From Hellea sp. (lineage in GTDB: Bacteria > Pseudomonadota > Alphaproteobacteria > Caulobacterales > Maricaulaceae): a stretch of DNA of 37,740 nt. Location of the stretch: the NCBI GenBank assembly GCA_020629875.1, contig JAHDCL010000019.1, positions 1 to 37,740 of the forward strand. The letters run 5' to 3'. Position 1 is the stretch's first letter, and every line of letters starts with the position of its first letter. The position numbers and the translations under genes were made by a program. This document shows, piece by piece, positions 1-37,740 of the stretch. The notes below the pieces were generated by a model. The model saw only the letters and a program-made list of their open reading frames with translations. It did no database searches and was not told the origin of the DNA.

Positions 1-182
1 GCGATGGTGTGGAACACTGTGAAAAAGTTCGCGACTATGGAACGCGTGACCTCTTGCAAAGTATCTTGCTTGATGAGGAAGAGCATGTTGATTTCCTGGA
101 GACACAATTTGACCTGATCAAACAAGTCGGCATCCAGAATTACATTCAACTGCAAAGTGCGGCTGTTACTGAGGACGGCTAA
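1..182 (+). CDS. bfr: Bacterioferritin, C-terminal fragment (cut by window edge)
   Basis: Partial gene: the reading frame enters at base 3 and ends at the TAA at 180-182, so only the last 59 residues are present. The fragment has the bacterioferritin C-terminal pattern: DYGTRDLL, then DEEEHVDFLETQ, then LIKQVGIQNYIQLQ. The EEEH segment corresponds to the conserved E-x-x-H of the di-iron ferroxidase centre in the fourth helix, and IQNYIQ is typical of this family. Bacterioferritins form 24-subunit cytoplasmic shells that oxidise and store iron and usually bind haem at subunit interfaces. The haem-ligand methionine lies upstream of the window and cannot be checked. A small membrane protein gene begins 18 bases downstream on the same strand. 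Confidence 0.9.
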   Translation, partial: DGVEHCEKVRDYGTRDLLQSILLDEEEHVDFLETQFDLIKQVGIQNYIQLQSAAVTEDG

Positions 183-200
183 AATAGCTGAGCCTTTCAC

Positions 201-545
201 ATGTTAGGTTTGGGGATATTGTCGGTCGTCTTGCTGCTTGTACTTTTCATTCCCTGTCTCATTGTTGGGTTTTGGAAAAAACGTCCTGTTTGGGCGTTCA
301 TCATCGCAACTCTAGTTCTCTTCATAACCCTGGTAACGCCGGGGCTAATTACAACATTCCAAGCTATGGCGATTTATGGAGAGGGTGACCCTCAATTGAT
401 GGCAGGTGGAATCAGCCAGACGATTGTCGAGGCATTACTGTTTATGATCGTCTGTGTGCCTATTCTTTTTATATTCCAATGGTCCGTCTTGCGCCGACAT
501 AAACGCAGGCTTCCGAAAGTAGATGCCGACAAGACTTTCTTATAA
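201..545 (+). CDS. Small membrane protein of unknown function
   Basis: 114 residues, not recognised as a named family. Hydrophobic segments lie at about residues 2-24, 30-52 and 74-96, suggesting three membrane spans. The C-terminus is short and basic (RRHKRRLPK) and is probably cytoplasmic. The gene starts 18 bases after the bacterioferritin stop, so it may be read from the same transcript, although no strong ribosome binding site precedes the ATG. It converges on the lipoprotein gene at 568-1437 with 22 bases between the two stops. The reading frame is supported by length and clear hydrophobic periodicity. Function is unknown. Confidence 0.65.
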   Translation: MLGLGILSVVLLLVLFIPCLIVGFWKKRPVWAFIIATLVLFITLVTPGLITTFQAMAIYGEGDPQLMAGGISQTIVEALLFMIVCVPILFIFQWSVLRRHKRRLPKVDADKTFL

Positions 546-567
546 TCTAGGTCTATCAGCGTTAGAA

Positions 568-1437
568 CTAAAACCCTTTGGTCTGATAAGCAGGACTATA
601 TCCGTCAGATTTTTTTGACGGGGGTTTTAATGACGCTTTAAAGCCAAACGAACCATTTTTATGTTTTGCGATAAGCGATGTTTTTACGTCACGATAAGAT
701 GCTTCGGATAGTTTTAAGTCAAACAGCGGTGTTGAAAATAGGGCTGAATCGGAGCCTTTCTCAATTACGACTTCAACAGGGGTGCGGCTCATAAAATATG
801 ACCAATTTTCTTCGCCCGTTTTCTTTGTAAAAATATCTATGAGGATACGTTTTGCGCCCTTTTTTTTCTTCATCTCTTTGTACCGAAAAGCGATGTCATA
901 AGTTTCAGCAGGGTCACTTGCTGCAGCTTGATAAGGAATTGAAATTTTAGCCGTAGTTGGAGATAATTTGGTGACTTCAGAGTCCTGATAAAAAAAATTT
1001 GGCAAATCCTTATTATTTGGACCTAACCTTGAATAAAGCGTGTCGAACTTTTTATCATCGTTTTCGTCTGCGAGACAGGCTTCGTTGAGCAGAGTTCTAA
1101 CCGCATTGCTGTGAAGATAATCAAACCCGCAATACAATTTTTTTCCATCGAAAGATTTTGTTGGGAACAGCCGAGTTTGTGCTGGTAGTTTTATATCGCC
1201 AGCTTGCTGAAGTTCAACTTTCTGCTTCCCGATCACCTTCACCATATGTTGTGGGGTAACTTTTAGCTCGATCAAAAAATCGCCCTTTTTAATTAGCTTT
1301 ACGTCATTAATGGGGCGTTCTGATTGTACATTTAAGAGTGCGGTATTTTCGCTGCTTTGTTCTATGATATCGGCGGTGGTTGCGCATCCGGTAAGGGTTA
1401 TCGATGCTACGACCGCGAATGATTTTCTAAATATCAT
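568..1437 (-). CDS. Putative lipoprotein of unknown function
   Basis: 289 residues. The N-terminus is a lipoprotein signal: a basic start (MIFRKS), a hydrophobic stretch, and a lipobox LTGC with the lipidated cysteine at about residue 18, followed by ATTAD. The mature part is Lys- and Asp-rich with no domain I can name. The gene is more AT-rich than its neighbours, with homopolymer runs of A/T, which hints at weaker constraint or foreign origin. It starts 5 bases after the stop of the decarboxylase gene upstream on the same strand, so the two may be cotranscribed. Outer-membrane anchoring is likely because no Asp follows the cysteine, but this is an inference. Confidence 0.7.
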   Translation of the reverse strand: MIFRKSFAVVASITLTGCATTADIIEQSSENTALLNVQSERPINDVKLIKKGDFLIELKVTPQHMVKVIGKQKVELQQAGDIKLPAQTRLFPTKSFDGKKLYCGFDYLHSNAVRTLLNEACLADENDDKKFDTLYSRLGPNNKDLPNFFYQDSEVTKLSPTTAKISIPYQAAASDPAETYDIAFRYKEMKKKKGAKRILIDIFTKKTGEENWSYFMSRTPVEVVIEKGSDSALFSTPLFDLKLSEASYRDVKTSLIAKHKNGSFGFKASLKPPSKKSDGYSPAYQTKGF

Positions 1438-1442
1438 ACCTT

Positions 1443-2837
1443 TTACTCCAACTCTTTCCCCATTTCCAATATCGCATCGACTAACATATCAAGGTCGCTT
1501 TCACGCGTTCTGTGATTGGTCAGGTTCACGCGAATGGCCGTTTCATGGTCGATGGTTGTTGTCGACGGGGCGGCGAGACCGCTTTCCTGTAAGTCGACCA
1601 CAATGCGCGCATTTTTCTCATTCGGCTCATATTTGAAATTATAGCGGAAGCAGACAATGTTCAGCGCGACAGGGGCGAGGAGTTCAAGTTTTTCCTCAGC
1701 CTCGACACGGGCCTTTAAATATTGGGCTTGGGATATATTGCGCTCCACCACCTCGGCGATGGCGTCTATGCCGTGTGTTTTCAGATGCGTCCAGACTTTG
1801 AGCGCGCGGAAACTGCGCGAGAGTTCCGGCCCGTAATCAACAGCCCAGAAATCACCACCCGCGAGGCCGTCTTCATCATGACGTAAATATTCAGGCCGAT
1901 TGGCGAATGACAGGCGGTGTAAATAGGGGTCGCGAATAAGCACGCAGCCCGCCTCGTAATTAACCTGCCACCATTTATGAAAATCAAAAGCCAGACTATC
2001 CACGCGGGCGAGTCCCTTTACGCGGTGAGCCACAGTTTCGGAGAGGATGGCCGCTGCCCCAAAAGCTCCGTCCACATGGAACCAGAGCCCTTCTTTTTCG
2101 CAGAGATCAGCAAGTCCGTCTAAATCATCAATGGCGCCGACGTTCACCGCGCCCACAGTGCCGATAACCGCGAAAGGTGTTTTGCCCTCGGCCCTGTCCT
2201 TATCAATTGCGGCCTGTAAATCATCTAGTCTGATTTCAAAATTCTCATCGCACGGAATTTCGCGAAGGGCCTCTTTGCCAATGCCGAGTAGGTCAAAGGC
2301 GCGCCGCACACAGCTATGGGTTTGCGCGCCTGTATATCCGACAAGCTCTGCACCGGGATGGTCTTTCTGAAATTTATCTCGCGCGACCTTTAGCGCCGTG
2401 ACCGTTGCCATAGAGGTGCCGGAAGATATCAGCCCCGTCGTCTCGGACGGCATACCCATAATCTGCGCCGCCCAGCGAATAACTTGCTGCTCTATGACGG
2501 GGCCCACATGGTTGCGTCCGCCGCAATTAGCGTTCATCGCTGCGCCCGCCATCTCGGCTAAAATATTAGACGGCGCCCCCGCGCCATTTACCCAACCGAA
2601 AAAGCGCGGATGAATATTGCCGGGATTATAAGGCATGATGCTCTCAAGCTCGGCCTGCATCTGCTCCGGGCTTATCCCGCCCTGCGGCAGCGGCGTATTT
2701 ATCTCCGCCTTGAGCGATTTAGGCACAGGCGTCCAAACACGCCCCTCACGCGCATTCTCCATCTTATCGAGAGACGCGTCGAGCATAGCATGGGCAGTCT
2801 TACGAAAGGCAGGCCAATCTTTGGGGTCAAGTGTCAT
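1443..2837 (-). CDS. Pyridoxal-phosphate-dependent decarboxylase (group II, aromatic amino acid decarboxylase-like)
   Basis: 464 residues, close to the usual length of group II PLP decarboxylases. Visible landmarks are the N-terminal NPGNIHPRFFGWVNG segment, the SSGTSMATVTAL region that contacts the cofactor, HVDGAFGAA with the aspartate that pairs with the pyridine nitrogen, and DFHKWW with the lysine that forms the internal aldimine. The family removes the carboxyl group of aromatic amino acids, glutamate, diaminobutyrate or related substrates in the cytoplasm; the substrate cannot be read from this sequence. The C-terminal part (about 370-464) has the small domain with NLTNHRTRESD. The start chosen (2837) opens with MTLDPKDWPAFRK, as in related proteins. 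The downstream lipoprotein gene follows after 5 bases. Confidence 0.88.
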   Translation of the reverse strand: MTLDPKDWPAFRKTAHAMLDASLDKMENAREGRVWTPVPKSLKAEINTPLPQGGISPEQMQAELESIMPYNPGNIHPRFFGWVNGAGAPSNILAEMAGAAMNANCGGRNHVGPVIEQQVIRWAAQIMGMPSETTGLISSGTSMATVTALKVARDKFQKDHPGAELVGYTGAQTHSCVRRAFDLLGIGKEALREIPCDENFEIRLDDLQAAIDKDRAEGKTPFAVIGTVGAVNVGAIDDLDGLADLCEKEGLWFHVDGAFGAAAILSETVAHRVKGLARVDSLAFDFHKWWQVNYEAGCVLIRDPYLHRLSFANRPEYLRHDEDGLAGGDFWAVDYGPELSRSFRALKVWTHLKTHGIDAIAEVVERNISQAQYLKARVEAEEKLELLAPVALNIVCFRYNFKYEPNEKNARIVVDLQESGLAAPSTTTIDHETAIRVNLTNHRTRESDLDMLVDAILEMGKELE

Positions 2838-2925
2838 GAGAGTGGATTAGGGTTTTGCGGGCAGGGTGGCAATGGGGAAATATAGTCGCAGTGAAATAGC
2901 CTAGACGGACCATTTGGGTCTATTT

Positions 2926-3531
2926 TCAGATCGCTGGTTTAATTCTTGTAAAGCACCGAAAAACAACAGCTGAAAACAACGCTAATGGTAAGGTTCCTAA
3001 TACATAGGCCATTCCTCCAAACATCACGATATAGGCCAAAAAACCAATGAAGAAAATTATTGTAATGCCTGCTTGTGCTGGAATTCCTAATTGTTCAGCT
3101 ATTCCATGATAGACGTCATCTAAGGGAACAAATTGCATGACAATAAGGCCTATGATTCCAAGTAAAATGTAAAATCCAAACCATAAAAGATGGAGTTTGC
3201 TGAGGTAAGACAGCCACAGTTTAATAACTGTCCCAAAGCCAACAGGCTTGAAATTGGATATATTCACCATTCTTTCGGAGATATTTTTCACACTCCAAAA
3301 CATGCCAAGGCTTAGAACTAAAATTATTGGTAGTATTAAAATGGTTGAAAAAGAAATAGCTACAAAACTATCGACGTCTTGTTGACGGCCTAGTTCTACT
3401 AATATTTGGAATAGTGCAATAGTAACAGAAATTGCGATAAACCAGGGTAGAACTAAAACTGTATAAACACCTTTTGAAACGGCGACTGACGTTTCAGGTT
3501 TTACATGGTTTTTTGAAATGTGTCCCCGCAT
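2926..3531 (-). CDS. Polytopic membrane protein of unknown function
   Basis: 201 residues with four or five hydrophobic segments, at about residues 22-46, 56-82, 108-132, 150-172 and 176-195. No signature of a known transporter is visible. The gene is noticeably AT-rich compared with the flanking decarboxylase and cobT genes. It stands alone: 88 bases separate it from the decarboxylase start downstream and 127 bases separate it from the end of cobT upstream. It could be an inner-membrane protein of a small uncharacterised family. I cannot assign a role. Confidence 0.65.
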   Translation of the reverse strand: MRGHISKNHVKPETSVAVSKGVYTVLVLPWFIAISVTIALFQILVELGRQQDVDSFVAISFSTILILPIILVLSLGMFWSVKNISERMVNISNFKPVGFGTVIKLWLSYLSKLHLLWFGFYILLGIIGLIVMQFVPLDDVYHGIAEQLGIPAQAGITIIFFIGFLAYIVMFGGMAYVLGTLPLALFSAVVFRCFTRIKPAI

Positions 3532-3626
3532 AGGCGGTATCTAACAGAACTGTATAAATCTTCTGTGAATCTATATTTCAGCCACTTTTAACTATAATTT
3601 TCACTAACCGAGATCACTCAACAGTT

Positions 3627-3654
3627 TTGGGGCGGTTGTAATCAGTCTCCCCAA
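3627..3654 (-). terminator. Possible hairpin terminator after cobT
   Basis: Immediately past the cobT stop, reading the minus strand, TTGGGG and CCCCAA can pair around a 16-base loop. There is no clear U tract, so this may only be a weak or Rho-assisted stop, or chance. Confidence 0.25.
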
Positions 3655-3658
3655 CTAT

Positions 3659-5485
3659 TTACCGCCGTTTTGCACCAGCGTCATCAAATAATTCCGCTAA
3701 TTTCTCGGTCATTGCGCCTCCGAGCTGTTCGACATCCATGATGGTGACGGCGCGTTTATACCAACGCGTCACGTCATGGCCGATCCCGATGGCGACGAGT
3801 TCGACCTCGCTGCGGTTCTCAATCTTATCGATGACCATGCGTAGGTGGCTCTCGAGCAAGCCCGTTTTATTCTGGCTTTGTGTGGCGTCATCTACGGGCG
3901 CGCCGTCGGAAATGACCATCATGATGCGGCGCTGCTCGGGGCGCATCATCAGGCGGCGATAGGCCCATTCCAGCGCTTCGCCGTCAATGTTTTCCTTGAG
4001 CAAGCCTTCGCGCATCATCAGGCCGAGATTTCGCTTGGCGCGGCGCCACGGCATATCGGCGGCTTTGTAAATGATATGGCGTAAATCATTCAGGCGTCCG
4101 GGGGCTTGTGGTTTGCCATTGGCCATCCAGTCTTGGAAACTACGCCCGCCCTTCCACGCGCGTGTTGTAAAGCCAAGGATTTCCGCTTTCACGCCGCAGC
4201 GCTCGAGCGTTCGCGCCATAATATCGGCGCAGACGGCGGCGACCATGATGGGACGCCCGCGCATAGAGCCGGAATTATCAATCAGGATCGTGACGACCGT
4301 ATCGCGGAAATCGGTTTCTTTTTCTTCCTTAAAGGTGAGCGCCGACATGGGGTCGATAATCACGCGGGTCAGACGCGCCGTGTCGAGCATCCCTTCTTCG
4401 AGGTCAAAGGTCCAACTGCGTTGCTGCTGCGCCAGGAGGCGCCGCTGCAGGCGGTTGGCAAGCCGCGCAATAACAGAAGACAGCCCCGCCATATGTCCGT
4501 CCAGATAGCCCCGCAGCCGATCAAGCTCTTCAGTATCGCAAAGCTCTTCGGCTTTGATCGTTTCATCATGTTTGGTTGTATAGATGGTATAAGGGTCAGG
4601 TAGGTTTGTTGGCGAAGGCCGCTGCGCATTGGGATTTGGCGTTTGGTCGGCATCGTCGGACTCGCCGTCAATATTTTCCGCATCGACCATATCTTGCGGG
4701 TCAGCATTGTCATCTTCCTGGGCATCCGCGTCGGACACCTCGGTTTGACCTTGCTGTTCTTCCTGCGGCGTGTCGGGTGTTTGATCAGGCTGTTGATCTT
4801 GCTCATTTTCAGATGTCTCTTCATCTGAATCTTCATTCTCTTCGGGATCGGCCAAATCATCACCCAATTCGAAATCCTGAATCAAATCGCGTACAGAGCG
4901 GCCGAAATCCTGCTGATTATCAAGTAGAGCTTTAAGGGCCTGCATTTGCGGCGCCGCTTTGGCCTCAATCTCTTTACGCCACGCTGACATAATACCATTG
5001 CAGCTTTTGGGTAGCTCGCGTCCCGTCAAAACTTCGCGTGCATAAAGCCCGATGGCCTCGGCAAAGCTGTTATCATCCTTGGCGATATCCGGCTTATCAA
5101 AGCCTTTGCGCTCGGCGCGGGCCGCGAGCGATGCCATAAGGTTATCACCAACACCCGCCATGTGCTTGCCGCCAAGGGCCTCAATACGCGCTTGCTCCAT
5201 CGCCTCAAAAACGGCGCGGGCTGGCCCGGTACTGGGCTGGTTTTTCGCATGGGTAAATTTATCATGCAGAGCAATACGCAGGGCCAAACCATCGGCCTCT
5301 CCCCGCGCCTTGGCAATCTGCGCCGGTTTGGGCTTGGGCGGCAAGCTCGGCAGCATCACCTGATCGCGCACAATCCCGGCCACATCCCCGCCAAAGGAGA
5401 CTTCCATCTCTGGCTCACCCGCAATGGCCTTGGTCGCCGAGGCGAGGGAGCGTTTAAACTCATCTATGGGGGTGCGGGTGGTCAA
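3659..5485 (-). CDS. cobT: Cobaltochelatase subunit CobT (VWA-domain partner of CobS)
   Basis: 608 residues, close to the usual ~600-630 for CobT. The N-terminal third is helical. A very acidic low-complexity linker follows (about residues 210-290, rich in Glu, Asp and Gln). The C-terminal third is a von Willebrand A domain with a MIDAS motif DNSGSM, a matching [10 protein letters not shown] threonine region and [10 protein letters not shown]. CobT and the AAA+ protein CobS form the chaperone-like complex that drives ATP-dependent cobalt insertion by CobN in aerobic cobalamin synthesis. No cobN or other cob gene is in this window, as is common for alphaproteobacteria, where cobST sit away from the main cob operon. 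It is preceded by a small zinc-ribbon gene (2-base gap) and cobS in the same direction. Confidence 0.93.
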
Positions 5486-5487
5486 GG

Positions 5488-5877
5488 TTAGCCTTCATAA
5501 TCTGTAGCTGATTTATATTTTCTATCCTGGGAAACTTCGCCGAACATCCAGTTAAATATGTTCATTATTAAGCGTGCCGTACCTAGTCCCAAAAATGCAC
5601 CACCCACGACAGGTAACCAACCGACCCTGAAACTGCCATCATAGTCGTTATAGGTTGCCAAAGCGTAGGCAAAATTAACTAAGAGAAAAATCACTATGCC
5701 CACAAGAATAGCGCTCAGCAGCAAAAGGAAATATGATGCGCCTTTTTTAGGGACGACGTAATTTTCATTCTGACATCGAAGGCATTCAACAGTCTTGCTG
5801 CGAAGCCGCATCATATAGCTGAAAAACTCTGGCGTCTCAAATGGCTCGCTACAGCTTAGGCACTTTAGTTTAGCCAT
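5488..5877 (-). CDS. Small zinc-ribbon membrane protein inside the cobS-cobT operon
   Basis: 129 residues. The N-terminal 40 residues carry two CxxC pairs (Cys6/Cys9 and Cys32/Cys35), a rubredoxin-like zinc-ribbon arrangement, followed by two hydrophobic segments at about 47-71 and 84-108 and a short charged tail. The cytoplasmic zinc knuckle plus membrane hairpin resembles many uncharacterised zinc-ribbon membrane proteins but matches none I can name. It lies between cobS (28 bases upstream) and cobT (2 bases downstream), all on the minus strand, so it is almost certainly cotranscribed with them. CobS and CobT are soluble, so a membrane partner would be unexpected. The link to cobalt metabolism is inferred from position only. 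Confidence 0.75.
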
Positions 5878-5905
5878 TTTTAGATCCTCATATCGAGTGC
5901 GGGTT

Positions 5906-6889
5906 TTAGGCCACCATCACAGTCGCGGCACTCTCAGGCAAATCTTTGCCAAAGGCTCTCTGATAAAATTCAGAAATAATTGGGCGCTCTAGCTCATCAC
6001 ATTTATTTAGGAATGTAAGGCGGAAAGCTTGTCCGATATCACCGTCAAAAATTCGCGCATTTTCGGCCCAATTCATCACGGTCCGAGGAGACATGACCGT
6101 TGAGATATCTCCAGCGATGAAGCTGTTCCGCGTCATGTCCGCCACGCGTACCATAGAGGCAATAAGGTCCTTACCCTCAGGTGTGTCATAAGTTGGTGAT
6201 TTGGCGAGCACGATGGCTTCTTCCTCGTCATGGGGCAGATAGTTCAGCTGACAGACGATGCTCCAGCGGTCCATCTGGCCTTGGTTGATTTGCTGCGTGC
6301 CGTGATAAAGACCCGATGTATCGCCAAGCCCAACGGTATTGGTTGTCGCAAACAGGCGGAAAGCCTTGTGCGGGGTAATGACCCGGTTTTGGTCCAGCAG
6401 CGTCAAGCGGCCTTGCGCCTCTAAAACGCGCTGAATCACAAACATGACATCTGGACGTCCCGCATCATATTCATCAAAGACGAGGGCAACAGGATGTTGC
6501 AGCGCCCAGGGCAGTAGGCCTTCGCGGAATTCCGTGATTTGTTTGCCATCTTTTAGGACAATCGCGTCTTTACCAACAAGGTCAATTCGGCTGACGTGAC
6601 TGTCTAGGTTAATCCGAACAAGCGGCCAGTTAAGCCGTGCGGCGACTTGTTCAATATGGGTCGATTTACCCGTGCCGTGATAGCCCTGCACCATAACGCG
6701 GCGGTCATAAGCAAAGCCTGCGCAGATAGCCTGCGTTGTTTTATCATCAAAGATATAGGCGTCATCTATCGGCGGAACATTTTCGCTGGCCTTACTAAAG
6801 GCCGGGACCTGCATGTCGAAATCGACATCAAAGACCTCACGCGCTGACACCATAATGTCAGGCTCAAAAATAGGGAATTGGTCACTCAT
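5906..6889 (-). CDS. cobS: Cobaltochelatase subunit CobS (AAA+ ATPase)
   Basis: 327 residues, matching the family length of about 330. The Walker A motif GYHGTGKST is at residues 69-77 and Walker [10 protein letters not shown] at about 136-144. Sensor-type residues follow in [15 protein letters not shown]. CobS is a MoxR-type AAA+ ATPase that forms hexamers with CobT and powers cobalt insertion into hydrogenobyrinic acid a,c-diamide by CobN. The order J-protein gene, cobS, cobT on one strand, with bolA divergent, is a conserved alphaproteobacterial arrangement. The start at 6889 gives the expected N-terminus [11 protein letters not shown]. Confidence 0.95.
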
Positions 6890-6928
6890 GTCGTTTGTCC
6901 GTTATGTGGGGGTAAATATCTGTATCGC

Positions 6929-7549
6929 TTAGCCGAGATTGGTTGTCTTTAGCACTTTCATGGCGCTGACAACGCGCTGGAAGCTTTCTTCCGTATTGCG
7001 CTTGCCTTGGTTGGCGTCAGGGTGGAGCTGTTTCACCAGCTTGGTATAGCGCTTACGCACATCATCTTTGGTTGCTGTATCATCAAGGCCCAAATCGTTC
7101 AGCGCCTTTAGCTGCATTTTAGAGAGGCTACGGCGGCGTGGGGCTTCGGTCTGGCCGCCCTCTTTGCTGTCGCCAAAAATATTATAGCCCTCGGCGGTTG
7201 CCGCGGTGGATCCTGCTTTGCGTTTCTTTTGCGCCTTTGCGCGTTCAGCTGTGTTTTTCTTGACGTCCCATGTCGGGCGGTGACCATGGCGCGCGCCGAC
7301 TTGCCATTCGGCAATGTCTTCGTCAGTCATATTAGAGAAGAAATTCCAATTCTTATTATACTCACGCGCATGGGCCGTGCAGAAGTTGAAATAGTCGCGC
7401 AAGCGGTCAGGTGATTTCGGTGCTTTGCAGCCGCCCATAGAGACGCAGCCCGCCCAATCACATTCTGTCTGATTGGGATCGACTTTTTTCTTACCCTTAT
7501 TGACCCGGATATCGATGCCTTTGGGTTTATATTCGTAATTGCCTGCCAT
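6929..7549 (-). CDS. J-domain co-chaperone (DnaJ-like) of the bolA-cobST cluster
   Basis: 206 residues. The J domain is C-terminal (about 145-203) with the essential HPD motif at residues 176-178 and flanking helices KDDVRKRYTKLVKQL and FQRVVSAMKVL. This differs from classical DnaJ, where it is N-terminal. The N-terminal part holds a possible metal site: Cys30, Cys35, Cys41, Cys57 and His60. J proteins deliver clients to DnaK (Hsp70) and stimulate its ATPase; the client here is unknown. The gene lies directly upstream of cobS (39 bases) and diverges from bolA, an arrangement widely kept in alphaproteobacteria. Confidence 0.88.
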   Translation of the reverse strand: MAGNYEYKPKGIDIRVNKGKKKVDPNQTECDWAGCVSMGGCKAPKSPDRLRDYFNFCTAHAREYNKNWNFFSNMTDEDIAEWQVGARHGHRPTWDVKKNTAERAKAQKKRKAGSTAATAEGYNIFGDSKEGGQTEAPRRRSLSKMQLKALNDLGLDDTATKDDVRKRYTKLVKQLHPDANQGKRNTEESFQRVVSAMKVLKTTNLG

Positions 7550-7604
7550 AATGCCTATATACGTTGGGAGTTAAAATTAGGGTTGTTTTTAAGGACTGCA
7601 CAAA

Positions 7605-7883
7605 ATGGGCATTATCGCGTCATCAATCAAGGAAAAACTCGAACAAAGTTTCACTCCGTCGCACCTAGAGGTCATCGATGAGAGCCATAAGCACGCTCAC
7701 CATCGCGGCGCCCATGAACATGCGGCCGAAGGCGGCAGTGCAGAAAGCCATTTTCATGTCGTAATCGTCAGCGATAAGTTTGAAGGCATGAGCCGGCTAG
7801 CGAAGCACCGCGCGGTGCTGGAGGTGCTTGCGGATGAGGTCGCGCAAATCCATGCGTTTAGTTTGGACGCGCGGGTAGCTTAA
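7605..7883 (+). CDS. bolA: BolA family protein
   Basis: 92 residues, typical of BolA. The conserved pattern is present: N-terminal IKEKLEQSFTPSHLEVIDESHKHAHH, central SHFHVVIVSDKFEGMSRLAKHRAV and a C-terminal helix ending QIHAFSLDARVA. The histidine-rich region (SHKHAHHRGAHEH) contains candidate ligands for the [2Fe-2S] clusters that BolA proteins share with monothiol glutaredoxins. BolA proteins act in iron-sulfur trafficking, iron signalling and envelope or cell-shape responses. The gene diverges from the J-protein gene (55 bases between starts). Its TAA stop interlocks with the phoD stop on the other strand through a shared TTAA at 7880-7883. Confidence 0.93.
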   Translation: MGIIASSIKEKLEQSFTPSHLEVIDESHKHAHHRGAHEHAAEGGSAESHFHVVIVSDKFEGMSRLAKHRAVLEVLADEVAQIHAFSLDARVA

Positions 7884-9610
7884 CCCAGCCCGCTAAATAA
7901 TGCGCGCTGTTTTAGGTTCAATCCTTTGGGCTTGCAGACCTTTACGCTGTCCTTGGACGGTTTAATCGTAAATTGGGCGATTTCATTGGCCTCATAATTT
8001 TGTGATTTCACGGTGGACATGGCCATCATCTTCACTGTGCCTTTGCTTGGGGTTAGGGCGAAATCAATATATCCATTATGCAGCGCATTATAGTAACGCG
8101 CATCCGGATTGCTCTGGGTGAGTAAGAGCGAGTAATCTGCCGTCGCTTCGCCTAGATAAGCGGTCAGCGTTTTAGAGGACACGGAGGTCGTAACACATTC
8201 TACGCCCACTTTTTCCCCTGTTTCCGTGGTCAAGTCATTTACCCAAAATTCATGCGCATCGCCCGTTAACACGACGATGTCCTTAAGGTCTTCAGCTATG
8301 AGGCGCTGGTAGAATTTTTCACGCGCTACCGGATATCCATCCCAACTATCGGGATAAACGGGTAGATTATATTTGGATAGGCTTACGCTGTCGCGTACGC
8401 CTGGCCAATCTTTCTCGATGACTTGCATCGCGTCTTCATCAATATAGGGCGTCATATCGGTCGTCAGAAGTCGGCCCATAATAACCTGATTGGCCATGAC
8501 GCGCCAAGGTGTTCCCTTATCCCTAGAGGATTTGAGGGTATCAATAATAAAATCAGTTTGGACCTCGCCTAACATTTCGCGGGAGGGATCACCGAGCGTC
8601 TCAGCTTTGAATTTATCAGCATTGCCTGCAGCTTTAATCTCGGCGTAATGGTTTTCCAGAATGAGAGGCTCAGCGCGAGCTTTGAGCCGCGTCTCGACGG
8701 TGACAAGCGTGAGTAAATCTCCCCAGTCATAGCTGCGGAAAATATCGGTGCGCACACGACCTTTGCGGGGTTCGCGGATAGGCATCCATTCATAATAAGC
8801 CCGCAATGCGGCTTGGGCGCGATCACCCCATTCGCCCTCACCGTCTTGGTGATTTTCTGCGCCGCCTTTCCAGCTATCATTGCTGGTTTCGTGATCATCC
8901 CAAATCGCAATCATGGGCATTTTAGCCGTCACGGCTTGTAAGCTAGCATCTGATCGATATTGACCATGACGCTGACGGTAATCGCCTAATGTGATGATCT
9001 CATGTTCTGGGACATGGCGGCGAGGAATTTTTATTTCCGAACCGCTGTCATAGACGCCGGCGCCATATTCATAATAATAATCGCCTAAATGTATAAAGGC
9101 ATCGAAATGGTCTTGCCGAGCAATATGGTCATAGGCGTTGAAATATCCGTGCTCCCAATTCGCGCATGAGACAACGGCAAAGCGCGCAGAATTTACCGCT
9201 CCGGCGGGCAGAGTTTTTGTTTGGCCAATAGGAGAGACCTCCTCCCCGATACGAAAACGATAATAATAAGGCTCATCCCCCTCTAATCCTGTCGCATCTA
9301 CTTTGACGGTCCAGTCGCGGGCGGCGTTCGTTGTAACGGTGCCGGAGGCTGAGAGCGATTTGAAATCGGAATCTTTGTCCATCTCCCAGATAACTTCTGC
9401 AGCGCCCGCTGTTGGATCATTGGGCGTAATTCGCGTCCAGAGGATAACAGCATCTGGCGTGGGATCGCCCGAGGCAATTCCGTGGGCGAAAGTTCCGCTG
9501 GCGACCTTCGGCTTAGCAGTGAGGGGTGTAGAGTCCGTAGGGGAGCAGGCAGCCGCTGTAGAGGCTGTCAACGCTCCTAAAATGCCCCGGCGCGTGATAG
9601 TGCTTTTCAT
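7880..9610 (-). CDS. phoD: PhoD-type alkaline phosphatase / phosphodiesterase, Tat-exported lipoprotein
   Basis: I place the start at 9610 (MKSTITRRGILGAL) rather than an in-frame ATG 18 bases upstream, because it gives a standard twin-arginine signal (TRRGIL) that ends in a lipobox-like TAAAC. The mature protein is about 550 residues. PhoD metal-binding segments are visible: SCANWEHGYFNAYDHIA, HLGDYYYEYGAG, AIWDDHETSND, and the late LTGDAHEFW. PhoD enzymes bind Fe3+ and Ca2+ and release phosphate from phosphomono- and diesters outside the cytoplasm, usually under phosphate limitation. No convincing Pho box was found in the short upstream gap. The upstream neighbour on the same strand is argF. 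The 3' end overlaps bolA by 4 bases. Confidence 0.9.
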   Translation of the reverse strand: MKSTITRRGILGALTASTAAACSPTDSTPLTAKPKVASGTFAHGIASGDPTPDAVILWTRITPNDPTAGAAEVIWEMDKDSDFKSLSASGTVTTNAARDWTVKVDATGLEGDEPYYYRFRIGEEVSPIGQTKTLPAGAVNSARFAVVSCANWEHGYFNAYDHIARQDHFDAFIHLGDYYYEYGAGVYDSGSEIKIPRRHVPEHEIITLGDYRQRHGQYRSDASLQAVTAKMPMIAIWDDHETSNDSWKGGAENHQDGEGEWGDRAQAALRAYYEWMPIREPRKGRVRTDIFRSYDWGDLLTLVTVETRLKARAEPLILENHYAEIKAAGNADKFKAETLGDPSREMLGEVQTDFIIDTLKSSRDKGTPWRVMANQVIMGRLLTTDMTPYIDEDAMQVIEKDWPGVRDSVSLSKYNLPVYPDSWDGYPVAREKFYQRLIAEDLKDIVVLTGDAHEFWVNDLTTETGEKVGVECVTTSVSSKTLTAYLGEATADYSLLLTQSNPDARYYNALHNGYIDFALTPSKGTVKMMAMSTVKSQNYEANEIAQFTIKPSKDSVKVCKPKGLNLKQRALFSGLG

Positions 9611-9678
9611 GGTTGGTTTCCATAACAATGGAACCGAGGTTTGTATATAGTCATCGTTTTTTGATTAGCTATGGTCAG

Positions 9679-9695
9679 AAAAAGGCTTAGGCCTT
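9679..9695 (-). terminator. Intrinsic terminator at the argF stop
   Basis: Read on the minus strand, AAGGC and GCCTT form a 5-base-pair stem around a CTAA loop and are followed by about five U residues. The loop contains the argF stop codon itself. It is compact and would separate argF from phoD transcription. Confidence 0.5.
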
Positions 9696-10616
9696 CAGGC
9701 ACCATCTTATCACCGCTTTTTGCGCGTGCAGTCGATTTTCCGCTTCATCAAATACAGCGCTCTGAGGGCCGTCTATGACGCTGGCCGATACTTCTTCGCC
9801 GCGATGGGCGGGCAGGCAATGAAGAAAGATCGCATTTTTGGCCGCCGCGTTCATGAGGGCATCATTGGCCTGATGGCTCATAAGGTCTTTGAGGCGTTGC
9901 TCTGCATCCGTATCACCCATGGAGACAAATGTATCTGCAATCACGACATCTGTATTTTCGCAGGCATTGAGCGGATTTGTGATCGTCTCAATTTTTGCGC
10001 CTCTCCCGCGCGCCGCTTCCACTATTTGGCCTGGTACGGTGTACCCGTCAGGGCAAGAGATCCGAAGCTTATAGCCGAACTTCGCTGCGGCATTGATGAA
10101 ACTCACGGCCACATTATTGCCATCACCCACCCAGGTCAGTGTCATGTCTTCTAAATTGCCGCCGCGTTCTTCAAGAGTTTGAAGGTCCGCCATGATTTGG
10201 CACGGGTGATTATAATCTGTCAGCCCGTTTATAACGGGAACATCTGAGTTATGGGCAAGCGTTGTCAGAGTGTCATGCTTATTGGCGCGAAGCATGATTC
10301 CGTCAACGAAGCGGGAGAGTACCTTTGCTGTGTCCTCAATGGTTTCGCCCCGTCCAATTTGCATATCACTGCTTGTCGCGGTGATAGAAGATCCGCCAAG
10401 CTGGCGCATGGCCATGTCAAAACTAAACCGCGTCCGCGTAGAAGACTTTTCAAAGATTAGGGCGAGCGTTTCGCCTTTAAACGGTGCATCGGCGTCGAGG
10501 TGACCCTTTGGCAACGCTTTCCGTGCGGATTTAATCCGGTGGGCTTCATTCAAAATAGAACGGAGCTCTGAGGCTTCAATGTCAGCTAGTGATAAGAAAT
10601 GTTTCGGATTGGACAT
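9687..10616 (-). CDS. argF: Ornithine carbamoyltransferase
   Basis: 309 residues, the usual length. It joins carbamoyl phosphate and ornithine to give citrulline in arginine biosynthesis, in the cytoplasm. Diagnostic segments are [13 protein letters not shown] (carbamoyl-phosphate loop), [31 protein letters not shown] and [13 protein letters not shown] near the C-terminus, whose cysteine contacts ornithine. The opening [18 protein letters not shown] supports the start. In many alphaproteobacteria argD directly precedes argF; here argD is upstream on the same strand, but a urcA-like gene on the opposite strand lies between them, so argF should have its own promoter in 10617-10935. Confidence 0.96.
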
Positions 10617-10937
10617 GACTTCCCCTCAAACCAAAGAGAGCGCAATACAGAAAAGAGTTGGATTTTTCCAGCAAAATATTTCGGCAAATGCCCTTTTGAA
10701 CCTGCTTAAATGCCCAAAATGGACAAGTTTTGGGAATTTTGCTTTGCTCTCAGCCCCCGCCTTGGGTTCTGAGTGAGCTCTATTTTCGACGCGTTTAATT
10801 CGCTGTGCAGTAAGGCTGGAAACAATATTTATGCAAAGCGCTCATATTCAGCGTCAATCATTGGGCAAATTTGTGCGGAATGAGCCTCGGCGTTGAATTT
10901 GGTAGCTAAGCAGCGAGGAGAGGCAGAAAGGGGAGGT
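10617..10937. other. Intergenic region between argF and the urcA-like gene (divergent promoters)
   Basis: About 320 bases with no credible gene; reading frames here are short and unlike neighbouring proteins. It must hold the argF promoter (minus) and the promoter of the urcA-like gene (plus). The one clear symmetric element is CCCAAAA (10713-10719) with TTTTGGG (10728-10734), a 7-base dyad around 8 bases that could be an operator for argF. I could not identify a convincing ArgR box or a strong -35/-10 pair. Confidence 0.5.
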
Positions 10938-10994
10938 GCGAGATGGAAACATCTTGCGTCAGCCGCAGATGCGGCAAGGCTGCAACCTTGCCGC
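10938..10994 (+). promoter_or_regulatory. Structured 5' leader of the urcA-like gene (three hairpins, two mutually exclusive)
   Basis: Three elements lie in tandem 38-95 bases before the start codon. (1) GCGAGATG and CATCTTGC pair around a GAAA tetraloop (10938-10957). (2) GCCGC (10962-10966) pairs with GCGGC (10971-10975) around AGAT. (3) GCGGCAAGG (10971-10979) pairs perfectly with CCTTGCCGC (10986-10994) around CTGCAA. Elements 2 and 3 compete for bases 10971-10975, so the RNA could switch between two folds. I do not recognise a known riboswitch class. There is no U tract, so control of translation or RNA stability is more likely than termination. Confidence 0.5.
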
Positions 10995-11031
10995 GTGTGT
11001 TAATACAAGCATTATAAGAAAGGACCCTACA

Positions 11032-11415
11032 ATGCTTATTAAACACCCAAATTATGTGACGTCCAAAACGCGTTCTGTCAAGTTTATGGCCGCTCTGGCA
11101 CTCGCCTCTGCTGCACTAACTGTTGCGCCTATCACCGCGCAGGCAAGCCCGAACTTGGGTAGCATTCAGACAACCGAGTATTCTGCCAAATTCAAACTTG
11201 CGATGTTTCAAGACCAAGCGGGAATTCAGCAGGTATACACATCCTTACGAGAAAAAGCTGAAAAAGCTTGTAAAATTGGTACAGCTGTCAACTCTGAGGG
11301 CGAAATCATGTCTAAATCGGAATGCGCTGATGATCTCTTGAGCCAATTTATCGAAAGTGCGGATGTCTCCGTTCTGACGGCATATCACATGGATCAAGAA
11401 AAGATGGGCGGATAG
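11032..11415 (+). CDS. UrcA-family secreted protein
   Basis: 127 residues from the ATG at 11032, which is preceded by AAGGA at a suitable distance; a longer in-frame reading from 10936 would run through the leader hairpins and lacks a signal. The N-terminus has a Sec signal peptide (basic TSKTRSVKF, then a hydrophobic core, then PITAQA). The mature part fits the short UrcA pattern of Caulobacterales and Sphingomonadales: an opening strand TTEYSAKFKLAM, a helix TSLREKAEKACKIG and a second cysteine in SKSECADDLL, with the two cysteines probably forming a disulfide. Function of the family is unknown; periplasmic location is expected. It sits between argD and argF on the opposite strand. Confidence 0.75.
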   Translation: MLIKHPNYVTSKTRSVKFMAALALASAALTVAPITAQASPNLGSIQTTEYSAKFKLAMFQDQAGIQQVYTSLREKAEKACKIGTAVNSEGEIMSKSECADDLLSQFIESADVSVLTAYHMDQEKMGG

Positions 11416-11445
11416 ACCTGACAATCTATTTTACCCTTTTCCCCT

Positions 11446-12642
11446 TTAAGCATCATCTAATTTCTGCGCGTCCTTGAAACAGGCGCGCAGAATATTTACC
11501 GCCTCCCGTACATGATCCTCGGTAATTATCAGTGGCGGGGCCAAGCGCAGAACATTATCTCCAGCACTTCCGCCCAGTAATTTCCGATCCAACATTAATT
11601 TACGGACCTCTATAGCTGGTTTCTTAAGTTGCATGCCGCAAAGAAGACCTTTCCCCCGAATTTCACTGACGACATCTGGAAACTCATCTTTGAGACTTTC
11701 AAATTGTTGTTTGAGGAAGTTCGAGACCCGCTCCACTTGCTCAAGAAATTCAGGTTTGGAAATCTCGTCCCAAACGGCATTGCCAACAGCTGTCGCTAAT
11801 GGGTTGCCGCCATAGGTGGAGCCATGAGTCCCAGGAACCATGCCGGATGCCGCCTCTTCGGTGGCGATACAGGCGCCAAGCGGGAAGCCCCCGCCCACGC
11901 CCTTGGCAACGGCCATAATATCAGGCTCAGCGCCTTCGGCCCATTGATGGGCAAAGAGTTTACCCGTTCGGCCCGCGCCGCATTGAACTTCGTCATAAAT
12001 GAGTAGAATTCCCTTTTCATCGCAGAGCTCACGCAATCCGCGCAAGCACACTTCTGGGAGGGGACGAAGGCCGCCTTCGCCTTGAACGGGCTCTACGAGG
12101 ATGGCCGCTGTCGTGTCGGAAATAGCGTCTTTCAAGGCATCATGGTCTCCAAAGGGCAGGTGAACAAAGCCTGGAAGAGCAGGGCCAAAGCCTTTGAGAT
12201 ATTTGGGGTTCCCGCCGGCATTAATGGTCGCAAAGGTTCGGCCGTGAAAAGCTCCTTGGAAGGTGATAATATCAAAACGCTCTGGCTGACCATTATCATA
12301 GTGGAATTTGCGCGCGGTTTTCATCGCGCATTCAATCGCTTCTGCGCCTGAATTGGTAAAGAAGACCTTTTCCGCGAAGGGGAGGGCATCGCAATATTTC
12401 TTGGCGAGTTTTTTTGCCTCGGTAAGCTGGAACATTCCAGAGAGGTGCCAAACCTTATTCGCTTGCTCTATGAGCGCGGCCTTTGGCGCTGGATGATTAT
12501 GGCCCAAGCAATTGACCGAAATGCCAGCAATAAAATCGAGATACTTATCTCCGTTTTCAGTGTAGAGGTAAGCTCCTTCGCCGCGCACAAATTCCTGCGC
12601 AGGTGGCTTGTACGTATTATAGAGGTGGTCGCCTTCGGCCAT
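11446..12642 (-). CDS. argD: Acetylornithine aminotransferase
   Basis: 398 residues, the usual length. This PLP enzyme interconverts N-acetylornithine and N-acetylglutamate semialdehyde in arginine synthesis and in many bacteria also serves in lysine synthesis. Seen in the sequence: GISVNCLGHNHP near the N-terminus, FFTNSGAEAIECAMK for the phosphate site, FHGRTFATI, IYDEVQCGAGRTGKLF with the cofactor-binding aspartate, and AVAKGVGGGFPLGA with the aldimine lysine. It starts 11 bases after the ABC permease stop, so the two are likely cotranscribed. Its stop faces the urcA-like gene at a distance of 30 bases. Confidence 0.95.
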   Translation of the reverse strand: MAEGDHLYNTYKPPAQEFVRGEGAYLYTENGDKYLDFIAGISVNCLGHNHPAPKAALIEQANKVWHLSGMFQLTEAKKLAKKYCDALPFAEKVFFTNSGAEAIECAMKTARKFHYDNGQPERFDIITFQGAFHGRTFATINAGGNPKYLKGFGPALPGFVHLPFGDHDALKDAISDTTAAILVEPVQGEGGLRPLPEVCLRGLRELCDEKGILLIYDEVQCGAGRTGKLFAHQWAEGAEPDIMAVAKGVGGGFPLGACIATEEAASGMVPGTHGSTYGGNPLATAVGNAVWDEISKPEFLEQVERVSNFLKQQFESLKDEFPDVVSEIRGKGLLCGMQLKKPAIEVRKLMLDRKLLGGSAGDNVLRLAPPLIITEDHVREAVNILRACFKDAQKLDDA

Positions 12643-12653
12643 GATAGTTGTCC

Positions 12654-13469
12654 TTATGATTTAATCCGCCAGCCTGACTTTAATACGCTCAGGACAGCTG
12701 AAAAAAGAATGATATTGATTATTGTGGTGACAATGACACCTGTCATGATTGACCCATCAGCGGCGCCGGTGAAGCCGTAGCGAAATCCGTCAATTAGATA
12801 AAAGAGTGGGTTAAATAGTATGAGTTTTTGAAAAGTCGCGGGGAGGACGTCGATTGAATAAAATGTCCCCGAGAGAAAGGAGAGCGGCAAGATAATGAAT
12901 TGATTGACCACGGCAAGCTGGTCAAACTTCTCCGCCCAGACACCTGAGAGCACACCCACCATGCCCATCATAAAGGCTGCGGAAATCCCAAAAAATAGAA
13001 CGGCCCAAAAATGGGAAGGGATCATAGGCGTGAAAAAGCTCAAAGCGATTGACGTCACAAGCGCGACCAAGACACCGCGTGTGGCGGCGCCACTAATCCA
13101 GCCCAACGCTAGTTCAAAATAAGATAGCGGAGGCATAAGAACATCGGTGATGCTGCCCATCATTTTCCCGGTCATGATTGAGGAGGAGCTATTGGCGGCG
13201 GCATTATTCAGAATACCCAACATCACGAGGCCTGGCGCTAGGAATGCCATAAATTCTTCGGGGTTGGGGCGCAGCGCCGAAAATGCGAGCACAAAAACGG
13301 TCATATAAAGAAGATTAGAGATAACAGGCGCCAGCAGTGTTTGCGGCCCGACTTTCAAAAAACGCCTGACTTCTTTTTTATATAGCGTTGCAAGCCCCAT
13401 CCAATTGATGATGCCAAAATCGCGAAGGACGGGCGGGTTATCTGATTTCAAGCTTTGCATATCGCTCAT
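12654..13469 (-). CDS. ABC-2 type transporter permease (YadH-like)
   Basis: 271 residues with about six hydrophobic spans and the ABC-2 family core: LAPGLVMLGILNNAAANSSS, the amphipathic GKMMGSITDVLMPPLSYFE, and FLSGTFYSIDVLP near the fifth span. Such permeases dimerise and work with a separate ATPase to export lipids, polysaccharides or drugs. No ATPase gene is next to it: the downstream gene is argD (11 bases), and upstream is the gcrA promoter region. The partner must be encoded elsewhere, or the order in this genome has been rearranged. The substrate cannot be inferred. Confidence 0.88.
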   Translation of the reverse strand: MSDMQSLKSDNPPVLRDFGIINWMGLATLYKKEVRRFLKVGPQTLLAPVISNLLYMTVFVLAFSALRPNPEEFMAFLAPGLVMLGILNNAAANSSSSIMTGKMMGSITDVLMPPLSYFELALGWISGAATRGVLVALVTSIALSFFTPMIPSHFWAVLFFGISAAFMMGMVGVLSGVWAEKFDQLAVVNQFIILPLSFLSGTFYSIDVLPATFQKLILFNPLFYLIDGFRYGFTGAADGSIMTGVIVTTIINIILFSAVLSVLKSGWRIKS

Positions 13470-13587
13470 TGTGATCTCTTATGTCTTATGCTCGGCGTAA
13501 CATGAGCCCCTTTGCAAGCCAAGCCTAAGGATGCCCGCTTTTGAGGTATATTTTTCCTCAGCTATATTGCCCCTAGATGTTGAATCC

Positions 13588-13596
13588 TGTGGATAG
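13588..13596 (-). promoter_or_regulatory. DnaA-box-like site upstream of gcrA
   Basis: TGTGGATAG on the plus strand reads CTATCCACA on the minus strand, one mismatch from the DnaA consensus TTATNCACA. In Caulobacter DnaA activates gcrA transcription, which makes the position meaningful, but a single 8-of-9 match is weak evidence. Confidence 0.4.
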
Positions 13597-13638
13597 GTTG
13601 GAAACTTTATCTTGTGGTTTTTCACAAAACCGTTACAT

Positions 13639-13704
13639 TATGTTGTGTCAGGAAGTGAGGGGGCCTTACCGCCAGACACAACATATAGTGCCAGCAAATG
13701 GCAC
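13639..13704 (+). promoter_or_regulatory. Two strong hairpins in the gcrA leader
   Basis: TATGTTGTGTC (13639-13649) pairs perfectly with GACACAACATA (13675-13685), an 11-base stem. Inside it GTGAGG (13655-13660) pairs with CCTTAC (13664-13669) including one G-U pair. Three bases later GTGCCA (13688-13693) pairs with TGGCAC (13699-13704) around GCAAA. Together they could form a long interrupted hairpin plus a short one in the 5' untranslated RNA of gcrA, or a small RNA of their own. Confidence 0.5.
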
Positions 13705-13722
13705 ATTGGTGAATAATATTTC

Positions 13723-13745
13723 GAATGGGCGTTCAGCCCGTTTTT
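13723..13745 (+). terminator. Terminator-like hairpin just upstream of gcrA (possible attenuator)
   Basis: GGGC (13727-13730) pairs with GCCC (13736-13739) around GTTCA, extended outward by A-T and G-T pairs, and is followed by five T residues at 13741-13745. It ends 25 bases before the gcrA start codon. The stem is short, so termination would be partial. It may end the leader as an attenuator or as the 3' end of a short RNA. Confidence 0.4.
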
Positions 13746-13770
13746 GATTCCAGAGAAGGGGAATTCCGTC

Positions 13771-14295
13771 ATGGCATGGACCGAAGATCGTGTAGAAGTT
13801 TTGACCAAATTATGGGCCGAGGGTCTTTCTGCTAGCCAAATCGCAAAGCAACTTGGCGGCGTCACCCGAAATGCCGTGATAGGTAAAGTGCACCGCTTAG
13901 GTCTTTCCGGCCGTGCCAAACCTTCCAATCCATCTAAAAAGGCAGCCCGCGCCAAGCGCCCGGCTACGCCCAGAGCGCGAACAACCCGCGCGCCTTCCGC
14001 GCCGCGTAAACCTCGTCCGGCTGTCGCTGCCGCTCCGCCCCCGCCGCCACCAATTGAAGCCAAGCCTATGGCAAATGGTGAATTCGCCACGATTCTGACA
14101 ATCCGTGATCACATGTGTAAATGGCCCATTGGCGATCCGAGCACATCAGAATTTCGTTTTTGCGGCCGTAAGACAGAAGATAAAGACGAGCCTTACTGCA
14201 CCGCGCATAGCCGCGTCGCTTACCAACCGTCACGTCGCCGCGGCGGAGGTGTTCGCGCGCTCGGACCTAATCCGACACGTCGCCGCCTAAAATAG
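13771..14295 (+). CDS. gcrA: GcrA cell-cycle regulator
   Basis: 174 residues from the ATG at 13771, preceded by GAAGGGGAA; an in-frame ATG 27 bases upstream is less likely because the family starts with MAWTEDRVE as seen here. The N-terminal helix-turn-helix (about 1-48) has the signature WAEGLSASQIAKQLGG and TRNAVIGKVHRLGLSGR. A basic Ala/Pro-rich linker (50-105) contains a PPPPPP tract. The C-terminal domain has the conserved CKWPIGDP, FRFCGR and YCTAHSRVAY, with cysteines and a histidine spaced like a metal-binding module. GcrA binds sigma70 RNA polymerase and promotes transcription at CcrM-methylated GANTC promoters, controlling cell division genes in Caulobacterales and Hyphomonadaceae. 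Confidence 0.96.
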   Translation: MAWTEDRVEVLTKLWAEGLSASQIAKQLGGVTRNAVIGKVHRLGLSGRAKPSNPSKKAARAKRPATPRARTTRAPSAPRKPRPAVAAAPPPPPPIEAKPMANGEFATILTIRDHMCKWPIGDPSTSEFRFCGRKTEDKDEPYCTAHSRVAYQPSRRRGGGVRALGPNPTRRRLK

Positions 14296-14310
14296 GCGCG
14301 ATAAATTTTC

Positions 14311-14342
14311 AGGGTTTGACATAACGTAAATTGTCAAACCCT
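14311..14342. repeat. Perfect 11-base inverted repeat between gcrA and the CitE-like gene
   Basis: AGGGTTTGACA (14311-14321) and TGTCAAACCCT (14332-14342) are exact reverse complements around a 10-base AT-rich spacer. No T tract follows on either strand. It may be a gcrA terminator lacking a U run, an mRNA stabiliser, or an operator controlling the lyase gene that starts 16 bases later. Confidence 0.6.
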
Positions 14343-14358
14343 TCAGAGCGAATATAGT

Positions 14359-15177
14359 ATGTTTATGACACATTACCGCTCTCAACTCTTTGTTCCCGGA
14401 AATCGCCCTGACCGCTTTGAAAAAGCCTGCCAAGCTGGCGCCGACCTTGTCTGTATTGATTTGGAAGACGCGGTTGGGCCATCCGAAAAAGAGCGGGCCC
14501 GCCAAGATGTATTGGATTGGCTGACAAAGACCGAGCACAAACATGTCTCTCTGCGCATAAATGGTGTGGATACGCCGGAGGGGAGGGCTGATATTGCAGC
14601 GCTGCAGAAATGCGATCTGACCCTGCCATTTATTATGATTCCCAAGGTCGCGTCCAAATCTGAACTAAATGTTTTGGATGCTGCGCTGGCGGATAAGCTC
14701 GGAACATTTATTGCGATAATTGAGAGCGCCGAGGGGCTGATAAATTGCGAAGACATATTCTCCCATGACCGTGTTACCATGGGGATGTATGGGGCGATTG
14801 ACTACGCGGGCGATGTTGATTGTGACCTGAGTTGGGAAACCCATCTCTTTGCGCGCTCGCGTCTTGTCATGGCCGCAAATGTTTTTGATGTTCAGCTTTT
14901 CGATGTGCCGCATATAAAAGTGCGCGATCTTGACGATTGTGAAGCAACAACCCGCCAAGCTAAAGCGCTTGGTATTCATGCGCGCTCTGCCATTCATCCC
15001 GCGCAAATTGAGCGTATTCATGCAGCACTTGCGCCCAGTGATGAAGAAGTCGCCTATGCTGAAAAAGTAATTGCAGCTGATAAAGCTGCAAATGGCAATG
15101 TGGTTTTACTCGACGGGAAATTTATCGAAGCACCTGTGGTGAAAAAGGCGCAGCGTATTTTGGCCTATCGCGGATAA
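14359..15177 (+). CDS. CitE-like CoA ester lyase (HpcH/HpaI aldolase / citrate lyase beta family)
   Basis: 272 residues. The N-terminus RSQLFVPGNRPDRFEKA and VCIDLEDAVGPSEKERAR are hallmarks of the CitE/malyl-CoA lyase family, with the Mg2+-binding glutamate/aspartate pair. Further conserved pieces are LRINGVDTPEGRADI, IAIIESAEGLINCE, MGMYGAIDYAGDVDCDLSWE and ALGIHARSAIHPAQIERI. These enzymes cleave or hydrolyse CoA esters such as malyl-CoA, citramalyl-CoA or citryl-CoA, or act as thioesterases. No citrate lyase alpha or gamma gene is nearby, so a stand-alone lyase or thioesterase is more likely than citrate lyase. The start could also be the ATG 6 bases later; neither has a strong ribosome site. 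The 3' end overlaps the convergent serine hydrolase gene by 13 bases. Confidence 0.88.
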   Translation: MFMTHYRSQLFVPGNRPDRFEKACQAGADLVCIDLEDAVGPSEKERARQDVLDWLTKTEHKHVSLRINGVDTPEGRADIAALQKCDLTLPFIMIPKVASKSELNVLDAALADKLGTFIAIIESAEGLINCEDIFSHDRVTMGMYGAIDYAGDVDCDLSWETHLFARSRLVMAANVFDVQLFDVPHIKVRDLDDCEATTRQAKALGIHARSAIHPAQIERIHAALAPSDEEVAYAEKVIAADKAANGNVVLLDGKFIEAPVVKKAQRILAYRG

Positions 15178-16583
15178 ACTAAACGCGTCACGCCCCAAAT
15201 CACCGCTATCGCGGCGCTAAGGGTTAGGCATAACCAAATGTCCGGGACGAAAACCTTCATACCGCCCAGAGTTATGCCGTTCGCTTTGGGCACAAGCTTG
15301 ATTAAAGCAAAGGCTAGGCCGAACAATAGCATCGAGGGAATAACACGCCGCAACAGATTTACACGTTCAACGGATCTGGCATATTTGGCAAAACGGACGG
15401 TCGATAAGAAATACGAACCCAGTAAAGTGAAGGTCGTCGCGAGCAATCCCCAAACCATTATATGCTGCCCTGTTGAAGGCTTGGTTAGGCCGTGGTCTAA
15501 ATTTAAGCCTTTCCGCAGTACCGCTCTGGGCACGTCGGCTTGAAGACTGCCCGATTGGTTTGTCAGGACGAGTCCTCCGCTTTGATCATCAGGGAAAAAG
15601 GCGGCCCGCGCTGCAAAGCCTCCATTTAACCCGCTATGATAGACGAGTTGACGACTTCCTTCTTTCCACAGCATCCATCCCAGCCCATAGGCATAGTCCC
15701 CTTCGACTACGCCCTGAGGAGCGGTAAGTTCATTCCCATATGAGGCTGCGGGCATGATGCGCGGATCTTTATTGGCAATGGCCGTTAGGTAGCTTGCTAA
15801 ATCGCGAGCGCTCGCAGTGGTGCCGCCAGCCGCCATCCAGACTCGCCCCGGAATATGAGGATAAGCGGCAGGTTTTCCAAACCACTGCCGATAGCCTGTC
15901 GCTTCTTTTGCGCTCTCGCGCAGAGGCATTTGAATATAACTATTAGTCATGCCCAGTGGCTTGAATACCCGCTCATCTATTACAATTTCATAGCTCTGCC
16001 CGGTTACGGCTTCTATCACCGCTGCGGCCAGAATATAATTCGCGTTTGAATATTCGTAAATTTCGCCTGGTTTTGATTTCAGTTTAGCTTTGCCGAGCTG
16101 TGATATCGCTTCGTTTAGGGCATCAGCTTCGCGATAATCACTTTCTTGAAGTTGGTTTCCGTTAAAGGTTGAAAAGCCGCTGCGATGGCTAAGAATATGA
16201 CGAATGGATACTGCTTTCCAGCTGTCCGAATTCGCCGTGCGAAATTCGGGTAGATAATTGATGACGGGGGCATCCAGATCAATTGTTCCTTCTCCGGCGA
16301 GCTGAAGGATGGTCAAGGCGGCGAAGGACTTACTTACCGATCCGAGCTGAAAGGGTGTGTCCAAGGTAACAGCTCTATGGTCCGGACCTGCAATACCAAA
16401 GGCGTTTTCATAAATAATACCGTTCTTATCAAACAGGATTACGGCGAGGCCGGGGACGTTCGAGGCCTTCATGGTCTCTTCAATAAAGGTCGAATAATTG
16501 GCGGCATCAAATTCGTCTTCCGCCGCGAAAGCTGAAAAAGCCGTGAAAAAAATTATGATTATTGAAAATACCCACCGGGTCAT
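15165..16583 (-). CDS. Serine hydrolase, class C beta-lactamase/PBP-like, membrane-anchored
   Basis: 472 residues. A signal peptide (residues 1-20, ending AFAAE) precedes a beta-lactamase/transpeptidase-like domain. The catalytic SxxK is Ser82-Val-Ser-Lys85 (GSVSKSFAAL), the YxN motif lies in YEYSNANY, and the third motif is HSGLNGG. About 100 C-terminal residues form three hydrophobic spans, anchoring the catalytic domain on the periplasmic side. Members act as esterases, D-amino-acid peptidases or penicillin-binding proteins, so a resistance function should not be assumed. The metal operon lies upstream on the same strand with a 53-base gap, so read-through is possible. Confidence 0.88.
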   Translation of the reverse strand: MTRWVFSIIIIFFTAFSAFAAEDEFDAANYSTFIEETMKASNVPGLAVILFDKNGIIYENAFGIAGPDHRAVTLDTPFQLGSVSKSFAALTILQLAGEGTIDLDAPVINYLPEFRTANSDSWKAVSIRHILSHRSGFSTFNGNQLQESDYREADALNEAISQLGKAKLKSKPGEIYEYSNANYILAAAVIEAVTGQSYEIVIDERVFKPLGMTNSYIQMPLRESAKEATGYRQWFGKPAAYPHIPGRVWMAAGGTTASARDLASYLTAIANKDPRIMPAASYGNELTAPQGVVEGDYAYGLGWMLWKEGSRQLVYHSGLNGGFAARAAFFPDDQSGGLVLTNQSGSLQADVPRAVLRKGLNLDHGLTKPSTGQHIMVWGLLATTFTLLGSYFLSTVRFAKYARSVERVNLLRRVIPSMLLFGLAFALIKLVPKANGITLGGMKVFVPDIWLCLTLSAAIAVIWGVTRLVYPR

Positions 16584-16636
16584 TGCGCGCTCCTAGGCCT
16601 TAGGATGCAGAATGCGCCCTAAAAATACAAGAGGCG

Positions 16637-17038
16637 CTAGGCGAATAGTTTTGGGAGTATAAAGGCGGAAAAAGCGCCGATCGCCCAAACGGCAAAGCCG
16701 ATATATAAAACCCAGCCGCCAAAGCTGCGGAGCCGCGCACATATTTTCGCTTGGGCTGGATCGGCGGGGCAGGGCATATTACGGGTAAGATATCTCACGC
16801 CCCAGGCCAAGCATAGCAATACAAATGAGCCGCCAAAGACAAGAGGTTTACGTTCGGAGAGCCAGATGAGCTGCGGGATATTTGACGTCAGTGATGATAG
16901 TGCCGCCCCCATACCCAGCGTAATCATAACGGCGGGCAGCGTGCAGCAAATAAGCGTGGAGAGGCTCGTCAGTAAGGCAACGGTCGGGGCCGCGGTTTCC
17001 CGGAAAGCGATTTTCGTTTTGCTCACCAACGGATTCAA
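16637..17038 (-). CDS. MerT-like inner-membrane metal transport protein
   Basis: 133 residues with three hydrophobic spans at about 17-45, 64-84 and 108-130. The first span carries a vicinal Cys31-Cys32 pair, and the loop between spans two and three carries Cys90 and Cys100 (PCPADPAQAKIC). This matches the MerT plan: a CC pair in helix 1 and two further cysteines in the cytoplasmic loop, which pass metal from a periplasmic MerP-type protein to the cytoplasm. It overlaps the MerP-like gene upstream by 4 bases (ATGA type), indicating translational coupling. Overall similarity is judged from layout rather than long identity. No merA or merR is present, and the divergent regulator is CsoR-type, so the metal may be copper rather than mercury. 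Confidence 0.65.
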   Translation of the reverse strand: MNPLVSKTKIAFRETAAPTVALLTSLSTLICCTLPAVMITLGMGAALSSLTSNIPQLIWLSERKPLVFGGSFVLLCLAWGVRYLTRNMPCPADPAQAKICARLRSFGGWVLYIGFAVWAIGAFSAFILPKLFA

Positions 17039-17394
17039 GACTTTGCGGGCGGGATAAATTCACTGCCGTCTTTGCGCGTTATTTTTGTGGTCGAATAGCC
17101 TGCCTTTTTGACAAGTTTCATAATTTCATCATTTTCAAGAGCCGCGTCATCACTCAGGGCAATTGACAAAATTTTGGTATCCAAATCGACATAGGTGCCG
17201 CGCACCTCATCACGTTTTTTGAAAGTCTTATTGAGCGCGATGGAGCAGAAGTCACAGACAAGGCCGCTTAATCCGACAGAAATATCGGCTATCTCAACAA
17301 CTTCGGGGCCATTCATTTTTTTATCTTTGGCGAAACTGATTGCCGGGGCCAACGATATTGTGGCTGCGATTACTAAGGATGAGAGTAGTTTCAT
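17035..17394 (-). CDS. MerP-like periplasmic heavy-metal-associated (HMA) protein
   Basis: 119 residues. The signal peptide spans residues 1-22 (SLAPAISFA). The mature protein is an HMA-like fold: VEIADISVGLSGLVCDFCS places a CxxC pair at Cys47/Cys50 after the first strand, followed by helix IALNKTFKK, strands GTYVDLDTKILSIAL, helix NDEIMKLVKKAGY and a last strand. This is the beta-alpha-beta-beta-alpha-beta order of MerP and CopZ, which bind a soft metal between the two cysteines. It starts 9 bases after the outer-membrane-like gene and overlaps the MerT-like gene by 4 bases. The likely job is to hand metal to or from the MerT-like partner in the periplasm. Confidence 0.75.
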   Translation of the reverse strand: MKLLSSLVIAATISLAPAISFAKDKKMNGPEVVEIADISVGLSGLVCDFCSIALNKTFKKRDEVRGTYVDLDTKILSIALSDDAALENDEIMKLVKKAGYSTTKITRKDGSEFIPPAKS

Positions 17395-17403
17395 ATCAAT
17401 CTC

Positions 17404-18057
17404 CTAAAAGCGATGAATGTAATTAAGCAGGGGCTCACCTTGGTCGTCAATGCCGACTTCCAGTAAGCTAGGCCCTTTAAAAAAACGAAGTAAGGCTGTC
17501 GCCGCCATCTTATCCTGGCTCTCAGGGCGGTGATGCCCCTCAACCATTATCCAGGTATGAAGTGCACCCGTATTGGCCACATAGGGCGCAATGCCGAGGC
17601 GGCTGTGAAAACTCGAATACTCCCCAAAGCGCCCGCTTTCCCAATGCTCGGCAGCTGCGGAGACAAAATAACGCCGCGTTTCCCAATCTCCTGAAATACC
17701 TAGAAACAGCCCTTCATCGCTCTCGCGTTTGAGGCGCATTTCAGAGCTATCAAGATTATCAGATACCTGCCCAACCCCGATACGGCCATAAAGATTGGCT
17801 TGGCTGTCGGGTTTATTCCAGCGTTTAACGAGGCGGTTAAGCTGCGCGCCCGTAAAGGTAAAATCACCTTCACGGTCATAACGCAAACGCAGGCCGAGAC
17901 TATGCTGCGTATCCAAGGTGTAATGAATATGGGCGCTATTTTGAGAATCGTCATTCTTAAGCATCACCGTCCAAGCATCAGGATATGAGACTGGGCGGGC
18001 TTGGGCCGTTCCAGCAAAAAGAGCCATAATGGCAAATAATGTTGCACTTAAACGCAT
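17404..18057 (-). CDS. Secreted, probably outer-membrane beta-barrel protein of the metal operon
   Basis: 217 residues with a clean signal peptide (residues 1-20, ending GTAQA). The mature protein has alternating hydrophobic and polar residues with many aromatic strand ends (HSLGLRLRYDREGDFTFTG, SQANLYGRIGVGQV, DWETRRYFVSAAAEHWESG) and ends in YIHRF. A terminal phenylalanine is the usual outer-membrane insertion signal. Several histidines (SAHIHYT, EGHHRPES) could bind metal. It is not a named family to me. It is the first gene of the CsoR-linked operon. Its start codon overlaps the operator, and the G run of the operator lies only one base from the ATG, too close for a normal ribosome site, so a leaderless mRNA or an internal start (Met11) is possible. 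Confidence 0.65.
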   Translation of the reverse strand: MRLSATLFAIMALFAGTAQARPVSYPDAWTVMLKNDDSQNSAHIHYTLDTQHSLGLRLRYDREGDFTFTGAQLNRLVKRWNKPDSQANLYGRIGVGQVSDNLDSSEMRLKRESDEGLFLGISGDWETRRYFVSAAAEHWESGRFGEYSSFHSRLGIAPYVANTGALHTWIMVEGHHRPESQDKMAATALLRFFKGPSLLEVGIDDQGEPLLNYIHRF

Positions 18058-18072
18058 ACCCCCCTATGGTAT
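18056..18072. promoter_or_regulatory. CsoR/RcnR-family (DUF156) operator
   Basis: ATACCCCCCTATGGTAT has outer ATAC/GTAT inverted ends around a run of six C and an AT-rich centre, the typical form of operators bound by DUF156 repressors (CsoR, RcnR, FrmR). It lies in the 53-base gap between the csoR-like gene and the divergent metal operon and touches the first two bases of the latter's start codon. Confidence 0.75.
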
Positions 18073-18110
18073 ATGAAGTTTGTTAAAGCAACTCACAAAT
18101 TGGTCATCAT

Positions 18111-18389
18111 ATGCAAGAAAATCGCAAAGCTCGCCGCAGTTCCAGCCTAAAGCGCCTCTCGCGTATTGAAGGGCAAGTTCGTGGTCTGCAAAAAATGATC
18201 GAAGATGATCGTTATTGCGTCGATATTCTCGTGCAGGTCAAAGCTGTTTCGGCGGCACTTAAGCGCGTCGAAGGCGAATTGTTAAAAGATCACGTTGATC
18301 ACTGCTTGGCCGCTGCCATCGCAAGCGATGACATCCTCGACAGAGAAACCAAGGTCGCGGAATTGGTAGATTTGTTGTCTAAGAGATAA
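18111..18389 (+). CDS. csoR: CsoR-type copper-sensing repressor (DUF156)
   Basis: 92 residues, all-helical DUF156 repressor. The DNA-contact helix KRLSRIEGQVRGLQKMIEDD is followed by YCVDILVQVKAVSAAL and DHVDHCLAAAI. Metal ligands fall at Cys36, His61 and Cys65 with Tyr35 before the first cysteine, the arrangement of Cu(I)-binding CsoR, and not the His/Cys set of nickel-cobalt RcnR or the Cys/Glu set of FrmR. Copper binding releases DNA and induces the regulated genes. It diverges from the three-gene operon on the minus strand and probably controls it and itself through the shared operator. Copper as the metal is inferred from residues only; related members sense sulfide persulfides. Confidence 0.9.
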   Translation: MQENRKARRSSSLKRLSRIEGQVRGLQKMIEDDRYCVDILVQVKAVSAALKRVEGELLKDHVDHCLAAAIASDDILDRETKVAELVDLLSKR

Positions 18390-18469
18390 CGCGCCGCTAA
18401 ATATTCCCATTCTTGCGTTGCAAATGAGATTTAGCACGGCATATTGACCCCAAAATAATGGGGAACCCT

Positions 18470-20551
18470 ATGTCTGAAATCCACGCCCGTACCTGTCATA
18501 TCTGCGAAGCGAACTGCGGTGTATTGATGACCGTCGAGGATGGTGAGGTCACCAAGGTGACGGGCAATCCTAATCATGTCTTATCCGAAGGTTATATCTG
18601 TCCTAAGGCAACAGCTATTCCGGATATTCAAAACGACCCTGACCGGTTACGTCAGCCGATAAAAAAAGTGGGTGACGGATGGGAAGAGATCAGTTGGGAT
18701 CAAGCCCTTAGCGAAATTGCAGCGAAGCATCAGCAGGTTGTGGCGGGCCCGAAAATTGCTTCTATTTTTCTAGGTAACCCTAATGCTCATAATTATTCGA
18801 GCAGCTTTTCCATGCGCGGCCTGACCAAAGCCTGGGGCGCGAGGGGGCTTTATTCTGCGTCTACCTTGGATCAACTCCCCCATATGATCTGCCAAAAATG
18901 GGTTTATGGTCATAATGCACTTTATCCTGTGCCTGATATTGACCGTACCATGTATATGCTTTGCGTAGGCGGTAATCCGCTCGCCTCAAATGGTTCGTTA
19001 TGGACTGTACCAAATGTAAGAAAACGTATTCAGCGCTTGCAAGAACGCGGCGGGAAATTTGTCGTTGTTGACCCGCGCCGCACCGAAACTGCCAAGGTCG
19101 CAGACGGTCATCATTTTATCCGGCCCGGAACAGATACAGCACTATTTTTGGGGCTCCTTCTGGCTCTGGACGAGGCCGGCTTGGTCAATCCGGGCCGCCT
19201 CATGCCGATGTTAAAGGGTTGGGACGAGGCTTGGACACAGATACATCAATTTAATCTTGATGAACTTTCGCAATATTGCGGCATTCCCGTAAGTGATATC
19301 CGCGCCATCGCGGCGGAGCTTGGCAGTGGTCAGCCTGCTATTGTCTATGGACGCATGGGTGTATCGGTCACGCGCTACGGAACCTTAAACCACTATCTCA
19401 TTCAGCTGCTCAATATCTCGACGGGCAATGTAGACCGTGAGGGCGGCGTCATGTTCCCTGACCCTCTTATTGACCCCGTGGAGCGGAGCGGAACGGGTTC
19501 CTATGGCCGCTATCATCAACGGCTTTCGGGCCGTCCCGAAGTTTTGGGCGAGCTTCCTGCCGCGGAGCTCGCGCCTGAAATTACGACGGCAGGGGAAGGC
19601 CAAATTGGGGCTTTGCTCACCCTTGCCAGCAACCCTGTTCTGTCCGCGCCGGGCGGGCGGCAATTGGATGAGGCCCTAGAGCAGCTCGACCTGATGGTGT
19701 CGATTGATATGTATATTACCGAAACCACGCGCCATGCGGATTATATCTTGCCGCCTTGCGGCCCGCTTGAGAAAGATCATTATCCGCTTTTCTTTACCCC
19801 GCTCGCCATCCGAAATTATGCCGTCTATTCGCCGGCGCTAATTGAAAAAGATGAGAGCAGTAAATCGGATTGGGAAATCATGGCGGATCTTGAGGGAGCT
19901 ATCCGCATTGCCAAAGGCGAAAATGAACCGCCCGCAAAAATAGAACCGCATATCGTGCTGGACCAAATTCTGCAAAGCTCCCCGCATAAGATAAGCCTCG
20001 CCGAACTTGAGGCGCATCCCAACGGCTATGATATGGGCCCGCTTAAGCCGCGCTTGCCGGATCGCTTGAAAACAGATGATGGCCTTATTCACTGCGCGCC
20101 TGAAATGCCGCTAAAAGACTTAGCTGCATTTAGGTCAGATTTTACAGCTCCCGCAAAGGATGCCTTTAGCCTTATTGGTCGCCGTCATGTGCGCTCCAAT
20201 AATAGTTGGCTGCATAATTCACATCGCCTGCTGAAAGGCCCAAACCGCTGTACGCTGATGATACATCCAGATGACGCAGCTGGGCTTGGCCTAAGTGAGG
20301 GTGATATGGCCGAGGTTTTTAATCATGTCGGCAAGGTAGAGCTGCCCGTCGAAATCACAGAGGATATAATGCCAAGTGTTGTCTCCATTCCGCACGGTTA
20401 TGGTCATGGCCGCAAGGGCGTTAAGCTCTCCGTGGCAGCGGATAAGCCCGGCGTTTCAATGAATGATTTAACGGATCCCGCCATCGTCGATGATCTGTCT
20501 GGTAATGCAGTATTGAACGCCGTTCCAGTTCAGATTAAAAAGGCCGCATAA
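18470..20551 (+). CDS. Molybdopterin-dependent oxidoreductase with a 4Fe-4S cluster
   Basis: 693 residues from the ATG at 18470, which has GGGGA five bases upstream; an ATG 12 bases earlier is in frame but lacks a ribosome site. N-terminal cysteines Cys9, Cys12, Cys16 and Cys44 (CHICEANC and GYICPKA) bind a 4Fe-4S cluster. Molybdopterin-binding regions follow: the SASTLDQLPHMICQKWVYG segment near the expected metal ligand, CVGGNPLASNGS, VVVDPRRTETA, and a C-terminal dinucleotide-binding domain (SNNSWLHNSHRL, LMIHPDDAAGLGLSEGD, IPHGYGH). The family covers formate, nitrate, thiosulfate and other redox enzymes. No twin-arginine signal is present, so it is probably cytoplasmic. The substrate is unknown. 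Its stop overlaps the symporter start, TAATG. Confidence 0.88.
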   Translation: MSEIHARTCHICEANCGVLMTVEDGEVTKVTGNPNHVLSEGYICPKATAIPDIQNDPDRLRQPIKKVGDGWEEISWDQALSEIAAKHQQVVAGPKIASIFLGNPNAHNYSSSFSMRGLTKAWGARGLYSASTLDQLPHMICQKWVYGHNALYPVPDIDRTMYMLCVGGNPLASNGSLWTVPNVRKRIQRLQERGGKFVVVDPRRTETAKVADGHHFIRPGTDTALFLGLLLALDEAGLVNPGRLMPMLKGWDEAWTQIHQFNLDELSQYCGIPVSDIRAIAAELGSGQPAIVYGRMGVSVTRYGTLNHYLIQLLNISTGNVDREGGVMFPDPLIDPVERSGTGSYGRYHQRLSGRPEVLGELPAAELAPEITTAGEGQIGALLTLASNPVLSAPGGRQLDEALEQLDLMVSIDMYITETTRHADYILPPCGPLEKDHYPLFFTPLAIRNYAVYSPALIEKDESSKSDWEIMADLEGAIRIAKGENEPPAKIEPHIVLDQILQSSPHKISLAELEAHPNGYDMGPLKPRLPDRLKTDDGLIHCAPEMPLKDLAAFRSDFTAPAKDAFSLIGRRHVRSNNSWLHNSHRLLKGPNRCTLMIHPDDAAGLGLSEGDMAEVFNHVGKVELPVEITEDIMPSVVSIPHGYGHGRKGVKLSVAADKPGVSMNDLTDPAIVDDLSGNAVLNAVPVQIKKAA

Positions 20552-21963
20552 TGCAAGCGACCACCGTTGTTCTGATAACGCTGGTCTTTTATAAAGTTCT
20601 ACTGCTCGGCGTCGGCTTCTGGGCCTCTAAGCGGATAAGTACGGAAAACGATTTCTTCCTCGCAGGACAGGGTCTCGGGGCCTGGACAGCGGGTTTATCC
20701 TACGCTGCCTCAACCTCCAGTGCATGGGTGCTTTTGGGATTTACCGGTATTGTTTATAGCAAAGGGCTTGTTGGGCTCTGGTTGATCCCGGGTATTTTCG
20801 GGGGTTATATTATGACATGGCTTGTCATGGGGCCGCGCCTTAATGCTGAGACAGCCGAGCGCGGTTATTTGACCATCGTTGATTTTATAACCTCTGATGT
20901 CGCCGCGCATTGGCGCCGCCGTATTGGCATTGTCTGTGCGGCCATGATACTTTTCTGTTTCGTCTTTTACATCAGTTCCCAATTCCAGGCCGCTGGGAAC
21001 GCGCTGACCGAGGTCTTTGGCTTAAATGCGGTTAAATCCATTCTCATCGGGGCGGCCATTATTATTATCTATTGTCTGCTTGGTGGTTTTTTAGCGGCCT
21101 CTGTGACGGATGCGCTTCAGGCTGCGGTCATGATGTTGGCCTGTATTCTTGTACCCCTGGCAACGGTTCATGCCGCTGGCGGTATGGGCGAGGTCTTCAC
21201 CACTTTAAAGGCGCAGGAGCCGAGCTCTTTCTTTAGCCTGACGGGCGAGGCTGTTGGTATGACGGGATTAGGCGCGGCTATGGGCTTGCTCGGTACGGGG
21301 CTGGGCGCATTGGGTCAGCCGCAACTTCTCAATCGTATTATGGCGGTAAAATCTCCATCTGAGAGGCGCAAGGGCGCGGCCATCACCATCGGGTGGGGCG
21401 CTATAATCTATACGGGACTTGTATGCCTAGCATTAGCCGGACGCGCGGCGGGCGTGGAGACGGGGCAAGAAGGTCTCTTCTTTGCTGCGGCCAAATCTTA
21501 CCTGCCAGCTGTTTTAGCCGGCGTTGTTACGGCGGCGGTTTTATCCGCTGTCATGTCGACGGTGGATAGTCTTTTACTGGCGGCAGCTTCCGCCGTCTCT
21601 CATGATATGGGCGTGACCTATAAGACCCCGAAAGAAGCCCTGTTATTTGGCCGGATTGCGATGGTCGGCATTGCGATAATCGCCGTGATGATGACCCTCT
21701 TTTTACCCAAAGATATTTTCTCGCGCGTCTTATTTAGTTGGGTTGCGCTGGGCGCAGCCTTTGGCCCGACTATCCTGACGAAGTGTTTGGGGTGGCGCGT
21801 GAAAGGCGGATATATATTGGCCGCGATTTTAGTAGGGTTTTTTATAGCCGTTATTTTTGCCAATATTTCCGGCCCCCTTGCCGACATGATTGAAAAATGG
21901 GCGTCTTGGGTTGTAGGGCTGGTAATATTGTTTATCGGATCACGGCGTCACCCAAATGGGTGA
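20551..21963 (+). CDS. Sodium:solute symporter (SSS family)
   Basis: 470 residues with about 13 hydrophobic spans. The family marks are present: ENDFFLAGQGLGAWTAGLSYAASTSSAWVLLG in the first two spans, the conserved STVDSLLLAAASAVSHD stretch in the sodium-site helix, and GLGALGQPQLLNRIMAV in the middle. SSS proteins import solutes such as proline, pantothenate, acetate or sugars using sodium. The start codon shares one base with the stop of the oxidoreductase gene, so the two are translationally coupled and the symporter may import that enzyme's substrate. The last 24 bases overlap the end of the convergent DUF3604 gene. Confidence 0.9.
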   Translation: MQATTVVLITLVFYKVLLLGVGFWASKRISTENDFFLAGQGLGAWTAGLSYAASTSSAWVLLGFTGIVYSKGLVGLWLIPGIFGGYIMTWLVMGPRLNAETAERGYLTIVDFITSDVAAHWRRRIGIVCAAMILFCFVFYISSQFQAAGNALTEVFGLNAVKSILIGAAIIIIYCLLGGFLAASVTDALQAAVMMLACILVPLATVHAAGGMGEVFTTLKAQEPSSFFSLTGEAVGMTGLGAAMGLLGTGLGALGQPQLLNRIMAVKSPSERRKGAAITIGWGAIIYTGLVCLALAGRAAGVETGQEGLFFAAAKSYLPAVLAGVVTAAVLSAVMSTVDSLLLAAASAVSHDMGVTYKTPKEALLFGRIAMVGIAIIAVMMTLFLPKDIFSRVLFSWVALGAAFGPTILTKCLGWRVKGGYILAAILVGFFIAVIFANISGPLADMIEKWASWVVGLVILFIGSRRHPNG

Positions 21964-23811
21964 GCCCCAAGCGCGGTCTTGTAATATCGTTTCCATGGCG
22001 GGGTTTGGTGGCGTTCCATTGCGAACGGCGTCCCATGTGCTCCAGCGGCATTTCGGGTTTTCAAGCGCGCGTAGATAATAGGCCGCTTTCTCCCCCGCCG
22101 CATATTCTGGGTCTTGCCAAATAGACTTTAGCTCCGTAGCGCCTGTACTATCATTTGTAGCGCAAGTTGAGAGATCAACGCGCGCACCATTATCCGGACA
22201 GCGATAGGTCTCAGAATTAACGGCTTTCCCATTGGCGCAGGCTACATCAAATATGCGCTCACCCTCTGACGTGACTTTTATAATTTGAAGCCGCTGTAAA
22301 GGTGTGCCGGCCGGGTCCATCATTGCCCAAGCCACAAAGTCAGGCGAGCTATCTTTGCTCTTTAGGGTTCCGCCCATCGCCACGCCGCCCTCATAAGCTT
22401 TGCTGACCATATCGGGTTTGGTGAGTAGTAACGGGCTGAAGCTTTCACCCGCAAACATACGCACGCGAATTCGCGGGCCCGACGTTGCGAATGTTTCCTT
22501 GGCCCGCATTGCGCTGAATAAGGCCTCTCGCGTATTGGCTTCGGCCCAAACTCCCGCCAGCCCCGAGGCGCCATATTGCGGCGTGGCGATAAGGTCGACT
22601 TTGGCTTCGGCTTCTTTTGGCCATTGCTTTGCCTCTTTGGGAGGTGTGGATTGACGATTTTCCGGATCAAGATCATGTGGGAATTTGCCAAAGTGGTCTT
22701 TTTCATTAAATGATCCTCCGCCCAAATGTGTATCGCTTGATCCAATAACACCAAATTTATACGGATTGTTTTTCATCGACAGGCCGCGGCCCAATGCGGG
22801 GCGTACATAGCTTCCGGTATCGGGCGTAGATTTCGCCGTGCTACCAATTAAATATTCATATTGCTCAAAGTCAGCCCATTCATCATTGGGCGATAAGCTC
22901 GGGTGAACCTCTGAGGTGCCTTTGATTTGCGAGATTTCGACCAAAGGTTCGTTGCGTAGCCGGTTCGTCCCATAGTCTTCAGGCAAGGGCGAGCCGTCAT
23001 AGGTCACATTTGCAAACATCTGTCCGTTCGAAGCATTTGAATTATGCGGAATGGCCAAGGCATCGCGGCCTTCCGCGCGCTGCTGATTCATCCAAGCCCA
23101 TAAGTCTTCGGGATTTGTACTATCGAGCGTCGTGAAAAGTTGGTCAGGTGCCTCGTTCTCAAAGATAACATTGCGGTGAAGGTTCGCCGCCGCCAGATCC
23201 GTGACTTGTGTCATCGCCGTAAATTCATATCCGGCAAATGTTGTGAACTTTCCCGGCGTATTATGACGATCCGCGGCGGCCACAGTTTCGGCCCAAACAG
23301 AATTCATATGAGCCCTGTCATATATGTCCTCAATCTCTTCGCCGTTCACAACCGTTGTACCAACCTTGAGAAAGTTTGCGCGCCGGTTCGTTGCTGCGAT
23401 TCCAAAAATAGATTTAGCCGTCTTGGTTTTCGAAATAGGGGAGTTCGAATCGCGCATGGCCGGTACAATGCCGATATATTCGCCGTGATCTGTAACGGCC
23501 AAGAAATCCAATGGCGGCCCGCTTAACGCTATATCGGCACCCGCCCCGTTTTTAATCGTTGCTCCCTTGGCAAAGCGGTAAGCGTCATCGGGTGTGGCGC
23601 GCGTTCCGAATATAAAGGCATCAAAGGAGTTTTTCGTGTGAATGTGTAGATCGCCGAAATAGGCGTCCTTTAAGGGGTTCACCTCAACCTTTTCAGCGAT
23701 AGGGGAGTTGTCTTGGCGCGGCAGGGGTGGCTCGGGGGAGGCGGCAGGTTGGCACGCCGCTAATAAAACCAATGCCGATATTGCCCCTAGGGCCGCTACA
23801 GGTTGAGACAT
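21940..23811 (-). CDS. DUF3604-family lipoprotein (PHP-like putative hydrolase)
   Basis: 623 residues. The lipoprotein signal has the lipobox LLAAC (Cys20), then a short Pro-rich linker. The DUF3604 pattern is clear: DAYFGDLHIHTKNSFDAFIFG, then DDAYRFAKG, LDFLAVTDHGEYIG, FTTFAGYEFTAM, AIPHNSNASNGQMF, GVIGSSDTHLGG, and a late LAGVWAEANTREALFSAM. The HIHT, TDHGE, PHNSN and SDTH histidines and aspartates resemble the metal-binding positions of PHP phosphoesterases. Enzymatic activity of DUF3604 proteins is not settled. The gene starts 32 bases after the pspF stop on the same strand, so it may be cotranscribed with pspF. Its end overlaps the symporter gene by 24 bases. Confidence 0.85.
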   Translation of the reverse strand: MSQPVAALGAISALVLLAACQPAASPEPPLPRQDNSPIAEKVEVNPLKDAYFGDLHIHTKNSFDAFIFGTRATPDDAYRFAKGATIKNGAGADIALSGPPLDFLAVTDHGEYIGIVPAMRDSNSPISKTKTAKSIFGIAATNRRANFLKVGTTVVNGEEIEDIYDRAHMNSVWAETVAAADRHNTPGKFTTFAGYEFTAMTQVTDLAAANLHRNVIFENEAPDQLFTTLDSTNPEDLWAWMNQQRAEGRDALAIPHNSNASNGQMFANVTYDGSPLPEDYGTNRLRNEPLVEISQIKGTSEVHPSLSPNDEWADFEQYEYLIGSTAKSTPDTGSYVRPALGRGLSMKNNPYKFGVIGSSDTHLGGGSFNEKDHFGKFPHDLDPENRQSTPPKEAKQWPKEAEAKVDLIATPQYGASGLAGVWAEANTREALFSAMRAKETFATSGPRIRVRMFAGESFSPLLLTKPDMVSKAYEGGVAMGGTLKSKDSSPDFVAWAMMDPAGTPLQRLQIIKVTSEGERIFDVACANGKAVNSETYRCPDNGARVDLSTCATNDSTGATELKSIWQDPEYAAGEKAAYYLRALENPKCRWSTWDAVRNGTPPNPAMETILQDRAWGSPIWVTP

Positions 23812-23843
23812 AATTTATTCCCCGATATTAAGTGCGGCCCTGT

Positions 23844-24905
23844 TTATTTTTTTAAGCCGTGCTTTCGTAAAAGGCCGCGAAAACTGTGATAGGTCAAGTC
23901 TAAATGCTCTGCAGCTTTGCCCTGGTGGCCCTCTGAGAGCTTCAATGCTTCATCTATTAAGCGGCGCTCAAAGATCATAACGCGTTCCGCAAAACTCGCT
24001 TTGTTCTCCAGTGGCGCGGGAGGTGTTTGCAATGCCTCAATATTGGAGGGGTCACTAGAGGACTCTGTGGTCTCTCTATAAATAGGGGGCGGAGAAGACG
24101 ATGCGGGCGCGGCATCTCTTAGGCGGTAAGGTCCTTCAAAGGGGTCAAAGCTCAGAGATGAAATTGGGGTGCTCAGGCTCTCATCCCGAAGATAGGCTTG
24201 GGCGATGTTCCGTTCGATAACGGCTTTTAACTCTCTTACATTCCCTGCCCACTGACGGGTTTCCATTTCCACCATGATTTCAGGGGTGAAGCCAGGAAAG
24301 CTCTCTGCTCCCAAAGATGCCGCAACTTTGCGGCCAAAATGCTCAGCAAGCGGAGCGACGTCCTCGGGGCGGTAGCGTAGAGGTGGTATTGTAATAACGT
24401 CAAAGGCCAAGCGGTCGACGAGGTCGACGCGAAATTCGCCGCGGGCGACGGCCGCGGGTAGATCTCTTCCTGTTGCCGTCACAATGCGGACATCGACCTG
24501 CTGGGTATGGGCCTCCCCGCCAGCTTCATATTCTCCATATTCGACAGCTCGCATCAGTTTTTCCTGCAGGCGCGGAGAGAGTGCATCTATATTGTCTAAA
24601 AATATAGTGCCACCGTCAGCCTCGTAAAATCGGCCATTCGTATCATCGCGGCCATCCATGAATGTTTCGCCGAAAAGCTCGCGGTCAAGCATCTCGTCGG
24701 AAAAGGCCGCGCAGTTTACCTTCACGAACTGAGCTTCCCAGCGCGGGGAAAGGAAATGCAAACGCGAGGCAATCATCTCTTTTCCCGTGCCGCGTTCACC
24801 CACCACAATGACGGGGCGGTCTAGAGAGGCGGCATCGGATACCCTGTCGAGTAGGGCGTGGAAGGAATCGGATTGTCCAATGGGCTGTGCGGGTATAGCT
24901 GACAT
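23844..24905 (-). CDS. pspF: PspF-like transcription regulator with degenerate sigma54 contact loop
   Basis: 353 residues: an AAA+ domain without an N-terminal receiver (about 5-235), a variable Ser/Pro-rich linker (250-295), and a Fis-type helix-turn-helix at 305-352 (GHQGKAAEHLDLTYHSFRGLLRKHG, very PspF-like). Walker A GERGTGKE (36-43) and the two arginine-finger arginines (Arg159, Arg165 in FRVDLVDRL) are intact. However, where PspF has GAFTGA this protein reads ETFMDGRDDTN (80-90), three residues shorter, and the Walker B Asp-Glu is Asp104-Asn105 (FLDN). GAFTGA contacts sigma54 and the glutamate is needed for ATP hydrolysis, so classical sigma54 activation is doubtful. It diverges from the psp operon with a 212-base gap. 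The gene is assigned by sequence and position. Confidence 0.88.
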   Translation of the reverse strand: MSAIPAQPIGQSDSFHALLDRVSDAASLDRPVIVVGERGTGKEMIASRLHFLSPRWEAQFVKVNCAAFSDEMLDRELFGETFMDGRDDTNGRFYEADGGTIFLDNIDALSPRLQEKLMRAVEYGEYEAGGEAHTQQVDVRIVTATGRDLPAAVARGEFRVDLVDRLAFDVITIPPLRYRPEDVAPLAEHFGRKVAASLGAESFPGFTPEIMVEMETRQWAGNVRELKAVIERNIAQAYLRDESLSTPISSLSFDPFEGPYRLRDAAPASSSPPPIYRETTESSSDPSNIEALQTPPAPLENKASFAERVMIFERRLIDEALKLSEGHQGKAAEHLDLTYHSFRGLLRKHGLKK

Positions 24906-25065
24906 TGACTATTTATACTAATATTTTTGGCCATATTGCAATAATTAATAGTAAAAAATACTAAATTCATCCATCGTTCACTTTGGAAAAATGAAAAAAC
25001 ACAATTAAATCAGTGACTTAAAACTTCTCGACTCTTTTGAGGAAAATGCACATATTGAATTTGTC

Positions 25066-25095
25066 GCTGAGGCAAACGTCTCAGCATAGGAGACG
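25066..25095 (+). promoter_or_regulatory. Two competing hairpins in the psp operon leader
   Basis: GCTGAG (25066-25071) pairs with CTCAGC (25080-25085), while CGTCTC (25077-25082) pairs with GAGACG (25090-25095). The two 6-base stems share 25080-25082 and cannot coexist. They end 22 bases before the first ATG. No canonical sigma54 promoter (GG-N10-GC) was seen between pspF and this gene, and the promoter was not identified. Confidence 0.45.
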
Positions 25096-25117
25096 ACAAA
25101 AAAGAAAGAGAGAGAAA

Positions 25118-25279
25118 ATGACTTATAGAACTTTTGACATAGACGGCGGTAGCGAAACAGGAAGTGCCATTCCTGCTTTTGAAACAAGTAACCCAGTCCG
25201 TCACACACGTTCACGCCGTCACAGCGCATTGATGGGCCGTCGTTCAAGCGGCGCTCGTATCGCTGGCTTCGGATTTTAA
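25118..25279 (+). CDS. Small basic protein at the head of the psp operon, unknown function
   Basis: 53 residues, MTYRTFDIDGG at the start, then a Ser/Arg/His-rich region (RHTRSRRHSALMGRR) ending GARIAGFGF. The ATG at 25118 follows the purine-rich AGAGAGAGAAA, a plausible ribosome site; a longer in-frame reading from 25037 would cross the leader hairpins and is unlikely. There is no membrane span. A second small gene begins 15 bases downstream and pspA follows. I do not recognise the family. The clean ribosome site and tight operon spacing support a real gene. Confidence 0.6.
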   Translation: MTYRTFDIDGGSETGSAIPAFETSNPVRHTRSRRHSALMGRRSSGARIAGFGF

Positions 25280-25294
25280 GAAAAAGGAACGAGC

Positions 25295-25435
25295 ATGAGC
25301 CGTTATGACGATTACAGAGAAGAAGGTGATAGCTGGCGCTTAAAGGGCGCCCGCTTCCTTCGCTACCTTTCAACGCGCAAGATGGAATGTTGGGGCTTTT
25401 TCGCCGCCGGTTTTATCATCTCAGCAATTTTTTAA
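25295..25435 (+). CDS. 46-residue protein with a C-terminal membrane segment, upstream of pspA
   Basis: ATG at 25295, preceded by AAAAAGGAACGAGC with AGGA at a good distance, and TAA at 25433-25435. The first 30 residues are charged (MSRYDDYREEGDSWRLKG, then FLRYLSTRKM) and the last 16 are hydrophobic (CWGFFAAGFIISAIF), suggesting a tail-anchored membrane protein. It lies between the 53-residue gene and pspA, whose start is 24 bases downstream. No known family; it is too short for routine gene finding. A role in sensing or in recruiting PspA to the membrane is a guess from position. Confidence 0.6.
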   Translation: MSRYDDYREEGDSWRLKGARFLRYLSTRKMECWGFFAAGFIISAIF

Positions 25436-25459
25436 AACACCACGTTAAGGAGACGTATT

Positions 25460-26143
25460 ATGGGAATTTTTTCTCGCATGGGTGACATCATCAACTCCAA
25501 CCTCAACGCCATGATTGACAAGGCAGAGAACCCGGAGAAGATCGCCCGCCTGATTATTCAGGAAATGGAAGACACATTGGTTGAAGTTCGCACAGACGCT
25601 GCTCGTAACATCGCAGAGCGTAAAGAACTATCTCGCAAAGCAGAGGCTTATAAAGGCCGCGCCGGCGAGTGGGCCGCAAAAGCAGAACTCGCTTTGACCA
25701 AAGATCGCGAAGATCTCGCCCGGGGTGCCCTTGCTGCTAAACAGCAAGCCGAGCAAATGAGTGAAGTCGTTCTAAAAGAAATTGATATCTTGGACGAAGC
25801 TGTTGCTAAGGCGGATGGTGATTTGTCAAAGCTTCAAACAAAGCTCGACGAAGCAAAAGCCAAACATAAGGCGCTGATGATGCGGACAAATGTGGCCAGT
25901 GGTCAGATCCGGATGCGCACAGTGCTTAAAGACAGTAAAGTTGACGATGCCTTAGCGCGCTATGAGCGTATGGAGCGCAAAGTTGATGAGCTTGAAGCTC
26001 ATGTTGAAGCTTTTGATCTTGGGTCAGGAGAGAGCCTCGAGAGCCAATTCGCAGCCCTAGAAGCTGATGAGGCCATTGAAGACGAGCTCGCAGCATTGAA
26101 AGCTAGCCTTAAGAAGCCAGCAAAAAAAGCGGCAAACAAGTAA
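25460..26143 (+). CDS. pspA: Phage shock protein A (PspA/IM30 family)
   Basis: 227 residues, typical of PspA. The N-terminus MGIFSRMGDIINSNLNAMID is the amphipathic membrane-binding helix and first coiled-coil segment; NPEKIARLIIQEMEDTLVEVR follows, then long coiled coils to about residue 215, with RTNVASGQIRMRTVLKD in the hairpin. The C-terminal tail is Ala/Lys-rich. PspA belongs to the ESCRT-III superfamily, assembles on stressed inner membrane and keeps its integrity; in enterobacteria it also inhibits PspF. The ribosome site TAAGGAGAC lies 7-13 bases before the ATG. A long stem-loop separates it from pspB. Confidence 0.96.
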   Translation: MGIFSRMGDIINSNLNAMIDKAENPEKIARLIIQEMEDTLVEVRTDAARNIAERKELSRKAEAYKGRAGEWAAKAELALTKDREDLARGALAAKQQAEQMSEVVLKEIDILDEAVAKADGDLSKLQTKLDEAKAKHKALMMRTNVASGQIRMRTVLKDSKVDDALARYERMERKVDELEAHVEAFDLGSGESLESQFAALEADEAIEDELAALKASLKKPAKKAANK

Positions 26144-26150
26144 TAGAATA

Positions 26151-26225
26151 GGCTCGGGTCTGCGACTTCCGGCGGAGTGCTACTTCCCCCTTCAACTCGC
26201 AAACTGCCAAGCGCAGCCCCGGGCC
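26151..26225 (+). repeat. Long stem-loop between pspA and pspB
   Basis: Bases 26151-26164 (GGCTCGGGTCTGCG) and 26212-26225 (CGCAGCCCCGGGCC) pair at 13 of 14 positions, enclosing 47 bases with a smaller hairpin (ACTTC/GGAGT, 26165-26178). No T run follows, so it is not a standard terminator. It may protect the 3' end of pspA mRNA or cause partial termination, giving more PspA than PspB/PspC. Confidence 0.6.
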
Positions 26226-26249
26226 AACCATTAAAGAGAGAGACTGATA

Positions 26250-26501
26250 ATGTTACGACCCGAGATTCTTGTATTCATGATTCCGATTATCGCCATCGTT
26301 ATGGGCATTGGATCAGGAATGCTAAAAATGCACTATAAACACAAAGAGCGAATGATGAACCACATGAGCGGTGATCAGATTGCGGAGCTCGATCAGATGT
26401 CAAAGATAGCCGATATACTAGATCAGCGCGTAAATGTTTTAGAGCGCATCCTCGATGACGAGGTTCCGAATTGGAGAGAGAATAATGACAAAACGATATA
26501 A
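26250..26501 (+). CDS. pspB: Phage shock protein B
   Basis: 83 residues, matching the family. One N-terminal membrane span (about 5-25), then HYKHKERMMNHMSGDQIAELDQMSKIADILDQRVNVLERILDDEVPNWR, the cytoplasmic helical part with the PspB pattern of L-x-x-M and RV-x-x-LE-x-ILD. In enterobacteria PspB and PspC sense envelope stress in the inner membrane and relieve PspA inhibition of PspF. The ribosome site AAAGAGAGAG precedes the ATG. Its last 17 bases overlap the start of pspC, indicating coupled translation. Confidence 0.9.
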   Translation: MLRPEILVFMIPIIAIVMGIGSGMLKMHYKHKERMMNHMSGDQIAELDQMSKIADILDQRVNVLERILDDEVPNWRENNDKTI

Positions 26502-26964
26502 GAACAAAGCTCATCGCGCACTAAATGACATGAATTGGGATTGGAGTGATGATGGCTACGAATATTCGGAGCCGCATAAAAAGCTTCGCCGGAATAAAAT
26601 AGATGGCGTATTTGGCGGTGTCTGTTCCGGTTTTGGAGATTACTTCGGAATTGATCACACAATTATGCGCATTGCATTTGTCTTGTCTGTGATTTTCCTC
26701 GGCTTCCCAATTCTGGCATACTTTATCCTCTGGATTTTTATTCCTAAGGATACACGGGCACCCTATCGCCGGGAATATCGAGAAGCGCGTAAGGCCCGCC
26801 GTAAACAACGGGAAAACCCAGAAGAGCCAATGGTTCGCACGACAAGCTTCCGTGATGTTAAATCAAAATTCAGATCCTTGGAGACTCGGATGCAAGATTT
26901 AGAGCGGTCAATCACGAGTAAAGAATGGAAATTGCGCCGCGACTTCCGGGACCTAGAAAACTAG
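26485..26964 (+). CDS. pspC: Phage shock protein C
   Basis: 159 residues from the ATG at 26485, which follows GGAGAGAG; a longer frame from 26455 would only add residues inside pspB and has no ribosome site. The PspC domain runs from about 31 to 88: KLRRNKIDGVFGGVCSGFGDYFGIDHTIMRIAF, then a hydrophobic span FVLSVIFLGFPILAYFILWIFIP. A basic stretch and a C-terminal coiled coil (SKFRSLETRMQDLERSI) follow, as in proteobacterial PspC. It works with PspB in the inner membrane as a stress sensor. The gene overlaps pspB by 17 bases; the next small gene starts 39 bases downstream. Confidence 0.92.
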   Translation: MTKRYKNKAHRALNDMNWDWSDDGYEYSEPHKKLRRNKIDGVFGGVCSGFGDYFGIDHTIMRIAFVLSVIFLGFPILAYFILWIFIPKDTRAPYRREYREARKARRKQRENPEEPMVRTTSFRDVKSKFRSLETRMQDLERSITSKEWKLRRDFRDLEN

Positions 26965-27003
26965 GCCTGGCCATTCACAACTTGATCATAAAAGGAGAGA
27001 GAC

Positions 27004-27213
27004 ATGATCAAAGTGACTTTAATATCACTCATAGGCGTTGGCGGATTAGGCCTTAACGCTGAACACTTAACCCCGAAATCTGTCGAGCTGAATGCAGGTG
27101 CCATTGTCATCAGCGCCGATGCAGAGGGAATTACCACAGATGTGACCAATGAGTCTGATTTCGCAATCAGATTAAAGATGAAAGAGGGTCGTATTATTGC
27201 GATCCGCTTTTAG
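27004..27213 (+). CDS. 69-residue protein of the psp operon, unknown function
   Basis: A strong ribosome site (AAGGAGAGA) precedes the ATG at 27004. Residues 4-19 are moderately hydrophobic (VTLISLIGVGGLGLNA) and could be a short signal peptide or a membrane segment; the rest (HLTPKSVELNAGAIVISADAEG, then TNESDFAIRLKMKEGRIIAIRF) looks like a small beta structure. It lies between pspC and the GIN-domain gene (9-base gap to the latter), all in one direction. I cannot name the family. A periplasmic or membrane accessory of the GIN protein is a possible role, from position only. Confidence 0.6.
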   Translation: MIKVTLISLIGVGGLGLNAEHLTPKSVELNAGAIVISADAEGITTDVTNESDFAIRLKMKEGRIIAIRF

Positions 27214-27222
27214 GAGGCGGCG

Positions 27223-28248
27223 ATGTTAAAACGTTTAACTTTGGCCGCTCTCGCTAGCACCATGCTAGCAGGCACCGCCTTTGCACAGGGTCCTGAACTT
27301 TTCATTCAAGACTTTGTGGGAACTATTAAAATAGAAAATAGTGCCTCCGACAAAATTACCATCACCTCCGACAAAAATATGCAAGGGGTGAACCTCGTCG
27401 AGCAGGGTAGAAACCTTAAAATCGATGGGGGTATTACCAAGCCTGACGGAAATAAATGTAAGGGCTATTACGGTAGTTATAGCTTTGGTCTCTTCAATAA
27501 AGAGAAGAACGGTGAGTTTGGAGGCTATGAGGACCTGGAAGATTACCCGCAGATTACTGTCCGAGCACCGAGTGATACGGTTCTGGTCATCGACAATTCA
27601 ATTACATTTCTCACAGCCGAAGACTTAGGCGAAACTGACTTAGATTTACGCTCCTGCGGGAAGGTAGATTTGGGTGATGTGGCAGGCGATTTGCGCGCAG
27701 ACATACGAGGATCAGCCGACTTAACGGCAAGGAATGTAGGCGATGTGGATGTTACCATAAAGGGATCAGGCGATCTGGATGTTGAAAATGCAGGCCTTGT
27801 CTTTTTGTCAGTCTCTGGATCCGGAGATGCAGACTTTGGTGATGTTAAAAGCGTTGACGTTAGTGTTTCAGGCTCGGGCGACATCAGCTTTGAGAATGTG
27901 GCGGGCTCCTTAGCCGCGGAAAGCCGAGGGTCAGGTGACATCGATGTTGGTGATGTCGACGGTGATCTCATCTATGATGCGAGCGGATCAGGAAATCTGG
28001 ATGTTGGCGATGTCTTGGGCAAGCGTATTTCAGTCGATGTTTCGGGCAGTGCGGATGTTTCTATCGATGGGGGTGATGTTGAAATGCTAACAATCACCGC
28101 CAGCGGCGCCAGCGATATTGACTATGACGGCACAGCAAAAAATGCCGACCTTATAGCCTCAGGCGCGAGTGATATTTACGTTGAGGAAGTCACCGGTGAA
28201 GTGCGCAGCAAGGAACGCGGCGCGGCAGATATTTCTGTCAGCAATTAG
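27223..28248 (+). CDS. Secreted GIN-domain (DUF2807) beta-solenoid protein of the psp operon
   Basis: 341 residues with a signal peptide (residues 1-21, ending GTAFAQ). The mature protein has the head-GIN/DUF2807 character: an initial strand region FIQDFVGTIKIENSASDKITI, a Cys pair (Cys78, and Cys144 in DLRSCGKVDLGD), then regularly spaced repeats of the type D-V-x-G-SGD (at least six copies of SGSGD, RGSAD, SGSAD or GAAD), which build a right-handed beta-solenoid. Related toast-rack/DUF4097-like domains occur with PspC-type proteins in other bacteria. The ribosome site GGAGGCGG is strong. As the last gene of the operon it is probably a periplasmic partner of the Psp membrane complex; that is inference. 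Confidence 0.8.
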   Translation: MLKRLTLAALASTMLAGTAFAQGPELFIQDFVGTIKIENSASDKITITSDKNMQGVNLVEQGRNLKIDGGITKPDGNKCKGYYGSYSFGLFNKEKNGEFGGYEDLEDYPQITVRAPSDTVLVIDNSITFLTAEDLGETDLDLRSCGKVDLGDVAGDLRADIRGSADLTARNVGDVDVTIKGSGDLDVENAGLVFLSVSGSGDADFGDVKSVDVSVSGSGDISFENVAGSLAAESRGSGDIDVGDVDGDLIYDASGSGNLDVGDVLGKRISVDVSGSADVSIDGGDVEMLTITASGASDIDYDGTAKNADLIASGASDIYVEEVTGEVRSKERGAADISVSN

Positions 28249-28273
28249 TGGGCGCAAACCAAAGGAACCACAT

Positions 28274-28301
28274 ATAAACCGCTACCTTCAAAGCGGTTTA
28301 T
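28274..28301. terminator. Hairpin after the psp operon
   Basis: ATAAACCGCT (28274-28283) and AGCGGTTTAT (28292-28301) pair perfectly around an 8-base loop. It starts 25 bases after the last psp gene. No T run follows on the plus strand; it could still end or stabilise the transcript. Confidence 0.5.
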
Positions 28302-28306
28302 GATGG

Positions 28307-28348
28307 GTGTGTTTTCGGGTTGGGCTTCTCTCTCGCCCGAAAACGCAC
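28307..28348. terminator. Second hairpin, between the psp operon and mnmC
   Basis: GTGTGTTTTCGGG (28307-28319) pairs with CCCGAAAACGCAC (28336-28348) over 13 bases with one G-T pair. It lies next to the mnmC stop codon, so it could serve both convergent transcripts, although it lacks a clear U tract. Confidence 0.5.
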
Positions 28349-28349
28349 T

Positions 28350-30014
28350 CTATCGTGGTCTAAACCGAAGCCAGTTCTGTTTAGCAATCGGCAGTGGGTC
28401 GCCGCAAATTTTACTCACTATGGCCTCGGCCAGAAGCGGCGCGAATACAAAACCTCGAGAGCCAAGACCGGTTAAGACCCATACACCCTCATTAAGTTCG
28501 CCCAGAAGCGGCAAGGTATCTGTGGTGGTCACGCGCACCGACGCGCGAGAGGGGGTTTGGGATTTAGTTGCCGCTTGGCCCGTGAAAGTTTCAAAGCTAT
28601 CCAAATTTTCCTTATCATCGCTCTCTTTAAGAGCGAACGGGTCTGTCCCGTCTAAGCGTTGATGGGTTGCCCCTAATAGCAGCCCGTCTTTTAGCGGCAA
28701 AGCATAGCCGCCATAAGTTATGGGCCTTTCCAAATTTCCATCTGCCCAAGTTAATTGCCCCCGGGAGAAGCGGAGGTGAATATTCGGGTCATCCACCAAT
28801 TCCTTCAGTCCATAGCCCGCCGCAAAAATTGTTAAGCCATTTTTTGAGGGGGCGTCTTCCAGCAAGTCAATATCCCTCAGCCAGTCACCGAGAATTGCCT
28901 TTGGGGAAATGACTAAGGCGTGATTTAAATTCAATTGGTTCTTGTCTTTGTTGAAATATAAATGGTCGGCCGAAAGCGGGGCTTGCGTGCCAAGCTTTGT
29001 GAAGCGAGCGGTCTCTGCTTCGGACTTTGCCAAATGTGTCACGCCCTCCGTGAGGGCATGATCCCGATAGACCTGCAGAGCATATAAATAGCTCGCCAAA
29101 AAGAACCGGCTCTCGGGCCTGTCTTGAAGGTCAAGCCGCGGCTTTATGAGCGCTGCCGCGTTATGGCTGGCGGCTTTGTGTTTTGGGTCGTGGATGACAA
29201 TGGGCTTAATCCCGCGCCGAGCAAAGGCCTGAACCAGTGACGCGCCGGCAATCCCAGCGCCAATGATTGTGGGTCTTGACGGGGAAGGTGCTGGCGGCGG
29301 GTTGCCGGGGAGGGTGGCCTCCAGTCGATGACGTTTACGGCCAAAGCCGTCCTTTTTTTCTACGATAAAGCCTGCATCCTTAAGGCCTTGCCGCACAAAT
29401 CCTGCTACGGTGAAGGTCCCCACCCTTGCGCCGGGAGATGAGAGGTCCGCCAGTTTTTCCATAACGGTTGCAGACCACATATCCGGGTTTTTGGCTGGAC
29501 TAAATCCATCTAAAAACCAGGCGTCAATTCGGGCGTCTAAACTATCAAGCGCGTTCAGGATGTCATCATGAATGAGGGTCAGAGTTACACTGCCAAAGTG
29601 TAGTCGATGAAACCCTTTTACTCGGCCCGGCCATTGGGCAATTAATTGCGAACTATAAGTTTCGAGCTCAGGCCAAGCCGAAAGAGCTTGCTGTAATTGT
29701 TGAGCGTCAAAAGGGTATTTTTCAATGGAGACAAAATGGAGCCGGCCGTTTTCTGGTTTTCGGGCTTCCCATAATCGCCAGGCCGCCAGAAAATTCAGGC
29801 CAGAGCCAAAGCCCAATTCCCCGATCGTATATCGTGTTCTGTCCTGCCAGCCTTCAGGGAGGCCGCAAGCTTTTAGAAATACCGCTTCGGTTTCTTCCAA
29901 GCCGCCATCTGTTGAAAAATAGATATCGCCAAAATCACTGGCTGCGGGCGTGCTCGGGCGGCTCCAATCAAGTTGTGGTGGATCACATTGCGTAAGAGGT
30001 TTTGGCGCTGGCAT
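28350..30014 (-). CDS. mnmC: Bifunctional tRNA 5-methylaminomethyl-2-thiouridine biosynthesis protein MnmC
   Basis: 554 residues, somewhat shorter than the ~660 of the E. coli enzyme but with both domains. The N-terminal methyltransferase (about 1-235) shows the SAM motif IGELGFGSGLNFLA, DAWFLDGFSPAKNPDMW and a C-terminal FGRKRHRLEA. The FAD-dependent oxidoreductase domain begins near 245 with TIIGAGIAGASLVQAFARRG and ends with TGLGSRGFVFAPLLAEAI. MnmC converts cmnm5(s2)U34 to mnm5(s2)U34 in tRNA wobble positions, by removing the carboxymethyl group and then methylating. The start at 30014 gives the usual short lead-in. It stands alone on the minus strand. Confidence 0.93.
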   Translation of the reverse strand: MPAPKPLTQCDPPQLDWSRPSTPAASDFGDIYFSTDGGLEETEAVFLKACGLPEGWQDRTRYTIGELGFGSGLNFLAAWRLWEARKPENGRLHFVSIEKYPFDAQQLQQALSAWPELETYSSQLIAQWPGRVKGFHRLHFGSVTLTLIHDDILNALDSLDARIDAWFLDGFSPAKNPDMWSATVMEKLADLSSPGARVGTFTVAGFVRQGLKDAGFIVEKKDGFGRKRHRLEATLPGNPPPAPSPSRPTIIGAGIAGASLVQAFARRGIKPIVIHDPKHKAASHNAAALIKPRLDLQDRPESRFFLASYLYALQVYRDHALTEGVTHLAKSEAETARFTKLGTQAPLSADHLYFNKDKNQLNLNHALVISPKAILGDWLRDIDLLEDAPSKNGLTIFAAGYGLKELVDDPNIHLRFSRGQLTWADGNLERPITYGGYALPLKDGLLLGATHQRLDGTDPFALKESDDKENLDSFETFTGQAATKSQTPSRASVRVTTTDTLPLLGELNEGVWVLTGLGSRGFVFAPLLAEAIVSKICGDPLPIAKQNWLRFRPR

Positions 30015-30045
30015 AGCAAGCTTTTACCAAGATTGGCCATTTAAC

Positions 30046-30078
30046 CAATAAAAAACGCCCCGCAAATAGCGAGGCGTT
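30046..30078 (-). terminator. Intrinsic terminator of the repeat-lipoprotein gene
   Basis: Read on the minus strand, AACGCCTCGC and GCGGGGCGTT pair at 9 of 10 positions around a TATTT loop and run into a TTTTTATT tract. It starts 24 bases after the stop of the gene at 30102-30674. Confidence 0.85.
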
Positions 30079-30101
30079 GAGATGTTTAGATTTTGACGAA
30101 C

Positions 30102-30674
30102 TTATTCGCCAGAGCCGTAGGACTCTTTCTTATCTTTCATCGCATCACCGGCTTTTTCGACAGCGTCGCCAGCGTCTTTTGCCATATCGCCCGCTTTATC
30201 AGCAGCGGCGCCTGCGGCGTCTTTTGCCCCTTCGGCAACATCACCAGCTTTATCCATAGTTGCCGCGCCTGCATCTTTAACAGCAGTACCGGCATCTTTA
30301 GCCATATTCCCTGCCTTATCAGCAGCGGCGCCTGCGGCGTCTTTTGCGCCTTCGGCGACGTCGGCAGCTTTATCGACTGTGGCCGCGCCTGCATCTTTAA
30401 CAGCAGTACCGGCATCTTTAGCCATATTCCCTGCCTTATCAGCAGCGGCGCCTGCGGCGTCTTTTGCACCTTCGGCAACATCACCGGCTTTATCCATAGT
30501 GGCTTCGCCCGCGTCTTTCACGGCTTCGCCAGCATCTTTAGCCATATCGCCAGCTTTGTCAGCGGCGGAGACAGTCGCGTCTTTCGCTTTTTGTGCAGCG
30601 TCTTCGGCTTTTGAACAGGCTGTAAAGGTTAAGGCTGTTGCGGCAAGCATGGCCGCTAATAGTTGTTTGTTCAT
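30102..30674 (-). CDS. Ala/Lys/Asp-rich repeat lipoprotein (LEA-like)
   Basis: 190 residues. The lipoprotein signal ends in FTAC (Cys20) followed by SKAED. The mature region consists of repeats such as DKAGDMAKDAGEAVKDAG and DVAEGAKDAAGAAADKAGN, with a 40-residue unit about three times plus degenerate ends. Eleven-residue A-x-x-K-A-x-D-A-like steps give a long amphipathic helix, as in late-embryogenesis-abundant-type and apolipoprotein-like proteins that protect membranes or proteins on drying or stress. The tail is KDKKESYGSGE. The ribosome site GGGAGAAG precedes the start. A terminator follows. The opposite strand has a long open frame that is only an artefact of the repeat. Function is inferred from composition. 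Confidence 0.8.
   Translation of the reverse strand: MNKQLLAAMLAATALTFTACSKAEDAAQKAKDATVSAADKAGDMAKDAGEAVKDAGEATMDKAGDVAEGAKDAAGAAADKAGNMAKDAGTAVKDAGAATVDKAADVAEGAKDAAGAAADKAGNMAKDAGTAVKDAGAATMDKAGDVAEGAKDAAGAAADKAGDMAKDAGDAVEKAGDAMKDKKESYGSGE
30181..30540. repeat. Three 120-base tandem repeats inside the repeat-lipoprotein gene
   Basis: The sequence recurs with an exact 120-base period (for example GCCATATTCCCTGCCTTATC begins at both 30301 and 30421), coding for 40 residues per unit. The copies at 30301 and 30421 are nearly identical; the 30181 copy is more diverged. The near-identity suggests recent duplication or gene conversion, and the number of units could vary between strains. Confidence 0.85.
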
Positions 30675-30774
30675 GTTACTTCTCCCGATTAACGAATTCT
30701 TAGTATGTTTGAATTGTGGCGGGATATTGACGTTAAAAGGCCATTTGTAAAGGTTTAATGACAGATTTGTAACC

Positions 30775-32052
30775 CTATCTCTGGGCCATTAACTGGGCAA
30801 ATAAGGTCTGTTCCATGTAGCCATCGGCGGGAAAACCGCGTGATTTTTGCCAGGCGCGTATACCCTTACGTGTGCCCGAACCGACGACGCCATCAACGCC
30901 GCCTACATTAAATCCTAGCTGGTTCAGCTTTCGCTGCATTGCCTTTTTATTCTCAAATGAAAGCGGTTTATCAGAACGCGGCCAATCGGTTGAGATGACA
31001 GATTTTCCGCGTAAGGCTTCGGCCAAAACTGTGATGCCCATAGCATAGCTTGTTGAGTTATTGTATTTTTTGATAACGTCGAAGTTTTTGAAGGTTAGTA
31101 ATTTCGGCCCGCGATGTCCGCCCGGGGCAATGAGTTTCGCCTCAAGAAACCCAGCATCAGTTGACCAGCGTTGTCCGCCAATGGGGCGCACGCCAAGGGC
31201 TGTCCACTCATTTACCGACTTTTTGCTGCCCTCAATAAGGCTGTAATCAAATCCGCTGTCCACGGCGACTTCTGCCATCACTGGCTCGCCCCAGCGCCAA
31301 CCATGACGGGCGAGGTAATGCGCGGCCGAGCCCAGTGCATCCGCTTCATTCGTCCAAAGATCTTTATTTCCGTCCCGGTCAAAGTCTACGGCATAGTCTC
31401 GAAAAGTAGCCGGAATAAATTGCGTCATGCCCATGGCACCAGCCCAGGAACTAATCAGTTGATCCTGACGCACGGCCCCGCTTTGGAGCAGGTCGAGCAA
31501 GGCATATAATTGATTTTCACCAAATTTGGTGCGGCGTCCTTCAAAAGCAAATGTCGCTAGGGCGTTGACGGGATAATAATCACCCATGATTTTCCCATAG
31601 GCTGTCTCAAGCCCCCAGATAGATGTGAGGATGTGACGGGGAACTTTATAACGGGCTTCAATGGCATCAAAGGTTGCGCTGTTCTCAGCGAGCTTACTAC
31701 GTCCGCCATTCAGGCGCGAAGCATTCGCGGCATTATCGACATACGACCAGATAGGTTTAGAAAATTCTGGTTGGGTTTTGTCGCGTTCAAGAGCACGCTC
31801 TTCTATTTTGGCCGGCAGTATAAGGCGCTCAACCATGGCCTTATCATAGCCTTTCATAGCGGCCCGCGCTATAAATTCGGATTTCCAAATATTAAATCGC
31901 TCTTGCTGCGTTAGAGCTGCCCGAGCATAACTGGGCGCGGGTGCGCTCTGGCTCGGCTCACTCGCAGAGGCCTTGGCTTCGGGCGTTGCCGCGCAAGCCG
32001 GCAGAGCCAGAAGGGATAAGGTAAGAAGGGGAGCAAGAGAACGTGACCACAT
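30775..32052 (-). CDS. Lytic murein transglycosylase, MltB type, with C-terminal peptidoglycan-binding domain
   Basis: 425 residues. The lipoprotein signal ends LPAC (Cys19). The catalytic domain (about 50-340) has ILTSIWGLETAYG with the catalytic glutamate, YALLDLLQSG, SWAGAMGMTQFIPATF, FDRDGNKDLW and SAAHYLARHGWRWG, all typical of MltB. A peptidoglycan-binding domain follows (about 362-423) with AMQRKLNQLGFNVGGVDGVVGSGTRKGIRAWQK. The enzyme cleaves between MurNAc and GlcNAc, forming 1,6-anhydromuramic ends, on the inner face of the outer membrane. It has its own promoter region upstream, divergent from an acyltransferase gene. Confidence 0.92.
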   Translation of the reverse strand: MWSRSLAPLLTLSLLALPACAATPEAKASASEPSQSAPAPSYARAALTQQERFNIWKSEFIARAAMKGYDKAMVERLILPAKIEERALERDKTQPEFSKPIWSYVDNAANASRLNGGRSKLAENSATFDAIEARYKVPRHILTSIWGLETAYGKIMGDYYPVNALATFAFEGRRTKFGENQLYALLDLLQSGAVRQDQLISSWAGAMGMTQFIPATFRDYAVDFDRDGNKDLWTNEADALGSAAHYLARHGWRWGEPVMAEVAVDSGFDYSLIEGSKKSVNEWTALGVRPIGGQRWSTDAGFLEAKLIAPGGHRGPKLLTFKNFDVIKKYNNSTSYAMGITVLAEALRGKSVISTDWPRSDKPLSFENKKAMQRKLNQLGFNVGGVDGVVGSGTRKGIRAWQKSRGFPADGYMEQTLFAQLMAQR

Positions 32053-32186
32053 GAGCGTTTGCTAACAAAATTTGTAGAATCTGCCTAGTGAAGATTGCAG
32101 GAGAAATAGAAATTTACCATTGCTTGTGTCTCCGAAGAGCGCAGGCTAGATACCCCGTTTAACAGTCAATTCAATTGTGAAATTTC

Positions 32187-33281
32187 GTGAGTATCTCGAC
32201 CACATCAAAGCTAAATACAATCCAAGCCTTGCGAGGGATCGCCGCTTTGGGAGTCGCGCTTCTTCATATGTCCGGCCTTCAAGCTCTGGAAGGATTAAGG
32301 CAGACGACGGGTATTTTCGCCTATGGGTGGGTCGGCGTCGATTTGTTTTTCATTATTTCCGGTTTCATTATGGTCTGGGTGACCAGAAATACAGATGCAA
32401 GCCTAAAGACAACCATGAGCTTTTTAGCGATACGCGCAGCGCGCATATTCCCGCTTTGGTGGGTTTGTGTATCTTTCATGGCGTTATTTTTCTTAATCAT
32501 TCACGGCTCGCCGGCTAGTCTGGACATCATACCGAAAGACCAAGCATGGGGGTATTTTGCACGTTCATTCTTATTAGTCCCTCAGGAACGGGCTCCGTTA
32601 CTGGATGTTGGCTGGACGCTAATCCATGAGCTGTTTTTCTATCTCACCTTTGCGTTAATAATAGTCCTTGGGCTCCGAAAAAAATTGCTGTGGGGGCTCG
32701 CCATTTGGGGCGTTGTAACGATAGCTGGAATTTTCCTGAATTTCGGAGACATCAATCCTGCCCTCAAAGTAATTTTTAGTCCCCTGAGTTTCCTCTTCAT
32801 GGCTGGGGCTCTTATCGGCATGTTGCAGCGGTTTGAACGAGGGAAGGGTTTTGCATGGCCTGCTTTGGGCTTGAGTGTACTGATTATCCTTTTTATGATT
32901 ATTTCCGGTGTTTTGGATAAACACTTTCGGGTCGCGCAGCTTGTGCTGCCATTGTCCTTGTTGTTGTGGTCGGTTGTTTCTCTGGAGCAATTAGGAAAGC
33001 TAAAAGTACAGCCTGTCCTCATTTGGCTCGGAACAATTTCCTACGCATTATACTTAACTCATCCACTTGTTATCGCCGCTTGGCGCGTTATCGGGCCTTT
33101 CTATCAAGATGGTTTTCTGAGTTCTATAAACGCTAAGATTCCAGAGGCTGTTTTACTTTGTGTTGATATGTTAGCATTGATAACGGCGTTCCTTTTGACA
33201 GCGGCTATTTTCCATAGATGCATTGAGAAACCGGCGCTGCGTTTTGCTCGAAATAAAATCCCGGCTTATAGGCCTAGCTAA
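32187..33281 (+). CDS. Acyltransferase family 3 membrane protein
   Basis: 364 residues, starting at GTG (32187); the N-terminus SKLNTIQALRGIAALGVALLHMSG fits the family (RG and the catalytic-region histidine), but the ribosome site is weak and the start is not certain. About ten hydrophobic spans follow, including YGWVGVDLFFIISGFIMVW and RIFPLWWV. Acyltransferase-3 proteins O-acylate polysaccharides or lipids, using cytoplasmic acyl-CoA at the inner membrane. The related gene at 33305-35173 ends 23 bases away in the opposite orientation. Substrate unknown. Confidence 0.88.
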   Translation: MSISTTSKLNTIQALRGIAALGVALLHMSGLQALEGLRQTTGIFAYGWVGVDLFFIISGFIMVWVTRNTDASLKTTMSFLAIRAARIFPLWWVCVSFMALFFLIIHGSPASLDIIPKDQAWGYFARSFLLVPQERAPLLDVGWTLIHELFFYLTFALIIVLGLRKKLLWGLAIWGVVTIAGIFLNFGDINPALKVIFSPLSFLFMAGALIGMLQRFERGKGFAWPALGLSVLIILFMIISGVLDKHFRVAQLVLPLSLLLWSVVSLEQLGKLKVQPVLIWLGTISYALYLTHPLVIAAWRVIGPFYQDGFLSSINAKIPEAVLLCVDMLALITAFLLTAAIFHRCIEKPALRFARNKIPAYRPS

Positions 33282-33304
33282 TCCCGGACGCGGCGTTCCA
33301 AACT

Positions 33305-35173
33305 TTATTCAAAATTAAGGGGAAGTTTGGAAATCACCATTTCTGATGCTTCGACACTCATGTGTGAGTTATCAATGAGGATAGGCCAGCCTTGCGGATC
33401 TCTAAACTGGCAAGTGCCTTCCGGACAGATGATATCCGTCATTGAGATATATGTAATATTTGGGTGTGACCCATATTGTTCTTTTAGAGCTTTATCTTTC
33501 TCAAATTGGTCATTGGAAACCGCCGCCTGAAATCTTTTATCAATCTCTTCATCGCTCGTCGCGCCAACTAATTTTGGATACAAGGTCGGCATATTTGGCT
33601 CCAAATAAGGAATGGGGCCCAGATAATATAATTGGGTTTGCTCGGAGATTTTTTCTAACCTCTTGGCCAGGTTCGGAGGCGTGGGTCTTATATTTCTAGA
33701 GGAAAAGATAACGGCATCAAACCGACCGAAATCTGTTGTATCGACCCAATCTGTAAGATCGTTACACGCTTTTCTTTTCTCGGCATTTCTCTTGGTTAAA
33801 ATGCAGCTATTTACAGCCAAAAGTGAAAATTTTGTCTCTTTGAAGTTTTTACGTAGGCCTGGCAAAAGATGTGCGGCATGGGAGTCGCCGATCACAAGTA
33901 CATTTTTACGGCCCAGAATGTCTTCGGTACAGCTCTCGGCAATGTCAGCGACGTTAAAACGGTAATCTATCCAGCATTTTTCAAGCTCTGTTTTTCCTCT
34001 CCAGTCAATCAACTGCGCATTTCTGTGGGATGAATAGTTTTTAGCCGATGAAAATCTCTGTGGCCAACCCTTACCCCAAATTACTGCGATTGAAATGGTG
34101 ATAAACAAGGCGGTTGAAATCAGCGCGAGGATGTAGGCTGAGCTTTTCGATTTTAGGAACGTCTTCTTACGGATAGGTTGCTCGATGAGGAAATATGAGA
34201 GGGCAGAGAGAAAAATCGTTAGCGCGATTGCAGACAGGTAATGAACAGCCCCTGCGCTAGGAAAAATGAATTTAATGTAGACAAAGATAGGCCAGTGCCA
34301 AAGATACATAGCGTAGCTGATGAGACCAATGGCGCGCGACGGCGGTAAAGAGATGAGTTTCCCTAACCCTTGGCTTTTAGCATGAATAACCATGGCCGTG
34401 CCCAAGGTGGGGGCTAGGGAGCCGAGTCCAGCGTAATCCATTGTCTCGTCTACAATGACTAAGGATATTGCGATAAGGAAAAGACCCAGAGCTGTTAATC
34501 CCTCCCTCAAACCTTTAGAGGTGAGTGTTGGCAGAACTCCGCAGGCGAGTAAGCCGCCTAAAGCAATCTCCCAAAAACGCGCAAAACTATTAAAGAAGCC
34601 GGCTTCACTATTTCCAGAAAACATAAACAAATAGCTCAGTGCAAGCGAACTTATGAATACCACAGCGTAAAAAACGGTGACCCATTTTTCATGAATTTTT
34701 TTGAGCAATAAAATAACTACGGGAAATAACAGATAAAACTGTTCTTCAACCGAGAGCGACCACGTGTGTAATAAGGGTTTATAGTGCGCCGGCACATCAA
34801 AATAATTGACCTCCGAAAGGAATAACCAGTTGGACACGAATCCGCTATAGGCCAAGATGCTTTTGGCTAGGCTCACCATCTGGCCTGCTGACAACCATAT
34901 TAAACCCGCAACCAATGAAAATAGAACGACTGGAATTGCGGGGGGTATGAGACGGCGAATACGGCGTTCATAAAATTCGGGGAAGAAGCTACGAGCTGTA
35001 CCTTCATACCCTAATATAATCTTGGTAATCAGATAACCCGATATAACAAAGAATATATCAACACCCAAAAATCCTCCGGGCAGTAAATCAGCCTTAATAT
35101 GGAAAAATATGACAGACAACACCGCAACCGCGCGAAGCGCATCAATATCGGGTCGGTAGGTAATCTTTGTCAT
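33305..35173 (-). CDS. Acyltransferase family 3 protein fused to a C-terminal SGNH domain (OafA/YrhL-like)
   Basis: 622 residues. The N-terminal acyltransferase-3 domain (about 1-340) has YRPDIDALRAVAVLSVIFFH, GGFLGVDIFFVISGYLIT, FYERRIRRLIPP and LLHTWSLSVEEQFYLLFP. About ten membrane spans are followed by a linker and an SGNH-type hydrolase domain (about 405-620) with the nucleophile block VIGDSHAAHLLPGL and, near the end, DNSHMS with the catalytic histidine. This two-domain plan is used by OafA and OatA-type O-acetyltransferases that move acetyl groups across the membrane to cell-surface polysaccharide or peptidoglycan. The target here is unknown. The gene is more AT-rich than dnaX beside it. 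Confidence 0.92.
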   Translation of the reverse strand: MTKITYRPDIDALRAVAVLSVIFFHIKADLLPGGFLGVDIFFVISGYLITKIILGYEGTARSFFPEFYERRIRRLIPPAIPVVLFSLVAGLIWLSAGQMVSLAKSILAYSGFVSNWLFLSEVNYFDVPAHYKPLLHTWSLSVEEQFYLLFPVVILLLKKIHEKWVTVFYAVVFISSLALSYLFMFSGNSEAGFFNSFARFWEIALGGLLACGVLPTLTSKGLREGLTALGLFLIAISLVIVDETMDYAGLGSLAPTLGTAMVIHAKSQGLGKLISLPPSRAIGLISYAMYLWHWPIFVYIKFIFPSAGAVHYLSAIALTIFLSALSYFLIEQPIRKKTFLKSKSSAYILALISTALFITISIAVIWGKGWPQRFSSAKNYSSHRNAQLIDWRGKTELEKCWIDYRFNVADIAESCTEDILGRKNVLVIGDSHAAHLLPGLRKNFKETKFSLLAVNSCILTKRNAEKRKACNDLTDWVDTTDFGRFDAVIFSSRNIRPTPPNLAKRLEKISEQTQLYYLGPIPYLEPNMPTLYPKLVGATSDEEIDKRFQAAVSNDQFEKDKALKEQYGSHPNITYISMTDIICPEGTCQFRDPQGWPILIDNSHMSVEASEMVISKLPLNFE

Positions 35174-35305
35174 GAAATGAATCCAATTTCTCGTCTGGTA
35201 TTCTGTTCATTATGTCTTCGCAAGACTAATCGGAGTTTACATCCCCTGTGGAACAACACGGTCTCAGCCCTTCCCCCTGCATAGAATCGTGCCTATAAGG
35301 GCAGC

Positions 35306-37051
35306 ATGAGTGACGAGTCTAAAGGTCAGAATTATCAGGTTTTAGCGCGGAAATACCGGCCGACGACCTTTGAGGATATGATTGGCCAAGAGGCCATGGT
35401 CACAACCTTGCAAAATGCTTTCAAGGCTGGCCGTGTGGCCCATGCCTTTATGCTCACAGGGGTGCGCGGTATTGGCAAAACGACGACGGCGCGACTTTTG
35501 GCAAGGGCGCTTAATTATGAGAGCGACACGGTCAAAGGGCCATCTGTTGAACTTGGTACGCCCGGAAATCATTGCGAGTTGATTATGGCGTCTGGCCATA
35601 TGGACGTTCTCGAAATGGATGCGGCCTCGCGCACAGGCGTAGAGAATATGCGCGAAATGCTGGACGGGGTCCGCTATGCGCCCGCGACGGCCCGCTATAA
35701 GGTCTATATTATCGATGAGGTGCATATGCTCTCGGCGGGCGCGTTTAATGCGCTTTTGAAAACCCTCGAAGAGCCGCCAGATCATGCAAAATTCATTTTT
35801 GCGACTACTGAAATTCGTAAAGTTCCGATTACGGTTCTCTCGCGCTGTCAGCGTTTTGATTTGCGCCGCGTCGAGGCCGATGCGCTGCAAGCTCACCTGT
35901 CTAAAATTTGCAAGAATGAAGGCGCAAATGTTTCCGATGAGGGGCTGGCCCTTATTGCGCGCGCCGCAGAAGGATCTGTTCGTGACAGCCTCTCACTTCT
36001 CGATCAAGCCATTGTCCAAGCCGGGCTCGACGGAGCGGCTGTCTCGGGTGAACAGGTCCGCACCATGCTCGGCCTGGCCGACCGCGTGCGTATTCTTGAT
36101 CTCTTTGCTTTGGCGGCGACAGGGGACGGGAAGGGCGCCTTAACTGAAATGCGCAGTCAATATGATGATGGCGCGGACCCTGCCATTGTCATGCGCGATA
36201 TGCTCGATATTTGTCACGAGGTTAGCCGCGCGAAGACATTGGGTCCCGAGGCCGCATTTGACGCCGCGCCCGACCAGATTGCGCGCCTCCAAGAGCTCGC
36301 GGAGAAACTGTCGCTTGGTCAATTAACGCGCATTTGGCAAATGCTGCTAAAGGCCCATACCGAAGTGCGTATGGCCCCTGCGCCCCTGGCAGCCGCAGAA
36401 ATGGCGCTGCTAAAGCTTTCTGTGGCGGGCCAAATGCCGCCGCCTGAACTAGCCGCGCAAATTATAGAACAAATGAAAGCAGGAGGCATAACGCCGCCTG
36501 TGGTTTCGTCTTCTCCCTCGCCGCCATCAATGCCTGCGCCGACACCTCCGTCAGGGTCTGCCATGGCCTCAGCGGGGGGAGGGATGTCGTCTGCGCCGGC
36601 CCCGCTCTCAGCGCCGCAAGCCGCGCCCACGCCGAATTCGACGGTTATGCTGAATTCGCTAGAGGATCTGGTCAAGGCTATCCCAAATGCGCAGATCGGG
36701 TTGAAGTCCGATATTAAGCGTTATGTAAGGCCTATTCGGTTTAAGCCCGGCGCCATAACCTTTCAGCCCGCGGAAGGCGCGCCTGTCTCTTTGCCGGGGA
36801 AAATTGTGTCGGCGATTAAAGACCTCACAGGGGAGCTTTGGATTGTATCGCCAGAGACCAGCGGCGGCGGCGCGACTCTGAACGAGATAAAGAAAAATGC
36901 CCGGGCCGAGCAAGATGCCAAGGACCGCGCTCATCCGGCCTTTAATCATCCGCTGCTCGCCAATGCGCGGCTCATTGAAATTCGGGATACAAAACCTACA
37001 TCAGTAGAAAGTAACGTCATTGACGGAAATTTCGGGGACGTCCCAGAATAA
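35306..37051 (+). CDS. dnaX: DNA polymerase III subunit gamma/tau
   Basis: 581 residues. The clamp-loader ATPase has Walker A GVRGIGKTT, IIDEVHML (Walker B), the sensor FATTEIRKVP and the SRC motif LSRCQRFDLRR. Domain III follows to about 370, then a Pro/Ala/Ser-rich linker (about 395-450) and a C-terminal tau region. In the usual zinc-binding insertion between Walker A and DAASRTGV, only one cysteine is seen (GNHCELI), so the metal module seems degenerate. The start at 35306 has AAGGG upstream. ybaB follows after 6 bases, a conserved pair. I saw no clear A6G slippery site for gamma production. Confidence 0.95.
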   Translation: MSDESKGQNYQVLARKYRPTTFEDMIGQEAMVTTLQNAFKAGRVAHAFMLTGVRGIGKTTTARLLARALNYESDTVKGPSVELGTPGNHCELIMASGHMDVLEMDAASRTGVENMREMLDGVRYAPATARYKVYIIDEVHMLSAGAFNALLKTLEEPPDHAKFIFATTEIRKVPITVLSRCQRFDLRRVEADALQAHLSKICKNEGANVSDEGLALIARAAEGSVRDSLSLLDQAIVQAGLDGAAVSGEQVRTMLGLADRVRILDLFALAATGDGKGALTEMRSQYDDGADPAIVMRDMLDICHEVSRAKTLGPEAAFDAAPDQIARLQELAEKLSLGQLTRIWQMLLKAHTEVRMAPAPLAAAEMALLKLSVAGQMPPPELAAQIIEQMKAGGITPPVVSSSPSPPSMPAPTPPSGSAMASAGGGMSSAPAPLSAPQAAPTPNSTVMLNSLEDLVKAIPNAQIGLKSDIKRYVRPIRFKPGAITFQPAEGAPVSLPGKIVSAIKDLTGELWIVSPETSGGGATLNEIKKNARAEQDAKDRAHPAFNHPLLANARLIEIRDTKPTSVESNVIDGNFGDVPE

Positions 37052-37057
37052 GGATAA

Positions 37058-37393
37058 GTGATGAAAGATCTTATGGGCCTGATGAAACAGGCAAAGCAAA
37101 TGCAAGAAAAAATGAAAGTGGCCCAAGCGCAGGTCGCCGACATTATCGTGGAGGGCCGCTCAGGCGGAGGCCTCGTAACGGTGGAGCTCGCAGGCGGGGG
37201 CAATATGAAATCCCTAAAAATAGACCCTTCTCTTTTCGGCTCCGCTGAACAAGACGACATGGAAATGGCCGAAGATCTCATCGTCGCCGCCTATCAAGAC
37301 GCCAAAGTCAAACTCGACGAAGCGCAAGCCAAAACGATGAAAGACGCCATGGGAGATATTCCGCTACCGCCCGGGATGAACCTACCGTTTTAA
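37058..37393 (+). CDS. ybaB: YbaB/EbfC nucleoid-associated protein
   Basis: 111 residues, family length. The N-terminal helix KDLMGLMKQAKQMQEKMKVAQAQVAD is followed by GRSGGGLVTVELAGGGNMKSLKID, the DNA-binding beta hairpin, and a C-terminal helix ending GDIPLPPGMNLPF, which is characteristic. EbfC/YbaB proteins bind DNA as dimers and influence nucleoid structure and expression. The gene starts 6 bases after dnaX. In many bacteria recR follows; it is not seen here. Confidence 0.95.
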   Translation: MMKDLMGLMKQAKQMQEKMKVAQAQVADIIVEGRSGGGLVTVELAGGGNMKSLKIDPSLFGSAEQDDMEMAEDLIVAAYQDAKVKLDEAQAKTMKDAMGDIPLPPGMNLPF

Positions 37394-37652
37394 TTGCCAA
37401 TAAATAGCGCTATTTCGCTAGTTCGCAGTGCTAACGCCCAAAACAAAGCTCTCAACTCTTAAGTTTTACCTAAGTGTGAAACCCTCTGGTTCGCTTGACA
37501 GTCGAGAATATAAATTCCCAATGTCTTATTTTGGGCGTTTTAGCCTCTGGCCCAAAGACTCGCTCTGAGCGAAGTAAAACCCTCTTCTAACACCCCCTTT
37601 GCACCCCATCTCTTTTCCGCTAACATTCCATAAAAATATAAGGGGATAATCT
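37394..37652. other. Intergenic region after ybaB, with inverted repeats
   Basis: About 260 bases with no gene. It contains a perfect palindrome AAATAGCGCTATTT (37402-37415), a long-range inverted repeat GCTAACGCCCAAAA (37430-37443) / TTTTGGGCGTTTTAGC (37529-37544; two-base insertion), and a TTGACA (37495-37500) that lacks a well-spaced -10. The T-rich tract after GGGCG may act in termination, but no standard terminator is clear. Confidence 0.4.
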
Positions 37653-37740
37653 TTGCCATCAGAGATTTTAAAAGCGGAGAGCCTCTCTGCGCAGGCGCAT
37701 AAACGTACACAGCGTGATCTGTTTTGGGCGTTTTTGGATG
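37653..37740 (+). CDS. Start of an unidentified protein gene (runs off the window)
   Basis: A TTG at 37653 follows AAGGGG with a 7-base spacing and opens a frame that stays open to the window end (29 codons): LPSEILKAESLSAQAHK and then RTQRDLFWAFLD. The leading residues are polar and a hydrophobic part may be starting. It does not resemble the start of RecR, the usual third gene of this cluster. The call rests on the ribosome site and the open frame only. Confidence 0.35.
   Translation, partial: MPSEILKAESLSAQAHKRTQRDLFWAFLD

Follow-up and report, generated by a model that had tools for sequence, protein, structure and literature searches.

Degenerate PspF proteins and their psp promoters in Hellea and related bacteria

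How is a psp operon controlled if the PspF encoded beside it carries neither the GAFTGA loop that touches sigma-54 nor the catalytic glutamate of Walker B? This question is raised by a locus of Hellea sp. that lies in the window, the whole stretch of 37,740 nucleotides analysed here (contig JAHDCL010000019.1). From the comparison of this locus with those of its relatives, we consider it likely, with a probability of about three in four, that the protein has left the sigma-54 system and is a PspA-responsive, probably non-hydrolysing DNA-binding regulator, which likely activates psp from a promoter of the sigma-70 type.

The PspF of the window and its locus

The locus resembles the psp locus of E. 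coli in the divergent arrangement of pspF and pspABC, in the AAA+ fold, the Fis-type helix-turn-helix (HTH) and the W56 loop of PspF, in a TTAG-N9-CTAA site upstream and in an IHF-like site before the promoter. Unlike its E. coli counterpart, the PspF of the window has no GAFTGA, no Walker B Glu and no sensor-I Asn, its target has no -24/-12 element, and its score against the NCBIfam model TIGR02974 (374.7 bits) stays under the curated cut-off of 443.55. The features are as follows.

23844..24905, minus strand: degenerate PspF, an AAA+ protein without the GAFTGA loop and the Walker B Glu, with a Fis-type HTH (open reading frame, profiles, alignment)
24905..24965, no strand: UAS-like stretch; up to three repeats in relatives by eye, in the window only the one at 24948-24964 is good
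24948..24964, no strand: UAS-like inverted repeat ATAGTAAAAAATACTAA, TTAG-N9-CTAA with one mismatch; exact copy in the E. coli pspF-pspA region
25008..25020, plus strand: IHF-like site AATCAGTGACTTA, 8 of 9 positions of the IHF consensus WATCAANNNNTTR; same position in many canonical relatives
25028..25033, plus strand: -35-like TCGACT of the putative replacement promoter (pattern match)
25051..25056, plus strand: -10-like CATATT, after a 17-base spacer (pattern match)
25060..25100, plus strand: strong predicted stem-loop in the predicted psp leader (25057-25117, plus strand), by folding; -16 kcal/mol, z -4.29, no shuffle equal
25118..25279, plus strand: small open reading frame s1, 53 aa, MTYRTFDID...GFGF; similar frames upstream of pspA in relatives
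25295..25435, plus strand: small open reading frame s2, 46 aa, ending in ...RYLSTRKMECWGFFAAGFIISAIF; similar frames in relatives
25460..26143, plus strand: pspA (TIGR02977, over cut-off)
26250..26501, plus strand: pspB (TIGR02976, over cut-off)
26485..26964, plus strand: pspC (ATG at 26485, or at 26455; Pfam PspC, over cut-off)
27223..28248, plus strand: DUF2807 (head-GIN) protein (Pfam)

The product of pspF comprises 353 aa with AAA+/HTH layout (open reading frame and Pfam search), and its closest solved relatives are the E. coli PspF structures PDB 9q90, 5nss and 4qnm (E ~1e-70). A score of 154.5 bits against Pfam PF00158 places it in the AAA+ family fold. Alignment to the E. coli structures agrees with the earlier note, which had read residues 80-90 as ETFMDGRDDTN and as an L1 loop three residues short and without GAFTGA: E. 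coli ELFGHEAGAFTGAQKR corresponds to ELFG---ETFMDGRDDTN. The same alignment bears out the claim that Walker B carries D104-N105 instead of Asp-Glu (FLDEL in E. coli, FLDNI here), and the parts said to be retained were also found, namely Walker A with K42, both arginine fingers (R159/R165, equivalent to E. coli R162/R168) and the Fis-type HTH (PF02954). Two further positions differ: A stands in place of E. coli R131, and G in place of N149, the sensor-I residue. In the PspA-docking patch L52 and W56 are retained, and Y51 is replaced by F.

An AlphaFold2 model of the protein (41 sequences, pLDDT 87.1, pTM 0.69), with low-confidence stretches at residues 270-274 and 276-296, predicts that the bEBP AAA+ fold is retained. 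NtrC1 (1ny5; Z 29.1, rmsd 2.1, 247 aligned) and PspF (2c9c; Z 29.0, rmsd 2.2, 244 aligned) tie as structural matches.

Frame s1 is an Arg-rich ORF of ~50 aa, and ORFs similar to it at E <= 1e-3 number 26 among the 40 degenerate loci, the window included, and 4 among the 21 canonical ones. Frame s2 has a hydrophobic C-terminal stretch, and its counterparts were recognised by eye in the 19 loci inspected. Neither s1 nor s2 has a Pfam match, and both may be unnamed psp-operon proteins. The product of pspC reaches 89.6 bits against TIGR02978, under the cut-off of 104 (stretch searched 26488-26964), and pspB and pspC overlap by 17 bases with the start at 26485 or by 47 with the start at 26455. Of the 40 degenerate loci, 32 have a similar DUF2807 gene downstream, as do 5 of the 21 canonical ones; contig ends cut some of the loci.

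Degenerate PspF and the sigma-54 element among relatives

Within the family of the window, 137 genomes were searched with the PspF model TIGR02974, which yielded 23 genomes over the cut-off and, at lower scores, a set of short proteins. The comparison was made with 61 loci, 60 retrieved and that of the window; 40 of them are degenerate (39 genomes, one of which, G117, holds two) and 21 canonical. The loss is present in all six PspF genes found in the genus, that of the window included, and degenerate copies also occur in one-contig genomes (G005, G045, G172), which excludes a sequencing error. The possibility raised by the earlier note, that close relatives have GAFTGA and DE and that the copy of the window reflects an assembly error, fails likewise, since none of the six genus copies has the motif and the change recurs in 45 loci, some of them in single-contig genomes. 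The loop is shorter by three residues in g1, g11, g5 and g2, by seven in g17, and by nine in g16 and some others. No second, canonical PspF in a degenerate genome was found among the 23 genomes over the cut-off in this family, within the completeness of the assemblies. Two long-frame matches of like score, G099 (535 aa) and G121 (624 aa), were taken as other regulators because of their low scores against the PspF of the window (153 and 142 bits) and because a psp neighbour was not found. In G117 (98% complete, 2% contamination) each of the two degenerate pspF loci (L071, L073) has its own pspABC.

When 398 genomes of the order were searched, five low scorers emerged, all in a second family and all with a broken loop. 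This gives 45 degenerate loci in total, 40 in the family of the window and 5 in the second family, with open reading frames. In the second family 39 of 62 genomes have a match at the threshold used, 5 degenerate and 34 with intact loop (6, 27 and G296, in which the upstream side is cut off). Two of the five, L215 and L218, still have DE at Walker B together with a broken loop L1, which suggests that the loop was lost before the Walker B Glu. Among the first 40 of the 80 named loci listed, no deleted loop was present (35 exact GAFTGA, 5 close variants), and the class-wide search gave a deleted loop in none of the nine retrieved matches; the remaining class matches were judged from score alone, with G791 truncated at a contig end. 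The loop sequences of Hyphomonas and Henriciella records resemble those of family f2 of the order, which points to Caulobacterales as this order. As far as sampled, degenerate PspF appears confined to two families.

The -24/-12 element of pspA follows the state of the loop. At the usual place all 45 degenerate loci lack it, while a match was present in all 93 canonical loci scored and in E. coli. In a first set the 21 canonical loci and E. coli all had a match of 14.3-20.6 bits, as good as none of 200 shuffles, whereas none of the 40 degenerate loci of the window's family had the element at the promoter place. The highest score anywhere in a degenerate locus of this set was 12.6 bits (L066), away from the promoter place, as were the best sites of the five degenerate loci (of 40) with a shuffle p <0.05. 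In a second set 32 of 32 canonical loci had a match (10.3-19.2 bits) versus none of the five degenerate loci of the second family (2.4-9.3 bits). A third set of canonical loci, scored without shuffle control, gave matches in 40 of 40 (9.7-19.6 bits), of which 31 lie at nt 129-135 and 9 outside this interval; the faintest of them (L272, 9.7 bits) would not stand alone. Eight loci of this set read GSFTGA or GAFSGA. For the loci represented in the tree (76 rows), the highest score between nt 80 and 160 was >=10.3 bits in the 32 canonical and <=3.8 bits in the 44 degenerate rows, and loop state equalled promoter state in 76 of 76, a row count that is not a probability because the sequences are related. 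An independent-pairs test yielded three supported pairs, or four if all branches are counted, and every pair pointed the same way (p 0.25). At the level of sequence, the target promoter has changed in step with the protein.

The number of losses was approached by gene trees. On a PspF tree computed without the loop and Walker B columns, three changes fall in the window's family and four if the second family is included; for the latter 17 rows were added (12 canonical, 5 degenerate), most of them picked to cover families. A single degenerate clade across both families is rejected (AU p 5.45e-6), whereas one within the window's family alone is compatible with the data (p 0.118). In this tree of PspF rows only, degenerate rows stand beside or are nested among canonical ones. 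The tree of another gene, pspA, interleaves both classes in much the same manner: degenerate g17 loci are nested among canonical g17 loci, and canonical rows stand between degenerate g16 and the main clade; some forks of this tree are moderately supported, and its bootstrap had not settled. L101, L081 and L077 (N-rich or cut) were left out of the PspF trees and L101, L077 and L092 out of the PspA tree, and the 40 canonical loci of the third promoter set are in no tree. Judged from these trees, two losses are firm, and three to four are likely.

The putative replacement promoter and the probable role of degenerate PspF

In the 40 degenerate copies of the window's family K42, L52 and W56 are each present in 40 of 40, D107 and R227 in 39, R162 in 27, R168 in 26, R131 in three and N149 in one, while T86 and E108 occur in none. 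All 40 degenerate copies and 21 of 22 canonical ones have F at position 51. The W56 loop is described as the PspA-docking patch of PspF in a part of PMC3791423. In the main degenerate clade and in degenerate g17 the HTH shows identities of 0.73 and 0.83, compared with 0.64 and 0.76 in two canonical sets, and identity at E. coli positions 111-140 is 0.50 and 0.47 in degenerate versus 0.89 and 0.88 in canonical sets. For the degenerate pairs and regions where it was computable, dN/dS was 0.01-0.14, values that are rough because many pairs approach or exceed saturation at synonymous sites. As judged from these comparisons, PspF is under purifying selection in the degenerate loci. The neighbourhood is retained as well: pspA adjoins pspF in all 40 degenerate loci, and overall a pspA (E < 1e-10) was found beside pspF in the window and in 59 of the 60 retrieved loci, the pspA of L092 being cut by a contig end.

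The putative operators persist in the window's family. Within the first 75 bases, 36 of the 40 degenerate loci contain TTAG-N9-CTAA with at most one mismatch (2.3 expected by shuffling), and 19 of the 40 contain an exact copy (0.17 expected). No enrichment of this motif was observed in the five degenerate loci of the second family (0.6 versus 0.69 by shuffling). An IHF-like site at nt 96-118 was detected in 35 of 40 degenerate (2.2 expected) and 15 of 22 canonical loci (0.9 expected). Canonical g18 loci have a different HTH helix (YDQ.RHY), and their upstream repeats resemble GTG...CAC, not TTAG...CTAA, as if operator and HTH had changed together.

A -35/-10 pattern, [TG][CTA]GA[CA][AT]-N16/17/18-[CTA]AT, was defined after inspection of the degenerate loci. 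Within the window's family 38 of the 40 degenerate loci and none of the 22 canonical ones contain it, against 1.6-2.7% per locus by shuffling; 37 of the 38 matches lie at nt 122-136, and that of L080 at nt 140 looks spurious. The spacer has 17 bases in the main clade (16 in g5), 18 in g16 and 16 in g17, a variation to be expected from separate origins, and the -10 hexamers are imperfect (CATNNT). In the second family none of the five degenerate loci has the pattern, and a fixed block TANTGAATC at nt 151 of the upstream region occupies the place of the sigma-54 promoter in all five (L215-L219). Since both the pattern and an enrichment of operators are missing there, replacement of the -24/-12 element by a sigma-70-type -35/-10 promoter is supported in the window's family only. 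RpoH is one candidate reader of the putative new promoter, for which groES upstream regions of 17 relatives were compared by eye. The suggestion of the earlier note, that the protein may bind ATP and DNA without remodelling sigma-54 holoenzyme and could be a repressor or a sigma-70-type regulator, perhaps with PspA still as the ligand, is strengthened by these results, with -24/-12 absent in 45/45 degenerate and present in 93/93 canonical loci, a -35/-10 pattern in the window's family, K42, L52 and W56 retained in 40 of 40 copies, and HTH and operators that persist.

Loss of the Walker B Glu alone would leave PspF functional, as E108Q is reported in a part of PMC4132715 to activate at low ATP. 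Loss of the sigma-54-touching loop, of the catalytic Glu and of the target -24/-12 element together would represent a coherent exit from sigma-54, and neither sigma-54 engagement nor normal ATP hydrolysis would any longer be expected of degenerate PspF. Beside the divergent pspABC, PspF very probably binds the same upstream operators via its conserved HTH, most likely as a regulator that binds a nucleotide without hydrolysing it and whose activity PspA determines by docking on the W56 loop. Control of psp under PspA is suggested because operators, bend site, HTH and PspA-docking loop are all kept. The psp promoter would be activated through an IHF-assisted contact with RNA polymerase of the sigma-70 type. 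We favour such activation by polymerase contact in view of the far-upstream position of the operators, the persistence of the bend site and the analogy to R. capsulatus NtrC. The distance of 60-125 bp between the operators and the -35 argues against simple repression, although activation is not thereby proved. From the operators abutting its start, PspF would in addition repress its own gene, and this self-repression is likely because operator-like repeats abut the pspF start codon. We infer ATP binding without hydrolysis, binding of DNA and PspA, the direction of regulation and the choice of a sigma-70-family holoenzyme from the sequences.

More tentatively, and with somewhat less than an even chance, the locus may have undergone a repeated switch of holoenzyme in which the former motor became a non-hydrolysing, ATP-bound switch that is still gated by PspA and acts over an IHF bend on a sigma-70-type polymerase. 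To the same tentative degree, a sigma-70-type core would have been swapped in for the -24/-12 core while enhancer, bend site, HTH and inhibitor-docking surface stayed.

A less probable explanation, which we nevertheless take seriously, is that degenerate PspF represses its own gene and possibly psp, a repression relieved by PspA or stress, with psp otherwise expressed constitutively via a sigma-70-type holoenzyme. Self-repression is plausible given the operator-like repeats at the pspF start codon, HTH and W56 loop are retained while ATPase residues are lost, and a part of PMC3162934 describes that GAFTGA-defective TyrR moved to sigma-70 and that a TyrR paralogue can repress. However, operators far upstream of the new -35, with the IHF-like site between them retained, suit contact at a distance, and the imperfect -10 suits a promoter that needs help.

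It was also considered whether the cells had simply lost sigma-54. The rpoN gene was found in 122 of the 137 genomes of the window's family, and rpoN loss is excluded as the cause since the gene is present in 37 of the 44 degenerate genomes (32 of 39 in the window's family, 5 of 5 in the second). It was not found in the window's assembly (81% complete), which means little because groES is likewise missing there. Retention of rpoN would suit a degenerate PspF that is still coupled to sigma-54 by an unusual route, through another surface or at other promoters, and in a part of PMC12421884 the GAFTGA-less NtrC of Caulobacter with a mutated DNA-binding domain is reported to activate some sigma-54 genes. 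We regard this as very improbable, since all 45 loci have lost the neighbouring -24/-12 element and other GAFTGA activators, two of which are encoded in the window's genome, could explain the persistence of rpoN. The same genome also encodes, on contig C37 (L003, L005), NtrX-like and NtrC-like response regulators, both without GAFTGA, which by domain and neighbours are probably NtrX and NtrC. Least probable of all is a decaying pseudogene, for which selection on PspF would have lapsed after psp gained another promoter: the loss of many ATPase residues and the low identity at positions 111-140 would fit, but the frames are open in 45 loci, dN/dS is low where computable, the HTH is as conserved as in canonical PspF and the operators persist.

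Degenerate PspF compared with known regulators

Control of a sigma-70-type promoter by a relative of sigma-54 activators would have precedents. For NtrC of Rhodobacter capsulatus and Caulobacter, L1-deleted bEBPs, regulation of sigma-70 promoters is reported in a part of PMC10274813, according to which Caulobacter NtrC needs the residues for ATP binding and hydrolysis. Degenerate PspF shares with these proteins the deletion of loop L1 and retains its HTH. Unlike PspF, they are phosphorylated response regulators, and PspF has also lost the Walker B Glu. In contrast to GAFTGA-less NtrC, the input of degenerate PspF is likely PspA in trans, and canonical PspF sister loci show the promoter as it was before the switch.

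TyrR, DhaR, HupR and VpsR have other ligands and domain layouts, and none of them is PspF. NtrX of the Brucella abortus group is not known to carry GAFTGA, and that of B. abortus has a receiver domain and another signalling role. Its structure (PDB 5m7n) has the bEBP-type AAA+ fold in common with the PspF of the window (Z 28.6, rmsd 4.0, 256 aligned). A defective GAFTGA and a move to sigma-70 are described for TyrR, DhaR and HupR, and proposed for VpsR, in a part of PMC3162934. GAFTGA-less bEBP relatives at sigma-70 promoters are already established. Neither a PspF of this kind nor a promoter switched along with it was seen among the papers listed in searches of the open-licence literature on PspF, on GAFTGA loss and on broader themes, and a 2024 survey of psp systems, in the part available, leaves PspF outside its detailed analysis (PMC11237479).

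PspF is a standard model of a sigma-54 activator. In the families described here gene and target are the same, yet some species have the sigma-54 machinery at this locus and related ones do not, and the promoter differs accordingly. These loci offer a direct experimental system for studying the loss of enhancer-dependent transcription, and likewise for the control by PspA once inhibition of an ATPase is no longer its possible output.
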